A stretch of 64,000 nucleotides of DNA from Lachnospiraceae bacterium (GTDB lineage Bacteria; Bacillota; Clostridia; Lachnospirales; Lachnospiraceae): positions 1 to 64,000 of the forward strand of contig JAFXQK010000012.1 in the NCBI GenBank assembly GCA_017527205.1, in the 5' to 3' direction. Position numbers and translations under genes: made by a program. Below are positions 1 to 64,000 of this stretch, piece after piece; position 1 is the first letter of the stretch, and every line of letters begins with the position of its first letter. A model generated the notes under the pieces. That model was not told the DNA's origin, ran no database searches, and saw nothing but the letters and a program-made list of their open reading frames with translations.

Positions 1-129
<129 letters not shown>

Positions 130-395
130 ATTCCAGTTTGTGGATTGAGTTAAACTGGAATTTTTAAATGCGCGTAGCGGGGATGAAATGGCACTGAAAA
201 AGCAGGCAGACGGATCAGAAATGCATGGAATATCAATGGGCTGTTAATCAAAGATTTCAGAATATTTCTGAATTGTGTTAAGTCCGCGCGCAAAGATGAT
301 GAATAAGGATTCATCGCAGTTTCCCCAAATAAAATCATTCTTTATGAAATCCTTATGGTTTTGTGAATGATTTCCTTAAACTCAGACCTTATCAT

Positions 396-437
396 GAGAT
401 TTGTAAACAAGATAACCCGAAAGGGAAAGCAAATTTC
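396..437 (+). promoter_or_regulatory. Structured 5' leader next to the RBS (copy 1)
   Basis: GAGATTTG at 396-403 pairs with CAAATTTC at 430-437, enclosing a smaller CCC/GGG hairpin, and the RBS AGGAGG (438-443) follows immediately. The same structure occurs at 13784-13825 in front of a paralogous gene. There one G-U pair is replaced by G-C, so the pairing is preserved through a base change. It may gate translation of the 58-residue protein; that role is inference. Confidence 0.55.
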
Positions 438-451
438 AGGAGGATAAGATA

Positions 452-628
452 ATGAATAAGTTTTTGGATATCGTAACATTAGTTTTGGCATTGGCAGGTA
501 CCGCGTTGTTGGTTTATTCCATGTTCCAGCCCATCAAGTTGTGGATCCCGCTGGCACTGATCAACATGGGATTTTGGATTAGCATCATTCGCATGTTCAT
601 CAGAAATAAGAAGGAAGCGGAGAAATAG
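452..628 (+). CDS. 58-residue membrane protein (copy 1)
   Basis: Small protein starting at ATG 452 behind a strong AGGAGG. Two hydrophobic segments (about residues 5-21 and 28-46) are joined by SMFQPIKLW, and the C-terminus is charged (RNKKEAEK). It is closely related to the protein at 13840-14016 over its whole length. Short two-span membrane proteins of this kind are common in Lachnospiraceae but I recognise no assigned function. The upstream structured leader is conserved with that of the paralogue. Confidence 0.65.
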   Translation: MNKFLDIVTLVLALAGTALLVYSMFQPIKLWIPLALINMGFWISIIRMFIRNKKEAEK

Positions 629-751
629 TCCTTGGTGAAAAAGGAATGTTTTGAAGGTGCGCGGATCAGCATTTGGGACATTTTCCCTTGTGGTTTAATA
701 GGACATTATCGCAAATGGTTTATATATTTTGAAATTTTTTCAAATTGGGTA

Positions 752-780
752 TTGACATATGCTAACGGATGGAGTAGTAT
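752..780 (+). promoter_or_regulatory. Sigma-A-type promoter ahead of the tRNA array
   Basis: TTGACA at 752-757, a 17-nt spacer and TAGTAT at 775-780. Transcription would start near 787, straight into the hairpin at 789-844. Confidence 0.6.
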
Positions 781-788
781 AAGGTCAA

Positions 789-844
789 AGGAAGCGCCGA
801 TCCTTTTCTTTTTGATACAAAGAAATAGGAACGCTTCCTTTTTT
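789..844 (+). terminator. Hairpin with T tract in the array leader
   Basis: GGAAGCG at 790-796 pairs with CGCTTCC at 832-838 and six T follow. It lies only a few bases behind the promoter at 752-780, so it may act as an attenuator or make a short RNA of about 60 nt. Confidence 0.55.
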
Positions 845-880
845 GTTACGAAAAACGATATTTTTATGAAGGAGAAAACG

Positions 881-1069
881 ATGCAGACGACAAGACTTCA
901 AAAGCAGCATATGAACATGCTAAGCTCACTGCCGATGAGCCTTGACTTCGTGCGCAAAAATTCGGGCCATGACTTTAATTTGGAGTGCCCCGAGTATACC
1001 AACATAAAGAATATTGAAGGCAAATATGAAACTTGGATCAGACAGCCCAGGTGCAGAAACGGCGGTTGA
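881..1069 (+). CDS. Small hypothetical protein, 62 residues
   Basis: ATG 881 has a good RBS (GAAGGAG, 8-9 nt upstream), and the frame runs to TGA 1069. It begins MQTTRLQKQHMNMLSS and is basic at the C-terminus (RQPRCRNGG). It sits between two hairpin terminators in the leader of the tRNA array. I recognise no family. It could be a real small protein or a leader ORF; the RBS is the only strong support. Confidence 0.35.
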   Translation: MQTTRLQKQHMNMLSSLPMSLDFVRKNSGHDFNLECPEYTNIKNIEGKYETWIRQPRCRNGG

Positions 1070-1098
1070 AATTAGGCCGTTCATTATGCAGAGAAACC

Positions 1099-1142
1099 AG
1101 GGAATTGTCTGATGAGAAATCAAAGGCAATTCCCTATTTTTA
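1099..1142 (+). terminator. Rho-independent terminator
   Basis: GGGAATTG (1100-1107) pairs with CAATTCCC (1127-1134), followed by TATTTTTA. It closes the small ORF unit just before the first tRNA. Confidence 0.6.
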
Positions 1143-1204
1143 TGGATTTTTGGAGGAAAAGAAGATGGGACATGAACGATTTAGAAGCAGCCACTTTCGA
1201 GAAC

Positions 1205-1277
1205 GGGTGGTTAGCTTACACGGTGAAAGCGGCGGACTGAAAATCCGCAGAGAACGGGTCGGTACCGTTACCCCCCA
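1205..1277 (+). tRNA. tRNA-Phe(GAA), aberrant T-loop
   Basis: Anticodon arm GCGGA-CTGAAAA-TCCGC. The acceptor GGGTGGT pairs with ACCCCCC except for one mismatch. T stem AACGG/CCGTT encloses GTCGGTA instead of the canonical TTCRANY, so T54 is lost. No CCA is encoded. Confidence 0.75.
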
Positions 1278-1280
1278 CTT

Positions 1281-1379
1281 GGCACCTTGGTCTATTGGCT
1301 AGGACGCCAGCCCTTCACGCTGGAAAGGACGGGTTCCAGGCGCACGGATCTTCGATCCGGGCTAAGCCCGCAGGTGCTA
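1281..1379 (+). tRNA. tRNA-Glu(UUC) with T-loop insert and C33
   Basis: Acceptor GGCACCT/AGGTGCT and anticodon arm CCAGC-CCTTCAC-GCTGG are perfect, but position 33 is C. The T-loop (1334-1366) is 33 nt instead of 7: TTC is followed by a palindromic insert, then the stem closes with CCCGC. The insert is the reverse complement of that in the tRNA at 2592. Confidence 0.75.
1337..1366 (+). repeat. T-loop palindromic insert, copy in tRNA-Glu
   Basis: Begins CAGGCGCA, has the hairpin CGGATC-TTC-GATCCG and ends GGCTAAG. The reverse complement is found in the T-loops at 2647, 3084 and 4553, and a related free copy is at 60146-60180 in the same orientation as here. Confidence 0.8.
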
Positions 1380-1384
1380 CTTAA

Positions 1385-1509
1385 GCTTCGTTAGGCAAAT
1401 TGGCTACGCCGCAGGTCTTCGCTTCGCTACGGTCGTCGCAATACCATCGTCCCCCGGACGATGTGCGACCTCAAGCCTGAGATGCTCGGTTCGAACCCGG
1501 CACGAAGTA
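1385..1509 (+). tRNA. Interrupted tRNA, possibly Arg(UCG), anticodon-loop insert
   Basis: Acceptor GCTTCGT/ACGAAGT and anticodon stem CAGGT/GCCTG are intact. The loop starts CTTCG at 1417-1421 and resumes at AA 1473-1474; a 50-nt palindromic insert lies between. If the break follows position 36 as in its neighbours, the anticodon is TCG. The T-loop is canonical (TTCGAAC). Identity is uncertain because the break runs through the anticodon region. Confidence 0.55.
1421..1471 (+). repeat. Palindromic insert family P, copy A
   Basis: Contains CATCGTCC/GGACGATG within an outer GGTCG-CGCA/TGCGACC pairing. It matches 1754-1793 almost exactly and matches 1668-1718 in reverse complement. Confidence 0.75.
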
Positions 1510-1548
1510 CTTCCCGAGAGGGAATGCAATTAAAACATAATAAAACTT

Positions 1549-1582
1549 GGGATCAGGAAGTTGGCGCTTCCCCTGATCCCGC
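1549..1582. repeat. Inverted repeat between tRNAs
   Basis: GGGATCAGG and CCTGATCCC with an inner AAG/CTT pairing form a strong hairpin but no T tract follows. This is the only clear structure in the spacer 1510-1627. Confidence 0.5.
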
Positions 1583-1667
1583 AAAACCTTGAAATGAAAG
1601 TACTTTGACAAAAGAAGATGTATATATCGGAATGTGGTGCAGTTTGGCGAGCATGCGTGATTTGGGG

Positions 1668-1718
1668 CGCATACCGTCCGGGGGACGGTAGTTTTGCGCC
1701 GACCGTAGTGAAACGAAG
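1668..1718 (-). repeat. Palindromic insert family P, copy B (inverted)
   Basis: Reverse complement resembles copy A from GTCTTCG through CTACGGTCG to TGCGCCC, with substitutions in the stem matched on both sides (CCGTCC/GGACGG instead of ATCGTCC/GGACGAT). It sits in the anticodon loop of tRNA-Pro. Confidence 0.7.
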
Positions 1719-1753
1719 ACACGAGGTCGCAGGTTCGGTCTGCATTTCATTCC

Positions 1754-1793
1754 GGTCGTCGCAATACCATCGTCCCCCGGACGATGTGCGACC
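1754..1793 (+). repeat. Palindromic insert family P, copy C
   Basis: Same core as copy A (GGTCGTCGCAATACC through TGCGACC) within the T-loop of tRNA-Pro. Confidence 0.75.
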
Positions 1794-1805
1794 TGTCATT
1801 CCGAT

Positions 1806-1958
1806 TTCCGGGTAGCTCAACTGGCAGAGCGGTCTTGTCGCAAGCTTTGCTTGCGATCCCGAGCTTTGCTCGGGACGGCCGAATGGCCGCCACGCGTGCA
1901 GGCAAAGCCTGCACTATGGTTAACCGAAAGATTGTGAGTTCAAGTCTCACCTCGGGAG
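1806..1958 (+). tRNA. Interrupted tRNA, probably Thr(UGU), 82-nt insert after the anticodon
   Basis: Acceptor TTCCGGG/CTCGGGA (with G-U pairs), D arm GCTC/GAGC and T arm GTGAG-TTCAAGT-CTCAC are good. The anticodon loop reads CTTGT (1834-1838), is interrupted from 1839 to 1920, and resumes TA-ACCG. The anticodon stem is only 3-4 bp (CGGT/ACCG). Reading the junction as GTT would make it Asn, but the Asn 5' stem strand is missing. Confidence 0.5.
1839..1920. repeat. Four-hairpin insert family H, copy 1
   Basis: Four consecutive stems: CGCAAGC/GCTTGCG, TCCCGAGC/GCTCGGGA, CGGCC/GGCCG and GTGCAGGC/GCCTGCAC, mostly closed by TTT or AAA loops. It is nearly identical to 3331-3412, and both copies lie directly behind anticodon position 36. 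Confidence 0.8.
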
Positions 1959-1975
1959 CTTCAATAAAAATCATA

Positions 1976-2046
1976 GCAGAGTGGACTGGAGAGGCTCCAG
2001 CCGGCCCCCATAAGGCCTGTTACGCGGGTTCAAATCCCGTCTCTGC
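1976..2046 (+). tRNA. tRNA-Met-like (CAU), irregular anticodon loop
   Basis: T arm GCGGG-TTCAAAT-CCCGT is canonical and the ends GCAGAG/CTCTGC pair. The anticodon stem GGCC/GGCC closes a 6-nt loop CCATAA, so U33 is missing. The D region holds a strong CTGGAG/CTCCAG stem. Confidence 0.55.
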
Positions 2047-2050
2047 AACT

Positions 2051-2137
2051 TTGGGCGGGTAACCCGTAACTGGCAGCGGTCCTGACTGTAAATCAGGTGG
2101 CTTAGGCTTCTGAAGGTTCGAGTCCTTCCCCTCCCAC
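2051..2137 (+). tRNA. tRNA-Tyr(GUA)
   Basis: Anticodon arm CCTGA-CTGTAAA-TCAGG, a class II variable region as expected for Tyr, and T-loop TTCGAGT. Acceptor TGGGCGG/CCTCCCA has one mismatch. No CCA is encoded. Confidence 0.8.
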
Positions 2138-2150
2138 TTAAGTATTAAAT

Positions 2151-2222
2151 GCGTGATTAGCCAGCTGGCAGAGCAGCGGACTCTTAATCCGAAGGTCCAG
2201 GGTTCGAACCCATGATCACGCA
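2151..2222 (+). tRNA. tRNA-Lys(CUU)
   Basis: Acceptor GCGTGAT/ATCACGC, anticodon loop CTCTTAA and T-loop TTCGAAC. This is an ordinary cloverleaf. Confidence 0.85.
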
Positions 2223-2226
2223 CTTT

Positions 2227-2298
2227 GGTTTCGTAGTATAATGGCTAATACTCTCGGTTGTCTCCCGAAGGATGAGGGTTCGATTCCCTCCGAAATCG
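2227..2298 (+). tRNA. tRNA-Asp(GUC)
   Basis: Acceptor GGTTTCG/CGAAATC, anticodon loop TTGTCTC, T arm GAGGG-TTCGATT-CCCTC and discriminator G. Confidence 0.8.
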
Positions 2299-2303
2299 CT
2301 TAT

Positions 2304-2375
2304 GCAGACATGGTACAATGGTTAGTATGCGTCCTTGCCAAGGACGAGATGCGAGTTCGATTCTCGTTGTTTGCT
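2304..2375 (+). tRNA. tRNA-Gly(GCC)
   Basis: Acceptor GCAGACA/TGTTTGC, anticodon arm CGTCC-TTGCCAA-GGACG and T arm GCGAG-TTCGATT-CTCGT. Confidence 0.85.
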
Positions 2376-2376
2376 C

Positions 2377-2435
2377 TGAAGTCGGGGTAATGGCAGCCAT
2401 CTGATTTACAATAACATCGGGCCCCAATGACTTCA
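2377..2435 (+). tRNA. tRNA-like element without T arm, possibly Val(UAC)
   Basis: Only 59 nt: TGAAGTC pairs with GACTTCA, a D-arm-like GGTAATGGCAGCC follows, then CTGAT/ATCGG encloses a 10-nt loop containing TTTACAA. There is no TTCRANY T-loop at all. It is either a decayed gene or a truncated tRNA. Confidence 0.35.
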
Positions 2436-2439
2436 ACTA

Positions 2440-2510
2440 GCCTTCCTCGTTCAAGGGTAGGACACGAGACTGTTAATCTTGGTATCTGGGTTCGATTCCC
2501 AGGGAAGACG
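2440..2510 (+). tRNA. tRNA-Asn(GUU)
   Basis: Anticodon arm CGAGA-CTGTTAA-TCTTG, T arm CTGGG-TTCGATT-CCCAG and acceptor GCCTTCC/GGAAGAC with one mismatch. Confidence 0.8.
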
Positions 2511-2517
2511 CTTTAAC

Positions 2518-2590
2518 GCCAGGCTGGCGCAATTGGCAGCGCTACTGCCTTGTAAGCAGAAGGTTCAGGGTTCGAGTCCCTGGTCTGGCT
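2518..2590 (+). tRNA. tRNA-Thr(UGU)
   Basis: Acceptor GCCAGGC/GTCTGGC, anticodon loop CTTGTAA and T arm CAGGG-TTCGAGT-CCCTG. An uninterrupted counterpart of the split Thr-like gene at 1806. Confidence 0.85.
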
Positions 2591-2591
2591 C

Positions 2592-2693
2592 TGCAGAAGA
2601 GTGAAACGGATTATCACTGCCGGTCTCATAAGCCGGAAATAACGGGCTTAGCCCGGATCGAAGATCCGTGCGCCTGGACTCCCGTTTCTGCAA
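2592..2693 (+). tRNA. tRNA-Met(CAU) with T-loop insert
   Basis: Acceptor TGCAGAA/TTCTGCA, D stem GTGA/TCAC and anticodon loop CTCATAA. T stem ACGGG (2642-2646) and CCCGT (2681-2685) enclose 34 nt instead of 7: the palindromic insert, opposite in orientation to that of tRNA-Glu, followed by the remnant ACT. Confidence 0.75.
2647..2677 (-). repeat. T-loop palindromic insert, copy in tRNA-Met
   Basis: Starts CTTAGCC, hairpin CGGATC-GAA-GATCCG, then TGCGCCTGG. Its reverse complement equals the insert of tRNA-Glu. Confidence 0.8.
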
Positions 2694-2775
2694 TTGGAAA
2701 ATAAATCAAACACAGAGGGAAGACACATGTTGCTACTACGATTACGACTTCAACTGAATAACGCAAACTATGTAT

Positions 2776-2850
2776 GCCCCCGTGGCCCAATTAGGCAGAG
2801 GCGCGGCGCTTAAGACGCTGAAAGTGTGGGTTCTAATCTCACCGGGGGTA
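2776..2850 (+). tRNA. tRNA with Leu(UAA) anticodon, short variable arm
   Basis: Acceptor GCCCCCG/CGGGGGT, loop CTTAAGA, T arm GTGGG-TTCTAAT-CTCAC and discriminator A. The variable region is about 4-5 nt, whereas bacterial tRNA-Leu is normally class II. Confidence 0.7.
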
Positions 2851-2877
2851 TCTGCGGAATACTATGTTCCGTGGCAT

Positions 2878-2952
2878 GCTCACGTACCCCAATCGGGCAG
2901 AGGGACACGGCCCAGAACCGTGACAGTACGGGTTCGAATCCCGCCGTGAGTA
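2878..2952 (+). tRNA. tRNA with Leu(CAG) anticodon, short variable arm, C33
   Basis: Acceptor GCTCACG/CGTGAGT, anticodon arm CACGG-CCCAGAA-CCGTG and T arm ACGGG-TTCGAAT-CCCGC. Position 33 is C and the variable region is 5 nt (ACAGT). Confidence 0.7.
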
Positions 2953-2953
2953 C

Positions 2954-3028
2954 GCTCGCGTACCCCAACCTGGCAGAGGGAGTCGGCTAAGAACCGGTAC
3001 AGTGTGGGTTCGAATCCCATCGCGAGTA
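2954..3028 (+). tRNA. tRNA with Leu(AAG) anticodon, short variable arm
   Basis: Acceptor GCTCGCG/CGCGAGT, anticodon arm GTCGG-CTAAGAA-CCGGT and T-loop TTCGAAT. A34 is rare outside Arg(ACG) in many bacteria. Only one base separates it from the preceding tRNA and one from the next. Confidence 0.7.
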
Positions 3029-3029
3029 C

Positions 3030-3130
3030 GGCACAGTGGCGCAATTGGAAGACGCAACGCACTCAAGATGCGATTTTTACAGGCTTAGCCCGGACCGAAG
3101 GTCCGTGCGCCTGAAGTCCTGCCTGTGCTA
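3030..3130 (+). tRNA. tRNA with Leu(CAA) anticodon and T-loop insert
   Basis: Acceptor GGCACAG/CTGTGCT, anticodon arm CGCA-CTCAAGA-TGCG and short variable region. T stem ACAGG/CCTGC encloses a 34-nt loop (3084-3117) made of the T-loop palindrome plus a short tail. Confidence 0.65.
3084..3114 (-). repeat. T-loop palindromic insert, copy in tRNA-Leu(CAA)
   Basis: CTTAGCC, hairpin CGGACC-GAA-GGTCCG, then TGCGCCTG. Compared with the Met copy, T and A at paired stem positions are both changed (GGATC/GATCC to GGACC/GGTCC), so pairing is kept. Confidence 0.8.
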
Positions 3131-3162
3131 TTAACATCGTAAGAGAAGAGGAGAGAAAAACA

Positions 3163-3207
3163 ATGATGCAGGAAATGGTAAGGCGAAAACGCAAACGAAT
3201 GATTTAA
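3163..3207 (+). CDS. 14-codon minigene between tRNAs
   Basis: ATG 3163 follows GAGGAGAGAAAAAC and encodes MMQEMVRRKRKRMI, a very basic peptide, ending at TAA 3207. The end overlaps an inverted repeat GCAAACGAAT/ATTTGTTTGC. It could be a leader or a chance ORF; the RBS is the only support. Confidence 0.25.
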   Translation: MMQEMVRRKRKRMI

Positions 3208-3217
3208 TAATTTGTTT

Positions 3218-3290
3218 GCGTCTGTAGCCAAGAGGTTATGGCGGCGGGCCTTTAACCCGTATACCGTGGGTTCGAATCCCACCAGGCGTA
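3218..3290 (+). tRNA. tRNA-Lys(UUU), C33
   Basis: Acceptor GCGTCTG/CAGGCGT, anticodon arm GCGGG-CCTTTAA-CCCGT and T arm GTGGG-TTCGAAT-CCCAC. Position 33 is C instead of U. Confidence 0.8.
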
Positions 3291-3294
3291 CTAT

Positions 3295-3449
3295 TGGGAC
3301 ATAGCGCAATTGGCAGAGCTGTCGTCTAAGTCGCAAGCTTCGCTTGCGATCCCGAGCTTTGCTCGGGACGGCCGAATGGCCGCCATGCGTGCAGGCAAAG
3401 CCTGCACTACGTACACGACCGGTTTCCGGTTCGAGTCCGGATGTCCCAA
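3295..3449 (+). tRNA. Interrupted tRNA, Leu(AAG)-like, 82-nt insert after the anticodon
   Basis: Acceptor TGGGACA/TGTCCCA, T arm TCCGG-TTCGAGT-CCGGA and anticodon stem GTCGT/ACGAC are all perfect. The loop reads CTAAG (3326-3330), is broken by 3331-3412, and resumes AC. Excising exactly 82 nt would give a normal 7-nt loop CTAAGAC. Confidence 0.7.
3331..3412. repeat. Four-hairpin insert family H, copy 2
   Basis: Nearly identical to 1839-1920 with few substitutions, for example the first loop TTC instead of TTT. It sits at the same place relative to the anticodon. Confidence 0.8.
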
Positions 3450-3475
3450 CTTCAAGATGTGATACTACAGGTAGA

Positions 3476-3504
3476 ATGACAAAAGAAAATGACACTGTTA
3501 TAAT
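3476..3504 (+). promoter_or_regulatory. Promoter of the HTH leader, shared motif with rtcB
   Basis: ATGACA at 3476-3481, 17-nt spacer and a perfect TATAAT at 3499-3504. The -35 is embedded in ACAGGTAGAATG-ACAAAAG, and the same block with one extra G stands at 34109-34129 in front of rtcB. Confidence 0.75.
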
Positions 3505-3556
3505 AGAATCAAGAGATCAAGAGAGAGCGCCGCAGGCGTTCAGAAAGGGAAAAACG

Positions 3557-3664
3557 ATGACAAACTTTAACTTCTGGCAAATTTCATGTTCATCTCAGCG
3601 AAGCCAGCAGATTAGCAGATGGTCTGTTAGAGTGCGCATAAAATCTGGAAAGTTAAAGTCATAA
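3557..3664 (+). CDS. 35-residue leader ORF
   Basis: ATG 3557 behind AGAAAGGGAAAAACG, ending at TAA 3664. It begins MTNFNFWQIS and is Ser/Arg rich at the C-terminus. It lies between a strong promoter and a terminator, like the ORF at 34194-34337. It may be a leader peptide rather than a functional protein. Confidence 0.35.
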   Translation: MTNFNFWQISCSSQRSQQISRWSVRVRIKSGKLKS

Positions 3665-3696
3665 GCATAGAGGAATATATACGCCTTCATTGAGTG

Positions 3697-3732
3697 ACCT
3701 TTTCAGATTTCATGATCTGAGAAGGTTTTTTT
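3697..3732 (+). terminator. Rho-independent terminator before the HTH gene
   Basis: ACCTTTTCAGAT pairs with ATCTGAGAAGGT and seven T follow. The next gene's RBS (GGAGG) starts 4-5 nt downstream. Confidence 0.8.
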
Positions 3733-3747
3733 GTTGGAGGAAAAGAG

Positions 3748-3972
3748 ATGCCGGTGATAGACATAAAGGCAACGGGAGAGAAGATTAACGAACTTAGGAA
3801 CAGGAATGGAATAACGGTAAAGGATATACAAGTGTTTATGGGCTTTGCAAGCCCTTATCCAGTGTATAAATGGATCAACGGCAAAAACTTGCCTACGCTA
3901 GATAATTTGCTTGCCCTTGCTGAGTTGTTTGGCGTTAAGATGGATGACATCGTCGTTGCAAGGAAGTTATAA
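3748..3972 (+). CDS. Small XRE-type helix-turn-helix regulator inside the tRNA array
   Basis: 74 residues, ATG 3748 with RBS TTGGAGGAAAAGAG. The protein has the Cro/CI fold pattern: TGEKINELRNRNGITVKD, then a recognition-helix region FASPYPVYKWINGKN, then LPTLDNLLALAELFGVKMDDIVV. It is clearly paralogous to the protein at 35801-36061 directly behind rtcB, sharing PVID at the N-terminus, TVxD, YKW, PTxDNL and FGVxxDDI. tRNA genes flank it on both sides. It probably binds DNA; the shared promoter motif at 3466-3485 and 34109-34129 is a candidate operator, which is inference. Confidence 0.85.
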   Translation: MPVIDIKATGEKINELRNRNGITVKDIQVFMGFASPYPVYKWINGKNLPTLDNLLALAELFGVKMDDIVVARKL

Positions 3973-3982
3973 ATTTCATAAT

Positions 3983-4067
3983 GCCGAGGTGGCGGAGAGG
4001 CCTAACGCGTCGGTCTTGAAAACCGAAGGCCCGAAAGGGTCCGGGAGTTCGAATCTCCCCCTCAGTG
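3983..4067 (+). tRNA. tRNA-Ser(UGA)
   Basis: Anticodon arm TCGGT-CTTGAAA-ACCGA and a long variable arm GGCCCGAAAGGGTCC, the proper class II shape. T-loop TTCGAAT. It starts 10 nt behind the HTH stop codon. Confidence 0.8.
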
Positions 4068-4071
4068 CTAT

Positions 4072-4143
4072 AGGCTGGTAGTGTCAATGGCAGCATGTCG
4101 GTCTCCAAAACCGAAGGTCATGGTTCGAGTCCATGTCGGCCTG
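4072..4143 (+). tRNA. tRNA-Trp(CCA)
   Basis: Acceptor AGGCTGG/TCGGCCT, anticodon loop CTCCAAA, T-loop TTCGAGT and discriminator G. Confidence 0.85.
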
Positions 4144-4145
4144 TA

Positions 4146-4335
4146 TGCCGTCTTGGGGTAGGCGGCGGACCTTCGTCCGTTCCAGTCTTCGACTGGAATC
4201 ACGGGCAAAGCCCGTGACATGCCCGCCCGTCCCGAACACGGGTGATCGTTACGATTTGGGACAGTCGCAGACTCTGCCTGCGATCCGGAGCGAAGCGACG
4301 GACGAGCCGTAGGGCTCGCCTCGATTCTCTCCATT
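4146..4335. repeat. Tandem palindromes between tRNA-Trp and tRNA-Gln
   Basis: Consecutive stems: CGGAC/GTCCG, TTCCAGTC/GACTGGAA, TCACGGGC/GCCCGTGA, GTCCC/GGGAC enclosing ATCGT/ACGAT, GTCGCAG/CTGCGAT, TCCG/CGGA and CGAGCC/GGCTCG. Loops are TTC, AAA and similar, in the style of the inserts in the tRNAs. A weak T-loop-like CTCGATTCTC near the end hints at one heavily decorated or destroyed tRNA gene, but no acceptor stem could be paired. Confidence 0.6.
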
Positions 4336-4343
4336 ACAACTGA

Positions 4344-4415
4344 TGGCGCTTAGCACAATGGTGAGTGCACCGGACCTTGACTCCGGAGATGCCAGTTCGA
4401 TCCTGGCAGTGCCTG
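4344..4415 (+). tRNA. tRNA-Gln(UUG), C33
   Basis: D stem GCAC/GTGC, anticodon arm CCGGA-CCTTGAC-TCCGG with C33, and T arm GCCAG-TTCGATC-CTGGC. Acceptor TGGCGCT/AGTGCCT has one mismatch. Confidence 0.75.
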
Positions 4416-4425
4416 CTGAATATGT

Positions 4426-4497
4426 GATCCTGTAGTCAAAAGGCTAAGGCGGCTGGCTGCAACCCAGCAGGTGGGCGTTCGATTCGCCCCGGGATCT
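4426..4497 (+). tRNA. tRNA-Cys(GCA)
   Basis: Acceptor GATCCTG/CGGGATC, anticodon arm GCTGG-CTGCAAC-CCAGC and T-loop TTCGATT. Confidence 0.85.
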
Positions 4498-4500
4498 TAA

Positions 4501-4599
4501 GTCGTGATAGGCTAATGGATAAACCTGGCGGCTACGACCCATCCATTCTGAGCATAGCCTGGATCTTTGATCCGTGCGCGTGGAATCTCAGTCACGATG
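4501..4599 (+). tRNA. tRNA-Arg(ACG) with T-loop insert
   Basis: Acceptor GTCGTGA/TCACGAT and anticodon loop CTACGAC. T stem CTGAG (4548-4552) and CTCAG (4587-4591) enclose 34 nt: the palindromic insert followed by the remnant GAAT. Confidence 0.7.
4553..4583 (-). repeat. T-loop palindromic insert, copy in tRNA-Arg
   Basis: CATAGCC, hairpin GGATC-TTT-GATCC, then GTGCGCGTGG. This is the most diverged of the four T-loop copies but has the same length and position. Confidence 0.75.
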
Positions 4600-4603
4600 T
4601 TAC

Positions 4604-4675
4604 AGGCGCTTCGCATAACGGTGAGTGCACCGGACTCTGACTCCGGGGATGGAAGTTCGACCCTTCCAGCGCCTG
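4604..4675 (+). tRNA. tRNA-Gln(CUG)
   Basis: Acceptor AGGCGCT/AGCGCCT, anticodon loop CTCTGAC and T arm GGAAG-TTCGACC-CTTCC. Confidence 0.85.
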
Positions 4676-4679
4676 CTTT

Positions 4680-4751
4680 GCCCGCGTAGCTTAAAGGATA
4701 GAGCATGGGGCTTCTACCCTCATGATCACCGTTCGATTCGGTGTGCGGGTA
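4680..4751 (+). tRNA. tRNA-Arg(UCU)
   Basis: Acceptor GCCCGCG/TGCGGGT, anticodon loop CTTCTAC and T-loop TTCGATT. Last gene of the array. Confidence 0.85.
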
Positions 4752-4768
4752 TTGTGATGGATGTAATA

Positions 4769-4797
4769 GAAAGCTTGGCTTGACGCCGAGCTTTTTT
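4769..4797 (+). terminator. Terminator of the tRNA array
   Basis: AAGCTTGGC pairs with GCCGAGCTT around TTGAC, followed by six T. Confidence 0.85.
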
Positions 4798-4921
4798 GAA
4801 TCATGTCGGCTGTGGCTTTGGATGACAATTAATTGTTGACAAAGAGAAATGATTGCGTTATTCTGAAATGATTTAACAGACTGACTGTTATTTGGAGGCT
4901 TGGGAAAAGAAGGGAGAAACC

Positions 4922-5620
4922 ATGTTTGAATATGTGACGGACAAAAAACTCTTGAAGTCAACCTACAGTCAGAGCGCGAATGTTGTCAATCAGCTTTCAC
5001 AACGATTGCGTAATGCTGGTTTGGATGCGCAGATGAATTTGGTTGGAAGCGGCTTAAGGAAAATGGTGACAAGGAATGGTAAAGGTCCTTTTGACTATGA
5101 TTTTAACCTCTTAATCACAAACGCCGAATCATTTGGCGGGCGAGAGATAAAGGAATGTGTTAGGGAAAACTATAACGAAATATTGAACTGGAATGACTGG
5201 GAAGATTGTACTGATTCTACATCAGTTCTAACAGCAAGACCTAACAGCAAATCATGCTTTAGTATTGATCTTTGTATTGTTAAGCGAGACGCATATGGAA
5301 AAATACACAGACTGATCCATGATAAAACGGGCGTGGTAAATTTGGACCAGTATTATTGGAATGCGATGCCGGATTCGGGAAATCTTGCTGAAAAAGAGGA
5401 AAGATTAAAGTCGGAGCATTGGCTAGAAGTAAGAAATGTTTATTTGGACAAAAAGAACATGTATCTAAAAAGACAAGATATTTATCATAAATCTTTTGTT
5501 TGCTACATTGAAGCGGTTAATGAGGTATACAATAAATATTTTGGCTTGAATTTGACGAAGACAATCAATGTGGTGAATGTATCCTGTAATGGAATTTTTG
5601 GAGTAGATTTGATTAGATGA
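4922..5620 (+). CDS. Nucleotidyltransferase-domain protein next to the tRNA array
   Basis: 232 residues from ATG 4922 (RBS AAGGGAG). It carries the Pol-beta-superfamily signature: GSG at residues 42-44, then DYD at 58-60 (two metal-ligand Asp) and a third Asp in FSIDLCIV at about 116. The C-terminal half is helical and charged. Proteins of this fold attach nucleotides to RNA, protein or small molecules; some are tRNA-modifying toxins and others CCA-adding enzymes. This one lacks the extra domains of a CCA-adding enzyme. It is the first gene behind 27 tRNAs that all lack encoded CCA, so a tRNA substrate is worth testing but is only inference. AT-rich compared with the core genes downstream. 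Confidence 0.7.
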   Translation: MFEYVTDKKLLKSTYSQSANVVNQLSQRLRNAGLDAQMNLVGSGLRKMVTRNGKGPFDYDFNLLITNAESFGGREIKECVRENYNEILNWNDWEDCTDSTSVLTARPNSKSCFSIDLCIVKRDAYGKIHRLIHDKTGVVNLDQYYWNAMPDSGNLAEKEERLKSEHWLEVRNVYLDKKNMYLKRQDIYHKSFVCYIEAVNEVYNKYFGLNLTKTINVVNVSCNGIFGVDLIR

Positions 5621-5700
5621 GTTGTCATGATACGGCCTGGAAAAATGTACAGAGATTGTGAAATAAGTAAACAAGTATTCTCTTGAAAGGGTTCGAATGA

Positions 5701-5985
5701 ATGAATTATAATTATTACAAACAGAAGGGATATGTATATTACTTTAGTGATGAAGGTAGTTCTTGTGATAGACTTAAAATTGAAAAAGGTGATTTGAATA
5801 GCGGAGTAAAAATCATGTATCATGATGGAAAGGATAAGTGGAGTGAGTGGCTTCACTTTAAGTATAAGAATCAACCGGATCACCTTATTTGGGAGGATGC
5901 AGATGGAAATACATATGACTATTATACAACGGACCTTTCAAAAGCATTGAGACTGCGAGATGAGAGAAAAATAATTGATTATTGA
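5701..5985 (+). CDS. Hypothetical protein, 94 residues
   Basis: Starts MNYNYYKQKGYVYYF and is rich in Tyr, Asp and Lys without membrane segments. Upstream AAAGGG could serve as RBS. I recognise no family. It lies between the nucleotidyltransferase and a truncated PIN-like gene in an AT-rich accessory stretch, and its last codons overlap that remnant. Confidence 0.5.
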   Translation: MNYNYYKQKGYVYYFSDEGSSCDRLKIEKGDLNSGVKIMYHDGKDKWSEWLHFKYKNQPDHLIWEDADGNTYDYYTTDLSKALRLRDERKIIDY

Positions 5986-6215
5986 TTTCAATTATTTTGG
6001 CGATCTGTAGGGATATTCTTTTAAAGCACCGTGGATTGGTAGAAGGCGGGAAGAAAAAGAATAATGCAGACCCATTTGTTATTGCTGTAGCAAAGCTAAA
6101 TGGTTGCACCATAGTCAGCGAAGAAACCCAAACAAATAATCCCAATTCGCCTAAAATACCGGATGTCTATTCAGATTTGGGGCTGAACTGTATAAATTTT
6201 GTTGCTTTTTCATGA
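5982..6215 (+). pseudogene. Truncated DUF4411-type PIN-like protein
   Basis: Only the C-terminal part remains. The pattern HRGLVEGGKKKNNADPFVIAVAKLNGCTIVSEE and the end KIPDVYSDLGLNCINF fit the last two thirds of DUF4411 proteins, PIN-like putative RNases usually of about 160 residues and often in toxin-antitoxin contexts. The N-terminal domain with the first catalytic Asp is missing and there is no credible start or RBS. I take it as a remnant of a toxin gene. Confidence 0.6.
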
Positions 6216-6299
6216 GAGATGAAAATCTCTTTCTAAAGAATATGTGGCTTATATGATATATCGAAAATGAAAATGAAAAGTACAAATGGAGGGTATCGT

Positions 6300-6725
6300 A
6301 TGTCTTCTGATGAATTTAGTAAACTAGTTGATAAGCTTAACCAGCAAGGAAAGATGAGTTATATTGAAGGGGCAACGGAGGATCAAATTACTCAATTTGA
6401 AAAAGATAATGACACCGTGCTGCCGTCAAAATATAGGGAGTGGTTGCTTTATTGTGATGGGGGTGAATTCTTTCTGCCGGCCGGAGTTCAGATGTATGGG
6501 GTTGCTCATAAACCAATAATTGATGTCAAGAACGATGACAGACCTGACGACAAGTATATCGTTATCGGTGCGTTAGCATCTGGCGACCCCGTATTATTTG
6601 AGAAAAGTGAAGAAAAAATATGTGTATATGACCACGAGAGTGGAGAAATTGATGAAGAACTAATCTACGATGATTTTTATGCTTTCTTAGACGATTTATA
6701 TGACTTGCTTGGGATAGGAGAGTGA
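6300..6725 (+). CDS. SMI1/KNR4 (SUKH) family immunity-like protein
   Basis: 141 residues from ATG 6300, chosen for the RBS GGAGGG at 6288-6293; an in-frame ATG at 6267 has no RBS. The SUKH hallmark is visible: ATEDQITQFEKDNDTVLPSKYREWLLYCDGGEF, followed by a beta-rich half. The family mostly neutralises polymorphic toxins, often nucleases. The stop is four bases before the start of the HNH-like protein at 6730, so the two are co-transcribed and probably form a cognate pair. This order (immunity first) is the reverse of the usual one. Confidence 0.8.
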   Translation: MSSDEFSKLVDKLNQQGKMSYIEGATEDQITQFEKDNDTVLPSKYREWLLYCDGGEFFLPAGVQMYGVAHKPIIDVKNDDRPDDKYIVIGALASGDPVLFEKSEEKICVYDHESGEIDEELIYDDFYAFLDDLYDLLGIGE

Positions 6726-6729
6726 TCCT

Positions 6730-7656
6730 ATGTCAAAAACGAGTATGAAGGAGAGAAACAAAGCTATTAGACTGGCCTGGGAAAGAGAGCAACAATTAGT
6801 TCAGGAAGGGAAAGCAACCAGAGACTGGACTAAGGAACAGCAGGAAGATATTCTGAATCCAGAAAAAGGTAAAGCATACGATGATCAGGGAAGGACATTT
6901 GTGGGTCAGCACATGAAAAGTGCGGCTAAATATCCAGAATACCAAGGAGACCCCAATAATATTCAATTTCTGACATACGATGAGCATTTGGAAGCTCATA
7001 AGGGGAGCTGGCAAAATCCGACTAATTGGTATTATGATCCTGTTAAGAAGGTATTTCATGATTTCGGTGATGGAGAGATTGTTCCTTGTAAAATTTTAGA
7101 TTTGAGTAATCCATTAGTCGTGATCGAACCCACTGTGCAGAAAGATAAAGAAATTGTTGAAGGGGACTCAATAAAATCAAAGGGTGAAGATCAGGATGTT
7201 TCATCACCAAAAAGCAAACAAGAATCACCTTCACACATAGTAACGACAGGAAAAAATGTTGCAAAATCAACTCCTACAACAAAGCCATCAGGTATAATGA
7301 AGGCTCCTAAATCTGAAAATGGATTTATTAAATGGCTCAAATCTGTGGGAAGATTTATCGTTAACCATCCGATAGAATCTCTTGAGATAGTTGGCACAGT
7401 GATCGTAGGAGGAATAGAATTGGTATCGGCTATTAGTGGGAGCCGAAATAGAGGTAATGGGTCGAACATACCAAATCCAGGAAGCAACACCACGAATTCC
7501 TCTAAGACAGATATTACTGCTAAAGTTGCTGATATTGTAGAAAAAGCAACCAGAGCTGAAAATGATGTTACAGGACATAAACAAAGATATCATACGAAAG
7601 ATGGAGTGATATGGAAAGATAAAGCTCCATATCACAGGGGAGGAAAAGATAACTAG
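6730..7656 (+). CDS. HNH-like nuclease toxin with membrane segment
   Basis: 308 residues. The N-terminal 110 residues contain VGQHMKSAAKYPEY, then GDPNNIQFLTYDEHLEAHKG and SWQNPTNWYYDP, the layout of His-Asn-His nucleases found in polymorphic toxins and phage-type endonucleases. A Ser/Lys-rich linker follows (about 140-195), then a hydrophobic segment around residues 215-240 (IESLEIVGTVIVGGIELVSAI) and a basic tail ending HRGGKDN. The nuclease at the N-terminus, not the C-terminus, is unlike classical polymorphic toxins. It overlaps nothing but is tightly linked to the SUKH gene. Confidence 0.6.
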   Translation: MSKTSMKERNKAIRLAWEREQQLVQEGKATRDWTKEQQEDILNPEKGKAYDDQGRTFVGQHMKSAAKYPEYQGDPNNIQFLTYDEHLEAHKGSWQNPTNWYYDPVKKVFHDFGDGEIVPCKILDLSNPLVVIEPTVQKDKEIVEGDSIKSKGEDQDVSSPKSKQESPSHIVTTGKNVAKSTPTTKPSGIMKAPKSENGFIKWLKSVGRFIVNHPIESLEIVGTVIVGGIELVSAISGSRNRGNGSNIPNPGSNTTNSSKTDITAKVADIVEKATRAENDVTGHKQRYHTKDGVIWKDKAPYHRGGKDN

Positions 7657-7668
7657 GTATAAATGTGA

Positions 7669-7944
7669 TTGGTGCTAAGCATTTACCATATCCACGAGGC
7701 CTATGACAGTAATGTGGTGATCACGGATTACGGCCAGGTGGTTGAGGACGGAAAGTTGTCTGAACGGGATTTGGTTCAGCCTACGAAGGAGTGGCTGGAT
7801 ACACTCACTGAGAAACAGATCCTTGCGGTTATTGCATGGCACTTTAGGAGAGATCATTTCAGTGAAGGTAGCTGGATCGCAGATTCTGTTGCTGATGGAC
7901 ATATGACTGTATTAGTAGATGCATTGTTGGGAAGATGCGAGTGA
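7669..7944 (+). CDS. Hypothetical protein (DUF6508-like), possibly 5'-truncated
   Basis: The frame opens at TTG 7669 (or GTG 7672) without a convincing RBS and gives about 91 residues. The block EKQILAVIAWHFRRDHFSEGSWIADSVADGHM resembles small DUF6508-type proteins of unknown function. The lack of a normal start suggests loss of the N-terminus. The preceding gene ends 13 bases upstream. Confidence 0.45.
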   Translation: MVLSIYHIHEAYDSNVVITDYGQVVEDGKLSERDLVQPTKEWLDTLTEKQILAVIAWHFRRDHFSEGSWIADSVADGHMTVLVDALLGRCE

Positions 7945-7960
7945 CAGGAGCCAATTTATT

Positions 7961-8455
7961 ATGAAGACGAGTACAAAGCTAATTATCGCCGGAACAACTA
8001 TTGGAGTCGTAGTTGCCGGTGCTTTGATAGCAAAGCATTTTATCAATGTAGATAGAGAGAATCAAGCAGTACAGATTATCGGTGGTGCGGATGGACCGAC
8101 ATCTGTGTTCCTGGCAGGGAAGGTACCTGCTGACAGAAAGCAGGCAGAATATACATCCATAACAATGGAAGAGGCAAAGGAAGTATTTGCGACGTCAGGC
8201 AATTATATCATTCTGGATGTTCGGAGAGCAGATGAATTCGCTGAAGGTCATATTCCCGGTGCTATCAATGTAGCAAACGAGGATATTGGAGCAGAGCAAC
8301 CTGCGGAACTTCCAGATCTTGACCAGGTAATCTTTGTATATTGCAGAAGTGGACGAAGAAGCAAGGAGGCGTCAGCAAAACTTGCCGCACTCGGCTATAC
8401 GAATATATATGAGTTCGGTGGGATCCTGGATTGGGATGGAGAGATAGAGAAGTGA
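7961..8455 (+). CDS. Membrane-anchored rhodanese-domain protein
   Basis: 164 residues from ATG 7961 (RBS GACAGGAG). Residues 6-23 (LIIAGTTIGVVVAGALIA) form an N-terminal anchor or signal. A short IIGGADGPTSVFLAG segment, common in clostridial anchored rhodaneses, follows. The rhodanese domain spans about 60-163 with LDVRRADEFAEGHIPGAINV and the active-site loop YCRSGRRS holding the catalytic Cys. Likely an extracytoplasmic sulfurtransferase. Substrate unknown. Confidence 0.85.
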   Translation: MKTSTKLIIAGTTIGVVVAGALIAKHFINVDRENQAVQIIGGADGPTSVFLAGKVPADRKQAEYTSITMEEAKEVFATSGNYIILDVRRADEFAEGHIPGAINVANEDIGAEQPAELPDLDQVIFVYCRSGRRSKEASAKLAALGYTNIYEFGGILDWDGEIEK

Positions 8456-8461
8456 TGTTAT

Positions 8462-9118
8462 ATGAAAATAAAGACGATAGAAACTAACGGAATTACATAT
8501 ATTAAGCCTGTTCCCGGAGCCACAAGTGATTGGTATTACGGCATGGATTATGAACACGGTGATCTTTATGAGGCCGAAGAACTGTTTAAGGATGGACATG
8601 TGGTAAAAGGAAGAAAGCTTTGCCTTGTCCATTATCCAGATGGAGCGGTTTTCTTTCCGGTTCCGAAGACACAGGGGCATTATAGCGAGAAACCGGTATT
8701 CTTTGACGAAGGAATATATATGCTTGACGTGGATTTCCTGAATGGAGTGATCAGGATCATCAGATTCGACTGCAATGATCATCAGGTAAGCATTCATACG
8801 GAGCTTCCGCTTTCATCGGTGAAGGATTGTTATAATCTGCAGCTGCATATCAGTCCGCTTACGCTTTCGAGACAGAGCGATAATGAATTGGATATTGTTT
8901 GGCCGGAGAAGGTAAGCCTTTCCATGGAGGATCATGATTCATTCTTTTTACGGGATGGAGAGAAACTGTTCTTTAACAGATGGTTTGAAGAAGGGGAAGG
9001 CGTGGATTACAAGTACTGGGAAGAGACTATCGTTCGAGATCTTAATGGAAATGTAATTGAGATACTTCCCGGGGACGTAATGATGATGCCAAACGGAGAG
9101 ATGTGGCATTTGAAGTAG
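8462..9118 (+). CDS. Hypothetical beta-rich protein, 218 residues
   Basis: Begins MKIKTIETNGITYIKPVPG only six bases after the rhodanese stop codon, so it is likely co-transcribed. It has alternating hydrophobic strands with many aromatic and acidic residues, no signal peptide and no membrane segment. The end EILPGDVMMMPNGEMWHLK looks like a small closing beta hairpin. I recognise no family or motif. Confidence 0.55.
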   Translation: MKIKTIETNGITYIKPVPGATSDWYYGMDYEHGDLYEAEELFKDGHVVKGRKLCLVHYPDGAVFFPVPKTQGHYSEKPVFFDEGIYMLDVDFLNGVIRIIRFDCNDHQVSIHTELPLSSVKDCYNLQLHISPLTLSRQSDNELDIVWPEKVSLSMEDHDSFFLRDGEKLFFNRWFEEGEGVDYKYWEETIVRDLNGNVIEILPGDVMMMPNGEMWHLK

Positions 9119-9204
9119 ACGCTTAAGAGAAAAGAGAAGGTTTGAAAAGGGATCACGACAGATGAATTTCAAGCCGAAGAAGTAAGAAAGGCAGGGGTAA
9201 AACT

Positions 9205-9843
9205 ATGGGGAAGAAAATCGTAGTAGTTAACGCAGGTCCCCGCAAGGGATGGAATACGGACATTCTGCTATCGGAAGCATCCGATGGTGCGGTAAGTGTC
9301 GGGGCTGAGATACAGAGGTTTGATCTGTTCAAATTGGAGAGATACACAGGCTGTATCTCTTGTTTTGGATGTAAGAGAGAAAAGTTCAAGGGACACTGTG
9401 TCTGCAGGGACGGGCTCACTCCGGTGCTTGATGCGATCAGGGAATCGGACGGTTTGATCATCGGATCTCCCAATTACCTCTCGAATGTAACGGCATCCTT
9501 CAGGGCACTTTATGAGAGGCTGATATTTCAAAATCTTACATATAATCGTGAGAATCCCTGCTGCAAGGAGCGGGATATACCGGTTCTCTTTATTATGACG
9601 AGCAATGCACCGGATACGATGTATTTGGAATTGGTAAACAGCTATCAGCAGACCTTTAATTCATTTGTCGGTCCCTGTGAAGTGCTGGTAAGCGGTGAGA
9701 CGCTGCAGATAAATGATTACAGTAAGCTTGACTGGGAATGGTCGATGTTTGATCCGGAACAAAAAAAGAAACGTCGTGAGACAGTCTTTCCGCAGGAGAG
9801 GAAGAAGGCATTTGAGATGGGGAAGACACTTGCAGAAAGTTAA
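9205..9843 (+). CDS. Flavodoxin-fold NAD(P)H oxidoreductase / iron-sulfur flavoprotein-like
   Basis: 212 residues. The N-terminus KKIVVVNAGPRKGWNTDILL is the FMN phosphate-binding loop of the flavodoxin-like fold. CISCFGCKREKFKGHCVCRDG supplies the compact Cys cluster typical of iron-sulfur flavoproteins. IGSPNYLSNVTASFRALYERL is the conserved segment that contacts the isoalloxazine ring and dimer partner. Likely a cytosolic electron-transfer reductase; donor and acceptor unknown. Confidence 0.8.
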   Translation: MGKKIVVVNAGPRKGWNTDILLSEASDGAVSVGAEIQRFDLFKLERYTGCISCFGCKREKFKGHCVCRDGLTPVLDAIRESDGLIIGSPNYLSNVTASFRALYERLIFQNLTYNRENPCCKERDIPVLFIMTSNAPDTMYLELVNSYQQTFNSFVGPCEVLVSGETLQINDYSKLDWEWSMFDPEQKKKRRETVFPQERKKAFEMGKTLAES

Positions 9844-9857
9844 GGAAGGATGATGCT

Positions 9858-9971
9858 ATGTCCGAATTTAAGGATCAGTATGCTGTATTGAGAAAAGAAT
9901 GGAATGATTTTGCCAAGAATATGAGAAGTGCCTACCCAAGTTTAATTTTAAGGTGTAATTTCATGAGATAG
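9858..9971 (+). pseudogene. Short remnant ORF, 37 codons
   Basis: ATG 9858 has a good RBS (AAGGAAGG) and starts MSEFKDQYAVLRKEWNDFAKNMRSAYPS, which looks like the beginning of a longer protein, then stops at TAG 9971 after a poorly matching tail. The 140 bp that follow hold only AT-rich sequence. I read this as a truncated gene; a genuine micro-protein cannot be excluded. Confidence 0.35.
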
Positions 9972-10080
9972 CCTCGTCAGAAGGGATGGAGCTTCCACAG
10001 GCGGTAAAAAGACGCGTGAAAAAAACTATAAATCTTAAAAAAAGGTATTGAAAACAATTTTTAATTAAGTTAGCCTATTC

Positions 10081-10094
10081 TTAGGACGTCCTAA
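10081..10094. promoter_or_regulatory. Perfect 14-bp palindrome, probable operator
   Basis: TTAGGACGTCCTAA lies 13 bp before the RBS AGGAGG of the serine hydrolase gene. Its position between putative promoter and RBS fits a repressor site. Confidence 0.5.
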
Positions 10095-10119
10095 TCGCAT
10101 GAAAACAGGAGGATATCAC

Positions 10120-11115
10120 ATGAATAAAAAAGAGCTTCATCGTCATGTTTTGGAAAGCTCTGGTAATGAACGTAACATCTGCCAAATTTATGTCATAAAG
10201 GACGGAAAAAACCTCTACGATGATAACTGGCATGGCTTTCAGTCTGACGACGCGATACACGTCATGTCAGTGACAAAGGGCGTTATGAGCCTGCTTATCG
10301 GCATCGCAGTCACGCAAAATAAGATCAAAAGCGTGGAGCAAAAAGTCCTGGAATTCTTTCCGGACTATCAGGTTAAGCGTGGTGAAAAGACCATCTACGG
10401 CGTAACGCTCCGGCATCTCCTTACCATGACGGCGCCCTATAAGTATAAGAGCGAGCCTTGGACCAAGGTCTGCACCTCAAGTGATTGGACCATGGCAGCC
10501 TTAGATCTCCTTGGCGGCCGCGGCGGCATCACGGGAGAATTTAAGTATGCAACCCTTGGGATCCAACTTCTGACCGGCATTCTCGAGCAGGCCACAGGCA
10601 TGAAATGCATTGACTTTGCAAACAAATATCTCTTTGGGCCCCTTGAAATTCCAGAGATCCGTCTCCACGGAGACAGTTCGAAGGAGGATCAGTTTGATTA
10701 CGTCATGAACAAGGCTCCCAGAAAGCATGAGTGGTATTCGGATCCGCAGGGAGCCGTCACGGCCGGCTGGGGCATCTGCCTTTCCGCTCGCGACATGGCA
10801 AAGCTCGGTCAGATCGTCTTAAATAACGGTACGTACGAAGGAACACGGATTCTCTCCGAAGATTGGGTCAGGGAAATGACTTCGAACCACTTAGAGCTCG
10901 GGGAACGCTTTGGCTACATGCAATATGGTTACCTTTGGTATCGCCCCTTAAAGGATGACAATGTCTTTGCTGCCCTTGGCGACAATGGCAATGTCATTTA
11001 CGTAAACCGCGAAAAGAACCTGACCGTCGGTATCACGGGAACTTTCCAGCCAAGGATCTTTGACCGGGTTGCCTTTATTGAATCCAAGGTGCTCCCGGCG
11101 GTAATTATCCCTTAG
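10120..11115 (+). CDS. Serine hydrolase, beta-lactamase/penicillin-binding-protein-like
   Basis: 331 residues from ATG 10120, picked for AGGAGG at 10107-10112; an in-frame ATG at 10099 has none. The class C-like serine hydrolase fold is indicated by SVTKG (SxxK, nucleophile Ser and Lys at about residues 52-55), the tyrosine motif in FKYATLGIQLL, and a C-terminal GDNGN loop. There is no signal peptide, so it is probably cytosolic, as for many esterase-like members. GC content is higher than in the AT-rich gene behind it. Substrate unknown. Confidence 0.85.
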   Translation: MNKKELHRHVLESSGNERNICQIYVIKDGKNLYDDNWHGFQSDDAIHVMSVTKGVMSLLIGIAVTQNKIKSVEQKVLEFFPDYQVKRGEKTIYGVTLRHLLTMTAPYKYKSEPWTKVCTSSDWTMAALDLLGGRGGITGEFKYATLGIQLLTGILEQATGMKCIDFANKYLFGPLEIPEIRLHGDSSKEDQFDYVMNKAPRKHEWYSDPQGAVTAGWGICLSARDMAKLGQIVLNNGTYEGTRILSEDWVREMTSNHLELGERFGYMQYGYLWYRPLKDDNVFAALGDNGNVIYVNREKNLTVGITGTFQPRIFDRVAFIESKVLPAVIIP

Positions 11116-11176
11116 AATGAAGGTGACCATCTGTCATGAAATGCTTGACGGAAACAAAAGAATTGGAAACCATTAA

Positions 11177-11216
11177 GACCGTAGCTGCACTTTTCGGGTG
11201 TGGTTACGGTTTTTTG
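11177..11216 (+). terminator. Rho-independent terminator
   Basis: ACCGTAGC-TGCAC pairs with GTGTGGTTACGGT around a TTTTCG turn, followed by six T. It closes the serine hydrolase gene. Confidence 0.75.
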
Positions 11217-11328
11217 ATTTTTCTCTTGAAAAAAAGATCAGGAAGTAGTAAATTATATTCAAACAGTTTTGATTAAAATGGAATTGAATAAAAAATAACT
11301 GAATGAAAATGATAACGAGGGTAGATAG

Positions 11329-12750
11329 ATGTTTGTAGGAAGAGAGCGGGAGTTGAAAGCCTTAAAAGATGTGTATGATAAGAAAGATTTTGGAATGACT
11401 ATCATATATGGACGGCGGAGGGTTGGCAAGTCAACCTTGATCAAGGAGTTTATCAAAGGAAAAAACGTTATTTTTTATACTGCTACAAAGGTTGGCGCAA
11501 AAAGAAATCTTGAATTGTTTTCAAAGCAGGTATTGGATGTTTTGGATCCTGCTTTGAGCACGGCAACGTTTTCTTCGATAGAAAGTGTATTTGACGTTAT
11601 TACCAATAAGACGCCGGATGACCACAAGACAATCCTTGTGATCGATGAGTTGCCGTATTGGGCAGAGAAGGATGAATCACTTTTGTCAGTTCTTCAAAAG
11701 TACATTGATACACAGTGGACCCATAAGAATATGATGGTAATACTTTGCGGCTCTGCCTTGAGTTTTATGGAAAAAGAGGTGCTCAGTAAAAAAAGTCCGA
11801 TCTTCGGGAGGCGTGATTCACAGATAAAACTGGAGGCATTTAATTACAGAGATTCGGCTTTGTTTGTTCCTGATTATTCTGCAGAAGAAAAAGCAATCTG
11901 TTATGGAGTTACCGGAGGCGTGGCAAAGTATCTTTCGCTTTTTGATGCAGGGATGAGTCTTGATGAAAATATTTTAAGACTTTTCTTTCATGTGGATGGA
12001 TATTTGTTTGACGAAACCAGAAATCTCCTCATTCAGGAGTTTTCAGATGTGACATTGGTAAACAATATAATCGAGCAGGTGGCTTCCGGTGAAAATGCAT
12101 TAAATAATATAGCTTCCAAAGTACACGAGAAGGATACCACCGTTTTATATTCCCTTGAGAAGCTGATCGCTGTCGGCCTGGTGGAGAAGAAAAACTGTAT
12201 AACGGAAGAAAAAAATAAGAAGAAAACCCAATATGTGCTAAAAGACCATATGTTTAAATTCTGGTATCAGTTTATCCCCAAGGCGATAAGTGTAATTGAA
12301 ATGGGACAGGGTGATACATACTATAAAAAGGTTGTCAAACCGCAGATCCATTCATATATGGGATCCGTTTTTGAAGAAATGTGTCGTTATTACACATTAG
12401 AGAAAGGAATACAGGGTGCATACGGTTCCTTCCTGACTCAGACAGGCACCTGGTGGGGGGTGGAACAGATCATAGATGATGAAGGGCGGAAGTTTACGCA
12501 ATCGGCGGATATTGACGTGGTTGGCATTTCTTCCGTAGACAAGACTGCGGTTATAGGAGAATGCAAGTTTAAGAATGAGAAGATAGATAAGGAAATATAT
12601 GAAACTCTTCTGCGGAGATCAAAGCTACTTTCCGGAAATTATCATGTTATATGTTTCCTGCTTTTCTCGCTAAATGGATTTACTAAATGGTTTGAAAAAG
12701 AGAATATTCAAAATACAGTAAAGATCACTGTTGAGGATTTATATTTATAA
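11329..12750 (+). CDS. ATPase with C-terminal DUF234 nuclease-like domain
   Basis: 473 residues. MFVGRERELKALKDVYD and YGRRRVGKSTLI (Walker A, about residues 27-38) mark the archaeal-type STAND/AAA ATPase family. LVIDELPYW is the Walker B region, and a GSALSFM sensor follows. A winged-helix segment lies in the middle. The C-terminal 130 residues are DUF234-like with a PD-(D/E)xK arrangement: DIDVVGISSVDKTAVIGECKFK. The family is widespread in clostridia and archaea and often suspected of a defence or mobile role, but its function is not established. Confidence 0.85.
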   Translation: MFVGRERELKALKDVYDKKDFGMTIIYGRRRVGKSTLIKEFIKGKNVIFYTATKVGAKRNLELFSKQVLDVLDPALSTATFSSIESVFDVITNKTPDDHKTILVIDELPYWAEKDESLLSVLQKYIDTQWTHKNMMVILCGSALSFMEKEVLSKKSPIFGRRDSQIKLEAFNYRDSALFVPDYSAEEKAICYGVTGGVAKYLSLFDAGMSLDENILRLFFHVDGYLFDETRNLLIQEFSDVTLVNNIIEQVASGENALNNIASKVHEKDTTVLYSLEKLIAVGLVEKKNCITEEKNKKKTQYVLKDHMFKFWYQFIPKAISVIEMGQGDTYYKKVVKPQIHSYMGSVFEEMCRYYTLEKGIQGAYGSFLTQTGTWWGVEQIIDDEGRKFTQSADIDVVGISSVDKTAVIGECKFKNEKIDKEIYETLLRRSKLLSGNYHVICFLLFSLNGFTKWFEKENIQNTVKITVEDLYL

Positions 12751-12797
12751 AAAATTTAGCACACATAAACACCGATGGGGCTGGACGATCAGAGCTT

Positions 12798-13487
12798 TTA
12801 TTCAATGCAATCTCCGTTCCAATACTCCTCTTTGATCACTTGTCCGGTGATCGCGTCAAGGGAAATCAGGCTGGTTTCATTGATGGTAAAAACATATTCC
12901 AGAGTGTCGGTGAGCGTATTATAGATTAAAACATAATCTATGTTTAATCCATTTCTGTCATAATCACAGAGCTCATCTTTATGCGCCAGGGCTAATTCCT
13001 TCACGGCAGGGAATAGCGCTGGCGCAGCGATTGCCCAACCAGTATCAAGCTCTTTCAGGGGTGTTCCGATGGAAAGGCATAGGTTTGGCTTAGAAGTATC
13101 CAAATCGGTTACGTAACGCACGCTCGGGATGATCGCGCCATTTAGATATTGCTCAGCGTAAAAATGCCATCTGCCGGTCAAGTTCGACTTGCCAAAGCCC
13201 TTGACGAATACATCCTCCGTAAGCTCTGGATCTATTCTTCTTAAGTATTCCATGACCTCTGCCATCTCATCATCTGAAAGATTTCTACCCTCAATGACAT
13301 TATAGGAATAGTAAACGTGCTCGCCAAGCTTTCCCGCAATGTCATGGCGAAACTCTTCCTGCAGGAGAGTCAAGTGGTCGTTATTTTGTTGCGTGCGGTC
13401 AGAGGTGACGTACCCCTTGGCAGCGACCGCGCCAAACATTCCCGCCATCAATACCATCCATATCAGCATCAGCGATAATTTTTCCAT
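12798..13487 (-). CDS. Secreted or anchored protein with PepSY-like C-terminus
   Basis: 229 residues, start at 13487 with RBS GGGAGG. An N-terminal signal or anchor (LMLIWMVLMAGMFGAVAA) is followed by a soluble alpha/beta region. The last strand-rich part YVFTINETSLISLDAITGQVIKEEYW matches the style of PepSY repeats, which often inhibit extracellular peptidases. No protease is adjacent. The assignment beyond secreted protein is tentative. Confidence 0.55.
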   Translation of the reverse strand: MEKLSLMLIWMVLMAGMFGAVAAKGYVTSDRTQQNNDHLTLLQEEFRHDIAGKLGEHVYYSYNVIEGRNLSDDEMAEVMEYLRRIDPELTEDVFVKGFGKSNLTGRWHFYAEQYLNGAIIPSVRYVTDLDTSKPNLCLSIGTPLKELDTGWAIAAPALFPAVKELALAHKDELCDYDRNGLNIDYVLIYNTLTDTLEYVFTINETSLISLDAITGQVIKEEYWNGDCIE

Positions 13488-13783
13488 AAGAATTCCTCCC
13501 GTGCGTGTTGCTCTTTAATCCTATAGACGACATTTTAGGGATAAGGTTTTAATATTTCAAAATGTTCCAAAAGGAATTCCTATGAAATTATTTTCATATG
13601 CTGCGTTCTGGTTGTGTGGTATAATTAGGACGCAGTTTTGAAACGAGGTTAGCAACTTTATTTTCCAGTTTTATTGACTAAGGATAATGGAAAATAGTGA
13701 AAAAATAGTGAAAATTTAATGGAATTTCTTTATGAATTCCTTACGATTTCATAAACGAATTCCTTAAAGTCTTCCCGTATCAT

Positions 13784-13825
13784 GAGATTTGTAAACAAGA
13801 TAACCCGCGAGGGAAAGCAAATCTC
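13784..13825 (+). promoter_or_regulatory. Structured 5' leader next to the RBS (copy 2)
   Basis: GAGATTTG (13784-13791) pairs with CAAATCTC (13818-13825), with an inner CCC-GCGA-GGG, directly abutting AGGAGG at 13826-13831. Conserved with 396-437; a G-U pair there is G-C here. The 286-bp gap before this, from 13498, holds an inverted repeat ATTTTCCA/TGGAAAAT and no gene. Confidence 0.55.
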
Positions 13826-13839
13826 AGGAGGAAGAGAAG

Positions 13840-14016
13840 ATGAAGAAAATTTTGGATATCGTAATGGTTGTTTTGGCACTGGTTGGCACCGGACTTTTGA
13901 TTTATTCCATGTTTGAGCCCATCAAGCTGTGGATTCCGCTGCTGGTGATCAATGCGGGAGCATGGATGGGAATCATTCGCCTCTTCTTAAAGAACAGAAG
14001 GGAATCAGGAAAATAG
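13840..14016 (+). CDS. 58-residue membrane protein (copy 2)
   Basis: Paralogue of 452-628 with the same length and layout: KILDIVMVVLALVGTGLLIYSMF, then EPIKLWIPLL, a second span and a charged tail RRESGK. It begins at ATG 13840 behind AGGAGG and the structured leader. Both copies are followed by the phrase TTTGGGACATTTT some tens of bases after the stop, so the duplicated unit includes flanking DNA. Function unknown. Confidence 0.65.
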   Translation: MKKILDIVMVVLALVGTGLLIYSMFEPIKLWIPLLVINAGAWMGIIRLFLKNRRESGK

Positions 14017-14081
14017 AAAATGTAATTTGGGACATTTTACCATAAGGGACGAAATTCCTAATCCTGATTTATATGAGGCTA

Positions 14082-14930
14082 TTAATCAATTGGAAATCCT
14101 TTCACGGAGAGGGTATTTTCCGATGCATCGTACTTGGCCTGCATGATCACGGACTGGAGTTCGGTGAACATCTCGCTGTAGCGGTCTACCTTCTTGCCGA
14201 GCTTTACGATGCCTGCGTAGAGGGACAGAGGGATCTGCCTTCCCTCGAAATCGATGGGCTCGCCGTTGTGGGACAAGATCTTCTCCGCAAGTTCCTTGGC
14301 GTAGGCTTCGTCCTCGCTGCTTGTCAGCATCACGAACTCATCCCCGCCGATTCGGAAGATGACGTCATCCTCTCCGGCTACGGCTTCCATTCGCCTAAGG
14401 CTCGTCAAGATTGCAAGATCGCCTGCCTTGATGGAAATCTCGTTGATGGGTACGAGATGGTTGATGTCACAGCATACAAACCAGCAATTCTTTCTGCACT
14501 GAAAAAGATCATATAATTCACTGATGTCAAATTTTCTTCTACTCATAGTTTTCTCCTCTCCTGATTCCAAGGACACGTGGAACCTTGGATATAATTCCAA
14601 AACGCGCTTATTCTCGCGATATTTGGAAGGCAAACAGTTCCAAGTCTGGCAGAAGACTCTCGTGAACGCCTCATTGCTGGAATAGCCATGGGTCAGGGCA
14701 ACGTCCAAAAGGCTCATCTCAGGGTGTTCTACCAGCATTCGGGCAGCCTTTGTCATTCTCCTGCGTATCACGTAGTCTCGCACGGAAGTATGACTCAGCT
14801 GACGAAACATTTTTTCAACGGTTGATTTAGAACAGTAGCAGGCAGCAGCGATATCCTCCGTGTGAAGGTCCTCCTGCAGGTGCTGTTCCACATATTCCAG
14901 CGCTTCGGCCAAAAGCTCCAGTTTACTCAT
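14082..14930 (-). CDS. AraC-type DNA-binding domain fused to GGDEF domain
   Basis: 282 residues, start at 14930 with RBS AAGGAG. Residues 1-105 are an AraC helix-turn-helix pair (LHTEDIAAACYCSKSTVEKMFRQL and the second motif GYSSNEAFTRVFCQ). Residues about 130-280 form a GGDEF domain with the motif GGDEF at about 193-197 and the earlier metal-ligand region CCDINHLVPINE. The synthase motif is intact but the domain is somewhat short. An AraC head on a diguanylate cyclase is an unusual order, pointing to a transcription factor that makes or senses c-di-GMP. No sensor domain is visible. Confidence 0.8.
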   Translation of the reverse strand: MSKLELLAEALEYVEQHLQEDLHTEDIAAACYCSKSTVEKMFRQLSHTSVRDYVIRRRMTKAARMLVEHPEMSLLDVALTHGYSSNEAFTRVFCQTWNCLPSKYRENKRVLELYPRFHVSLESGEEKTMSRRKFDISELYDLFQCRKNCWFVCCDINHLVPINEISIKAGDLAILTSLRRMEAVAGEDDVIFRIGGDEFVMLTSSEDEAYAKELAEKILSHNGEPIDFEGRQIPLSLYAGIVKLGKKVDRYSEMFTELQSVIMQAKYDASENTLSVKGFPID

Positions 14931-15117
14931 CTTAGTTCTCCTTTTTGTGGAAGGGATATCTGCGGTATCCCTTCAGTGCATTCCCGGGAATCAATCGATT
15001 GTAGCTTTAGTATAGCAGAGGTTTTGAAATCCGTCTTGATTTTTTGAGTAAATTTTCCGGAGCTGAGAATTCGCATCAAGATGCCTGCCGCTAACTCACT
15101 AATTACTTTCCCTTGCC

Positions 15118-15306
15118 GTGGTTGTCGTCGTGAAATATTCTTATAAAGTATATGCGGATGAAAAGGCGATGGAAAAAACGAATCCATATTATCAGCTGTC
15201 ATCCTTGGAAGACGGAACGTTTGATAAGGCCTGTGAAAGTGAAGACATAAAGCAATACGAGAAAAGAAGAGGTTGCAACGTGACGGTGACATGTATTCAG
15301 CAATGA
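15118..15306 (+). CDS. Short hypothetical protein or remnant
   Basis: The open frame from a GTG at 15118 encodes about 62 residues (YSYKVYADEKAMEKTNPYYQLSSLEDGTFDKACESED). There is no clear RBS, so it may be the surviving 3' part of a longer gene. No family recognised. Confidence 0.3.
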   Translation: MVVVVKYSYKVYADEKAMEKTNPYYQLSSLEDGTFDKACESEDIKQYEKRRGCNVTVTCIQQ

Positions 15307-15397
15307 CCGAAGCGAAGCGGAGATCGGCAAAGAGTTCAGAAATGGATTTGATGCCGATCTTTTTGATAGTCTCATTTTTTATCAAAACATATCTTTT

Positions 15398-15487
15398 GGC
15401 AAAATAATAAAATATTGCCAAAATATATTGATATTTTTAAGAATTGCAATTATACTATATTCAACGGCAAAACAATAAAATATTGCC
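15398..15487 (+). promoter_or_regulatory. Promoter bracketed by two operator repeats
   Basis: The 22-nt sequence from GGCAAAA to ATATTGCC occurs at 15398-15419 and again at 15466-15487 with a single difference. Between them stand TTGATA (15428-15433) and TATACT (15451-15456) with a 17-nt spacer. The second copy ends about 20 bp before the antitoxin start. Paired sites around the promoter fit autorepression by the AbiEi-like protein. Confidence 0.65.
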
Positions 15488-15508
15488 GAAAGATATGGAG
15501 ACGCTAAA

Positions 15509-16246
15509 ATGTGGTATGAAGAAGTTATTTGCCAGTTAAATAGAGAAAAAGAATATACAAGGCAACAGATATACGAAGCATTGATTAAGGAAAAACCGGA
15601 GTTGACATTTAATTCTTTTAAGTGGATCATTTCTGAAATGGTTGATCATGGAATTATTTGCAGAAAACAGCGCGGCAAATATGTTCTTCAGAGCAACGGT
15701 GTGACCAAGAAGTATATTTATAAACCGCAGGTGAATGAACTGCTTCGGGAGGTAAGCGAGAAAATAGAGTCTAAGTTTCCTTTTGTCAATTTTGTATGCT
15801 TTGAAAGTGTACGGCTGAATGAGTTTTTGAATCATCTGATTGGCAGAAATATTTATTTTATTTTGGTTGAGAAGGATTCCATTGAATTCGTTTTTCGATA
15901 TCTTCAGGAAGAGACAGAATGGAATATTTTGCTTAACCCTAATGAGAAGGAATGGGATGCGTACTGTACCGGTGATAGTATCGTGATGCTTAACCTTATC
16001 AGTGAAACTCCAAAGTGTGTTGATGAGTATCATAGCATGTGTATTGAGCAGTTACTGGTAGATATTGTCGCAGAGAAATCATTTAAGAATCTGTACAGCA
16101 GAAGTGAACTGCAGGGAGTATATAACCTCGCAAATAAATCGTATTTGATTGAATATGCAAGGCTTTTGCGTTATGCGAGAAGACGAGGAAAAGTAGATGA
16201 AGTAAAAAAATACATTGGAGGATATGACTGTGCTAACACAAGATAA
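15509..16246 (+). CDS. AbiEi-like antitoxin / regulator
   Basis: 245 residues from ATG 15509 (RBS TATGGAG). An N-terminal winged helix (about 1-75: YTRQQIYEALIKEKPELTFNSFKWIISEMVDHGIICRKQRGKYVL) precedes a domain with no enzymatic motif, as in AbiEi-type antitoxins (DUF6577-like). In type IV AbiE systems this protein represses its own operon and counteracts the nucleotidyltransferase encoded next. The gene overlaps the start of the following gene by about 20 bp, indicating translational coupling. Twin repeats around the promoter are its likely operators. Confidence 0.75.
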   Translation: MWYEEVICQLNREKEYTRQQIYEALIKEKPELTFNSFKWIISEMVDHGIICRKQRGKYVLQSNGVTKKYIYKPQVNELLREVSEKIESKFPFVNFVCFESVRLNEFLNHLIGRNIYFILVEKDSIEFVFRYLQEETEWNILLNPNEKEWDAYCTGDSIVMLNLISETPKCVDEYHSMCIEQLLVDIVAEKSFKNLYSRSELQGVYNLANKSYLIEYARLLRYARRRGKVDEVKKYIGGYDCANTR

Positions 16247-17333
16247 TTATACAAAAGAGAATATTGAAAGATTACAAAGGATAAGTGGAAATGATCCATC
16301 ATTATTAGAAAAGACAGTATATGCTTTTGGCTTACTGGAAGCAATATCTAAGGTGGGGATGCCTTTTATATTTAAGGGTGGAACCTGCTTGATGCTTTTG
16401 CTTGAAAAGCCAAGAAGATTGTCTACGGATATTGATATTATTGTAGAGCCTGGGACGGATGTGGAGTCATTTATACAAAAGGCAGGTCAGATATTTCCAT
16501 TTAAAAGCCAAAAAGAGGATGTCAGAAAAGGTAGGAATTGTGTTGAAAAAAGGCATTATGAATTTACATATAATTCTCCGATTAATGATAAACCATTAGT
16601 TATATTGTTGGATATTTTATTTGAAGAAAACCATTACAAGACACTTTTGGAGAAGCCGATTAAGAATGATTTACTTTTGACTGATGGTGAGGACCTGACA
16701 GTTAGGATTCCAGATGTGAATAGTATTCTGGGAGATAAGCTTACTGCTTTTGCTCCACATACTACTGGTATACCTTTTGGTATTGACAAAGAACTTGAAA
16801 TTATTAAGCAGCTGTATGACTGTTATACTCTTTTAAGAGAAATGACAAATTATGCTGAGGTGCGTGAAGTTTATAAGTCTGTGGCAGTGACTGAACTGGG
16901 GTATAGAGGAATGGACCACGGTATAAATGCAGTTCTTCGTGATACCATCAGCAGCAGTTTCTGCATTATCGCCAAAGGTGGAATTGATAAAGAGGAATAC
17001 ACATATTTTGCTGATGGGATCCGTAGGATAGTTGGACATATTTATAGCGAGAGATTCAATGGTGAGATGGCAGCATATATTGCATGTGAGGTGCTTTATT
17101 TGGCCGCATGTATTTATACAGATAGTGAGTATGTGGCCATTGTAAGCCCGGAAGAATACATGAATGATAAGCTGTGTTTCAAGGGGGCAAGAGGAATTAA
17201 CTATTTGAGAAAGGTTAATCTGGAATGCTATGCATATGTAGCTGCGGCAGTGAGACTTCTGGGTGAAAATGTGGAAGAGGTTGTGTATTCATTTGAGGAG
17301 TATCTAGAAGATAAATCATTAACGACAAAGTGA
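16224..17333 (+). CDS. AbiEii-type nucleotidyltransferase toxin
   Basis: About 369 residues. ATG 16224 lies very close to GGAGG (16217-16221), so GTG 16230 may be the real start. Signature: FIFKGGTCLML (GGT at residues 52-54) and STDIDIIV with two Asp at about 69 and 71, the AbiEii/DUF1814 nucleotidyltransferase pattern. Related MenT toxins add nucleotides to tRNA 3' ends and block charging; that mechanism is known for relatives and only inferred here. The C-terminal half is helical. Pairs with the upstream AbiEi-like gene. Abortive phage defence or plasmid-type stabilisation are the usual roles. Confidence 0.8.
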   Translation: MTVLTQDNYTKENIERLQRISGNDPSLLEKTVYAFGLLEAISKVGMPFIFKGGTCLMLLLEKPRRLSTDIDIIVEPGTDVESFIQKAGQIFPFKSQKEDVRKGRNCVEKRHYEFTYNSPINDKPLVILLDILFEENHYKTLLEKPIKNDLLLTDGEDLTVRIPDVNSILGDKLTAFAPHTTGIPFGIDKELEIIKQLYDCYTLLREMTNYAEVREVYKSVAVTELGYRGMDHGINAVLRDTISSSFCIIAKGGIDKEEYTYFADGIRRIVGHIYSERFNGEMAAYIACEVLYLAACIYTDSEYVAIVSPEEYMNDKLCFKGARGINYLRKVNLECYAYVAAAVRLLGENVEEVVYSFEEYLEDKSLTTK

Positions 17334-17866
17334 GGGTGATATGTGTGTCAAGGGAAGTACGGGTCGTGAAGCCGCTTTTTCCGGATGAAGAAAAGGTACA
17401 TTACCTGGCGGTGTTTGACAAGAAAAACATGGATGACGTCCTTTTGATGTTTCACCTGCTTCACGCAAATGCCTCTGATGAGGTGTACGGCGGATATTCC
17501 CTGTATGACTATTCACTTCCGTGGTATCATACGCATTTGTGGCAGGACGGTATCGTACTTCGCTCGCCGTACCTGCCTGACCGCCTGGCGAAGTTTCAGG
17601 GAAACCTGCCTTTTTTTCATAATCCTGCGAAGACGGTTGCCGTAAGGCGAAACATGGAGCACGTGTTGGAGTGCGGTTACTTTACCTCGGAGCTTGAGTT
17701 TTTTCTGTGCCTTGCGAAGGCGATCATGCCGCTGTTTCAGTGGTGGTACGAGGATCTGCTGGCCTATGAGGAAAAGGACGGCCTCCGTACGAACTGGAGG
17801 TTGGAACCTACGACCAAGAACGTGAAGGCTGTTTTGCAGGAATCGTGTAATCTTACAAAACCGTAA
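17330..17866 (+). CDS. Hypothetical protein, 178 residues
   Basis: Opens with overlapping GTG codons at 17330, 17336 and 17345; the last has AGGG at a fitting distance. It overlaps the toxin stop codon, but GC content is visibly higher, so it belongs to a different gene set. Rich in Trp, Tyr and Leu (YSLYDYSLPWYHTHLWQDG), soluble, with no recognised motif. Confidence 0.5.
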   Translation: MRVICVSREVRVVKPLFPDEEKVHYLAVFDKKNMDDVLLMFHLLHANASDEVYGGYSLYDYSLPWYHTHLWQDGIVLRSPYLPDRLAKFQGNLPFFHNPAKTVAVRRNMEHVLECGYFTSELEFFLCLAKAIMPLFQWWYEDLLAYEEKDGLRTNWRLEPTTKNVKAVLQESCNLTKP

Positions 17867-17965
17867 GCTTGTTCCATGGCACACCAACATTTGGTTTGAT
17901 ATGATGAATACAACAAAGCAAGGGACGGTGTCCCAAAACCAAATGATGAAAGGCGGGCATTGATC

Positions 17966-18157
17966 ATGAATAAGACGAAAGTTTTTCTTTACGCGTTACT
18001 GGTAATTGGACTGATTTTTGAGGCGATCTCCATCGTACAAAGCTTTACGAAGAACATCCCCATGGACTGGGCTTCGGCAGGCGTTTTCTTTGCAGTACTG
18101 ACGGTTGCACTTGACAGCGCCGAGAAAAAGGAAAAGAAGCAGGAAAAATGGAGGTGA
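17966..18157 (+). CDS. Small two-span membrane protein
   Basis: 63 residues from ATG 17966 (RBS AAAGGCGGG). Hydrophobic spans at about 5-25 (VFLYALLVIGLIFEAISIV) and 35-52, then a Lys-rich tail EKKEKKQEKWR. No family recognised; comparable in size and layout to the 58-residue paralogues but not homologous at sight. Confidence 0.5.
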   Translation: MNKTKVFLYALLVIGLIFEAISIVQSFTKNIPMDWASAGVFFAVLTVALDSAEKKEKKQEKWR

Positions 18158-18226
18158 CGTATAGGAAACAGCCGTGGTATAATGTAAGGCGTAAGGGTCA
18201 CAGAAATAAAAAGGAAGGCGACGAAA

Positions 18227-18817
18227 ATGTTTACGTTGGAATATCTCAAAGAAAACTCGAAGGTTTCGGCAAATGGCGAGGACGGATCACTTTACTACGG
18301 GACTTTAGATTTTCTGAGAACCCATTTATCGCAAATAACTTTTGAAGAAACGTCTCAAAAGCCCGAAGGGCAACCCGAGGAGCTTCGGCCGTTCTGGTTA
18401 GCATATGAAAGGGCAAAAAAGGCACTCAAAAAAGAGGAAACTATTTCAGTGGACGATTTTTATGCGGAGTGGTCAAAAAATCCCGCAGATTTCGAGCCCG
18501 TTAAAAAAAAGGTCATCGGTGATCTGAAAAGTATTTTGGACAAGTACGAGGATCGCTCAAAAAAAACGAACGTCACTTTATATAATTATAATGGATTATC
18601 TTCGTGGACTCATGGTCATGAAGACTTCGTCAAGGCATTGAAAGAACTAGGAAACATTACGTATGACGTAACTGAAGTCATAGAGTTTGAAGACCCAATC
18701 CTCAAGAAGACGATCTTAAAAATCACCACGCAATGCGATGACTATGATCTTTTTAGACATCTGGCCGTCAGTGCCAACACATGTATGGCCGACCGCGTAT
18801 TTTCAAACACACCTTAA
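18227..18817 (+). CDS. Hypothetical protein, 196 residues
   Basis: Begins MFTLEYLKENSKVSANGEDGSLYYG and is acidic, lysine rich and without membrane segments. A helical middle (AYERAKKALKKEETISVDDFYAEWSK) precedes a mixed C-terminus. RBS AAGGAAGGCGACGAAA. No family recognised and no functional neighbour. Confidence 0.5.
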   Translation: MFTLEYLKENSKVSANGEDGSLYYGTLDFLRTHLSQITFEETSQKPEGQPEELRPFWLAYERAKKALKKEETISVDDFYAEWSKNPADFEPVKKKVIGDLKSILDKYEDRSKKTNVTLYNYNGLSSWTHGHEDFVKALKELGNITYDVTEVIEFEDPILKKTILKITTQCDDYDLFRHLAVSANTCMADRVFSNTP

Positions 18818-18944
18818 TAACAAAAGAAAAGGTCCTTTCCATTTCAGCTCAGAAATCTCCGAAGTCCCCTTCCCCCCTTCCCTCAGATAACAGTTAAAAG
18901 GATTCAGAGGCTAAATTCTTATCTGATGAACGCATGAAAGAGGA

Positions 18945-19850
18945 TTACTCTTTCGACTCAAAAATGACATAGAGAAGAGCAAGGAGCGAGCTGATGAAGG
19001 CTCCTGCGGAAACATCGCTTAAGTAATGGGCGCCGAGGGACAGTCTTGAGAAGATGATGATCAGCGCAAAGATAAGTCCGAGCACGCCGAAAAAAAGGCG
19101 TTTCTTTTTCAACGTTTCATAAAACCAGGTAAACGCCTGAAGGATTATAACCATGGTCATGCTTAAAATTGCATGACCGCTGGGAAAAGAACGAAATTCC
19201 CCTTTATCAATGCCGAGATTTTCGATATAATAGAGATGATTGGAGAATGGTTTATACCAGGGAATGAAATCAATGCCCTCATATCCTGCAATGGCAAGGC
19301 GGTATCTTGGACGGTGAAACATATTCTTGCAAAACTGTAATATGAAAAATGACAATGCCAAAAGGATGAGCAACCAGATTATTTTTTTAGTCAGGTTTTT
19401 ATCTTGAGATTTCTTTGCAAGAGTATAGCCCCCAAATAGCATCAGAGGATTCATGACCAGAAAGATCCCAATGATTACGGGGATGTTTCTGTTGAGAGTG
19501 GGAAATATGTACCCGAGGCTATCCTTGTCGACAAGCGAACCTGCTCCGACAAATCCTACCGCGGTAGCCAGAAAAAGACACAGAGCGCATAACAGGATGC
19601 GGATGGGCTTTTTCTTTTCGGAATGAAGAATTCTTTCGCATAAAGCACCAAAGAAAAGTACTGCAAATGCAAAGAAAGGGAAAACTCCCGTTGCGGAAAC
19701 ATATTTGACGAAGAGGTTTGGTGAATAGAGAGCTTTCGCAATCGCTTCATCATGAAAAGTGCCAACGATGAAGAGAAGGCCGAATACGAGCAGAAGAAAC
19801 AAATGGAAAATTATGAGTTGTGCGTTGTTTTGTTTTGAGGATTTTGTCAT
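18945..19850 (-). CDS. PAP2-family phosphatase, membrane
   Basis: 301 residues from the ATG at 19850, chosen for GGAGAA 8-10 nt upstream; a longer frame starts at 19895. At least six membrane spans. The three PAP2 catalytic blocks are present: KNMFHRPRYR, FPSGHA and SRLSLGAHYLSDV with the catalytic His residues. Likely dephosphorylates a lipid phosphate such as undecaprenyl diphosphate or phosphatidylglycerol phosphate, facing outside. The gene is isolated on the minus strand, divergent from the kinase-like gene. Confidence 0.9.
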   Translation of the reverse strand: MTKSSKQNNAQLIIFHLFLLLVFGLLFIVGTFHDEAIAKALYSPNLFVKYVSATGVFPFFAFAVLFFGALCERILHSEKKKPIRILLCALCLFLATAVGFVGAGSLVDKDSLGYIFPTLNRNIPVIIGIFLVMNPLMLFGGYTLAKKSQDKNLTKKIIWLLILLALSFFILQFCKNMFHRPRYRLAIAGYEGIDFIPWYKPFSNHLYYIENLGIDKGEFRSFPSGHAILSMTMVIILQAFTWFYETLKKKRLFFGVLGLIFALIIIFSRLSLGAHYLSDVSAGAFISSLLALLYVIFESKE

Positions 19851-19955
19851 GAGAAGGTTCTCCTTCCAGTGAAAAACAATCCAAATGGGTTCCAATTACA
19901 ATGTAACGTTTTTAGACAAGTTGCGCAAGAAAAATGTACGAATGGAGGCTGAAGC

Positions 19956-20894
19956 ATGAGCGAACAAGAGAAACAGATGGAAAGTAAGGCACCAAAAGAA
20001 AAAGCGATGCGTGAGATTTCCATTGAGGGCTGCCAGGTGCTTGGAAAAGGCGGAAACGGAGCGGTTTATCGTCTGGATGATGAGACCATCGTAAAAGTGT
20101 ATTTCAGTAATCGTCATAGTCCCGAGAGAATCAATCGCAGCAGGGAGACGACAAAAAGAGCCTTCGTACACGGAATTCCAACCATGATCGCGTTTGACAT
20201 GGTAAAGGTTGGGGAGAACTATGGCGTGGTTTATGAAATGATCAATGCAAAGTCGCTTGGTCAGGAAATCTGCGAGCATCCGGATAAAATTGATGAATAT
20301 GCCAATCTGATCGCGGACACGCTTCTGAAAATCCATCATACCGAGTTTGAAAAGGGAACGCTTCCGAATTCCAAGGAAAGGCTTCGCAAGGAAGTGATCG
20401 CGACTAGGGAGGCCGGCTTTTATAAGCCCGAGGAGGCGGCAAGGGTCATGAAATTGATCGATGGCATTCCTGATAGAAACACGTTTATTCATCAAGATTT
20501 TCACCCCGGAAACCTCATGCTCCAAAACGGGGAAATTATGTTGATTGACGTGGATGATTCCGGGCTGGGGCATCCCATTATTGATCTGGCGGCCATGCAT
20601 CTGGTGTACGTGACTGCCGCGAAAACCAGTTATAAATTGACGGCCATGGGACTTACGAAGGATCAGTTTGCGAGAGTGTGGAACGACATCTTAAAGAGAT
20701 ATTTCCATACGGATGATGAAAATAAGATCAAGGAGTTCAACCGAGTCATTGAAGGATATGCAATGATCAGCCTGATCAAGGGCGTCGCAACGTCTCCGAA
20801 CGTAAAGAATTGGATCCGAAAGCCAGTTGTAGCGATTTATAAGAAAAAGTTTTTCAAAATGATTGATACACTTTATCCGATACCTGAGGTATAA
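19956..20894 (+). CDS. APH-like phosphotransferase (protein-kinase fold)
   Basis: 312 residues. GKGGNGAVYRLDDETIVKVY is a glycine-rich nucleotide loop with the ATP-anchoring Lys. FIHQDFHPGNLM is the catalytic loop of aminoglycoside/choline-kinase-like enzymes, with IDVDDSGLGHPIIDLA as the metal-binding Asp segment. It resembles the TIGR02172-type group of clostridial proteins with unknown substrate. An N-terminal charged extension of about 20 residues is not part of the fold. 24 bp separate it from the phosphatase gene behind, so an operon is likely. Confidence 0.8.
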   Translation: MSEQEKQMESKAPKEKAMREISIEGCQVLGKGGNGAVYRLDDETIVKVYFSNRHSPERINRSRETTKRAFVHGIPTMIAFDMVKVGENYGVVYEMINAKSLGQEICEHPDKIDEYANLIADTLLKIHHTEFEKGTLPNSKERLRKEVIATREAGFYKPEEAARVMKLIDGIPDRNTFIHQDFHPGNLMLQNGEIMLIDVDDSGLGHPIIDLAAMHLVYVTAAKTSYKLTAMGLTKDQFARVWNDILKRYFHTDDENKIKEFNRVIEGYAMISLIKGVATSPNVKNWIRKPVVAIYKKKFFKMIDTLYPIPEV

Positions 20895-20918
20895 GCAATT
20901 GACGTAAGGGGAAGACAG

Positions 20919-21749
20919 ATGCTGAAAAATGAAGTGAAGTTGGAAGGAGTTAGGAATGCAAGGGAACTAGGCGGGTTCCCTGTCGGAACAAAGGTGGTAA
21001 AAAAGGACGTATTGATACGTACCGGGACCTTGGAACATGCCAAGGAGGACACAATACGTGTGTTAAGCGAGCAATACCGCGTTCAGGCGATCATTGATTT
21101 TCGCATGACCGGGGAAGGCAGGAAAGCTCCGGATCCGGAGGTGCCGGGAGCTAAGAACATTCACCTTCCGGTGGTTGAATTTGAGGACTATATTACAAAA
21201 CTCGGGGATCCGGAATTGGCAAGGCATTATTTGTCCCAAAACATGAGCCGTGAAGAAATGATCGAAGTCGCTTTCAGACATGGCTTGATTGGGCCTGAGG
21301 TGTATCCGTTCTTTTTGATGGGAGAGAGGGGAAAAAAGGCATATCATGAGTTCTTTCAGACACTCCTTGCCGCTGATCCGAAGGACGGCGCAATCCTTTG
21401 GCATTGTACGGATGGAAAGGACAGGGCAGGCTTGGCATCCGCCCTTTTGTTGGCTGCGCTCGGAGCATCCAAGGAGACAATCCTCGAGGATTATCTTCTT
21501 ACGAACGAGTATCATGCGCCAATGCTGGAAAAGGTAAGGGAAAAACTTGCTCCTGCCGAAATTGCTCCCGAGAGAATGGACGTGTTACTCTTTGTGGCAG
21601 GGGGTGCGATCAGGAAGTATCTGCTCCGGGCATTCGAAGAAATGGAAAAAGAGTTTGGCGGAATAAACGGATATCTCGGCGAGGCGTTGAAGCTTACGAA
21701 GAGTGACATGGGAGAGCTTCGTAAGAAATATACGGAAGATGATGTGTAA
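20919..21749 (+). CDS. Tyrosine/serine protein phosphatase family protein
   Basis: 276 residues. VRNARELGGFPV is the hallmark N-terminal motif of the Y_phosphatase3 family (RDLGG type). The P-loop HCTDGKDRAG carries the catalytic Cys and Arg. Members act on phosphotyrosine or phosphoinositides, and some are secreted; this one has no signal peptide. Likely in an operon with the upstream kinase-fold protein. Confidence 0.9.
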   Translation: MLKNEVKLEGVRNARELGGFPVGTKVVKKDVLIRTGTLEHAKEDTIRVLSEQYRVQAIIDFRMTGEGRKAPDPEVPGAKNIHLPVVEFEDYITKLGDPELARHYLSQNMSREEMIEVAFRHGLIGPEVYPFFLMGERGKKAYHEFFQTLLAADPKDGAILWHCTDGKDRAGLASALLLAALGASKETILEDYLLTNEYHAPMLEKVREKLAPAEIAPERMDVLLFVAGGAIRKYLLRAFEEMEKEFGGINGYLGEALKLTKSDMGELRKKYTEDDV

Positions 21750-21787
21750 TATGCAAATCAAATCATGAGTAAAACGGCTGAAAAGAC

Positions 21788-23563
21788 ATGATAATCAATA
21801 AACGAATGAATAGCGAGGTGAGAACAATAGCTAATAAGTTTAGTAATGGGTTCTGCGAACAGAAATTCAGATCCATGTTTTTGTCTGGTACGTTTACAAA
21901 GGCTGTCATGTACGTCATGCTCCTTTGCGACAGCATCATTGCGGGATATTTCATTGGAGAATCAGGCGTTGCAGCCATCAATGCCATTACGCCGGTGACC
22001 GGTATCGTAACGTTTTTTGGCGATCTTGTTTCCACGGGTGTCGGTATTGTTTTTACAAGAGAAGTAGGTGCGATGAGGAAAAAACGTGCAGATGAGATAT
22101 ATGGACAGGGACTGATCATCAGTATTTCCATTGGTCTGATATCGGCACTGACCATCATCTTCATTCAGGATATTTATTTTAGTGCAAATGGTATTACCGG
22201 GGAGATTCTGGAACAGGCACTTAAGTATTACCGCCTTGTCCCGATCAATGCTTTTTTGACCATCGTAATCTTTTATCTTGAACAGATGGTATATAGTGAT
22301 GGAGATGAGCTTTGCAACAATATTTGCTATGCATTCCAGATAGGTGGAAACATTGTCCTGTCCGTTATACTAACAAAGTTCTTTGGTATGACTGGTATCA
22401 TCCTTGGATCCGTGATCGGAAATGGACTCGGAATCCTTGTCTGCTGCTGGCATTACTTCCGAAAAGGAAACACGCTTCGCTTTGTATGGCATCTTTCCTT
22501 CAAAGATTTTTTGCTAACCTCGCGGTATAGTATCGTGGATTCCTCCGTGTATTTATGCTGGGCGCTGATGGATTACGTGATGATAGGTTTTGTATCAAGA
22601 AATTATGGTGATACAGGTTTGATCACTCTTGCCGTAGTAGTCAGCCTGATAGAGTTCAGCGTTGTCATGGATGGCGTAGGAATGGCAATGCAGCCTCTGA
22701 TCGGAACTTACTTTGGTGAGAAAAACCATCAGCTCATAAAGAGAGTAATGAAGGCCGGAATAAAAGCTGCGCTGATGGAGGGCGTGATGGCTACTACGCT
22801 GATTTGTATTTTTGCAAAACAGTTCTGTGGACTATTTGGAATCACGGATGGCGCGGCTCTTGCCCCGTCGATTTCAGCCATACGAATTGTTTCCCTGGGC
22901 TTTACGTTTTGCAGTGCTGTTTCCCTTACGACTTCCTACTATATGCTGATTGATCGCATTGGAATGTCTGTATGTATTTCGTGTATTCAGAACGGATTAC
23001 TGTACATATTGCTTCCTGTCACTGGTTCACTTCTCTTGGGGATAAATGGCATGTGGGCTGGCTTTGCCCTGGCACCGATGCTGACGCTTGCGGGCGCATT
23101 GCTGTTTGTTTATCTGAGATTCGGAAAGGATAACTTTCCATTTTTGCTGGGGGAGATGGATTCTGACATTGTGGTGATGGATGATGCTTTGACGGTGGAA
23201 AGCGTGGTCACACTTTCCAAGAGCGTTGGGGAAAGTTTGGTTTCTCATCATTTTTCAAATACGGAAGCGAACCACGCGGCCCTTTTTGTAGAAGAAATTG
23301 GCTTGACCATTCTTGAAAAGAATAAACAGGTGAAGAAACCTATTTGCATTGAATTGTCGTTATTCTTTGAAGCGGATTCGGTTCTCATTATACAAAGAGA
23401 TTCGGGTGAGTTGTTTGATCTTACCGATCCTGATCTTGAGATCAAGGGGCTGAGCGGATTTGTACTCAGCGGACTCATGGAAGCGCATAAAGAAGAAAAA
23501 GCATATCTTGTGACTACGGGCTACAATCGAAATGTGATCCGTTTTTTACGTAGCGTGCAATAA
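21788..23563 (+). CDS. MATE-type efflux transporter with C-terminal HATPase-like domain
   Basis: 591 residues. Residues about 15-445 carry twelve hydrophobic segments and MATE-family features (IAGYFIGESGVAAINAITPV, QPLIGTYFGEKNHQLIKRV). The remaining 140 residues are soluble. SVGESLVSHHFSNTEANHAALFVEEIGLTIL matches the first helix and N-box layout of anti-sigma-type HATPase domains, followed by a beta strand FFEADSVLIIQRDSGELFDL with a D-box-like Asp. A transporter fused to a histidine-kinase-like ATP-binding module suggests ATP or partner sensing; it is not the drug/Na+ antiporter plan seen in textbooks. Confidence 0.8.
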   Translation: MIINKRMNSEVRTIANKFSNGFCEQKFRSMFLSGTFTKAVMYVMLLCDSIIAGYFIGESGVAAINAITPVTGIVTFFGDLVSTGVGIVFTREVGAMRKKRADEIYGQGLIISISIGLISALTIIFIQDIYFSANGITGEILEQALKYYRLVPINAFLTIVIFYLEQMVYSDGDELCNNICYAFQIGGNIVLSVILTKFFGMTGIILGSVIGNGLGILVCCWHYFRKGNTLRFVWHLSFKDFLLTSRYSIVDSSVYLCWALMDYVMIGFVSRNYGDTGLITLAVVVSLIEFSVVMDGVGMAMQPLIGTYFGEKNHQLIKRVMKAGIKAALMEGVMATTLICIFAKQFCGLFGITDGAALAPSISAIRIVSLGFTFCSAVSLTTSYYMLIDRIGMSVCISCIQNGLLYILLPVTGSLLLGINGMWAGFALAPMLTLAGALLFVYLRFGKDNFPFLLGEMDSDIVVMDDALTVESVVTLSKSVGESLVSHHFSNTEANHAALFVEEIGLTILEKNKQVKKPICIELSLFFEADSVLIIQRDSGELFDLTDPDLEIKGLSGFVLSGLMEAHKEEKAYLVTTGYNRNVIRFLRSVQ

Positions 23564-23640
23564 AGTGGGTGGGACGCTTACGGCAGGTCGCCTGATCGCT
23601 GGTGTGACAGGCAAGTGAAGAAAGGAATATACGTGGACTA

Positions 23641-23685
23641 AAAACCGAGCGATGACGTTTGAGAAATGTCATCGCTCGGTTTTCT
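23641..23685. terminator. Bidirectional terminator
   Basis: CCGAGCGATGAC pairs with GTCATCGCTCGG around TTTGAGAAAT. A run follows on both sides, serving the convergent MATE and CPBP genes. Confidence 0.8.
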
Positions 23686-25302
23686 TTATTTCATTATTGA
23701 CGGCAAATAGGACGTAATGAATTGGCCGAGCAGTATGATGAAAAGGAGCCACATGTAAGGACTGGAGAAGATTTGAGCAAGAATCTGTCCTTTTGTGGGC
23801 TCATCTTCAAGGCGACGTAAAGCGAACTTCTTTTGGGCCATAAAGACAATGAAAACAATCAGACCGATGAACGCAACGAGGAAAAGGAGAATGACCCACA
23901 ACGCGAGCAAGCCCGCATATGCAAAGGTGCTCGGGTCGGACGTCAAAGCCTGCGTAAGTGCGGCTGGGTCGCTGAATTCCAAAATGCCAGACTCCGTTAG
24001 CTTGCCCAAAAGATACATCGTGACAACGGAGGTACCAAGGTTTATTGCCATGTGCAGAAGGATTGTGTGCAGAATGTTGCCAGTTCGTATATATAAAAAA
24101 GCAAAAAGCCAGCCGATAAAGGTTGCAAAGAAGAATTGCTGGAAGTTACCGTGGAAAAGGCCAAAGGTCAGTCCGGAGAGGAAGATCGCGACAAATTCAC
24201 CGTGCTTGATCAGACGGTCAATCATGAATTTGCGGAAGATCAGCTCTTCAAAGATCGGCGCAAGGATTCCGATGGCAAGAACGCGAAGAAACATACTTGA
24301 TCCAAGCATGACTCCGGTAATGTCAACGCTTTGATTGTTGGGGAGGAGTTTTTCCGTGAGAAGGCCGATCACGGCACCAACAAACGCGAGGCCGAGCGTC
24401 ATCATCCAAAACAGCAGAAACCTTCCAAAGCCCAAGGGCTTCTTTTCCAGTTTTTGAGCAGGTACGTTTTTTGTGATCAGATAGAGTAGTGAGAAGCCAA
24501 TAACGTCAACGATAAAAATGGTCAACAACAAGCTCAGTGTGGCATTGTTGGCCTTTAGCGTCTGGGGTGAAATGAGCAGGGAGAGCACGATGGACAACAG
24601 GATCTCGAGCACGAAAATCGCAAAAATTAGGATGGAATAGCGTATGCCCATCGAGGTAAGGCGCGTCTTGCAATCATCTGCCTCTGCAGGATGGTCTTTG
24701 GCGAATAATACGGCAAGCAAAACAAGAAGCAGAATGCTGAAGGCTAGGACGAGGAGCTTTACGTAAAGGGGCGTTCTGACACACTCATCAATGCTTAAGC
24801 TAAGGCTCGCATACCAAGTGCCAGTTTTTATTCGATCATTGAAATGAAGTTTGCTTTCAACGTGGGTCAGCTGAGCTTCCGAATAGATGGGATAAGTTGC
24901 GCAAAAATCCTTGAGCGCCTGCTCATTGGGAAGGTAGTGGAGCTCTAATACTGCCCGTCCTTCGGGGAGCGTCACGTTGGCCGTATAGCCCTGGACTGTG
25001 TCAAACCCATTGTAGAGTACGGGATTTCCGCTTGCATCCTTGAGCACCATGCCGGTATAAAAGCCAGGATCGACCGTGGTGAAATCAAGTGTCATCTGGT
25101 ATTGGCCTTCCTTCGGAATGAGAAATGGAACAAAGTCCACTGCATCTGCGATTACGCCGTCTTCGACAAGAATATTCAGCTGCTGCTTGTGCTTGGCAAC
25201 ATTTTCCCCTATCCTTCCAGAGGAGGTAAGGATCGTAAACACTACGTAGAACGGGATAAGTGTAATTAAAAGAATTGTACACAGTAGTTTTTTCGGATTC
25301 AT
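23686..25302 (-). CDS. CPBP-family intramembrane metalloprotease with extracytoplasmic domain
   Basis: 538 residues from the ATG at 25302, preceded by GGAGG; the frame extends further to 25347 without RBS. One N-terminal span, then about 150 residues outside (VPFLIPKEGQYQMTLDF), then many spans. Motif 1 EELIFRKF near residue 350 and motifs FGLFHGNFQQ and HMAINLG supply the Glu, His and Asn expected for CPBP (Abi/Rce1-type) proteases. Such proteins serve bacteriocin immunity or maturation or prenyl-protein processing. No bacteriocin gene is nearby. Confidence 0.85.
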   Translation of the reverse strand: MNPKKLLCTILLITLIPFYVVFTILTSSGRIGENVAKHKQQLNILVEDGVIADAVDFVPFLIPKEGQYQMTLDFTTVDPGFYTGMVLKDASGNPVLYNGFDTVQGYTANVTLPEGRAVLELHYLPNEQALKDFCATYPIYSEAQLTHVESKLHFNDRIKTGTWYASLSLSIDECVRTPLYVKLLVLAFSILLLVLLAVLFAKDHPAEADDCKTRLTSMGIRYSILIFAIFVLEILLSIVLSLLISPQTLKANNATLSLLLTIFIVDVIGFSLLYLITKNVPAQKLEKKPLGFGRFLLFWMMTLGLAFVGAVIGLLTEKLLPNNQSVDITGVMLGSSMFLRVLAIGILAPIFEELIFRKFMIDRLIKHGEFVAIFLSGLTFGLFHGNFQQFFFATFIGWLFAFLYIRTGNILHTILLHMAINLGTSVVTMYLLGKLTESGILEFSDPAALTQALTSDPSTFAYAGLLALWVILLFLVAFIGLIVFIVFMAQKKFALRRLEDEPTKGQILAQIFSSPYMWLLFIILLGQFITSYLPSIMK

Positions 25303-25540
25303 TGGCAACCTCCATTTTTCGTAACGATCAAGAAATCTAGTTTCCAATCTGTGTCTAGTATATCATTTGACGTTTGAAATGTAAATGAGAATGGCGGGGG
25401 TTGTTTTTTATGGACTGATTCTGCGAGTCGTGTTATAATGGATTTGATGACTTGGAATGGTAACTTCTCAAATTTATTACTGCCTGGCATTGTATGGACT
25501 GATCGAGACGAATGATAAATGAAAGGAAGGAAGACGAAGG

Positions 25541-27235
25541 ATGAACGGCTACAATGACTATTTTTCTGGCGGAAAACGGCATGTTTTGGTAGCGGACGAT
25601 GAGTTTATCAATCGCGAACTTTTGGAGAATATTCTTGAGGATGAGTATGACATATTAAAGGCGGAAGACGGGGAGATGGCTTATGAAATGATTAAGCAGA
25701 ATCGAAATACGCTTTCCCTGATTCTGCTAGATCTGATGATGCCGAAGCTGAGCGGCCTGGAATTGCTCGCGTGTCTTAAGGGGGATTCTGAACTGAAGGG
25801 GATTCCCGTCATTGTTCTTACCTCTGATCAGCAGTCGGAGGTTGAGAGCCTGAAAAAGGGAGCGGCTGATTTCATTCCGAAGCCATATCCTCAATCCGAC
25901 GTCATAAAGGCCAGAATTTCAAAGGCCATAGAGCTTGCGGAGGATCGCCAGATCATCAGTGCAACGGAGAGAGATGAGCTGACGGGGCTTTATACGAGTG
26001 AATATTTCTTCCGTTACTGTGAGCTGTTTGATAAGTTTTATTCGACGATCGACATGGATGCGCTTTGCTTTGACGTGGATCATTTTCATGTTTTGAATGA
26101 ACGCTTTGGCATCGCGGTGGGAGACGAAATTCTAAAAAGCATTGCAGAGCGTCTTAGAACCATTTTTACGGATTCCGACTGTATTCTGGGTAGGAAGACG
26201 GCAGATACGTTTCTGGTCTATTGTCCTCATCGTGAGGATTATGAGGAGGTGGCCGTGCGGGCTTCGCAGGTATGTGAGGAGCTTCCAGCAGCAATTAAAA
26301 TCCGTATCGGCGTCTATGCAAGCTGCGATAAAAAGCTTGTCATCCATTCGCGCTTTGACCGTGCCAAGCTTGCGGCAGATAAGATCCGCAACAATTATTC
26401 CGCCTTTGTGAGCTTCTTTCAGGAAGCTCTGATTGAGAAGGAGCTGTTTGCGGAGAAATTGGTCGCTGAGTTTCCAAAGGCCTTGTCAGAAAAGCAATTT
26501 CAGGTTTACTTCCAGCCGAAGTTTGACGTGCGTGGGGGTAAGCCTGTTTTGGCCAGTGCGGAGGCTCTTGTCCGTTGGGTTCATCCCACGCTTGGAATGA
26601 TTTCTCCGGGTGCCTTCATTCCGCTATTTGAAGAGGATGGTTTGATTGCAAGGCTGGATGAGTACGTGTGGCGCGGTACTGCGGAGAAGATTGCCGATTG
26701 GAAGACGCGCCTCGGGATATCCGTTCCCGTATCGGTGAATCTCTCCCGTGCGGAAATGTATGATCCGAAGCTTGTTGAATTGGTAGAGTGCATTGCAATT
26801 GACAATGGAATCACGACAAAGGATTTATATCTGGAGATCACGGAATCCGCTTACGTGAGAGACGCGGATCAAATTGTGGAAAGGGTTAAGGATTTAAGAA
26901 CTCATGGCTTCTTCATTGAAATGGATGATTTCGGCTCGGGATATTCTTCCCTGAACATGATTGCTGAGCTTCCGATTGATGCGCTAAAGCTTGACATGAA
27001 ATTCATCCGTACCGCTTTTGAAAAGCAGAATGATACGAGAATGATCAGCATTGTCATTGACATTGCCGATTATCTTGGGGTTCCCGTCATTGCGGAGGGG
27101 GTCGAGACAAAGGAGCAGTATCTTGAGTTAAAAAAGCTGGGTTGCGCAATTATTCAGGGGTACTATTTCTCGAAGCCCGTACCTGCGGAGGAATTTGAAA
27201 AATTTCTCCTTGAGAAGAAAGTAAGCGAGGGATGA
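25541..27235 (+). CDS. Response regulator with degenerate GGDEF and EAL phosphodiesterase domain
   Basis: 564 residues. REC domain about 14-130 with acidic pocket ADDE (19-21), phosphoacceptor Asp64 in LLDLMMPKLSG and Lys in FIPKPY. A GGDEF-like domain about 140-295 keeps DELTGLY and FDVDHFHVLNERFG but has GRKTADTF where GGDEF should be, so it cannot be a cyclase. EAL domain about 310-560 with EALVRW, EITES, DDFGSGYSSL, KLDMKF and AEGVET intact, so c-di-GMP hydrolysis is expected, controlled by phosphorylation. Overlaps the HPt gene behind it by 4 bp. Confidence 0.9.
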   Translation: MNGYNDYFSGGKRHVLVADDEFINRELLENILEDEYDILKAEDGEMAYEMIKQNRNTLSLILLDLMMPKLSGLELLACLKGDSELKGIPVIVLTSDQQSEVESLKKGAADFIPKPYPQSDVIKARISKAIELAEDRQIISATERDELTGLYTSEYFFRYCELFDKFYSTIDMDALCFDVDHFHVLNERFGIAVGDEILKSIAERLRTIFTDSDCILGRKTADTFLVYCPHREDYEEVAVRASQVCEELPAAIKIRIGVYASCDKKLVIHSRFDRAKLAADKIRNNYSAFVSFFQEALIEKELFAEKLVAEFPKALSEKQFQVYFQPKFDVRGGKPVLASAEALVRWVHPTLGMISPGAFIPLFEEDGLIARLDEYVWRGTAEKIADWKTRLGISVPVSVNLSRAEMYDPKLVELVECIAIDNGITTKDLYLEITESAYVRDADQIVERVKDLRTHGFFIEMDDFGSGYSSLNMIAELPIDALKLDMKFIRTAFEKQNDTRMISIVIDIADYLGVPVIAEGVETKEQYLELKKLGCAIIQGYYFSKPVPAEEFEKFLLEKKVSEG

Positions 27236-27249
27236 AAGGAGAGGTACGA

Positions 27250-27597
27250 ATGCTGACGGTGGATGCACTTAAAGAATTTGGCGCAGATACGGAGGATGGT
27301 CTTGCGCGTTGTATGAATAATCAGGCATTTTATTTAAGGCTTGTTGGAAAGGTTTTGGAGGATCGGAATTTCGCGGCTCTTGAGCAGGCTCTTTCAGAGG
27401 GCAATCTGGATGCCGCCTTTGGGGCGGCTCATTCCTTGAAGGGGGTTCTTGGAAATCTTTCTCTGACGCCGATTTATGAGCCCGTAAAGGAAATGACGGA
27501 GCTGTTAAGGGCGAAAAAGCAGATGGATTATCAGCCGTACATGCAGGTGATTGGAGAGAAGGTCGCTGAACTGAGGCGACTGGCGGATAAAGCTTAA
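27250..27597 (+). CDS. HPt phosphotransfer protein
   Basis: 115 residues from ATG 27250 (RBS AAAGGAGAGG); the frame also contains ATG 27232 overlapping the previous stop. AHSLKGVLGNLSL is the Hpt motif with the phosphorylatable His in an all-helical bundle. Probably passes phosphate to the REC domain of the upstream phosphodiesterase, from a kinase encoded elsewhere. Confidence 0.85.
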   Translation: MLTVDALKEFGADTEDGLARCMNNQAFYLRLVGKVLEDRNFAALEQALSEGNLDAAFGAAHSLKGVLGNLSLTPIYEPVKEMTELLRAKKQMDYQPYMQVIGEKVAELRRLADKA

Positions 27598-27605
27598 AAT
27601 TCTGC

Positions 27606-27635
27606 TTGACAGATTTCGGATGGATGAATTATAAT
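27606..27635 (+). promoter_or_regulatory. Promoter of the c-di-GMP riboswitch unit
   Basis: TTGACA (27606-27611), 18-nt spacer, TATAAT (27630-27635). It starts directly behind the HPt gene. Confidence 0.75.
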
Positions 27636-27661
27636 ATTATCATAATTCCATAATATAAATA

Positions 27662-27736
27662 CGAATCAGCAAAACAGCCGAAAGGCTGCGACGCAAAGCT
27701 AATAGGGCCTGTAAGATGGTAGCCAGTTGCAATGTA
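27662..27736 (+). promoter_or_regulatory. Cyclic di-GMP-I (GEMM) riboswitch
   Basis: The conserved core is unmistakable: AGCCGAAAGGCTGCGACGCA is P1b with its tetraloop, followed by AAGCTAATAGGGCCT and GGTAGCCAGTTG. A Rho-independent terminator lies about 5 nt behind, so ligand binding probably controls termination. It connects the c-di-GMP enzymes here to the HTH gene and perhaps the GGDEF-EAL gene downstream. Confidence 0.9.
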
Positions 27737-27748
27737 TGTTAGAGCATC

Positions 27749-27785
27749 AGGACGACCACGTGGCCAGTTCAGATGCTCTTTTTTC
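27749..27785 (+). terminator. Expression-platform terminator of the riboswitch
   Basis: AGAGCATC pairs with GATGCTCT across a loop with CCACGTGG, followed by six T. Next gene starts about 20 nt downstream. Confidence 0.8.
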
Positions 27786-27803
27786 ATGGAGGTAGACAAA
27801 ACT

Positions 27804-28001
27804 ATGGACGCATTTATGACAATTAAGGAAACCGCTTCATTATGGAATCTGACGGAGAGAAGGGTGCAAAAAATGTGCTCCGACGGATTGATCGAGGGTG
27901 TACAGAAATTTGGAAATTCCTGGGCAATCCCCAGAGAGGCCAAGCGCCCCAAGGATGGACGCGTGACGACGGGCCAATATCGTAACTGGAGAAAAAAATA
28001 A
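27804..28001 (+). CDS. Small excisionase-like HTH protein
   Basis: 65 residues from ATG 27804 with GGAGG at 27788-27792. MTIKETASLWNLTERRVQKMCSDGLIEGVQKFGNSWAIPREA is a MerR/excisionase-like (HTH_17) winged helix, followed by a basic tail ending RNWRKK. Such proteins act as small DNA-binding regulators or recombination directionality factors; no integrase lies nearby, so a regulator is more likely. Controlled by the c-di-GMP riboswitch just upstream. Confidence 0.85.
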   Translation: MDAFMTIKETASLWNLTERRVQKMCSDGLIEGVQKFGNSWAIPREAKRPKDGRVTTGQYRNWRKK

Positions 28002-28028
28002 ATATCCTCATTTTTGGAGGCTGTTCTT

Positions 28029-29780
28029 ATGAAAAAAGGTACTTCAGAATCGACGAAAAAACGATTATTACAGAAAACGCTTGACGGCTTGGATGCCAGC
28101 AGAAGGGCACCAAGAAGCTTTTTGGTGTTAATGCTGTTAATTCACGCCGTTACTTCCGTTACAATTCCACAGATATCCAGGGCGCAAACGGTTGTAACGC
28201 TTTGGGGAATGCAGATTCCCGTGGCGGCCTTTGCGGGAGTGGTTTCTTCCCTTGGAAACATCTGCCTCATCATGCTGGCGGTGTTCTGTGGAAAGCTGGG
28301 TTTTTTTGCCGCGTTCATCGTGTTGCTGGCACAGTTTCCCATGCTGGCGGTGAATATTTTGAGGAGTCATGCCTATAATAGCATCCCGGGTATTTTTAGC
28401 AACATCCTGACGCTGATCGCCATTGTCATCATTTACGTAAACATTCGTCAGACGGAAAAATATCAGGACAGGATTCGCAATCAGGCGGTTACGGATAGCC
28501 TTACGGGAATCCCAAATCGCTTTGCCTGCTCAGAGCTGCTTGTCAGTCTCGTGGAACAGGGCAAGAAATTTGTGGCTGCGTCCATTGACCTGAATAACTT
28601 CAAGAGTATTAATGACAGCATGGGATTTGGAACGGGAAATGAAGCCCTGAAAGTCATTGCCTCCCGATGGAAGGCCATTGCGGACGGTGGACTCTCGGGC
28701 ACGCTGGACTTTATTGCAAGACTGAGCGGAGATGAATTTGCCCTGGTAATCCGCGATTATGATTCGGAGGAGGAGGTCCTCAACACCATTCGGCAGTACA
28801 TGAACGTGCTTTGTGAAAAGCTGACGATTGATAATTGCGATTTCTATGTCAGCGCAAGCTTTGGCTATGCAGAATACCCTACGGACTCAAATAAGATGGA
28901 CAACCTGATCTCCTATGCTGATGCGGCCATGCTGGAGGCAAAGCGCTCCGGTAACAGCGATCTGATCGTTCGCTTTACGCGTGACCTCTTAAAGGAGGAG
29001 CATACGTTGGAGATTGAAAAGAAGATCCACGCCGCATTGGAAAATGACGGTATTTTCTTTCAGCTACAGCCCCAATATGACATGAACCAAAAGCTTCGTG
29101 GCTTCGAGGCGCTTGCCCGCATGAGGGATGAGGAAGGAAAGCTGATCAGTCCCGGCGAGTTTATTCCCGTGGCGGAAAAGGTTGGACTGATCGATAAGAT
29201 TGACGTTACCGTCTTTCGGAAAGCTGCCGCATTCTTTGGCAAGCTCTTAAGAAAGACTAACGCAGACATCACCTTGAGTGTCAACGTATCCGTAAGACAT
29301 CTGATGAAAAATGATTTTCTGCAAGAGACAAGGGAGGTTTTGGAACGGAATGGGATTCCGACGAAGAATCTGGAAGTGGAGATAACGGAGTCCGTTATGA
29401 TTGATTCGGCGGAACGGGCCCTGCAATGTATCAACTCCCTGAAGGAGATGGGCGTTCAGATCGCAATTGACGATTTTGGTACGGGATATTCTTCCTTAAG
29501 CTACCTGAACAGCTTTCCCGCAGATCTCCTAAAGATTGATAAATCTTTTGTTGATAAGATGAATGACAGTGATTCCATGAGACAGTACGTGGCTGCAATT
29601 ATCTCCATGGGACACATCATGGGCTTTGACGTCATTTCTGAGGGCGTGGAACAGCAGCAACAGATGGAAACGCTTCAGAGCATTCATTGCGATTTCATTC
29701 AGGGCTTTCTTTGGGGACGGCCGCTATCCGCAGAAGATGCGGAAAAGGTTGCCATGGATAATGCCGAGAAATTCAGATGA
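28029..29780 (+). CDS. Membrane GGDEF-EAL protein
   Basis: 583 residues from ATG 28029 (RBS GGAGG at 28016-28020). Four to five membrane spans in the first 145 residues. GGDEF domain about 150-310 with motif SGDEF, an active variant in many cyclases. EAL domain about 325-575 with FEALARM, EITES, DDFGTGYSSL, KIDKSFV and SEGVEQ intact. Both activities are possible. It follows the riboswitch-controlled HTH gene by 27 bp and is probably in the same transcript, giving c-di-GMP feedback. Confidence 0.9.
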   Translation: MKKGTSESTKKRLLQKTLDGLDASRRAPRSFLVLMLLIHAVTSVTIPQISRAQTVVTLWGMQIPVAAFAGVVSSLGNICLIMLAVFCGKLGFFAAFIVLLAQFPMLAVNILRSHAYNSIPGIFSNILTLIAIVIIYVNIRQTEKYQDRIRNQAVTDSLTGIPNRFACSELLVSLVEQGKKFVAASIDLNNFKSINDSMGFGTGNEALKVIASRWKAIADGGLSGTLDFIARLSGDEFALVIRDYDSEEEVLNTIRQYMNVLCEKLTIDNCDFYVSASFGYAEYPTDSNKMDNLISYADAAMLEAKRSGNSDLIVRFTRDLLKEEHTLEIEKKIHAALENDGIFFQLQPQYDMNQKLRGFEALARMRDEEGKLISPGEFIPVAEKVGLIDKIDVTVFRKAAAFFGKLLRKTNADITLSVNVSVRHLMKNDFLQETREVLERNGIPTKNLEVEITESVMIDSAERALQCINSLKEMGVQIAIDDFGTGYSSLSYLNSFPADLLKIDKSFVDKMNDSDSMRQYVAAIISMGHIMGFDVISEGVEQQQQMETLQSIHCDFIQGFLWGRPLSAEDAEKVAMDNAEKFR

Positions 29781-29793
29781 TGAGGTAGAGGAA

Positions 29794-30437
29794 ATGTTGT
29801 TTGGAGAAGTGTTGAGCAGGTACTATACGCTCGTTTTTATCATGGTAATCCTGCTGTATACGCTCTTTTTTAACAAAATGATGTACAGTAAGGTTGGCGG
29901 CAGGTTTCTGATGATCATTTGCCTTGTCATTCTGGAAACCATTTTTTCTGCCGCTGAAGTTCATTATGCAGGCCTGTCATATGAAAACAGTGGACGTTAC
30001 CTTGCCTCAATGGTCTGCTATATCCTAAGACCGATGATTATGTATCTTCTGCTTTTGATCGTCATTCGGGGGGACGGCAAGCTTAAGCAGCTGCTGTGCG
30101 GACTTTTCAGGGCATTGATACGGAGAAGGGAATTGAAACCGCCGGCGGAGAGGATGCCTATATCCTGATTTGTCATAGCTTCCACGACACGGCGCAAACT
30201 CGAATGGAAATGATCAAAGATGCCTATGACCATGAGGATTATCATGAGTACACCACTCAGGTACATGCCCTAAAGAGCTCCGCGAGGCTGATTGGTGCAG
30301 GAGAGCTTGCAAAGCTTGCACAGGAGCTGGAGACTGCCGGCAGGGAAGGAGACATTCAGCGCATTCAAAAGGAGACGGACGTCATTTTGAAGAAATATGT
30401 CTGGTTTTATGACCGGCTGGATGAGATTTTTCGCTAA
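29794..30437 (+). pseudogene. Internally deleted hybrid sensor kinase (membrane start plus HPt end)
   Basis: The frame from ATG 29794 encodes four membrane spans (YYTLVFIMVILLYTLFF onwards) then runs into a basic tail and stops at 30168. In another frame, from about 30096 to 30437, follows a good HPt domain: GIDTEKGIETAGG, then VHALKSSARLIGA with the phosphorylatable His. Kinase, receiver and other middle parts are missing. The most economical reading is one long hybrid kinase that lost its centre by deletion near 30100, with a frameshift at the joint. Confidence 0.7.
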
Positions 30438-30516
30438 ATTAGCTGGAAAAAATAGTGTTTTTCGATTATAATGGTATGTAGTTGAGTTTTCACTAAATCA
30501 CGAGAGGAGAGAAGGC

Positions 30517-31125
30517 ATGAAGACAAAGAGAATTTACGTAAACAATCAGGAGCTTGGCATGGAGGATGCCCTTGCCATGACGGAAGGCCTGGGCATGGAG
30601 CAGGGACTGGAAGTAAAACAGCTGCGTCGCCTTCGTCTTCTGGCAGAGGAATTATTTGGCATGCTTCGGAGCATTACCGGCGTGGTGGAGGCTGATTATT
30701 GGGTCGAGTATGAAGCGAAAAGCTTTGAAGTCCATTTGAAGTCCGACGTAAGCCTTACGGAGGAAATGAAAAAGCAGTTTCTTGCTGCCTCCAGCAGCGG
30801 AGAGAATGCGGCGGCAAAGGGATTTATGGGAAGGCTGAAGGTCTTGATCGCAGAGACGTTATTCGCCAACACGGCATCGGATTCCATGATGTTTTCAGGC
30901 TTGTCCATGGGCCTGATGAGCATGGCGAGTCCGACGGCAATGGGGGCGGGAAGCACCTCCTATCTCTGGTCCATGCAAAAGTACAAGGATGAGGCGGAAA
31001 AGAATGGAGAATCAGAGGTTTGGGACGAACTGGAAAAATCCATCGTGGCAAATATAGCGGATGAGGTCAAGGTTAAGATCGTTGGAACGAACGTAGAGAT
31101 TATTGTCTGCAAGGTATTCGAATAG
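30517..31125 (+). CDS. Anti-sigma-factor-like protein (HATPase-like), atypical
   Basis: 202 residues. The N-terminal half LEVKQLRRLRLLAEELFGMLRSITGVVEADYWVEYEAKSF has the helix-strand order of the anti-sigma HATPase fold. A Met/Ser/Gly-rich insert (MMFSGLSMGLMSMASPTAMGAG) stands in place of the nucleotide lid, and the end EVKVKIVGTNVEIIVCKVF is a closing strand pair. The N-box Asn is not clear. Paired with the STAS gene 44 bp downstream, the usual partner-switch arrangement. Confidence 0.6.
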   Translation: MKTKRIYVNNQELGMEDALAMTEGLGMEQGLEVKQLRRLRLLAEELFGMLRSITGVVEADYWVEYEAKSFEVHLKSDVSLTEEMKKQFLAASSSGENAAAKGFMGRLKVLIAETLFANTASDSMMFSGLSMGLMSMASPTAMGAGSTSYLWSMQKYKDEAEKNGESEVWDELEKSIVANIADEVKVKIVGTNVEIIVCKVFE

Positions 31126-31169
31126 TAATTTTAAGTGACTGAAAATCTATCTGGAAAAGGAGAAAAAAC

Positions 31170-31466
31170 ATGAACATTGTGAAAACGCAGGAAGGAAACA
31201 AGCTGACGATTGCCTTGGAGGGAAGGTTAGATACGATGACCGCACCTGAGCTGGATCAGGAGCTTAGGAGCAGCCTGGAAGGCATTCAGGAACTCGTGGT
31301 TGACATGGCGCAGCTGGAATATGTTTCTTCCGCCGGACTTAGAGTATTGCTTTCGGCACAGAAGGTAATGAATAAGCAGGGAGAGATGGTGGTAAGGAAC
31401 GTGAGCGAGCAGATCATGGAAGTCTTTGAAGTGACCGGGTTTACGGACATTCTTAACATTCAGTAA
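31170..31466 (+). CDS. STAS-domain anti-anti-sigma factor
   Basis: 98 residues. LTIALEGRLDTMTAPEL and the phosphorylation loop YVSSAGLRVLLSAQK identify a SpoIIAA-like STAS protein; the second Ser of the loop is the expected target. RBS AAAAGGAG. It likely binds the upstream anti-sigma-like protein in a partner-switching module; no sigma factor is encoded nearby. Confidence 0.9.
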   Translation: MNIVKTQEGNKLTIALEGRLDTMTAPELDQELRSSLEGIQELVVDMAQLEYVSSAGLRVLLSAQKVMNKQGEMVVRNVSEQIMEVFEVTGFTDILNIQ

Positions 31467-31496
31467 CCGGAAAATGTAATTGTATAGAACCTCATT

Positions 31497-31530
31497 CACA
31501 AAATGCTGCAGGAAACCTGCGGCATTTGTG
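31497..31530. terminator. Strong hairpin behind the STAS gene
   Basis: CACAAAATGC-TGCAGG pairs with CCTGC-GGCATTTGTG around AAA. No long T tract on the plus strand, so termination is only likely. Confidence 0.45.
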
Positions 31531-31658
31531 TTCTGAAGCATGATATAAATCTTACGTTCTTGTTAGAATTGTCGGCGAAACCGTTAGGAGAAGCCATGGA
31601 ATCAAAAGGGCACTTCCCGTATACTAAGATTATCAAAGGGATACGGGAGGTGCTTTTT

Positions 31659-32249
31659 ATGATTTGGATCAATAGTATAGTAGATGGAAGTAAGATTTTT
31701 ATAGTTCTGGCTGGACCTGTGCTGCTTTTGATGGAGTTGGCAGGGTGGATGATGACAAGAACATTTCGCCCGGTGAAATTGATACTGCGAGCAGTATTTT
31801 TATATTATCTTTGTTGTGTGTTCGCCTTGGTGTTTCTTCCGCTTCCCAGCCTCGAGGAGGCAGCAGGGCTGATCTATGAGGTGGAGCTGATGCCAATGCA
31901 TTGTCTTGTGGACGCATGCAAGAATCCGATGAGGGGCACGCTGGTCATTCTCTTTAACGTTTTGATGACGATTCCCTTTGGCATGTTTCTGAGATACTAT
32001 TTTGGCCTTGACGCGAAAAGGGTTTTCCTCTACAGTCTGGCGCTGACGACCTTGATCGAGTTTGGCCAGTTTAGTGGTCTGTTCTTCCTGTTCAAGGGCT
32101 CCTATCGTCTGTTTGAAGTGGATGATCTGCTCCTTAATACCGCAGGCGGCATGCTGGGATACCTGCTGATGGGCAAATTTGGAAGGAACTTCCCAGACCT
32201 GGAACAGACCAAGGTGATCACCGCTCGGAGAGTCATGAAGCTAGCCTAA
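31659..32249 (+). CDS. VanZ-family membrane protein
   Basis: 196 residues from ATG 31659 (RBS GGGAGG). Five hydrophobic segments. The VanZ pattern is visible: IPFGMFLRYYF, then TTLIEFGQFSGLFF and the conserved FEVDDLLLNTAGGMLGY. In the prototype VanZ contributes to teicoplanin tolerance, but most chromosomal members have unknown roles. Confidence 0.9.
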   Translation: MIWINSIVDGSKIFIVLAGPVLLLMELAGWMMTRTFRPVKLILRAVFLYYLCCVFALVFLPLPSLEEAAGLIYEVELMPMHCLVDACKNPMRGTLVILFNVLMTIPFGMFLRYYFGLDAKRVFLYSLALTTLIEFGQFSGLFFLFKGSYRLFEVDDLLLNTAGGMLGYLLMGKFGRNFPDLEQTKVITARRVMKLA

Positions 32250-32303
32250 AAGGGAATGAGATGGGAGAATCCTTAAACTTTTCTAAAGGAATGCCAAAAA
32301 GCC

Positions 32304-32332
32304 TTGAAGAGGGTTGGAGGGATTGCTATAAT
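32304..32332 (+). promoter_or_regulatory. Promoter of the flippase-like gene
   Basis: TTGAAG (32304-32309), 17-nt spacer, TATAAT (32327-32332). A small AAAAGCC/GGGCTTTT hairpin follows the start site. Confidence 0.6.
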
Positions 32333-32433
32333 AAAAGCCTGTAGGGATTTCCTTTGGGCTTTTATGATGACAGAGGTTACGTAAGCGCCTTGTATGGCGG
32401 AGCATGTAACGGCGTAAAGGATGTAGGGGACAA

Positions 32434-33489
32434 TTGGAAGGCTGTAACAAGAAAAGAAAAAAGAATATCATATGGGCATTGCTTTCGACCGTGCTTGCGG
32501 TTTTAACGGTTCATTATATACTAAAACAGAACAAAGACATGTCCTTGGGAGACCTGATGGACGTGATCCGTTCGTCAAAGACGATCTATCTGCTTTTGGG
32601 AGCATTGGCGTCCGCCTTGTTTGTCTGGTTTGAAAGTGTGGCGCTTCGGTCGATTTTAAAGCACACGAAATGTCCGCATGGAAAATGGCAGACGCTGCTA
32701 TACAGCACTTCGGACATTTATTTTTCGGGGATTACCCCTTCTGCCACGGGTGGTCAACCCGCCAGCGCCTTTTTTATGATGAGAAACGGCATCTCCGGAG
32801 GCATGGCGACGGCAGTTCTGATATTAAATTTGATGATGTATACCTTTTCCATTGTCTTTTTGGGAATTGGATCAATACTGCTAAAGCCCAATGCCTTTTT
32901 GGAGTTTGGCCTTGCGGCGAAGATCTTGATTGGCATGGGATTTGTTGGACTTACGCTACTCTCCGTGATCTTCTTTATCCTGCTTAAAAAGGAGGATTTG
33001 ATCTTCCGCCCGCTGTCAGCCCTCATTGTTTTTCTCTGTCATAAGAAACTTTTGAAGGGCAAGGAGCATAAGCTTAAGAGGATGGCGAAGATCCGGGAGG
33101 ATTACGCGAGGTGCTCCGCCATTATCTCTGGAAGAAAAAGAATTCTGTTTGGGGCGTTCTTTTGGAATCTGGTACAGAGGGCGTGTCAGATGACGGTACC
33201 GATGCTGGTATATGTTGCACTGGGCGGACAGGTGGGAAGGATGCTTCTGGTCTATGCAAAGCAATGTCTTGTCACCATAGGATACAATTTTATTCCCGTT
33301 CCTGGCGGCATGGGTATCTCGGATTATCTCATGGTTGACGGTTTTTCCTGTACGATGGGTGAGCAGATGGCCTATAACGTGGAGCTGATCAGCAGGGGAC
33401 TGACATTTTATATCTGCGTGGCAGCCAGCGGAGTTCTTACGCTGATTGGGTATTTTTGGGGCGAAAAATCTAAGGAAAAGCAAAATTAA
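32434..33489 (+). CDS. LPG synthase TM / UPF0104 family flippase-like protein
   Basis: 351 residues. TTG 32434 appears to be the start (AGGGG upstream); no ATG is close. Eight or so spans with the family's DIYFSGITPSATGGQPASAFFM and FNFIPVPGGMGISD-type segments (here YNFIPVPGGMGISDY). This is the membrane half of MprF-like proteins without the lysyl-transferase domain, so lipid translocation or an unknown transport role is likely. Confidence 0.85.
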   Translation: MEGCNKKRKKNIIWALLSTVLAVLTVHYILKQNKDMSLGDLMDVIRSSKTIYLLLGALASALFVWFESVALRSILKHTKCPHGKWQTLLYSTSDIYFSGITPSATGGQPASAFFMMRNGISGGMATAVLILNLMMYTFSIVFLGIGSILLKPNAFLEFGLAAKILIGMGFVGLTLLSVIFFILLKKEDLIFRPLSALIVFLCHKKLLKGKEHKLKRMAKIREDYARCSAIISGRKRILFGAFFWNLVQRACQMTVPMLVYVALGGQVGRMLLVYAKQCLVTIGYNFIPVPGGMGISDYLMVDGFSCTMGEQMAYNVELISRGLTFYICVAASGVLTLIGYFWGEKSKEKQN

Positions 33490-33522
33490 AAAGATATGGA
33501 TTGCATGAAAAGGAGGCAGGGC

Positions 33523-34026
33523 ATGGAATTTCAGGTGGATGTTTTTGGACAGTTTGACAAGAAGTGGGCGCTGCTCACGGCAGGTGACGAGAAGAGCTTT
33601 AACACGATGACCATCAGCTGGGGCGGCCTAGGTACGATTTGGGGAAAGCCCGTGGCAACGACCTATGTTCGCACGTCGAGATATACGCACGAATTTCTGG
33701 ACAAGAATGAGTACTTTACCATAAGCTTTTTCCCTGAGGAGTATAGGAAGGTGCTTGGCGTTCTGGGAAGCAAGTCCGGGCGCGACATGGATAAGATGCA
33801 TGACGGCGGTTTGACGGCTAAGACGGTTGAAGTTACGAAGGAGAATGGCGAGAAGGCGGAGACGATGACCTTCGAGGAGGCGGAAGTGACGCTGGTTTGT
33901 AGAAAGCTGTTTATGCAAAGACTGGAGCCGGATAACATTTTGGACGAGAACGTAAAGAAGTTCTATGCAAGCGATGCACCGCATGATGCCTATATTGGAG
34001 AGGTTGTGGAGATCCTTCGGGCATAG
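33523..34026 (+). CDS. Flavin reductase-like domain protein
   Basis: 167 residues from ATG 33523 with AGGAGG; a longer frame begins at 33496. LLTAGDEKSFNTMTISWGGLGTIWGKPVATTYVRTSRYTHEFL is the split-barrel FMN-binding motif of the flavin reductase family. Probably an NAD(P)H:flavin oxidoreductase or flavoprotein with unknown partner. Confidence 0.85.
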   Translation: MEFQVDVFGQFDKKWALLTAGDEKSFNTMTISWGGLGTIWGKPVATTYVRTSRYTHEFLDKNEYFTISFFPEEYRKVLGVLGSKSGRDMDKMHDGGLTAKTVEVTKENGEKAETMTFEEAEVTLVCRKLFMQRLEPDNILDENVKKFYASDAPHDAYIGEVVEILRA

Positions 34027-34119
34027 GATCAAAATTGGTAAAGATTCAGACGTACATTTGCAAAACACTAGGTTTTTGTTCAAGACTCAGAATCATTATG
34101 TTTTATACCACAGGTAGAA

Positions 34120-34148
34120 TGGACAAAAGGAAGCTTGTGTGTTATAAT
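34120..34148 (+). promoter_or_regulatory. Promoter of the rtcB leader, motif shared with the tRNA-array HTH gene
   Basis: TGGACA (34120-34125), 17-nt spacer, TATAAT (34143-34148). The segment from ATACCACAGGTAGAATGG to ACAAAAG around the -35 recurs with two or three differences at 3463-3485. Confidence 0.8.
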
Positions 34149-34193
34149 GGCACTTAGATAAGAAAGTTGGGCGTAGCCCGGAAAGGAAAAGCA

Positions 34194-34337
34194 ATGATCC
34201 CGGTACTGTTTCAGATTGGTAGAATGGATAAGGAATCAACGTATGCGCTGCTTCAAGACAGGAATCAGAGCATGTGTTTTGCGTACCGAAAACAAGATGA
34301 CCATAGGCAAACAGATCGGATCAAGGGTAATGCTTAA
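34194..34337 (+). CDS. 47-residue leader ORF
   Basis: ATG 34194 behind GGAAAGGAAAAGC, reading MIPVLFQIGRMDKESTYALL and ending at TAA 34337. Position mirrors the 35-residue ORF at 3557-3664 in the other leader, although the peptides are not obviously alike. Either a leader peptide whose translation gates the terminator, or a small protein. Confidence 0.35.
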   Translation: MIPVLFQIGRMDKESTYALLQDRNQSMCFAYRKQDDHRQTDRIKGNA

Positions 34338-34367
34338 TCCGGGGACGAATCAGAGAAAAATGGTGAG

Positions 34368-34407
34368 CCGCTTATCTTGTTTTGGGACAGGGTAAGCGGT
34401 TTTTTTG
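34368..34407 (+). terminator. Rho-independent terminator directly before rtcB
   Basis: CCGCTTATC pairs with GGTAAGCGG and eight T follow. rtcB can only be reached from the mapped promoter by read-through. Confidence 0.8.
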
Positions 34408-34422
34408 TGAGGTGAGAAAGAA

Positions 34423-35631
34423 ATGTTTGAAATTAAGGGAAAGGTAAATACGGCAATCTGCTACGCGACAGTAGTAGAGGACGAAGCAATAGAGCAGATC
34501 CGCCGGATGTGTGATTACTCCTTCACGGAGGGTTCCAAAATCCGCATCATGCCGGACGTGCACGCGGGAAAGGGCTGCACGATCGGAACGACCATGACGG
34601 TTGCGGGAAAGGCCGTGCCCAACGTGGTTGGCGTCGACATCGGATGCGGCATGTATACGGTGGAGCTTGGTAAGGCTGCCGTCGATTTTGAAAAGGTGGA
34701 CGAGGCGGCGCACTTTATTCCTTCCGGCATGAATATCTGGGAGGGACGGACGGAACGATTTGATCTGGAATCCCTTCGTTGCTATCGCGAGCTGAAAAAT
34801 ACAAAGTGGCTGGAGAGAAGCCTGGGAACGCTGGGCGGCGGAAATCATTTTATCGAGATTGATGAGGCGTCAGACGGAACAAAGTACCTGGTGATCCACA
34901 GTGGAAGCAGAAACCTTGGAAAGCAGGTTGCGGAGTGGTATCAGCAGCTTGCCATTGATTTACATAAAGGTATTGGGGAATATCTTGAGGCGAGGGAGGA
35001 GCTGATCCGTACGCTGAAGGAGCAGGGCCGTAAGGGCGAGATCCAGCAGGCACTGAAAAACCTCAAATGGGAGAAATACAATGGTGAGCCTGACATGCCG
35101 GCAGACCTTTGTTATTTAGAGGGGAAGTATCTGGAGGATTACCTGCATGACGTGGAGATTTGTCAGCGTTTTGCAAGAAGAAATCGTGAGAAGATGGCGG
35201 AGGTGCTTTTAGAGCGCACGGGCATGAGTGGCAGCAATGCCTTCCACACCATTCATAACTATATCGATACGGAGGAGATGATCCTTCGGAAGGGTGCCAT
35301 TGCGGCACGTCAGGGAGAAAAGGTTTTGATCCCCATCAACATGCGGGACGGAAGCGTTCTTGCCGTTGGAAAGGGAAATCCCGATTGGAATTATTCTGCG
35401 CCTCATGGCGCGGGGCGCGTTCTGTCGCGTACCATGGCGAAAAAGTCACTTTCGCTGGAGGAATATCAAGAGACCATGAAGGGAGTCTACACGACTTCCG
35501 TAAATGAGAGCACGTTGGATGAGGCCCCCATGGCATATAAGTCCCTGGCGGACATCATCGACGTCATACGAGAGTCCGTTGACGTCATTGACGTCATGAA
35601 ACCAATTTACAACTTTAAGGCAACAGAGTAG
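34423..35631 (+). CDS. rtcB: RtcB-family RNA ligase
   Basis: 402 residues, the normal length. All hallmark blocks are present: RIMPDVHAGKGCTIGTTM, GVDIGCGM with metal ligands Asp72 and Cys75, LGGGNHFIEID, HSGSRNLGKQV (His159), FHTIHNY, and SAPHGAGRVLSR with His328 as the guanylylated residue. RtcB joins RNA 2',3'-cyclic phosphate (or 3'-phosphate) to 5'-OH ends with GTP and Mn2+. It is the tRNA-splicing ligase of archaea and animals and an RNA repair enzyme in bacteria. No rtcA or rtcR is nearby; instead a leader with terminator precedes it and a small HTH gene follows, the paralogue of the one inside the tRNA array. Confidence 0.95.
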   Translation: MFEIKGKVNTAICYATVVEDEAIEQIRRMCDYSFTEGSKIRIMPDVHAGKGCTIGTTMTVAGKAVPNVVGVDIGCGMYTVELGKAAVDFEKVDEAAHFIPSGMNIWEGRTERFDLESLRCYRELKNTKWLERSLGTLGGGNHFIEIDEASDGTKYLVIHSGSRNLGKQVAEWYQQLAIDLHKGIGEYLEAREELIRTLKEQGRKGEIQQALKNLKWEKYNGEPDMPADLCYLEGKYLEDYLHDVEICQRFARRNREKMAEVLLERTGMSGSNAFHTIHNYIDTEEMILRKGAIAARQGEKVLIPINMRDGSVLAVGKGNPDWNYSAPHGAGRVLSRTMAKKSLSLEEYQETMKGVYTTSVNESTLDEAPMAYKSLADIIDVIRESVDVIDVMKPIYNFKATE

Positions 35632-35634
35632 TGC

Positions 35635-35697
35635 AAAGCACCAGCAGACTTGACTGCTTGTGCTTGCACAAGAGCAGTCAAGATCTGATGGTGCTTT
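35635..35697. terminator. Long inverted repeat behind rtcB
   Basis: AAAGCACCA...TTGACTGCT pairs with AGCAGTCAA...TGGTGCTTT across a 12-nt self-complementary TGTGCTTGCACA. The A-rich start and T-rich end allow termination on both strands. Confidence 0.65.
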
Positions 35698-35713
35698 ATA
35701 GTACGAAGTACGA

Positions 35714-35745
35714 TAACCTCGATTACGCGAAGCGTAAACGAGGTT
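35714..35745. repeat. Short palindromic repeat
   Basis: AACCTCG-TTACGC-GAA-GCGTAA-CGAGGTT. A 3-nt GAA loop on a perfect stem is the same style as the inserts in the tRNA genes and the repeats near 60 kb. Confidence 0.55.
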
Positions 35746-35800
35746 AAGGCACTACGAAGCTTGTCTTCTCGTTTCTCACAAGCCGGAACAGGAGGAGCAT

Positions 35801-36061
35801 ATGATGAGAAACATCCCCGTAATCGACGTAATCAGAACGGGGCAAAGAATTACGGAGCTTAGAAAGGCAGCAGGCTTAACCGTGCGGGACCTGCAGGAAA
35901 TCTTTGGATTTACCACGCCTCAGGCAATCTACAAGTGGCAGCACGGAACGGCAATGCCTACCATCGACAACCTGGTTGTGTTGTCCGTGGTATTCGGCGT
36001 TTCCGTTGATGACATCTTAATCCTTCAGGGTGCTGACACGGCGCTGGCACTCGGAGCATAA
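35801..36061 (+). CDS. Small XRE-type HTH regulator behind rtcB
   Basis: 86 residues, ATG 35801 or 35804, RBS AGGAGGAGC. Pattern PVIDVIRTGQRITELRKAAG, TVRDLQEIFGFTTPQAIYKWQHG, PTIDNLVVLSVVFGVSVDDILI matches the HTH protein at 3748-3972 over nearly its whole length. It likely regulates rtcB or shares operators with its paralogue; the ACAGGTAGAATG element ahead of both leaders is the best candidate. It is 169 bp behind rtcB with an inverted repeat between. Confidence 0.85.
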   Translation: MMRNIPVIDVIRTGQRITELRKAAGLTVRDLQEIFGFTTPQAIYKWQHGTAMPTIDNLVVLSVVFGVSVDDILILQGADTALALGA

Positions 36062-36062
36062 A

Positions 36063-36085
36063 GGGGAGGGAAACCTCCCTTTTTG
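36063..36085 (+). terminator. Terminator of the HTH gene
   Basis: GGGAGG-GAAA-CCTCCC followed by five T, starting within a few bases of the stop codon. Confidence 0.85.
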
Positions 36086-36189
36086 CTTGTCAAATTTGTT
36101 GCTATTTCAAACTAAAAATGGTATGATAAATTGATGGCTTGCGGAGTTTTTCGCACAAATCGTGAGACAAGGATAAAAAGGAGATTGGC

Positions 36190-38190
36190 ATGAACGGGAA
36201 AAATGCTTGGAAGCAGCTTTGGCTGGCGTATGACAAGAAAAAGGAATTGGGAAACGGCGTCTATGTTGAGAAGGTTTCCCTGATCGGCTTTGACGAAGAG
36301 AATCGCGTCGTGAAAAGTGCGTTGCAGGAACTGAAAAAAGGCGTATCTGGCATGCTGGGCGTGACGGCAGAGGTGACAGAAAAGGATGCAGAAGCCAAGG
36401 GGCTGGTTCTGAAAAAATGTGATGAGCTTCCTAAGGAGAGTTATTCCATCAAGGAGGAAGGCGGTAAGCTTACTCTCATGGCAGGCGATGAAAATGGCCT
36501 GCTCTATGGCGTGTTCCATCTGCTTCGTCAAATCTCCATGGAAAAGAAGCTTTCAGGAATGAACGTAACCTGTAAGCCTGACAATCCGCTTCGCATGTAT
36601 AACCATTGGGACAACATGGATGGCAGCATTGAGCGAGGCTATTCAGGCAATTCCTTCTTCTTCGTGAAAAATGACATTGTGATCGATGAAAGAACGAGGG
36701 ACTATGCACGCCTTGTCGCCAGCGTTGGCATCAATGGAGTCGTAATCAATAACGTCAACGTAAAGCAGGCGGCAAGCTGGCTGATCTCTGATCGCTTTTT
36801 TGAGAAGGTGGCAGAGCTTTCCAAGATTTTTGCAGACTATGGCATCAAGTTTTTCCTGAGCCTGAATTTTGCGGCAACGATAGAGCTGGGCGGTCTGGAC
36901 AGTGCAGATCCCTTGGATGAGCGCGTGATCGCCTGGTGGAAGGAAAAGATGAAGGAGTGCTTCGCAAAAATCCCGAATCTTGGCGGTTTTCTGGTGAAGG
37001 CGGACTCTGAAGGACGCCCTGGTCCGTTCACCTATGGAAGGACGCAGGCCGATGGCGCCAATATGCTGGCTGAGGCCGTAAGACCCTATGGCGGTATCAT
37101 CATTTGGAGATGCTTTGTCTATAATTGTAAGCAGGACTGGCGTGATTATAAGACGGACAGGGCGCGTGCAGGATATGATAACTTTATCCAGATGGATGGA
37201 GACTATGCGGAGAACGTGATTTTACAGATTAAGAACGGTCCCATGGATTTCCAGATCCGTGAGCCGATTTCGCCCTTGCTTGGCGGATTAAAGAAGACCA
37301 ATCAGATGCTCGAGGTGCAGGTGGCACAGGAGTACACGGGTCATCAAATTGACGTATGCTATTTGATTCCCATGTTCAAGGAGGTTTTGGATTTTCATAC
37401 CTATTGCAAGCCTGGCGCAGATACCGTTGCTGACGTCATCAGCGGTCGTACCATGGGAAATCAAAATACGGGCATTGCTGCCGTCATCAACACGGGTAAT
37501 GATGCAAATTGGACGGGAAATGATCTTGCAGCTGCCAATCTTTATGGCTTTGGACGTCTGGCTTATCAGACCTCTCTTTCCGCAGGGGATATTTTGGACG
37601 AGTGGATTCCCATGCAGATTTCTACGGATCCCGAGGTCATCAAGGTCATAAAGGACATTTTGCTACGCTCTCGTGAAACCTATGAAAAGTACACGAGCCC
37701 GTTGGGAATCGGCTGGATGGTAACGCCGCATGATCATTATGGCTGTAGCGTGGACGGCTATGAGTATGATCGCTGGGGTACTTATCACAGGGCAGATCAT
37801 CTTGGCATAGGAGTAGACAGATCTGACAAGGGAACCGGATACGCGCAGCAGTACTATGAACCGAATGCCACTGCATATAATTCCGTGGAGAGTTGTCCGG
37901 AAGAGCTATTGTTGTTCTTCCATCATGTGCCCTATACCCACGTGCTTAAAACGGGGAAGACCTTGATCCAGCATATCTATGACTCTCATTTCGAGGGCTA
38001 TGACGAGGCGGAAGGCTTCGCAAAGGCATGGGACGGCCTGGAAGGAAAGGTGGACGCGGAGGTCTTTGCCAACGTGAAGGAGCGCTTTGGAAGGCAGCTG
38101 GCCAATGCAAGAGATTGGCGCGATCAGGTGAATACCTACTTCTATCGAAAGAGTGGCATTCCCGATGAAAAAGGAAGGACCATTTACTAA
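36190..38190 (+). CDS. GH67 alpha-glucuronidase
   Basis: 666 residues, normal for the family. LRMYNHWDNMDGSIERGYSGNSFFF is the GH67 entry to the catalytic barrel, and GGFLVKADSEGRPGPFTYGRT and MDGDYAENVILQIKNGPMDFQIREP are further conserved blocks. No signal peptide, so it acts in the cytoplasm on imported aldouronic acids from glucuronoxylan, removing 4-O-methyl-glucuronic acid. RBS AAAAGGAG. No transporter is adjacent. The following adenosine deaminase gene is in the same direction 70 bp on. Confidence 0.95.
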   Translation: MNGKNAWKQLWLAYDKKKELGNGVYVEKVSLIGFDEENRVVKSALQELKKGVSGMLGVTAEVTEKDAEAKGLVLKKCDELPKESYSIKEEGGKLTLMAGDENGLLYGVFHLLRQISMEKKLSGMNVTCKPDNPLRMYNHWDNMDGSIERGYSGNSFFFVKNDIVIDERTRDYARLVASVGINGVVINNVNVKQAASWLISDRFFEKVAELSKIFADYGIKFFLSLNFAATIELGGLDSADPLDERVIAWWKEKMKECFAKIPNLGGFLVKADSEGRPGPFTYGRTQADGANMLAEAVRPYGGIIIWRCFVYNCKQDWRDYKTDRARAGYDNFIQMDGDYAENVILQIKNGPMDFQIREPISPLLGGLKKTNQMLEVQVAQEYTGHQIDVCYLIPMFKEVLDFHTYCKPGADTVADVISGRTMGNQNTGIAAVINTGNDANWTGNDLAAANLYGFGRLAYQTSLSAGDILDEWIPMQISTDPEVIKVIKDILLRSRETYEKYTSPLGIGWMVTPHDHYGCSVDGYEYDRWGTYHRADHLGIGVDRSDKGTGYAQQYYEPNATAYNSVESCPEELLLFFHHVPYTHVLKTGKTLIQHIYDSHFEGYDEAEGFAKAWDGLEGKVDAEVFANVKERFGRQLANARDWRDQVNTYFYRKSGIPDEKGRTIY

Positions 38191-38280
38191 TCCGTGCAAG
38201 GAAGATGGTCACTCGAGGAAATGGATGGGGCGATAAAATATGAGAAAGCATAGAGCTCATTTTTGGATCGTGGTATTTTC

Positions 38281-39363
38281 ATGAGTTTTCTCCTGTGTTT
38301 GGCTGGATGTGCGGGCCGCGGGGAAAATGGTAAAGATCCAACGGATCAGGGAGGAGCGGCTTTGGAAGAGCAGAAATTTGCTACGAAATACATAGATCTG
38401 CACCTGCATTTGGACGGTGCCGTGACGACGGAAATTGCGCGGGAGCTTGCCAGGCTCCAGGGTATTTCGCTTCCAGAGGATGACAAGGAGCTTCTAAAGC
38501 GCCTTACCGTTCCGGATGATTGCGAGAGCCTAAATGATTTTTTGGAGTGCTTTGCGCTGCCCCTTTCCCTCATGCAGACCAAGGAAGGATTAAGTGAAGC
38601 CGTAAGATTGGTCGCGGATGCCTGCAAGGCGCAGGGCGTCATCTACGCAGAGCTTCGTTATGCACCCCAGCTTCACTGCGACCAAGGCATGACGCAGGAG
38701 GAGGCCGTTCAGGCAGCTTTGGATGGGATTTCCAAGACGGACTTAAAGGTGAATTTGATCCTGTGTTGCATGCGCGGCGAGGGGAACGAGGATGCAAATG
38801 AAGAGACGCTTCGTCTTGCAAAGAAGTATTTGGTGGAGGACGGCGGCGTTGTCGCAATTGACATAGCAGGCGCGGAAGCATTGTTTCCCACGGCGAATTA
38901 CCGCGAATTGTTTGCCAAGGCGAAGGAACTGGGCATTCCGTTTACGATTCATGCTGGCGAGGCAGATGGCGCGAAGAGTGTGAAGCTTGCACTGGAATAT
39001 GGAGCCAGACGCATCGGGCATGGCGTGCGAAGCTTTGAGGATCCGGAGGTCATTCAGCTCCTTAAGGAGAAGCAAATTCCGATGGAGATGTGTCCTACCA
39101 GCAATCGGCAGACGCATGCCGTGGAGGATATGTCCGCATATCCCTTTATGGAGTATTTTCGGCAGGGACTTAAGGTGACGCTGAACACGGATGATCCGGG
39201 AATTGAGGGGACGACTCTTGCCAGGGAGTTTCGTTACATGGAGCAAACCTTTGGTCTTACCCCAGCCGGGGAGAGGGTGCTCTTAGAGAATTCCGTGGAG
39301 GCGGCGTTCACCACGGAGAAGGTAAAGGAATGGCTGCGTTCCGAATTGGGATTGAATAAATAA
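38281..39363 (+). CDS. Adenosine deaminase, apparently lipoprotein-targeted with a disrupted signal
   Basis: 360 residues from ATG 38281. The metallo-hydrolase core is complete: YIDLHLHLDGAV, FTIHAGEADGAKSV, RIGHGV, MCPTSNRQT and LNTDDPGI hold the zinc and catalytic residues. The start MSFLLCLAGCAG contains a lipobox-like LAGC. Just upstream, in another frame, ATG 38240 encodes the basic start MRKHRAHFWIVVFS, exactly what such a signal lacks. One extra base in the T run at 38260-38264 would join the two. So either the gene has suffered a 1-bp deletion or the sequence has an error. Bacterial adenosine deaminases are normally cytosolic. Confidence 0.85.
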   Translation: MSFLLCLAGCAGRGENGKDPTDQGGAALEEQKFATKYIDLHLHLDGAVTTEIARELARLQGISLPEDDKELLKRLTVPDDCESLNDFLECFALPLSLMQTKEGLSEAVRLVADACKAQGVIYAELRYAPQLHCDQGMTQEEAVQAALDGISKTDLKVNLILCCMRGEGNEDANEETLRLAKKYLVEDGGVVAIDIAGAEALFPTANYRELFAKAKELGIPFTIHAGEADGAKSVKLALEYGARRIGHGVRSFEDPEVIQLLKEKQIPMEMCPTSNRQTHAVEDMSAYPFMEYFRQGLKVTLNTDDPGIEGTTLAREFRYMEQTFGLTPAGERVLLENSVEAAFTTEKVKEWLRSELGLNK

Positions 39364-39462
39364 CGGGCGAAGCTTTTGGAAAACATTTGGCGAAAAGCGC
39401 CTGTCGGACGGAAACTACCTACGGTAAGAAACAGTTAGAGATGGAAAGGAACGGAAGGACGG

Positions 39463-42400
39463 ATGAAAACAAGCGAAAGTAATCTGAAATTATGGACGGA
39501 CGGTTGGTCATTTTTGAAGACTCCCCCGGATACGACCTGGGAGGAAATGCAAAAGCATAAAAAGATGTTTGCCCCCGTGGAGCTTCCGCACGATTGGCTG
39601 ATTTATGATGCAAAGAATTTATATGAGGACAGCTTCGGCTGGTATCGTAAGAGCTTTGAAAATCCGCTCTCAGAGGGAGAGAGACTGCAGCTTCGCTTTG
39701 ACGGTGTTTACATGGACTCCACGATCTATGTCAACGGGAGTGCCGTCATGGATTGGAAATATGGTTATACGACCTTTACGGCTGACGTGACGGATTATCT
39801 GAAAAAGGGAAAGAATGAAATCGTCGTATTGGTAAGGCACAGATCACCGAATTCCCGCTGGTATTCCGGCGCAGGAATTTACCGAAACGTGTGGATGAAG
39901 ATCTGTAAGCCTGCCTGTTTGCCGCTGGATGGCACTTATGTCGTGATCCGGCCGAAGGGCAAGGCGGTGGAGGAGAATCACTGCTTTGAGATGACGCTGA
40001 AGACAGAGATCTGTGCATCCTTTGGAAAGGATGGCGGGGAGCAGACTGTCGTGGATCCTGTGGCCATGGGGCTTCGCGTGCAATACGAGATGACACTGGA
40101 AGAGCCCTTTGCTTTTCCCGAGAAGACGGAGAGCGAGGAGCGCTTTGAAAAGCAATTTGCCGGAACCTGGAAGAGCGAAACCTGGAATGCAAAGCTTGCT
40201 GGCGTGACGCAGAAAGACGATGCCGTGGTGGAGGATCCTGTCTGCGCCGAGGCTTCCCTTGTGACGGTCGTGGACGATCCCGCGCTCTGGGACGTAAAGG
40301 CACCGAATTGTTATCGATTGACAGTAAAGCTCTATCAGGGAGAGGAGTTATTAGACTTTCAAACCTATCTGGTAGGTTTTCGAAGCATTGGGTTTACGCC
40401 CGAAGAGGGTATGTTCTTAAATGGGCGCATCGTGAAGGTACATGGCGTCTGCGAGCATCATGATTTGGGATGCCTTGGCTCGGCCTTTAACGAGAAGGCA
40501 CTCCAGCGTCAATTTACAATTTTGCGCGGGATGGGCGTGAACGGCATTCGCACGAGTCACAATCCTCCGGCACCAGAGTTTATGGAGCTGGCGGACCGCA
40601 TGGGATTCCTGATAGACTCGGAGTGCTTTGACATGTGGGAGCGCCCGAAGACGACCTATGACTATGCAAGATTCTTTATTAATTGGGCGAGAAAGGATGT
40701 CGCCAGCTGGGTTCGCAGGGATCGCAATCATCCCAGCGTGTTCCTCTGGTCCATTGGTAATGAAATTTATGACACGCATGCGGATGAGCATGGGCAGGAG
40801 ATTACAAGAAGGCTGCAGGGCTATGTCCGAGAGAATGATCCTGAGGAAAATGCAGCCGTGACCATCGGCTCTAACTATATGCCGTGGGAGGGTGCCCAGA
40901 AGTGTGCGGACATCGTAAAGATGGCGGGCTATAATTACGGAGAAAAATGGTATGGGGTGCATCACAAGGAGCATCCTGACTGGTTCATTTACGGAAGTGA
41001 AACGGCATCCGTTGTTCAGAGCCGTGGCATTTATCACTTCCCCCTGTCTCAGTCCATCCTGTCAGATGAGGATTTACAATGCTCTGCCCTGGGAAATTCT
41101 TCGACCAGCTGGGGTGCGGAGAGTACGGAGAAGGTCATTGTGGATGACAGGGACGCAACGTTTTGTTTTGGCCAGTTTATCTGGACCGGATTTGATTACA
41201 TTGGTGAGCCGACGCCATACCATACCAAGAATTCTTATTTCGGTCAGATTGACACGGCGGGCTTTCCAAAGGATCCCTATTACGTATTTCAGGCGGAATG
41301 GACGGATTATCGGGAAAAGCCCATGGTGCACGTATTCCCTTACTGGGATTTCAATCCGGGTCAAATGGTGGACGTCAGAGCCTGCACGAATGCGCCGCAG
41401 GTGGAACTCTTTGTCAACGGAAGAAGGCAGGGCCGGAAGACGATCGATCATGAAAAGGGAACGAGTCTTCTTGGAAATTGGCGCGTGCCCTACGAGCCGG
41501 GCGTGATTACGGCCATCGCCTATGACGAGGACGGAAGGGAAGTGGCGAGGGATGAGCGCCGCTCCTTTGAGGACAGCAGCCAGATTTATCTGACCCCGGA
41601 TAAATTTGAAATGTGCGCGGACGAAAAGGATTTGATCTTTTTGACCATCGAGACCCTGGATGCCAAGGGGCATCCCGTGGAGAATGCCGTAGATTACGTT
41701 ACGATCAGCGTGGAAGGGCCGGCTAGACTGCTTGGCATGGATAACGGAGACAGCGCGGATTATGACGAGTACAAGACGGGAACGCGCAAGCTCTTTTCCG
41801 GAAAGCTTTTGGCAGTGATCGGATCCACGGGTGAAAGTGGAACCATTTGCGTCAAGGCGTCAGGAAAAGGCTTGAAGGAGGGGCAAGTACTGCTCTCGGC
41901 CTTCAGTGGCAAACAACAAGAGAATACCCGTGAGACCCTGTATCTGGAGGATTGCCTGTCGGCGAAAGCACCTGGAAAGGAGAGCCGAGGAAACCATGCG
42001 GAGAAAGGCTCCGTAGTGCCTTATATTCCGACGAGAAAGCTCGAGATTACGGCTGAGGAGGAAAAGAGAAAGCTCTCAAAGAGAAAAAAGAGCATGTACC
42101 TGCAGGTTCGCGTCTTCCCTGAGACGGCAACGCCAAAGCTGATTTGGAAGGTGGTTGGACCTGGCGGCATTGAGCTCCCAACGGCAAAGATCGAGGAGAT
42201 TCATTTCTCCGGAAACGTCGCGGGAATATCGGAGAGCGATGTTTCCGGCCGAGAACCCGCGACGCAGGATGGCAGCTCCAATATGCACATGGCCATGGTG
42301 ACGGCGCTTGGCGATGGCGATTTCCTCGTGCGCTGCATGGCGCAGGAGCCTGACGGCAGAATCACCGTGATTTCGGAGCTGGATTTTACGGCAAAGGGTC

Positions 42401-43197
42401 TGGGGCAGGCATTCCTGAATCCCTATGGCTTTATCTCCGGTGGACTCTATACGAAGAAGCAGGGAGACATTGGCAACGGAAATGAGAAGGGATTTTCGAC
42501 GGCGCGAGATGGAGAAAGCTCGGCAACCTTTGAAAATATTGACTTTGGCGACTATGGCTCCGACGAGATCACCATTCCTATTTTTGCGTTGAATGGAGAG
42601 CCGTATTCCCTGGAGCTTTGGGAGGGCGTGCCAGGCGGAGATGGAAGTTCTTTGATCGACGTTTTGACCTATCAGAAGCCTTCCATCTGGAACGTCTATC
42701 AGGAGGAGACCTGGAAGCTTCCAAGGAGGATTAAGGGTGTTACAAGCATTGGTATTCGCATGAAGGACCAGAAGGTTCATATCAAGGGATTTTCCTTCCG
42801 CAAGCTGGAGAAGGCCTTTGGACTACTCTATGCAGGAGAGGCCACCAGAGTATACGGGGATGAATTTACGGTAAAAGGAAGCCGCGTTGAAGGGATTGGA
42901 AACAATGTGACCATGGAATTCGAGGACATGGATTTCGGCGAGGCAGGCACGAGCAGCATTACCATTTGTGGCTGGACGCCGCTTGCAGTCAATACCATTC
43001 ACTTGCGATTCCGTCCGGATGGTGAGGATGAGGTGCAGGCTCGCATGGTAGAATTTGCGGGAACGGGAAAGAATACATACGAGAATCAAACCTTCACATT
43101 CCAAAAGATCAGCGGAAAGGGCAGAATGGATTTGGTATTTTTGCCCGGCTGTCAATTTAATTTGGAATCCCTTCGATTCCGGAAAGACGAGGAATAG
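39463..43197 (+). CDS. GH2-family glycoside hydrolase with C-terminal accessory modules
   Basis: 1244 residues. GH2 order: N-terminal beta domain (LPHDWLIYDAKNLYEDSFGWYRKSF, RFDGVYMDSTIYVNG), immunoglobulin-like domain, then a barrel with acid/base Glu in WSIGNEIYD (about 434) and nucleophile Glu in IYGSETASV (about 513). After a DUF4982-like region (VELFVNGRRQGRKTI) and an invasin-like strand domain come two related carbohydrate-module-like repeats: SATFENIDFGDYGSDEITIP and VTMEFEDMDFGEAGTSSITI. No signal peptide. Likely a beta-galactosidase or beta-glucuronidase type enzyme; substrate not decidable. Confidence 0.85.
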   Translation: MKTSESNLKLWTDGWSFLKTPPDTTWEEMQKHKKMFAPVELPHDWLIYDAKNLYEDSFGWYRKSFENPLSEGERLQLRFDGVYMDSTIYVNGSAVMDWKYGYTTFTADVTDYLKKGKNEIVVLVRHRSPNSRWYSGAGIYRNVWMKICKPACLPLDGTYVVIRPKGKAVEENHCFEMTLKTEICASFGKDGGEQTVVDPVAMGLRVQYEMTLEEPFAFPEKTESEERFEKQFAGTWKSETWNAKLAGVTQKDDAVVEDPVCAEASLVTVVDDPALWDVKAPNCYRLTVKLYQGEELLDFQTYLVGFRSIGFTPEEGMFLNGRIVKVHGVCEHHDLGCLGSAFNEKALQRQFTILRGMGVNGIRTSHNPPAPEFMELADRMGFLIDSECFDMWERPKTTYDYARFFINWARKDVASWVRRDRNHPSVFLWSIGNEIYDTHADEHGQEITRRLQGYVRENDPEENAAVTIGSNYMPWEGAQKCADIVKMAGYNYGEKWYGVHHKEHPDWFIYGSETASVVQSRGIYHFPLSQSILSDEDLQCSALGNSSTSWGAESTEKVIVDDRDATFCFGQFIWTGFDYIGEPTPYHTKNSYFGQIDTAGFPKDPYYVFQAEWTDYREKPMVHVFPYWDFNPGQMVDVRACTNAPQVELFVNGRRQGRKTIDHEKGTSLLGNWRVPYEPGVITAIAYDEDGREVARDERRSFEDSSQIYLTPDKFEMCADEKDLIFLTIETLDAKGHPVENAVDYVTISVEGPARLLGMDNGDSADYDEYKTGTRKLFSGKLLAVIGSTGESGTICVKASGKGLKEGQVLLSAFSGKQQENTRETLYLEDCLSAKAPGKESRGNHAEKGSVVPYIPTRKLEITAEEEKRKLSKRKKSMYLQVRVFPETATPKLIWKVVGPGGIELPTAKIEEIHFSGNVAGISESDVSGREPATQDGSSNMHMAMVTALGDGDFLVRCMAQEPDGRITVISELDFTAKGLGQAFLNPYGFISGGLYTKKQGDIGNGNEKGFSTARDGESSATFENIDFGDYGSDEITIPIFALNGEPYSLELWEGVPGGDGSSLIDVLTYQKPSIWNVYQEETWKLPRRIKGVTSIGIRMKDQKVHIKGFSFRKLEKAFGLLYAGEATRVYGDEFTVKGSRVEGIGNNVTMEFEDMDFGEAGTSSITICGWTPLAVNTIHLRFRPDGEDEVQARMVEFAGTGKNTYENQTFTFQKISGKGRMDLVFLPGCQFNLESLRFRKDEE

Positions 43198-43203
43198 TGA
43201 TTT

Positions 43204-44178
43204 ATGTTACATTGGTTATTTCCAGAAATGTCTGGCTCGCTGATGGCGCTTTGCGGCATTCTTACGGCATTTACGATGACGGTTATTGCGACGGCGAAAC
43301 TCGCCCCATATCTTCCCAAGGACGGAGGCAGGGCGTTTGCCTATGACGGCAAGCTTTCCGCCGGGAAGCCCAGGGGGGCAGGCATTATCTTCGTATTGGC
43401 ATTTGTTGTGGCAACGCTTTTCTTTCTCCCTTTACAGGCAGAGCTGATCATTTATCTGATTTTGATAGTCATCAGCATGCTGACGGGTTATCTGGACGAT
43501 GCATCGAGCACCCCCTGGGGAGAATACAAAAAGGGCTTTTTGGATCTCTGCGTGGCAGTCATGGTAGCGTTTAATTACATCAAGCACAATGGCTGCGACG
43601 TGGATCTTGCCATTTTGGGTGTCAGCTTTACGATGCCTGCTTGGATCTTTGCCATTTTGACCGTGATTCTTGTCTGGACGTCCGTGAATGTCACCAACTG
43701 TGCGGACGGGGTAGATGGCCTGTCGGGAACGCTTGCAATTATCAGCATTCTCAGCATTTACGCCTTGGATCTTCTGCGAGAGTGCGATGAGCACTTTGCG
43801 TACATGAATCTGTTGTTTTGCGTGACGATATTAGGATATCTTTGGTTTAACGCGACGCCCAGTAAGCTAATGATGGGGGATGCAGGTTCCCGCGCGATGG
43901 GATTATTTATCAGTATTGCCATTTTAAAGACGGGAGCCCCGTTCCTGTATGTTTTGGTGGCGCTGGTACTGATTCTGGACGGGGGTCTTGGACTGATTAA
44001 GGTGTCCTTGATTCGCTTCTTGAAGATTCATATTATGAAAAACATTCGGACACCTCTGCATGATCACGTACGGAAGCTTTGGAACTGGTCGAATACGCAG
44101 ACGGTGTATCGATTTGCCATTATTCAAATTATTGCGAGCGTGATCGCTATTTACGCCGTTGCGTGTAGGATGGGATGA
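43204..44178 (+). CDS. MraY/WecA-type phosphosugar transferase
   Basis: 324 residues, about ten spans. GYLDDAS, NVTNCADGVDGLSG, LMMGDAGSRAMG and PLHDHVRK are the cytosolic loops of the polyprenyl-phosphate phospho-sugar transferase family and match MraY better than WecA. The enzyme makes undecaprenyl-linked sugar precursors. No mur genes are adjacent, and it directly follows a glycosidase, so it may be a second MraY-like enzyme rather than the housekeeping copy. Confidence 0.85.
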   Translation: MLHWLFPEMSGSLMALCGILTAFTMTVIATAKLAPYLPKDGGRAFAYDGKLSAGKPRGAGIIFVLAFVVATLFFLPLQAELIIYLILIVISMLTGYLDDASSTPWGEYKKGFLDLCVAVMVAFNYIKHNGCDVDLAILGVSFTMPAWIFAILTVILVWTSVNVTNCADGVDGLSGTLAIISILSIYALDLLRECDEHFAYMNLLFCVTILGYLWFNATPSKLMMGDAGSRAMGLFISIAILKTGAPFLYVLVALVLILDGGLGLIKVSLIRFLKIHIMKNIRTPLHDHVRKLWNWSNTQTVYRFAIIQIIASVIAIYAVACRMG

Positions 44179-44238
44179 CGGGAAACAGGATTGTCTCAGA
44201 CATGCAATGTTGTCGGATAGAATAGGAGTGTAGATGAA

Positions 44239-44742
44239 ATGTATGATGAATTAACCCCGAGTGATCTCAAAAAGATGCAGGAGGAAATCGAATATCGAAA
44301 GGTTGTCGTGCGCCAGCAGGCCTTGGCAGACGTCAAGGAGGCCAGGGCGCATGGAGATCTCTCCGAGAATTTTGAATATCATGCCGCAAAAAAAGTGAAG
44401 AATCAAAACGAGAGCCGAATCCGCTATCTTGAGAGGATGATCAAGACGGCCAAGGTGATTTCCGAGGAGTCCGCAGAGGATGAGGTGGGAATCAATAACA
44501 CGGTCACGGTCGAATTTGTGGATGACGGATCCGTGGAGACCTACAAGATTGTCACGACAGTTCGCGGAAATTCGCTGGAGGGTTTGATCAGTAATGAATC
44601 TCCCCTTGGGAAGGCACTTCTTGGCAAGAAGGAAGGCGACATGGTGCATGTCGACGTGAATGCGACCATCGGCTATGACGTAAAGATCGTTAAGATCGAA
44701 AATACCGTAGATGACGGTACGGATAAGCTGAGAAGCTTCTAA
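44239..44742 (+). CDS. greA: Transcription elongation factor GreA-type
   Basis: 167 residues. N-terminal coiled coil with the conserved tip DVKEARAHGDLSENFEYHAAKK and a C-terminal FKBP-like domain (ISNESPLGKALLGKKEGDMVHV). Rescues backtracked RNA polymerase by stimulating transcript cleavage. It may be a second GreA in the genome, since it is not in the usual lysS context. Confidence 0.9.
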   Translation: MYDELTPSDLKKMQEEIEYRKVVVRQQALADVKEARAHGDLSENFEYHAAKKVKNQNESRIRYLERMIKTAKVISEESAEDEVGINNTVTVEFVDDGSVETYKIVTTVRGNSLEGLISNESPLGKALLGKKEGDMVHVDVNATIGYDVKIVKIENTVDDGTDKLRSF

Positions 44743-44769
44743 CAGTTTGTAACCTTAAGGGAGAATGAC

Positions 44770-46422
44770 ATGGCAGAGCATAAAATGCGATATCTTGCCA
44801 CGAGGCAGGCGGGTGAACTCCTGCCCGAGGAGGAAGAGAATAAGGCGACGGATGATGAGAGTCCTGAGAGGGCAGAGGGGCAGCAGGCGGAGGAAAAGTC
44901 AATGAGGGATGCGGCCATGGCTCCGACGGCAGGGTATCGTTCCAAGAAGGAAAAGGATGACATTTGGGTGAAGAAGGAATACCTTCTGTTTGACCTTGAC
45001 GGGACGCTGACGGATCCCAAGGTGGGCATTACCACCTGCGTACAGTATGCACTCAAGACCTTTGGAATCGATGAACCTGATTTGGACAAGCTAGAGCCCT
45101 TTATCGGGCCGCCATTATTGGATAGCTTCAAGGAATTCTATGGGTTTGATGACGAAAAGGCGCAGGCAGCGATTGAAAAATATCGGGAGCGCTTTAGAGA
45201 CGTAGGAATCTTTGAAAATGAAATCTATCGCGGCGTTCCGGAAATGCTAAAGAAGCTGAAGCAGCGAGGCTTGCATCTTGGCGTGGCATCCAGTAAGCCA
45301 ACCGTTTTTGTGGAAAAGATTCTGGAACATTTTCGCATCAAGGACTACTTTGAAGTCGTGGTGGGAAGTGAGTTGGACGGAACGCGTTCAGATAAGGCAG
45401 AGGTTGTACTGGAGGCGCTTCGCAGATTCTTCCCGAACGGAAGAGTGCAAAAGCACAAGGTCTTCATGATCGGTGATCGCAAGTTTGACGTCATTGGTGC
45501 CAAGAACGTTGGCGTGGAATCTGTTGCCGTCAGCTATGGCTACGGTGACATGGAGGAGCTGATGCAGGCGCATGCGGATTATATCGTGCGCTCCGTGGAG
45601 GAATTAAAGAGATTTCTTCTGCGAGGCTATGAGGATATGGACAGGGATTTAAACAATTTCCAGAAAATGTGGATTTTGATTTCTCAGTTTGTGATCTTTG
45701 TGGCCATGCGCGGGTTCGTAAGGAATGCTTGTGGCGTTGCGCTGGATGCCATGGGAATACAGAACGTTTCAGATGACGTCAGCACGCTGATCCTAGGCAT
45801 CAGCTTTATTGCGGCAGGAGCTGCAATTTTTAAGGTGGCCCGCGGAATCGTGAAAAGAACTATTCAGGACATGTATCTCACGCATCTGAAAAAGGATCCG
45901 AACAGTCTTTACGGTGTTTTGGCGGTCATGTCAATTGCACTGTCCCTGGGACTTGCGATGCTGTTTAACCTTGGCGGCTTTGTCAAGGGCTCGGAGGAGT
46001 TTCAAAAGATTGCAGAAATACAGGCAAGTGCTTCCTTGTGGGTGGCGTTGCTCACCTATGGACTCATTGCTCCCATCGCGGAAGAACTGTTGTTTCGAGG
46101 CGTGATTTACGGATACGTGCGGAAGTTTTTTGACGTGCGGACGGCAATTATTGGGTCGGCCATTTTATTTGGCGTTTATCACGGAAACATGGTGCAGGCT
46201 TTGAACGCAACGATTCTAGGTTATTTCATGGCATATGCATATGAGTATTTTGGTGATTTTAAGGTGCCTATTTTCATGCATGTCGGAATGAACGTACTCG
46301 CGCTCATCATCGAGTATTCCGGACTCGGAAAAACGGGATTTGTCTGCTGGCCAGTGTGTATTGTTTTTCTGGTGCTGGGCATCGGCTGCGCCTTCTTCCT
46401 CGCGAGGAGGAAAAGACTTTAG
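44770..46422 (+). CDS. HAD phosphatase fused to CPBP intramembrane protease
   Basis: 550 residues. A charged, low-complexity N-terminus of about 70 residues precedes a phosphoglycolate-phosphatase-like HAD domain (nucleophile region LFDLDGTLTDPKVG, VASSKPT, MIGDRKFDVIGAKN). After about residue 290 come at least seven spans with the CPBP motifs EELLFRGVIYG (about 437), GVYHGNMVQALNA and HVGMNVLAL. The frame is uninterrupted across the joint, so this is a real fusion. A soluble phosphatase tied to a membrane protease is not a standard pairing. Confidence 0.85.
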   Translation: MAEHKMRYLATRQAGELLPEEEENKATDDESPERAEGQQAEEKSMRDAAMAPTAGYRSKKEKDDIWVKKEYLLFDLDGTLTDPKVGITTCVQYALKTFGIDEPDLDKLEPFIGPPLLDSFKEFYGFDDEKAQAAIEKYRERFRDVGIFENEIYRGVPEMLKKLKQRGLHLGVASSKPTVFVEKILEHFRIKDYFEVVVGSELDGTRSDKAEVVLEALRRFFPNGRVQKHKVFMIGDRKFDVIGAKNVGVESVAVSYGYGDMEELMQAHADYIVRSVEELKRFLLRGYEDMDRDLNNFQKMWILISQFVIFVAMRGFVRNACGVALDAMGIQNVSDDVSTLILGISFIAAGAAIFKVARGIVKRTIQDMYLTHLKKDPNSLYGVLAVMSIALSLGLAMLFNLGGFVKGSEEFQKIAEIQASASLWVALLTYGLIAPIAEELLFRGVIYGYVRKFFDVRTAIIGSAILFGVYHGNMVQALNATILGYFMAYAYEYFGDFKVPIFMHVGMNVLALIIEYSGLGKTGFVCWPVCIVFLVLGIGCAFFLARRKRL

Positions 46423-46430
46423 GGCAAAGC

Positions 46431-47141
46431 TTAGGAGGTCAGGGTGCGATACGCCACCTCTGCTGCCTCGGGCTCCATGTTGCAGCCAAGTCTGTAAAAA
46501 CGAACGCTGTTTTTTAAGAGGGCAAGGAGCGATAAGGTTTTTTGAATGCCGGCAATTTCATGAGGACGGTAGGTCTGTTGAATTAACATTGGGAGAGCTT
46601 CTGAGAAGGAGATGGATGCCATTTCATTCTTGGGGGCTCTTTCTAGGATACAAATGGCACTGAGCGGCATGGAAACGTTTGTGTCTAACTGGTGCTTGCC
46701 ATTCCATGGCGTTCCAAAGATGGTGGCTTCCTTCTCCGTAATGCGAATCAGAGGCTTGTCATCATTGACCATGATGGCACGATTTCCCAGCATTTCCCGC
46801 CAAAGTCTGGTGTGCGTGGATTTCCCCGTGCCGCTTTTGGCAGTAAACAAATACGCCTTTCCATCCACCGCAACGGCGGAGCCATGAAAGAGTATGGTTT
46901 GATGGAAGGGGAAATATTCCGCAATCTTACGATAGATGGCAAGAGACTCCAAATAATCATCAGAGAAATGTTCTTTGGGTTCCTCTGATTTTTGATGCTC
47001 ATAACGAATGTCTTCCTCGGTGGTGGATAGGACTAAGTCCGCGGGAACGTCGTCTGGAACCAGATAATTTTTACATTGAAGCTCTATGTAAGGATAACGA
47101 TTATGAATCTCAAAGATTTTATCAGCCAGTTGAATTTTCAT
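46431..47141 (-). CDS. HPr kinase/PEPCK-like P-loop protein
   Basis: 236 residues. LFHGSAVAVDGKAYLFTAKSGTGKSTHTRLW is the HprK-type P-loop with its leading His, and VNDDKPLIRI is the metal-binding segment. It lacks the N-terminal domain and the HPr-binding signature of true HprK. Similar stand-alone proteins occur in peptide-modification clusters, but no precursor peptide, PqqD or radical SAM gene is nearby. Convergent with the HAD-CPBP gene. Confidence 0.75.
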   Translation of the reverse strand: MKIQLADKIFEIHNRYPYIELQCKNYLVPDDVPADLVLSTTEEDIRYEHQKSEEPKEHFSDDYLESLAIYRKIAEYFPFHQTILFHGSAVAVDGKAYLFTAKSGTGKSTHTRLWREMLGNRAIMVNDDKPLIRITEKEATIFGTPWNGKHQLDTNVSMPLSAICILERAPKNEMASISFSEALPMLIQQTYRPHEIAGIQKTLSLLALLKNSVRFYRLGCNMEPEAAEVAYRTLTS

Positions 47142-47411
47142 TTTTTGTTCCTAAATGCCAAAGGCATGTCTTATTTTTTCGGATGAAGTCATCCAATTTC
47201 GAATTTATTATAATTCATTTTTCTAAGAAATGCAAAGTCTTTCCCTGTTCGAAAAAAGCTTTCAAAGAAAAAGCACTGTTTTCATGGATTCTAATGTGCA
47301 TATGGCACAAAATGTGTTAAAATGGTCAAAGAAGAGTCGACCGAAATTTGAAAGAAGGACGGAGACAAGAGATACTGGAAAATACGCGCAACAAGAAGGA
47401 GAAGAATACCA

Positions 47412-48164
47412 ATGAAGCTGATTTCGTGGAACGTAAATGGTCTTAGGGCATGTTTGCAAAAAGGATTTTTAGAGTATTTTCAGGGGGAGGATGCGGACGT
47501 CTTTTGTCTGCAGGAGACGAAGCTTCAAGCAGGGCAGCACGACTTAGAGCTCCCTGGCTATCATCAATATTGGAATTATGCGGAGAAAAAAGGATATTCG
47601 GGGACGGCTCTGTTTACGAAGCAGGAGCCATTGAGCGTGACCTATGGCATTGGCGTTCCGGAGCATGATCAGGAGGGCCGTGTCATCACGGCAGAATTTG
47701 AAAAGTATTATGTGATCGTGGTGTATGTTCCCAACGCACAGAGAGAGCTGACAAGGCTTTCCTATCGCATGGAGTGGGAGGAGGCTTTTTTGAATTATGT
47801 CAAGGGTTTGGATGCGAAGAAGCCGGTCATTTATTGCGGCGACTTGAACGTTGCGCATCAGGAAATTGACCTAAAGAACCCGAAGACCAATCATAAGAAT
47901 GCAGGCTTTACGGATGAGGAGAGGGGCTGCTTTACAAAGGTTTTGGCGAACGGCTTTGTCGATTCCTTCCGCTATCTTTATCCAGAGACGAAGGATGCCT
48001 ATTCCTGGTGGTCCTACATGGGAAATGCCCGTGCTAAGAACGTCGGATGGCGTATTGACTATTTTGTGGTATCGGAGAAGCTGAAGGATGAGATCAAGGA
48101 CGCAAAAATCCATCCGAACGTCATGGGATCTGATCATTGCCCTGTGGAATTAGATATTTTCTGA
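47412..48164 (+). CDS. xth: Exodeoxyribonuclease III
   Basis: 250 residues. [54 protein letters not shown] and [10 protein letters not shown] are the catalytic and metal-binding blocks of the ExoIII/AP-endonuclease family. Acts on abasic sites and 3' ends during DNA repair. RBS AGAAGGAGAAG. The 270 bp before it hold no other gene. Confidence 0.95.
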
Positions 48165-48216
48165 GAGGATTATGGGACTTACAAAACAGTATCCTAGTAG
48201 CAGGAGGTGGTAGAAT

Positions 48217-51200
48217 TTGAGCCTGCGATTCTATTTTGGCCCCTCGGATGGGGAATTAAGTAAAAGAATCTATGAGGACGTGATTGTGCATTCCTTGGAG
48301 CATCCGGAGACGAATCATCTTGTGATCGTTCCGGATCAGTTTACCATGCAAACGCAAAAGGAACTGGCAACCATGCACCCGCGCGGAGGCATCCTGAACA
48401 TTGACGTCCTAAGCTTTGGACGGTTAGGCCACAGGATCTTGGAGGAGGTGGACTGCCGAGAGGTTCCCGTGCTGGATGATACGGGGAAAAGCCTTGTATT
48501 GCAAAAGGTACAGGGAAAGCTTGCAGGGGAGCTCCCCGTGCTGGGAAGCTTTTTGCATAAGCAGGGCTACGTGCACGAGGTGAAAAGCGCCATTTCGGAG
48601 TTTATGCAATATGGCCTTGCGCCCGGTGACGTACAGGAGCTGATCGAGTATTCCAAGGATCGTTCTGCACTGGCAGGGAAGCTGAGCGACTTAAAGGTGC
48701 TATATGAAGCGTTTCAGGCGTACATTCAGGATCATTTTGTCACGGCAGAGGAGACGCTGGACGTGCTTTGCCGCAATCTCGAGAGGTCAAAGCTGATCCG
48801 AAACAGCGTGATCGTTCTGGACGGCTATACTGGCTTTACGCCGATTCAGTATCGGCTCATCCGAGAGCTTGCCCTGCTCGCAAAGGAGGTGAGTCTAACC
48901 TTTGTCTGCGGAGAGAACGAAAATCCATATCATTTAGAGGGTGAGCAAAAGCTCTTTTATCTGACGCAGAAAACGGTGTTCGACCTGGAGAAGCTTGCAA
49001 AGGAAGCCGGGATCGAAAGAAACCGAGCAGAGGACGTATTTCTGCCAGGCAACGAGGAGGGAGCCGCAGCGTTGCCCTTCTTAAAGCGACATTTCCTTCG
49101 GTATGATAAGTCTGTCTATGAGGGAGAGACTGGCGCCGCACTACGCCTTTTTGAAGCAACGAATCCTGCACAGGAGGTGCGCCAGACGGCGCTGGAGATC
49201 ATGCGCCTGATTCGTAAGGAGGGCGTAGCCTTCCGTGATTTTGTGATCATCACGGGGGATCTCGAAGGGTATGCACCTTACGTGGAGTCGGAGTTTGCAC
49301 GTCTGGGAATCCCAAGCTTTATTGACAGAACCCGAGGCATTACGCTCAATCCCCTTACGGAGTTTATCTTGAGCGCACTGAATCTTTCCCTTAAGAACTA
49401 CAGCTATGAAGCCGTATTTCATTATATGCGAAGCGGCATGACGGGGATTCCCGTGGATGAGATTGATCGCCTGGAGAATTATGTGATCGAGCTTGGCATT
49501 CGCGGGAAAAAGGCGTATTCAGAGCGCTTCGCAAGAAAGACAAGGATGATGAAGCGGGATGAGGTTGCCGGTGAGGCAAAGCTTCAGGCAATTAACGACA
49601 CGAGAGAGAGATTCTATGCGAAGGTCGAGATTCTTTCGGATAAAAAGAAGGATAAGGCCGAAACCTACGTAAATCGTCTTTATGAATTTTTAGTCGGTGC
49701 CGAGGCAGAGCATAAGGTTCTTGCGCTATCACGCCAATTTGAGGCGCAGGGTGAGGCGGCGCGTGCCAAGGAGTATGCGCAGATCTATCGTCTGGTAATG
49801 GATCTTCTCAACCAGATTTACCAGCTTCTCGGCGAAGAGGAGGTAAGCCTGCAGGAGTTTGTGGACATCCTGACGGCTGGCCTTGGAGAAATTCAGGTTG
49901 GCACCATTCCACAGAGCGTTGACCGAATCCTTGTGGGAGACATGGAGCGTACCAGGTTTAAACCCGTAAAATACCTGTTCTTCCTTGGGATCAATGATGG
50001 CAATATTCCAAGAAATACCTTGAAGGGCGGCATCATTTCCGACGTCGAGAGGGAGTTTTTAACGGGATCGGGACGAAGCCTTGCTCCAACGCCAAGAGAG
50101 CAAATGTTTATCCAGAGGTTTTACTTATACCTCAATATCAGTAAACCCAAGGAAGCACTCTATCTGTCCTACGCCAGACAGGGGAGCGACGGTAAGGCAC
50201 TGCGTCCCGCCTATCTCATTGAGAGCGTAAAGCGCCTGTTCCCGAAGCTAGAGTTGGAGATCCCGCATAACAGACCAGCCCTGGAACAGCTTCAGGCTAA
50301 GTCGCAGGGGCTGGAGCTCCTTGCGGATTTCCTTCGCGACTATGCAGGCGGGTTACTGCCTAAGGAGCGCGGGAGGGAGTTTTACACGCTCTACGCGGCT
50401 TATGAAGAGGCTCCGGAAAAAGAGGCGTATCTTGGCGCCGCGTATAGTAAGCAGGAAGATCGTAAGCTACTTGCGCAGATAGCGGAGCAGCTCTATGGGA
50501 AGGTTTTGCAAAATAGCGTCAGCCGTCTGGAGACCTTTGCTGCCTGTGCCTATAAACATTTTTTGCAGTACGGTCTGTCGCTCAAGGAGCGAGAGGAATT
50601 TGGCTTTGAAGCCGTGGACCTGGGAAACGTTTATCACTATGTTCTGGATGAGTTTTCGGAGAGCTTAAAGCGCGAGAAGCTGACCTGGTTTTCCTTTGAT
50701 GAAGTGTTTGCCAAGCGTGTCATTTCTGAGGCCATGGAGAAACAGGCCGCAGAGTATGGCGGTAGCATTCTGCGCTCCAATTATCGGAATGAATATCAGA
50801 TCAAACGCATGGAGAGGATTTTGCTGCGCACTGTTGAAACCCTGCAAAATCAGCTGAAAAAGGGTACCTTTACGCCGCGCGAATATGAGGTCGGTTTTTC
50901 GCAGATGGAGGATCTTGGCAACGCAAAAATGAAGCTGGTCGGAAGGATTGACCGCCTTGATACGGCAGAAGATGACGGCCATGTTTACGTAAAGGTCATG
51001 GACTATAAGTCCGGTGACCGGAGGTTCGACCTTTTGGCAACGTACTATGGGTTGCAGATGCAGCTGGTAGTATATATGAATGCGGCCATGGAGAAGGAAA
51101 AGGAGCGCCATCCAGAGAAGGAAGTGGTTCCGGCTGCGCTTTTGTATTATCATTTGGATGATCCCATGATCGAAGCCAAGAAGGAACTGACCGATGAAGA

Positions 51201-51609
51201 GCTGGAAAAGCAGATTGCCGTCTCGCTTCGCGCCAAGGGCATCGTGAATGAGACGCCGGAAATCGTAAAGCTTCTCGACGGAGAGTTTACGGAGAAGTCG
51301 GACGCGATTCCGGTGGAGCGCAATAAAAACGGGAGCTACTCAAAGAATTCCAGCGTCCTGAGCCGCGAGCATATGGAAAATCTGTCGGCGTACGTGACGG
51401 AAAAGCTTCGCAGCATCGGACGGGAAGTCATGGACGGAAATATTTCGCTCAACCCTTATGAAAAAGGGGATGACAACGCCTGCACCTTCTGTCCCTATGG
51501 GAAGGTTTGCGGCTTTGATCCCTCGATTCCAGGTTGCCAAAAGAGAGTGCTGGAGGACCTTACGGATGAGGAGATTCTGCGTCGCATGGCAGAAAGGAGC
51601 AGCGTATGA
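48217..51609 (+). CDS. addB: AddAB helicase-nuclease subunit AddB
   Basis: 1130 residues from TTG 48217, which has AGGAGGTGG at the right distance. The N-terminus RFYFGPSDGELSKRIYEDVI with VIVPDQFTMQTQKEL is the AddB inactive-helicase domain. LETFAACAYKHFLQYG and the final CTFCPYGKVCGFD supply the four Cys of the iron-sulfur cluster, and KVMDYKSGDRRFDL is the nuclease active site. Recombinational repair of double-strand breaks and phage DNA degradation. Overlaps addA by 4 bp (ATGA). Confidence 0.95.
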   Translation: MSLRFYFGPSDGELSKRIYEDVIVHSLEHPETNHLVIVPDQFTMQTQKELATMHPRGGILNIDVLSFGRLGHRILEEVDCREVPVLDDTGKSLVLQKVQGKLAGELPVLGSFLHKQGYVHEVKSAISEFMQYGLAPGDVQELIEYSKDRSALAGKLSDLKVLYEAFQAYIQDHFVTAEETLDVLCRNLERSKLIRNSVIVLDGYTGFTPIQYRLIRELALLAKEVSLTFVCGENENPYHLEGEQKLFYLTQKTVFDLEKLAKEAGIERNRAEDVFLPGNEEGAAALPFLKRHFLRYDKSVYEGETGAALRLFEATNPAQEVRQTALEIMRLIRKEGVAFRDFVIITGDLEGYAPYVESEFARLGIPSFIDRTRGITLNPLTEFILSALNLSLKNYSYEAVFHYMRSGMTGIPVDEIDRLENYVIELGIRGKKAYSERFARKTRMMKRDEVAGEAKLQAINDTRERFYAKVEILSDKKKDKAETYVNRLYEFLVGAEAEHKVLALSRQFEAQGEAARAKEYAQIYRLVMDLLNQIYQLLGEEEVSLQEFVDILTAGLGEIQVGTIPQSVDRILVGDMERTRFKPVKYLFFLGINDGNIPRNTLKGGIISDVEREFLTGSGRSLAPTPREQMFIQRFYLYLNISKPKEALYLSYARQGSDGKALRPAYLIESVKRLFPKLELEIPHNRPALEQLQAKSQGLELLADFLRDYAGGLLPKERGREFYTLYAAYEEAPEKEAYLGAAYSKQEDRKLLAQIAEQLYGKVLQNSVSRLETFAACAYKHFLQYGLSLKEREEFGFEAVDLGNVYHYVLDEFSESLKREKLTWFSFDEVFAKRVISEAMEKQAAEYGGSILRSNYRNEYQIKRMERILLRTVETLQNQLKKGTFTPREYEVGFSQMEDLGNAKMKLVGRIDRLDTAEDDGHVYVKVMDYKSGDRRFDLLATYYGLQMQLVVYMNAAMEKEKERHPEKEVVPAALLYYHLDDPMIEAKKELTDEELEKQIAVSLRAKGIVNETPEIVKLLDGEFTEKSDAIPVERNKNGSYSKNSSVLSREHMENLSAYVTEKLRSIGREVMDGNISLNPYEKGDDNACTFCPYGKVCGFDPSIPGCQKRVLEDLTDEEILRRMAERSSV

Positions 51610-54600
51610 GCGTCGAATTTACAACCGAGCAGAAGCTGGTAATCGGGCTTCGCGATTGCAATATTTTGGTATCTGCGGCGGCTGGAAGCGGAAAGACGGC
51701 CGTTCTCACGGAGCGAATTGTCAATATGATCTGCGACGAGGAGCATCCCGTTGACGTGGACCGTTTATTGGTGGTGACCTTTACCGCGGCAGCAGCCTCG
51801 GAGATGCGAGAGCGGATTGGCAATAAGCTCAGTGAGCGTCTGACCGAGCATCCGGAGAATGCAAGGCTGCAAAGACAGGCAACGCTGCTACACGGCGCGC
51901 AGATCACGACGATCGATAGCTTTTGCTTATTCCTGTTAAAAAACCATTTTCATGAGATTGGCTTAGATCCTGCCTTTCGCGTCGCTGATGAGCGCGAGAT
52001 AAAGCTGTTGCAGCAGGAAGCCTTGGCGGAGCTTTTAGAGGAACGCTTTGAAGAGGGGCGGCCGGTATTTTTTGACTGTGTGGAGGCACTTTGCCCGAGG
52101 GGGAAGGAGAAGACCTTAGAGGAGCATATTCTCTCTCTTTCACGCTATGCGGCAAGCTTTCCATGGCCGGAAGAATGGCTTCGAAGGCGCATGCAGGATT
52201 ATGCTCAAAAGAGCGAAGAGGACTTTACCAAAACGGAGCTTTGGCAGTATTTGCTGCATTACGTAAAGGGCGTGCTTGCCGGTTGCCAGCAAAAGCTGGA
52301 TCAGGCGATCGCGGTGACAATGCTTCCTGATGGACCATACTTTTATGGTGATCTTTTGGAGAATGAAAAGGGGCAGATGGCTGGCGTTATGGCAAAGCTT
52401 GGCGAGGCAGGGGAGCTTATGAGCCTGAGCGGCCTTGTAGCCTCAGTCACCTTTGACAGGCTTCCGAACGCTAAGGATTCTTCGGTTGATCCGGAGAAGC
52501 GGAAGCTCGCACAGGACATCCGAAACGACGTAAAGAAAATTCTTGGTGAGTTGCAGGAGCAGTTTTTCAGTGCTGATTTTTCTCTTGTCATGCAAAGAAC
52601 CAGGGGAGCGGAGCCCATAGCGAAGGAATTGCTGCAGCTGGTGATTGATTTTGACCAGCGCATGCGTGAAAAAAAGACGGAAAAGAAGATCATTGATTTT
52701 AGCGACATGGAGCATTTTGCATTGGACATATTGCTTCGACGAGAGGGAGAAAGCATTGTACCGACGCAGGTCGCAAAGCAGTATCGCGAGTATTTTCAGG
52801 AGGTTCTCATCGACGAGTATCAGGACAGTAACCTGGTACAGGAATACCTTCTCCGTGCCGTATCCGGTGAGGAGGACGGAAGGTACGACCGCTTCATGGT
52901 GGGTGACGTCAAGCAGAGTATTTATCATTTTAGGTTAGCGCGGCCAGAGCTCTTTTTGGAAAAGTATGGAACCTATCAAAAGACCGGGCCGCTTCGCAGA
53001 ATTGATCTTTCCAAGAATTTCCGAAGCAGAGGCACCGTGATCGAGACCGTAAATTGTATTTTCGAGCGGACCATGAGCGAGGAGGTCGGCGGAATTGTTT
53101 ATGACAATGATGCCGCGCTGCATGCAGGTGCCGTGTACCCGGAAGCCGAGGGGCTTGAGAGTGAACTGTTGCTGGTACAGGATCCAGGGGCAGGCGCGGG
53201 TCTTGACGGGAAGCAGGCCGAAGCACGCGCCGTGGCACGGCGCATCGCGGAGCTTCGAAGGAATGGAAAGGTTTTTGATCCGCAGACGAAGGAAATGCGC
53301 GAGGTGAAATATCGCGATGTCGTGATTCTGCTAAGATCCCTTTCCTCAGGGTGGGGCGATGCCTATAAAGCAGAGCTGGAAGCAAAGGGTATTCCTGCGT
53401 ATGTTACTTCCAAGACAGGCTACTTTACCGCAACTGAGGTGCAGGACGTTCTGAATTTTCTTCGCGTGATCGATAATCCATTGCAGGACATCCCGATGTT
53501 TGGTGTCCTCCGCTCCTTCTTTGGCGGGTTTTCCGAGGAGGAGATAGCAAGGCTTCGCGGAACAAAAAAGGAACAATCCTTATATGAGTGTCTGCTGGAA
53601 GCGGAGGATGAGAAGGTGGCCATCTTCCTCAAAAGGCTCCAGAGCTTTCGTGAAAAGACGAGCATCCTGCCGATCAGGGCGCTGCTGGAAAAGATTCTTT
53701 GGGAATATGATTACCTAAATTACGTGACGGCGCTGCCAGGCGGAAGCAAACGCCGCGCGAATCTGGAAATGCTGCTCGTAAAGGCTTCGGATTTTGAGAA
53801 GACGTCATTTTACGGACTGTTTCATTTCCTTCGCTACATTGAGATGCTGGAAAAGTATGATGAGGACTATGGCGAGGCGGATACGCTGGATGAGAACGCC
53901 GACGTCGTGCGTATCATGAGCATCCATAAGAGCAAGGGCCTGGAGTTTCCCGTGACGATTGTTTCAGGCCTTTCGAAGGGCTTTAACATGAAGGACGTAA
54001 ATAAGTCCGTGATCACGGAGGTCGATTTGGGACTTGGCCTTGACTTTGTGGATCCCTTGCGGCGCGTTCGCTATAAGACGCTGCAAAAGAGCGTCATTGC
54101 AAAAAAGCTGCGGGAGGATACGCTGGCGGAGGAGCTTAGGCTTCTTTACGTTGCACTAACCAGAGCGAAGGAAAAGCTCATCCTCACGGGAAGCGTTTCT
54201 GAACCGCAAAAGTTTTTGGCAGAAAGCGAACTTCTCTCTGGAAATACGGCGCACCTGTCCTATCTTGAGTTTATGAAGGCGGGTACGATGATGGATTTTC
54301 TAAAGCCGATTCTGTTCCAAACGGGACTGGAGATTTCCGTGATCCCCGCAGAGGAATTGCTTGGTGCGGTGTCGGAGCAGCAGCTTTCCTATGAGCTGTC
54401 GAAGGAGGCACTTAAGGATGCGAAGGAGAAGGCGGACGAGGCACTTTTGGCTGACCTAAGGGAGCGTTTTTCCTATGCATATCCGCATGCAAAGCTACAG
54501 GAGCTCTATACCAAAACGACCGTATCAGAGCTGAAGATTGCTGCCATGTCAGAAAAGGATGAGGCGGCCTATCATGCCTTCGAGGACACGGTTGCGGAGC

Positions 54601-55154
54601 CCTACGTACCGGAATTTAGAAGACAGGAGGAGGCCATTACGGGCGCGGTTCGCGGAAATGCTTACCACCGCGTGATGGAGCTGATGGACTTTACGCTCCG
54701 AAACAACGGGGAGGGCATGTCACAGGCGGTCTGCGCACTCCTGCAAAGACTTTCAGAGGAACACAGGCTTTCGGAGGAATATCGAAACGCCGTGAACGCG
54801 AACAAGCTTTGTCAGCTCCTGAAATCGGAGCTGGGGGAGAGGCTTAGCAAAGCGCAACAGGCGGGAAAGCTGTTCCGCGAACAGCCCTTCGTATTATCGC
54901 TTCCTGCAACGAGACTGCGGGGAGATTTCCCCAGGGAAGAGAGTGTTTTGATCCAGGGTATCATCGACGTGTATTTCGAGGAGGAGGACGGTCTGGTGTT
55001 ATTGGATTATAAGACGGATTCTGTCCCTGACATGGAAAAGCTTTGGCAGCGGTATGAAACGCAGCTGGATTACTATCAGGAGGCACTCGAGCGTCTGACT
55101 GGCAAGAAGGTCAAGGAACGGCTCCTCTACTCCTTCCATCTCGGACGGTATTAA
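51606..55154 (+). CDS. addA: AddAB helicase-nuclease subunit AddA
   Basis: 1182 residues. UvrD-type helicase with Walker A SAAAGSGKTAVLTERI, VLIDEYQDSNLVQEYLL, GDVKQSIYHFRLARPELF and VRIMSIHKSKGLEFPV, then a C-terminal RecB-like nuclease (VRGNAYHRVMELM, GIIDVYFEEEDGLVLLDYKTD). Translationally coupled to addB. Confidence 0.95.
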   Translation: MSVEFTTEQKLVIGLRDCNILVSAAAGSGKTAVLTERIVNMICDEEHPVDVDRLLVVTFTAAAASEMRERIGNKLSERLTEHPENARLQRQATLLHGAQITTIDSFCLFLLKNHFHEIGLDPAFRVADEREIKLLQQEALAELLEERFEEGRPVFFDCVEALCPRGKEKTLEEHILSLSRYAASFPWPEEWLRRRMQDYAQKSEEDFTKTELWQYLLHYVKGVLAGCQQKLDQAIAVTMLPDGPYFYGDLLENEKGQMAGVMAKLGEAGELMSLSGLVASVTFDRLPNAKDSSVDPEKRKLAQDIRNDVKKILGELQEQFFSADFSLVMQRTRGAEPIAKELLQLVIDFDQRMREKKTEKKIIDFSDMEHFALDILLRREGESIVPTQVAKQYREYFQEVLIDEYQDSNLVQEYLLRAVSGEEDGRYDRFMVGDVKQSIYHFRLARPELFLEKYGTYQKTGPLRRIDLSKNFRSRGTVIETVNCIFERTMSEEVGGIVYDNDAALHAGAVYPEAEGLESELLLVQDPGAGAGLDGKQAEARAVARRIAELRRNGKVFDPQTKEMREVKYRDVVILLRSLSSGWGDAYKAELEAKGIPAYVTSKTGYFTATEVQDVLNFLRVIDNPLQDIPMFGVLRSFFGGFSEEEIARLRGTKKEQSLYECLLEAEDEKVAIFLKRLQSFREKTSILPIRALLEKILWEYDYLNYVTALPGGSKRRANLEMLLVKASDFEKTSFYGLFHFLRYIEMLEKYDEDYGEADTLDENADVVRIMSIHKSKGLEFPVTIVSGLSKGFNMKDVNKSVITEVDLGLGLDFVDPLRRVRYKTLQKSVIAKKLREDTLAEELRLLYVALTRAKEKLILTGSVSEPQKFLAESELLSGNTAHLSYLEFMKAGTMMDFLKPILFQTGLEISVIPAEELLGAVSEQQLSYELSKEALKDAKEKADEALLADLRERFSYAYPHAKLQELYTKTTVSELKIAAMSEKDEAAYHAFEDTVAEPYVPEFRRQEEAITGAVRGNAYHRVMELMDFTLRNNGEGMSQAVCALLQRLSEEHRLSEEYRNAVNANKLCQLLKSELGERLSKAQQAGKLFREQPFVLSLPATRLRGDFPREESVLIQGIIDVYFEEEDGLVLLDYKTDSVPDMEKLWQRYETQLDYYQEALERLTGKKVKERLLYSFHLGRY

Positions 55155-55228
55155 CAAAGAAGAGTGCATCCCTCAAAAAAGTACTTGATTTTTTGGGGGA
55201 ATGCGAATAGAATATCTCTGAAAGAGAA

Positions 55229-55314
55229 GCAACGGGAGCTTGTAAACAGGCTGAGAGGAAGGTGTGACCTTCGACCGATGACCTGATTTGGATAATGCCA
55301 ACGTAGGGAAGTGG
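55229..55314 (+). promoter_or_regulatory. TPP riboswitch
   Basis: Contains the signature blocks CGGGAGC, GGCTGAGAGGA, the P3 hairpin with GACC, and ACCTGATTTGGATAATGCCA followed by ACGTAGGGAAGTGG. Stands before the thiamine genes and is followed by a terminator. Confidence 0.95.
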
Positions 55315-55334
55315 ATCAAAAAACTGACACTTTA

Positions 55335-55368
55335 TGGGGAGTTGGCATTTTTGTCAACTCCCTTTTTG
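55335..55368 (+). terminator. Expression-platform terminator of the TPP riboswitch
   Basis: GGGAGTTG pairs with CAACTCCC around CATTTTTGT, followed by five T. The 220 bp from here to thiW hold further hairpins (CCCAAGTACTTGGG, GTTCTCA/TGAGAAC) and no convincing gene. Confidence 0.85.
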
Positions 55369-55590
55369 CAGGCTGAAAGGAGGGAAGGGTAGTAAAAAAA
55401 TGAATCCCAAGTACTTGGGACGGATGCAAGGGGAGCGCCTTGTGTCTTGTAGGTTGCAGCGATGGGAAGCCGTGTTCCGGCGTGAGAGGAAACCAGTGAG
55501 TTTCGACCGAATTCTCAAGCGGCGAAGTGCCGTGATTTTGTGAGAACGTCGCTGTCATTGCCGTTCTCAAGATTAGGAGGGAAAAGAAAA

Positions 55591-56100
55591 ATGAAAAATC
55601 AAACAAAAAAATTATGTTTTGCGGGTATCTTTTGTGCCATTGCAGTCGTGGGAAGCATGTTCTCCTTCCCGATATTCGGAAGCAAATGTGCTCCGGTGCA
55701 GCATGCAGTGAATGTTTTGTGTGCGGTGCTTCTAGGCCCTGCCTATGGTCTGGGAGCTGCTTTTGTAGCCAGCCTTCTCAGAAATCTTTTGGGACTTGGA
55801 AGTCTTTTGGCTTTCCCAGGAAGTATGATCGGTGCGTTGCTTAGCGGACTTGCCTATAAGTATTCCAAAAAGCTTTGGTTGACCGTGCTTGCTGAGGTGT
55901 TTGGCACGGGGATTCTGGGCGGACTTTGTGCCTATCCCATTGCCATTGCCTTTATGGGAAAACAGGCTGGCGACGTAGCGTTTTATGCATACGTCATCCC
56001 GTTCTTGATCTCTACGGCAGTAGGGGCAGTCATTGCTGGTGTTTTGGTAACCATGCTGCAAAAAACGGGAGCGCTTAAGATGTTTGCAGAACAATCATAG
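55591..56100 (+). CDS. thiW: ThiW, thiazole ECF transporter S component
   Basis: 169 residues from ATG 55591 (RBS TTAGGAGGGAAAAG); the upstream part of the frame has no RBS. Five to six spans; PVQHAVNVLCAVLLGPAYGLGAAF and FPGSMIGALLSGLAYK are typical for ThiW, the substrate-binding subunit for thiazole uptake with the shared ECF energy module. First gene under the TPP riboswitch. Confidence 0.9.
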   Translation: MKNQTKKLCFAGIFCAIAVVGSMFSFPIFGSKCAPVQHAVNVLCAVLLGPAYGLGAAFVASLLRNLLGLGSLLAFPGSMIGALLSGLAYKYSKKLWLTVLAEVFGTGILGGLCAYPIAIAFMGKQAGDVAFYAYVIPFLISTAVGAVIAGVLVTMLQKTGALKMFAEQS

Positions 56101-56145
56101 ATAAACGGGTTTGGAGCCGGAAGGATGAAACGGGAGGAAATAAGC

Positions 56146-56976
56146 ATGCTGTTAGAAAAAGGCATTACAAAAATCAGACAGGAAAAGCCATTGATCCATG
56201 TGATAACAAATCCCGTGACATGTAATGATTGCGCCAATGTCCTTTTGGCCATTGGCGCCTCTCCCGTAATGGCAGAGGATCCGGCGGAGGTCGCGGAAAT
56301 CACGCAAAGGTGTGATTCGCTGGTATTAAATCTGGGCATGCTGAATTCGTTAAAAAAAGAGGCCATGGTGCTTGCGGGAAAGAAGGCAAATCAAAAGCGT
56401 ATTCCAGTGGTGTTTGATCCCGTTGGAGTTGGCGCTTCATCCTTTCGCTTACGGGCTGCGAAGGAGCTGATGGAGCAGGTTCGATTTACGGCAATTCGCG
56501 GAAATGCTTCAGAGGTGTTGACGCTGTTGCATGGTGAGGGAAGAGAAAAAGGAGTCGACGCGAGTGAGGCAGATTCCTTCGGAGATGATTTGCCGGAGGA
56601 CGTGAAAAAGGAGCTTTGCATGTTTTCCCGAAGAACGGGTGCAGTACTGATGCTGTCCGGGAAAACGGATTATATTGTGAGCGGTGCGCAGATTGCCATG
56701 GTGAAAAATGGAAGCGCATGGCTCGGAAGGATTACGGGAACAGGATGCCAATTGTCTGCCATGCTGGGAGCTTTTTTGGCGGTATCTCAAGGGCATTTCT
56801 TTCAGGCGGCGGTCAGTGGTGCGTGTGCCATGGGGATCAGCGGGGAAATTGCTGAAGGAAGCTTAAGGACAGGGGAAGGAAGCGGAACGTTTCACGTAAG
56901 ATTGTTGGATGCGTTAAGCCTTTTGGATGACAAAACAATTTGTGATAACAGTTGGGTTTTGGAGGAAGGAACATAA
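56146..56976 (+). CDS. thiM: Hydroxyethylthiazole kinase
   Basis: 276 residues from ATG 56146, preceded by GGGAGG; an in-frame ATG at 56125 is also possible. IHVITNPVTCNDCANVLLAIGASPVMAEDP, VVFDPVGVGAS and ITGTGCQLSAMLGAF are the ribokinase-like ThiM blocks with the anion-hole Cys. Phosphorylates the thiazole imported by ThiW. Overlap-free operon position. Confidence 0.95.
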   Translation: MLLEKGITKIRQEKPLIHVITNPVTCNDCANVLLAIGASPVMAEDPAEVAEITQRCDSLVLNLGMLNSLKKEAMVLAGKKANQKRIPVVFDPVGVGASSFRLRAAKELMEQVRFTAIRGNASEVLTLLHGEGREKGVDASEADSFGDDLPEDVKKELCMFSRRTGAVLMLSGKTDYIVSGAQIAMVKNGSAWLGRITGTGCQLSAMLGAFLAVSQGHFFQAAVSGACAMGISGEIAEGSLRTGEGSGTFHVRLLDALSLLDDKTICDNSWVLEEGT

Positions 56977-56980
56977 GAAA

Positions 56981-57622
56981 ATGAGAATCAGTCGGGAGCA
57001 AATGCTCCTATACGCGGTGACGGACAGGTCCTGGACCGGAAAGAGGACCTTGGAGGAACAGGTGGAAGCAGCCCTGAAGGGAGGCATTACCTGTCTTCAG
57101 TTGAGAGAGAAAAACATGGGCGAGGAAGCCTTTATGGAAGAAGCCCTTAGAATAAAGCATTTGTGCGATCAGTATCAGGTGCCTCTGATCATCAATGATC
57201 ACTTTGAGATAGCCATGCGCTGCAAAGCTGCGGGCGTGCATCTGGGACAGGAGGACGGCAGTGCCTGGGAGGTACGGAAGCAGGCAGGAGAACATTTTAT
57301 CATTGGCGTTTCGGCACACAACATAGAAGAGGCTCTTTTGGCACAGAAGCAGGGCGCGGATTACTTAGGCGTCGGAGCGGTTTTTGGTTCCGCAACGAAG
57401 AAGGACGCAAAACCCTTGGACAGAAAAGTGCTTCGTGACATTACGGACGCCGTGACAATCCCGGTCGTAGCCATCGGAGGCATCACGCGGGAGAATATGA
57501 AGGAGCTTTCCGATACTGGCATAGACGGAGTTGCCTTGGTATCGGCGATTTTCGGCGCGCAGGATATTGAAACAGAGTGTCGCGAGCTTGTTGCAGAGAC
57601 AAAACAGATCGTAGGGAGGTAG
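56981..57622 (+). CDS. thiE: Thiamine-phosphate synthase
   Basis: 213 residues from ATG 56981 (RBS TTGGAGGAAGG just before the thiM stop). TCLQLREKNMG, IINDHFEIAMRCKAAGVHLGQEDG, GVSAHNIEEA and PVVAIGGITREN are the ThiE barrel loops for HMP-PP and thiazole phosphate. Joins the two halves of thiamine. Confidence 0.95.
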   Translation: MRISREQMLLYAVTDRSWTGKRTLEEQVEAALKGGITCLQLREKNMGEEAFMEEALRIKHLCDQYQVPLIINDHFEIAMRCKAAGVHLGQEDGSAWEVRKQAGEHFIIGVSAHNIEEALLAQKQGADYLGVGAVFGSATKKDAKPLDRKVLRDITDAVTIPVVAIGGITRENMKELSDTGIDGVALVSAIFGAQDIETECRELVAETKQIVGR

Positions 57623-57626
57623 AGGC

Positions 57627-58448
57627 ATGAAAACGGCATTATCCATAGCGGGCAGTGATTCCAGCGGCGGTGCGGGAATTCAGGCAGATCTGAAGACCAT
57701 GACCATGAATGGCGTTTTTGGAATGACGGCAATTACGGCGCTTACGGCTCAAAATACAATGGGCGTTTCTGCCATCATGGAGGTGACGCCAGAGTTCTTA
57801 AAAGAACAGATCAATGCTGTTTTTGAGGATATTTATCCAGATGCGGTAAAAATCGGTATGGTGTCTTCCGCGGAATTAATTCAGGTGATTGCAGAGCGGT
57901 TGCGTTTTTTTAAGGCAGGTAACATTGTCGTGGATCCGGTAATGGTTGCAACGAGTGGGTCAAGGCTGCTTAGGGATGATGCGCTGGAAATGCTGCGCAA
58001 GGAGCTGCTTCCCATGGCCGTGCTCATTACGCCCAATATCCCGGAGGCACAGATTTTGTCTGGTCTGACGATTCAGACTGCGGACGACATGGAGAGAGCA
58101 GCAAAGAAAATCCACGAAGATTATGGCTGTGCCGTGCTGTTAAAGGGTGGACACAGCATTAATGACGCAAATGATCTTCTGTGCGATGACAAAGGATTTT
58201 CCTGGTTTCAGGGAAAACGAATTGCAAATCCGAATACGCATGGAACGGGGTGTACGCTTTCCTCGGCCATAGCGTCAAATCTGGCGAAGGGATATCCGCT
58301 GGAGGAAGCGATCAGACGATCCAAGGAATATATCGCAGGAGCGCTTTCTGCCATGCTGGATCTGGGAAGGGGAAGCGGTCCCATGCAACATAATTTTAAC
58401 CTGACCGGAGAATTCGCAAACCATTATTCGAGTGATTCGGATCAATAG
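57627..58448 (+). CDS. thiD: Hydroxymethylpyrimidine (phosphate) kinase
   Basis: 273 residues. ALSIAGSDSSGGAGIQADLKTMTMNGVFGM, VVDPVMVATSGSRLL, ITPNIPEAQIL and THGTGCTLSSAIASNLA are the ThiD signature blocks. Phosphorylates HMP and HMP-P. RBS AGGGAGG 8 nt upstream. Confidence 0.95.
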   Translation: MKTALSIAGSDSSGGAGIQADLKTMTMNGVFGMTAITALTAQNTMGVSAIMEVTPEFLKEQINAVFEDIYPDAVKIGMVSSAELIQVIAERLRFFKAGNIVVDPVMVATSGSRLLRDDALEMLRKELLPMAVLITPNIPEAQILSGLTIQTADDMERAAKKIHEDYGCAVLLKGGHSINDANDLLCDDKGFSWFQGKRIANPNTHGTGCTLSSAIASNLAKGYPLEEAIRRSKEYIAGALSAMLDLGRGSGPMQHNFNLTGEFANHYSSDSDQ

Positions 58449-58494
58449 TACCTTGATGGACAGATAGAGAAAAAGTAAAGAAAAGGAGAGCTAC

Positions 58495-59799
58495 ATGAGA
58501 GATTACACAACACAGATGGATGCCGCAAAGCGAGGAATCATCACGCCTGAGATGAAGAAGGTGGCAGAAAAGGAATATCGCACGCCGGAGGAGATTCGGG
58601 AATGGGTGGCAAAGGGACAGGTTGCCATTTGTGCCAACAAGCTGCATACGTGCATTGAACCGAATGGCGTTGGCTCCATGCTGCGCACGAAAATTAACGT
58701 CAATCTTGGCGTCTCAAGGGATTGCAAGGATTATGACATTGAGATGGAGAAGGTCATGGCTGCCGTAAACATGGGCGCGGAAGCAATCATGGATCTTTCT
58801 TCCCACGGCAATACGCAGCCATTCCGCAGGAAGCTGACCAGTGAGTGCCCGGCCATGATCGGTACGGTTCCCGTTTATGACAGTGTCATTCATTATCAAA
58901 GAGACCTTGCTACCTTGACGGCAAAGGACTTTATTGACGTAGTGCGTCTTCATGCAGAGGATGGCGTCGATTTTGTGACGCTGCATTGTGGAATCACAAG
59001 AAAGACGATTGAGCAGATTAAGAAGCATAAGCGCAAGATGAATATTGTTTCTCGCGGCGGTTCTCTTGTATTTGCGTGGATGTGCATGACCGGACAGGAG
59101 AATCCCTTTTATGAGTATTACGATGAAATTCTGGAGATCTGCAGGGAATATGACGTGACTATTTCGCTGGGGGATGCATGTCGCCCTGGTTGTCTTGCAG
59201 ATGCCAGTGACGTATGTCAGATCGAAGAACTGGTACGCTTGGGCGAGCTGACGAAGAGAGCTTGGGCGAAGGACGTACAAGTTATGGTGGAAGGCCCGGG
59301 ACATATGCCTATGGATCAGATCGAGGCAAACATGAAAATCCAACAGACGCTTTGCATGGGGGCACCGTTTTACGTACTTGGACCACTTGTCACTGACATT
59401 GCGCCGGGCTATGATCACATTACTTCTGCCATTGGCGGTGCCATTGCGGCAGCCTCCGGCGCAGCCTTCCTTTGCTACGTGACGCCTGCAGAGCATCTGG
59501 CACTTCCGAACGTAGATGACGTTAAGCAGGGAATCATTGCATCAAAGATTGCTGCGCATGCCGCCGACATTGCAAAGAAGATTCCGCATGCGAGGGATTT
59601 GGATGATGCCATGGGGGATGCCAGACGAAAGCTGGATTGGGAGAAGCAGTGGGAGTGTGCGATTGATCCGGAAACTGCCAAAAGCATTCGCGACAGCAGG
59701 GCCCCAGAGCATGATGACACCTGCTCCATGTGCGGAAAGTTCTGTGCGGTACGCAGCATGAATAAGGCCCTGGAAGGTGAGTACGTCGACATCTTATAG
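58495..59799 (+). CDS. thiC: Phosphomethylpyrimidine synthase
   Basis: 434 residues, the short clostridial form. [40 protein letters not shown] and the C-terminal [13 protein letters not shown] with the Cys triad of the radical-SAM [4Fe-4S] cluster. Converts AIR to HMP-P. thiG, thiF, thiS and thiH are absent, so thiazole is salvaged (ThiW/ThiM) while pyrimidine is made de novo. Confidence 0.97.
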
Positions 59800-59825
59800 C
59801 ATTTAATTAAGAACATGGATTTCAT

Positions 59826-59870
59826 TGAAGGAACTTCATCGCTTTGGATGAAGTTCCTTTTCATTTTTCT
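59826..59870 (+). terminator. Terminator of the thiamine operon
   Basis: GAAGGAACTTCATC pairs with GATGAAGTTCCTTTTC around GCTTTG, with T-rich sequence behind. Confidence 0.85.
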
Positions 59871-59977
59871 GAATTATCGTTTGCGACGCGGCCCACAAGA
59901 AGTGCAAGCACCAACGTCAACAGGGACAGAATGGTATGCTTCAAGTCCCCATTGGCTTTTTCAAAATTCCCTTGCAA
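59861..59977 (-). CDS. Possible 38-residue membrane peptide or gene remnant
   Basis: On the minus strand a frame reads FEKANGDLKHTILSLLTLVL and ends ANDNSEK with a clear hydrophobic span. It lacks an ATG and RBS; the stop overlaps the thiC terminator. Possibly the end of a lost gene. Confidence 0.25.
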   Translation of the reverse strand: MQGNFEKANGDLKHTILSLLTLVLALLVGRVANDNSEK

Positions 59978-60017
59978 CTTTCATACACAAAGTATACAAT
60001 TTTGTTAGCGAGGAAGG

Positions 60018-60228
60018 AAACCAAGCGCCTCGCAAAGCGAGGCATTTGGTTTCACCCGAGCGTAAACGAAATAAAAACAAAAGTCGCGAAGCGACGACGG
60101 CTGCGAAGCAGACGGTTTTTATGAGTGAAAGAGGAAGGACCCGAGCCAGGCGCGTGGAAATCTGCGATTTCCAGGCTAAGCACGAAATAAAAACAAAAGT
60201 CGCGAAGCGACGACGGCTGCGAAGCATA
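60018..60228. repeat. Cluster of dispersed palindromic repeats
   Basis: AAACCAA-GCCTCGC-AAA-GCGAGGC-TTTGGTTT stands at 60018-60053. A 45-bp direct repeat (ACGAAATAAAAACAAAAG through GCTGCGAAGCA) occurs at 60066-60110 and 60183-60227 and includes the palindrome GTCGC-GAA-GCGAC. Between the repeats lies a copy of the tRNA T-loop element. Confidence 0.75.
60146..60180 (+). repeat. Free-standing copy of the tRNA T-loop element
   Basis: CCAGGCGCGT, hairpin GGAAATC-TGC-GATTTCC, then AGGCTAAG. The ends CCAGGCGC and GGCTAAG are identical to the insert of tRNA-Glu at 1337-1366; only the central stem is longer. It shows the insert is a dispersed element rather than part of tRNA. Confidence 0.8.
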
Positions 60229-60256
60229 GAGCAGCGTTGGAGATGAGGATGACGAG

Positions 60257-61372
60257 ATGAGCGAAACGAAGATGATGAGACCGCCCATGGAGGTGCAATA
60301 TCGAGAGGAACTGGAGGCGCTGGCGCAGCGAGATACGGCGAGAAAGCCCATCGGCTGGAAGCTTTCCCCACAGGCGGTGAAAACCTTTATTTTGGGCAGC
60401 AAACAGCCCATCCCTTATGGAGATGGAGAAATTACGATTCGTAAGAAATATTATGGCAATGACGCCCTGATTGAGCGGTGCATTGTAACGCTTGCGGGGA
60501 ATCGCGGACTGATGTTGGTAGGGGAGCCTGGCACGGCTAAGTCCATGCTTTCAGAGCTGTTATCCGCTGCAATTTCTGGTTGCAGCACGAATACCATTCA
60601 GGGCACGGCAGGAACGACGGAGGACATGATCAAGTATTCCTGGAACTATGCCATGCTGCTGGACCGCGGGCCCGTGAAGGAGGCACTTGTCCCCGCTCCA
60701 TTATATGTCGGCATGGAGAAGGGAATTTTGACTCGTTTTGAGGAGATTACAAGAACGCCGGCGCAGATTCAGGACAGCTTGATCAGCGTGCTTTCCGATA
60801 AGGTGCTCAATGTCCCTGAGCTTGGCGACGGAGGACTTCTTTTTGCCAAGCAGGGCTTTAACGTCATTGGTACGGCGAACACGAGAGATAAGGGCGTCAA
60901 TGAGATGAGTTCAGCACTTAAGCGCCGTTTTAACTTTGAGACAGTGCTCCCCGTGCGTGAGGTAGCGCTCGAGAAGCAGATCATTATGCAGGAGGTGGAA
61001 AAGCTGACGAAGGCGAACCAGATCGAGATGTCGGTGGATGAATCTGCGGCAGAGGTACTTGCTTCTACCTATCACGAGCTGCGAGAGGGCGTTTCTTCGA
61101 TGGGGCACCAGATCGACCGCCCTTCAGCCGTCATGAGCACGGCGGAGGCGGTGTCCGTGTTTTATCAGACCATGATGAGTGCCTATTATTATGGTGATTC
61201 CAGAATCAGCATGGATGCGATGGTGCAAAATCTCGTCGGCGCCGTGGCGAAGGAAAATGGCGATGATCTTCCAAAGGTACGCAGCTATTTCCAAACGGTG
61301 ATCCGAGACAAGAGTGCAAAAGAGGGCGGCATATGGAGCGCGTATTACGAGGCGAAGAAATATCTAGGCTAA
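60257..61372 (+). CDS. MoxR-type AAA+ ATPase
   Basis: 371 residues. LMLVGEPGTAKSMLSELL (Walker A), ILTRFEEITRTP (Walker B region), VIGTANTRDKGVNEMSSALKRRFNFE with sensor 1 and the arginine finger. MoxR ATPases act as chaperones for metal insertion or complex assembly together with VWA proteins. The stop codon overlaps the start of the next gene (TAATG), and a VWA-like gene follows, completing the usual trio. Confidence 0.9.
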   Translation: MSETKMMRPPMEVQYREELEALAQRDTARKPIGWKLSPQAVKTFILGSKQPIPYGDGEITIRKKYYGNDALIERCIVTLAGNRGLMLVGEPGTAKSMLSELLSAAISGCSTNTIQGTAGTTEDMIKYSWNYAMLLDRGPVKEALVPAPLYVGMEKGILTRFEEITRTPAQIQDSLISVLSDKVLNVPELGDGGLLFAKQGFNVIGTANTRDKGVNEMSSALKRRFNFETVLPVREVALEKQIIMQEVEKLTKANQIEMSVDESAAEVLASTYHELREGVSSMGHQIDRPSAVMSTAEAVSVFYQTMMSAYYYGDSRISMDAMVQNLVGAVAKENGDDLPKVRSYFQTVIRDKSAKEGGIWSAYYEAKKYLG

Positions 61373-63837
61373 TGGACGCAACCTGCAGCCTAAGCGGAAA
61401 GGTCTTTTACTTTCCCGTGCGGCATCATAGCCCGGCCTGCTCATTCCATCTGGAAAAGGTCATGGAAGCTTATCAGCCCGACGTCATCCTCATTGAGGGT
61501 CCGGACAATGCGAATGACCTGATCCCTGACATGACGGACGAGACTACGCAGGCCCCCTTTTGCATTTACTATTCCTATCGTGACAAAAAGGGACTGATCA
61601 GCGAGGAGAAGGGCGACTATCGGTGCTATTATCCCTTCCTCGATGCATCGCCGGAGCTGGTGGCGCTAAGAGGTGGAAAGGCGAAGAGAGTACCGACAAT
61701 GTTTTGCGATCTTCCCTTTGAGGAGATTTTGATCGCAGAGCAGGAGGGTATGGGTCTTCGTAAACAGGATGAGAAAAACAGTTATAATGATGATGCATAT
61801 CTGGCGGAAAATTCCTTTATCGCGGGCGTTGTGGAGCGAAGCGGCCTAAGGAGCTTTGAAGAGTTTTGGGAGCGCCACTTCGAGATGGAGGGGCTGGTCG
61901 AGGAAACAAGGGAATTTCTTTCAGACATGCTGTATTATTGCGTGCTCTCACGGGCCAATACGGCAGTTTCGATCCTGCGGGAGGATGGGTGCCTTGCGAG
62001 GGAGGCATACATGCGTGAGCAGATTAAAAAGGCCTGCGAGACACATGCAAAGGTTTTAGTGGTCTGCGGTGGCTTTCACGTCGCGGGGCTCGCAGATCCA
62101 AAGGATTGGCTGCTTCGACCTGACGAGGTGGAAGAAAATGCGGAAAAGCAGATGCTGCCGGAAGCGAGAAAGGCAATCGGCGGAGATCTGTTTGGAAAGA
62201 AGATCCCTGAGGGATTGCTGGTCAGGGAGGATGGGAAAAAGCGTCACGCGATTGACGAGCAGGACAAGGGGGTGTACCTCATGTCCTACTCGATGGAGGC
62301 GGCAGACCGCCTGAACGGATATTGCAGCGGCATGCCACACCCCATGTTTTATCAAAAGGTTTGGGAGGGACTGCACGCTGAAGAAGCCACGCCGGAAAAG
62401 GTCTATGAGCAGGAGCTTTTGCAATTCCTTGTGGAGGTCGGAAAGCGCGTGCGTCAAAAGGAAGGGTATCCTTCGACCTTTGACGAGATTTGCGCGATGA
62501 CGATGGGATTAAATCTGGCGCGTCTTCGCGGAAAGCCCTTTCCGGGCGTGCATGAGCTGACGGACGCCGTATTGTCCAATTATGTCAAGGGCGAGTACCA
62601 GCTTGCAACGGATCGGCCGATGCGTGTGTTAAGGGAGCGACTGACGGGCAATCGCATCGGGAAGCTGACGGAGAACGCAAAGCTCCCGCCGCTTTGCTCA
62701 GATTTTGAAAAGCTTTGTCGAACCTATCACTTGGACATTCATGCAACGACGAAAAAAGAGCTGACGTTGTCTCTCTTTAGCAAAAAGAGGCATCGCGAAA
62801 TCAGCGCATTTCTGTATCGCATGGAGTTTCTGGGAACGGAGTTTGCCGTTCGCAGAAAGGGCCCCAATTTAAGACAGAGAAAGGATCGCAATCTCATTCG
62901 TGAGATTTGGGAATACAGCTATAAACCGCAGGTCAGCAGTGTCCTCATTGAGTCGAGCGTCTATGGTGGCACGCTTGAGGAGGCCTGTAGGTCGCTGGCG
63001 GATCGGTACTTCATGGAAGAGACCGATGCAGGCGTGGCATCAACGCTGGTTGTTAGAATGTTTGAAATGAATCTCGGTTTTGGAAATGCCGGGATTTGGG
63101 AAAAACTATGTGGCATCATTCAGGAAAGTGAGGATTTCTTTTCGCTGTCGCAGACCTTTTCGAACCTGGGGATGCTTATTGACATGAAGGAGCTTTACGG
63201 GTATGAGGTGAATTTGGAGCCCGTAAGAGACTTGGTGGTACAGAAGCTTTTGGCGCTCCTTGGACACCTGATCAACGTGAAGGATGAGGATGCGCAGAAG
63301 GTCTTGGAGGCACTTAAGGAATTGTATCGCATCTTTCTTCGGAATGACATGAAGGAGGAGCGGGAGTACTTTATCGAGATCCTTTCAAAAATGCGGGATG
63401 AGGCAGACCTAAATGCCTTGTTATCCGGCGGCGTGAATGGTCTTCTTTTTGCCTATGGCGAGGTGTCGAACGAGGAGATTGCAAATACAACGCAGGGGTA
63501 TCTGCTGGCATCGGGTGAAAAGGCAGGGAAGGCGGCAAATTTTGTGAAGGGTCTGTTTTACGTGGCGAGGGACGTAATCTTTGCGTGGGAGGGGATGATC
63601 GACATGTTGGATGACTTCCTTCGCAGGACCTCGTACGAGGAGTTTTTGGTCGTCCTGCCACAGCTTCGTCTCGCGTTTAGCTTCTTCACGCCGGCAGAGA
63701 TGGATCGCCTGGCGGCAAAGGTGGCGAAAAAATATGGATTGCGCCAAAGCGAGTTTGAAAGCTTAAAGGCGGTTAGCGCCGATGAATATGCCTACGGAAA
63801 AGCATTGGAGGAGAGGATTCTAAGTGCGCTGGCATAG
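61372..63837 (+). CDS. DUF5682-family protein
   Basis: 821 residues from ATG 61372, which overlaps the MoxR stop. VFYFPVRHHSPACSFHLEKVMEAYQPDVILIEGPDNAN is the N-terminal hallmark of DUF5682, a TraB/ChaN-like histidine and acidic motif, repeated in VLVVCGGFHVAGL. The remaining part is a long alpha-helical repeat region. These proteins occur beside MoxR ATPases and VWA proteins in many phyla; their biochemical role is unknown. Confidence 0.85.
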   Translation: MDATCSLSGKVFYFPVRHHSPACSFHLEKVMEAYQPDVILIEGPDNANDLIPDMTDETTQAPFCIYYSYRDKKGLISEEKGDYRCYYPFLDASPELVALRGGKAKRVPTMFCDLPFEEILIAEQEGMGLRKQDEKNSYNDDAYLAENSFIAGVVERSGLRSFEEFWERHFEMEGLVEETREFLSDMLYYCVLSRANTAVSILREDGCLAREAYMREQIKKACETHAKVLVVCGGFHVAGLADPKDWLLRPDEVEENAEKQMLPEARKAIGGDLFGKKIPEGLLVREDGKKRHAIDEQDKGVYLMSYSMEAADRLNGYCSGMPHPMFYQKVWEGLHAEEATPEKVYEQELLQFLVEVGKRVRQKEGYPSTFDEICAMTMGLNLARLRGKPFPGVHELTDAVLSNYVKGEYQLATDRPMRVLRERLTGNRIGKLTENAKLPPLCSDFEKLCRTYHLDIHATTKKELTLSLFSKKRHREISAFLYRMEFLGTEFAVRRKGPNLRQRKDRNLIREIWEYSYKPQVSSVLIESSVYGGTLEEACRSLADRYFMEETDAGVASTLVVRMFEMNLGFGNAGIWEKLCGIIQESEDFFSLSQTFSNLGMLIDMKELYGYEVNLEPVRDLVVQKLLALLGHLINVKDEDAQKVLEALKELYRIFLRNDMKEEREYFIEILSKMRDEADLNALLSGGVNGLLFAYGEVSNEEIANTTQGYLLASGEKAGKAANFVKGLFYVARDVIFAWEGMIDMLDDFLRRTSYEEFLVVLPQLRLAFSFFTPAEMDRLAAKVAKKYGLRQSEFESLKAVSADEYAYGKALEERILSALA

Positions 63838-63840
63838 CCA

Positions 63841-64000
63841 ATGGTTGAGAAGTCATTGATTGCGGGAGAGATTTGGATGGGCGGTTCTCAAAATACGGAA
63901 CAACTAAATAAATGGCGACTGATGCTTGGACGGTATGCGGACGGGCAGATCACCTTTGGACAGGGAAGTCAGATGATGCAGGACATGGACAATGTCCTCG
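63841..64000 (+). CDS. VWA-domain-type protein, N-terminal part (cut by window end)
   Basis: ATG 63841 lies three bases behind the DUF5682 stop. The visible 53 residues (NTEQLNKWRLMLGRYADGQITFG) match the beginning of CoxE/VWA-like partners of MoxR-DUF5682 operons. The von Willebrand domain itself would be further downstream, outside the window. Confidence 0.6.
   Translation, partial: MVEKSLIAGEIWMGGSQNTEQLNKWRLMLGRYADGQITFGQGSQMMQDMDNVL

Follow-up and report, generated by a model that had tools for sequence, protein, structure and literature searches.

Why should tRNA genes of one bacterial array carry hairpin-forming DNA in their loops, and what becomes of the tRNAs? We addressed this question in a 64,000-nt stretch of a Lachnospiraceae genome (the window), for which a sequence-only reading had described nine palindromic inserts of three families (P, T and H) in eight tRNA genes, to be excised by some route, tolerated as loop extensions or left in dead genes. 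The host is a gut-type bacterium, kin to known Lachnospiraceae, and its genome assembly is a draft of 80 contigs.

Palindromic inserts interrupt tRNA genes of an accessory array

ARAGORN missed all eight interrupted genes while calling 17 other tRNAs in the window. The array is dense (the 17 called tRNAs in 3.5 kb, plus the eight interrupted genes), and many of its genes are also present elsewhere in the genome, as is typical of accessory tRNA arrays (trn operons); 32 further tRNA matches lie outside the two arrays of the host. The draft shows neither a His nor an Ala tRNA gene, so the tally of intact copies for the interrupted isoacceptors is incomplete. In the complete genome G006, a P-interrupted Arg(ACG) proved not to be the only copy, as an intact Arg(ACG) lies elsewhere, and a working product of the interrupted gene is therefore not required. 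Orthologous arrays occur in six genomes of the genus including this one, which also has a second array. We refer to this genome as G000 (arrays G000a and G000b) and to the relatives' arrays as G123a, G123b, G069, G141, G036a, G036b and G011a.

All nine inserts are present in the sequence, and they go beyond chance: the H copies are near-identical, P is recurrent and covarying, and several sites are also occupied in other arrays. The tally of eight genes holds, but a further interrupted gene, Ser(CGA) at 4147-4340, had been overlooked. Read by eye, it lacks its own 3' end and continues into one resembling that of Ile(GAT); the same gene is whole in G123a, G069 and G141 and interrupted in G011a. 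Three of the eight gene starts were off by 1 nt and are corrected here to 1627, 3294 and 2593. An assembly artefact can be rejected, because related inserts recur in this genome's second array and in further genomes.

Table 1. Features of the window; interrupted genes are named after their uninterrupted orthologs.
Feature	Position	Strand	Remark
tRNA-Glu(TTC), T-loop interrupted	1281..1380	+	aligned to empty G123b ortholog
T element, 30 nt, after TTC of Glu(TTC) T-loop, opposite strand	1337..1366	-	
tRNA-Glu(CTC), anticodon loop interrupted	1385..1510	+	empty in G123a, G123b, G069, G141, G036b
P element, 56 nt, Glu(CTC) anticodon loop	1415..1470	+	
tRNA-Pro(TGG), two P inserts	1627..1805	+	empty in G123a, G123b, G069
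P element, reversed, Pro(TGG) anticodon loop	1665..1720	-	
P element, Pro(TGG) T-loop	1738..1793	+	
tRNA-Asn(GTT), interrupted 5' of anticodon	1806..1959	+	empty in G000b, G069, G141
H element, four hairpins, in Asn(GTT)	1837..1918	+	
tRNA-Met(CAT), T-loop interrupted	2593..2692	+	empty in G123a
T element in place of TTC, Met(CAT)	2647..2676	+	
tRNA-Leu(CAA), T-loop interrupted	3030..3130	+	empty in G123a, G069, G141, G036a
T element in place of TTC, Leu(CAA)	3084..3113	+	
tRNA-Ile (TAT in relatives), anticodon loop interrupted	3294..3449	+	empty in G123a, G069, G141, G036b
H element in Ile	3330..3411	+	
Small Cro/C1-type HTH gene, 74 aa, inside tRNA array	3748..3972	+	HTH_3, E 1.1e-7
tRNA-Ser(CGA) remnant, hairpin inserts in D-loop and T-loop	4147..4340	+	by-eye comparison
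tRNA-Arg(ACG), T-loop interrupted	4501..4599	+	empty in G069, G141
T element in place of TTC, Arg(ACG)	4553..4582	+	
rtcB-family RNA ligase, 402 aa	34423..35631	+	only PF01139 gene found in genome
HTH gene downstream of rtcB	35801..36061	+	49% identical to array HTH

The inserts belong to dispersed repeat families

P is a 56-nt interspersed palindrome with 15 matches in this genome (E <= 0.01). It was found in 22 of 61 genomes, namely 22 of 37 from this genus and none of 24 representing other families in the order; a wider contig scan gave at least 80 loci, and the matches listed were mostly titled Lachnospiraceae or its genera. The hairpin covaries across 67 distinct copies: both sides had changed in 12 of 17 pairs, with far lower values in slid controls, and 95.0% of cells were paired compared with 75.6% in shuffles. 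T is a 30-nt element with nine matches in this genome, five in tRNA genes and four elsewhere. P is a repeat of the Lachnospiraceae, T belongs to a few species within the genus, and both also occur outside tRNA genes. The H copies of Asn and Ile are 98% identical over 80 nt; with two full and seven partial matches in this genome and one full copy in each of two relatives, H stands only weakly as a repeat family.

A phage or plasmid origin was rejected. Blastn of the array against phages and plasmids gave only single tRNA-sized similarities, the best places covering 4% and 2% of the query, and exact P, T and H patterns had no match in viral contigs. We also considered P in 3'-fragments of tRNA-Pro(CGG) on contig C41 as attachment sites of integrated elements, but discarded the idea: by Pfam, the ten proteins scanned between them include metabolic, transport and signalling proteins and no integrase. 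Y1 (PF01797), the transposase family searched, had no match in the host genome.

Insertions lie in loops and leave most stem pairs intact

Because uninterrupted orthologs exist for all eight genes, we conclude that the inserts are insertions. Every one of these eight sites is unoccupied in one or more sister arrays, in the same genome or in relatives, and the inserts are therefore not conserved introns. In a hand-made list of insertion events, all 26 lie within loops or at their edges (D-loop, 4; anticodon loop, 11; T-loop, 11), which has a probability of 3.9e-13 under uniform insertion, or 1.5e-8 with a tolerance of 2 nt at each edge; five G036 anticodon events in this list replace the first base or bases of the 3' anticodon strand. 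The list omits G025 Ser and Tyr, L257 Lys and the L223-type Ser and His, for which a close empty ortholog was wanting.

Some insert positions differed from the first description. H had been placed directly behind position 36 in both of its genes, which does not hold for Asn(GTT): there H lies 5' of the anticodon, GTTAA follows it intact, and two anticodon-stem pairs are lost. The inserts of about 30 nt do lie in T-loops, yet they go beyond mere enlargement, as T replaces the TTC of the T-loop.

We compared the stems with those of the empty orthologs. The eight genes of the window keep 155 of 161 stem pairs, and two of the six misses are start-of-gene artefacts; the pair counts of three genes in other genomes, G069 Lys (a false reference) and G025 Ser and G006 Arg (references not close), were set aside. 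Newly broken pairs were fewer than under random placement in Glu(TTC) (0 vs 2.70), Leu (1 vs 3.13), Ile (1 vs 3.80) and Arg compared between G123a and G011a (0 vs 3.34). No constraint was seen in Asn (G000a-G123b; 3 vs 2.98), and next to none in Arg (G123a-G000a; 1 vs 1.53). Interrupted genes had substitution rates either intermediate between intact genes and spacers or lower than both: the substituted sites, interrupted compared with intact, were 6/201 and 56/371 (G000a-G000b), 19/195 and 33/526 (G000a-G011a), and 3/64 and 48/1204 (G000a-G123a). The compensatory pairs in Pro and Ile may predate insertion, because both backgrounds exist as empty genes. A plain graveyard of dead genes does not agree with the retained pairs and constrained rates, although some copies are indeed broken, at least three among those interrupted (G123b Asn, G036a Ser(CGA) and the window's Ser(CGA)). 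The first interpretation is supported in part. The results point to repeated insertion of mobile palindromes into genes whose fold is still under some constraint.

Tolerance, targeting and splicing as alternative explanations

Retained stems and substitution rates that, in three array comparisons, are close to or lower than in intact genes are also what one would see if the tRNAs were made with their hairpins and still worked, like tRNAs with enlarged loops. We regard such tolerance as unlikely: P or H at or in the anticodon loop would hinder decoding, a T-loop that has lost TTC would be impeded in forming the elbow, and the broken copies speak against it. Predicted folds retain the acceptor stem in all eight interrupted genes (mean pair probability 0.73-0.98), whereas Asn, Met, Leu and Ile lack arms formed by their empty orthologs, a weakly controlled result given that several empty genes, Arg above all, misfold too. 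The placement of all curated events in loops could instead arise if the machinery that moves the palindromes entered loops that stay single-stranded when tRNA genes or transcripts fold, with no selection involved. P probably entered Glu(CTC) in two separate events, because its breakpoints differ between G000 and G036a, and GTTCR or TTCGA lies at most 12 nt upstream of 24 of 72 P copies compared with 54 of 3240 random positions, both of which favor such targeting. We judge it just as unlikely as tolerance. P copies outside arrays are mostly not in tRNA genes: P excision followed by ARAGORN, covering 90 of 112 matches in named genomes, revealed a tRNA at 5 of 90 (control, 1 of 83), and among the 72 genus copies it revealed a named tRNA at three and an unnamed one at two, although this is a low-sensitivity detector and reading by eye shows more. 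In addition, the GGGTTCG before many P copies outside arrays is, by eye, an arm of another hairpin, and compensatory changes in the interrupted Glu(TTC) and Arg favor selection.

The inserts could also be introns, with an RNase cutting at the hairpins and RtcB resealing the exons. An rtcB-family gene lies on the same contig, 30 kb from the array, and the HTH gene beside it is a paralog of the array's regulator. One excision rebuilds the empty Glu(CTC) loop, and one gives the Pro loop TTTGGGA at the cost of one stem pair. Removal of H from Ile can, as first proposed, leave a 7-nt loop, CTAATAC, but this differs from the CTTATAC of the empty genes, and the ancestral Ile loop could not be rebuilt. 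No contiguous excision rebuilt any of the four T-family loops, either as the ancestral loop or as any TTCRA T-loop. Together with the sites that are empty in sister arrays, these results leave excision by some route unsupported. The tRNA_int_endo family (PF01974) had no match in the host genome. RtcB matches occur in 62 of 138 genus genomes, and the presence of the ligase is thus not specific; G141, which has the Pro insert, is outside those 62. Sister arrays, moreover, carry different inserts. The proposal that the inserts are not group I introns stood: an Rfam scan of the window gave 19 gathering-level matches, solely tRNA, TPP and c-di-GMP-I, with no intron family, and the inserts measure only 30-82 nt. 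We consider introns cut at the hairpins and resealed by RtcB very improbable.

A model of selfish palindromes in a reserve tRNA operon

We think it probable, although well short of certain, that the inserts are selfish palindromic repeats rather than introns, residing in loops of accessory-array tRNA genes; for the interrupted tRNAs we predict processing but no role in translation. The array would be a backup operon of tRNAs that normal growth does not require. It would be transcribed as a single unit, and processing of this transcript may still depend on every cloverleaf. Hairpins that break stems would upset the trimming of neighboring tRNAs and be removed, while hairpins in loops would persist until the gene decays. 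Entry might occur by template switching during replication or by hairpin transposition at short shared motifs, candidates being GGGTTCG before P and the center of TTC|GAA for T.

From their neighbors only, the array HTH and its paralog beside rtcB may tie the array and the RNA ligase into one translational-stress response. A bolder version would make the hairpins locks on reserve tRNAs, with an RNase opening anticodon-loop hairpins and RtcB resealing the exons within a stress regulon shared with rtcB. We give this very little credence; if true, protein-spliced tRNA introns would be known for the first time from a bacterium, and they would have arisen from selfish palindromes.

The same tRNA genes with and without hairpins in related arrays form a natural experiment on the tolerance of tRNA genes. 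The array set also bears on the movement of short palindromes in bacteria when no enzyme for it is known and on the possible beginnings of intron-like insertions, and it points out an rtcB-HTH pair in Lachnospiraceae whose regulator family also occurs in tRNA arrays.

Comparison with known systems

Our literature search, which covered titles and abstract openings with subscription papers mostly outside it, found no description of palindromic inserts in bacterial tRNA genes. In archaea and eukaryotes, tRNA introns sit in the anticodon loop and elsewhere in the genes. The insert sites here are alike, but they are lineage-specific; of the marks of protein-spliced introns we found an RtcB-type ligase but not the endonuclease family, and loop restoration failed in the T-family genes and in Ile. 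Nor did the Rfam scan show the conserved catalytic core of group I introns.

REP elements of bacteria are short interspersed palindromes, present in many copies and mostly outside genes. In the broad sense of REP/RPE-like repeats, dispersed copies are found for P (15) and T (9) and weakly for H, and P keeps its hairpin while its sequence varies. The strict definition includes an associated Y1/RAYT transposase, of which there is no PF01797 match in the host's own draft genome; here, moreover, some copies lie inside tRNA genes, and the likeness is one of description rather than sequence. Rickettsia palindromic elements are palindromes inserted into genes, where the shape of the product may accommodate them, and are known for protein genes. 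Here the in-gene palindromes, which are not known to be related to the Rickettsia elements, occupy tRNA loops in Lachnospiraceae. PMC6649704 mentions the Rickettsia elements in passing.

Mobile hairpins that spread through a genome are also found in mitochondria, as double-hairpin elements, the RHE of sponges (PMC2800124) and the Volvox palindromes (PMC2670323); for some repeats, PMC2800124 notes a place within protein and rRNA genes. The mobile hairpins are alike, but those are elements of organelle genomes, and the parts consulted of these two papers report none in bacterial tRNA loops. The accessible text on Anabaena PCC 7120 describes a stress-induced trn operon with rtcB under TrcR, a ribbon-helix-helix protein, and makes no mention of palindromic inserts (PMC10272220). 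As here, a long accessory tRNA operon is accompanied by rtcB and a small regulator, which in our array is a Cro/C1-type HTH protein, with co-regulation suggested by gene neighborhood only.

Palindromic inserts interrupt eight tRNA genes and lie in loops

The window covers the opening 64 kb of a contig 75 kb long, which belongs to the 3.87-Mb draft genome G000. Its array (G000a) contains 17 ordinary tRNAs by ARAGORN and Rfam, and we confirmed the claim of the sequence-only reading that, interspersed among these, eight genes with normal arms carry inserts of three palindromic families (P, T and H). Using the 3.3-kb region as a query against 138 genomes of the genus, we recovered orthologous arrays in G123 (two), G069, G141, G036 (two) and G011 (two, one fragmentary), and a second array in G000 (G000b). 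For every interrupted window gene there are one or more uninterrupted orthologs, from which the identity of the gene and the insert breakpoints follow: Glu(TTC), Glu(CTC), Pro(TGG), Asn(GTT), Met(CAT), Leu(CAA), Ile(TAT) and Arg(ACG). The two G000 arrays differ from each other: one has a filled and the other an empty Asn, and for Lys(CTT) the states are swapped. Several gene-insert pairs are common to species, namely Asn-H (G000, G123), Ile-H and Leu-T (both G000, G011), Arg-T (G000, G011, G123), Pro-P (G000, G141) and Lys-P (G000, G069), and the sites are empty in other arrays. The two G036 arrays (loci L178 and L179) carry a different, unrelated hairpin set of 20-28 nt in loops of eight tRNA genes.

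In a hand-compiled list covering tRNA genes of the arrays and of the G006 and G020 mini-arrays, all 26 independent insertion events lie in loops (11 T-loop, 11 anticodon loop, 4 D-loop) and none in a stem; five of the anticodon events, all from G036, take the place of the initial base(s) on the 3' side of the anticodon stem, the G011 Leu(AAG) gene is truncated by a contig end, and the list leaves out G025 Ser and Tyr, L257 Lys and the L223-type Ser and His, which lack a closely related empty ortholog. Under uniform insertion the probability of this outcome is 3.9e-13, or 1.5e-8 allowing two extra positions per loop edge.

Several other features accompany the arrays. A tRNA-Ser(CGA) remnant in the window is packed with hairpins and is joined at its 3' end to an end resembling that of Ile(GAT). 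A short conserved element between tRNA genes has a 7-bp outer stem (TGAAGTC/GACTTCA) plus GGGG/CCCC, lacks a T-arm and is not called as a tRNA; related copies occur in G123a, G069, G141, G036a and G036b. A gene for a 171-aa, putatively YkuK/DUF458-like protein lies inside or beside the arrays G069, G036a, G123b, G000b and G011b. Elsewhere in G000, a tRNA-like gene with anticodon CTA, tRNA-Pyl per ARAGORN, could be an amber-suppressor tRNA.

Coordinates of features in the window and related loci
Feature	Sequence	Positions	Remark
tRNA gene array	window	1205-4752	
Conserved element between tRNA genes	window	2379-2438	
Cro/C1-type HTH gene, 74-aa	window	3748-3972	inside array
tRNA-Ser(CGA) remnant	window	4147-4340	
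Tox-GHH HNH/Endo VII nuclease-domain protein	window	6730-7656	
rtcB-family gene and downstream HTH gene	window	34423-36061	
HTH gene 3' of rtcB	window	35801-36061	49% identical paralog of array HTH
T element	window	60147-60180	outside tRNA genes
171-aa protein gene	L176	2988-3503	
171-aa protein gene, start	L062	13699 on	same gene
tRNA-like gene, anticodon CTA	L336	67-142	G000:C16:30417-30490
P copies in apparent tRNA-Pro(CGG) 3'-fragments	L060	5174-5229, 12756-12811, 18841-18896	

Families P and T also occur outside tRNA genes

P is 56 nt long, with two stems that vary in sequence yet pair and fixed unpaired parts. In 67 distinct copies, standard pairs fill 95.0% of pair cells, and both sides have changed in 12 of the 17 pairs. 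G000 has 15 P matches, and 22 of 61 genomes searched have matches, all among the 37 of this genus; the named records listed with P matches mostly carry Lachnospiraceae in their titles. T (30 nt) follows the pattern C(A/T)TAGC-hairpin-GCGC(C/G)TG and matches in four of the 61 genomes; four of its nine G000 copies are outside tRNA genes. Within tRNA genes T substitutes for the T-loop TTC while RANY remains, and the copy in Glu(TTC) is on the opposite strand, an orientation that the palindromic TTCGAA would permit. H, a run of four hairpins, has two full copies in G000 plus seven partial matches elsewhere in that genome, and one copy each in G011 and G123. Assignment to REP elements in the strict sense was rejected on the transposase test, the G000 draft having no match to the Y1 family PF01797.

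Some P copies (loci L060, L066 and L088) lie within apparent tRNA-Pro(CGG) 3'-fragments scattered among metabolic genes. By eye, many P copies outside tRNA genes, for example at the named-genome loci L216, L218, L227, L239 and L244, are directly 3' of another hairpin with an arm ending GGGTTCG, the same motif as in the tRNA T-arm.

Splicing, decay and constraint

Excision by an unknown route, which the sequence-only reading had left as an option, was not borne out. It would restore the Glu(CTC) loop, and the Pro loop minus one stem pair; in the four T-family genes, neither the ancestral T-loop nor any TTCRA loop results from one contiguous excision, nor does excision restore the Ile loop. The G000 genome has no match to the tRNA_int_endo family. 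It has one rtcB-family gene, in the window 30 kb from the array; such genes occur in 62 of the 138 genus genomes, and G141, in which Pro carries its insert, falls outside this set. Judged by excision and by the endonuclease search, these inserts fail as protein-spliced introns. In ViennaRNA folds all eight interrupted genes retain the acceptor stem, and arms formed by the empty orthologs are missing from Asn, Met, Leu and Ile; because arms of several empty genes are misfolded too, this comparison is weak evidence.

Across the eight window genes, 155 of 161 stem pairs are intact, two misses being artefacts of one extra reference base. For arrays sharing an insertion, we compared newly broken pairs with expectation. 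Pairs were spared in Glu(TTC) (0 observed versus 2.70 expected), Leu (1 versus 3.13), Ile (1 versus 3.80) and Arg G123a-G011a (0 versus 3.34); Arg G000a-G011a gave 0 versus 1.85. Two interrupted genes show pair-preserving changes on both sides: C-G became A-T in Glu(TTC) and T-A in Arg. Asn showed no such sparing (3 versus 2.98) and Arg G123a-G000a next to none (1 versus 1.53); Pro G000a-G141 gave 0 versus 5.50, yet both backgrounds occur as empty genes, and three further comparisons had zero differences. Differences per site in interrupted genes (T-loops excluded), intact genes and spacer were 19/195, 33/526 and 11/82 for G000a-G011a; 6/201, 56/371 and 24/113 for G000a-G000b; 3/64, 48/1204 and 31/305 for G000a-G123a; and 7/64, 24/304 and 15/110 for G000a-G123b. 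Against constraint, G123b Asn lacks the 3' acceptor strand with 15 of 20 pairs left, G036a Ser(CGA) retains 19 of 27 pairs, and the window Ser(CGA) lacks its 3' end. Some of the apparent constraint could instead reflect recombination between arrays.

We conclude that the inserts are likely selfish palindromes, lodged in the loops of tRNA genes that are probably dispensable. Residual cloverleaf constraint on the interrupted genes may come from processing of the array transcript.

An rtcB-HTH neighborhood and comparison with a known tRNA operon

The Cro/C1-type HTH gene inside the array has a 49% identical paralog 3' of rtcB. An HTH gene of this kind follows at 60-190 bp in 13 of 18 rtcB genes whose identity to that of the window is 74% or more; the 18 include two identical copies from a single contig, and 5 of 20 regions were chosen for nearby tRNA matches. 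In 4 of these 13 pairs a tRNA lies within about 100 bp after the HTH gene, and in none of five more distant rtcB genes examined was there an HTH follower. The complete genome G006 has rtcB, the HTH gene and a mini-array side by side, the mini-array carrying an Arg(ACG) gene interrupted by P. The window also encodes a nuclease-domain protein, likely of the secreted-toxin type.

In Anabaena, TrcR represses both rtcB and a silent trn operon of 26 genes, and translational stress induces the two (PMC10272220). By analogy only, the window array would be a backup tRNA operon.
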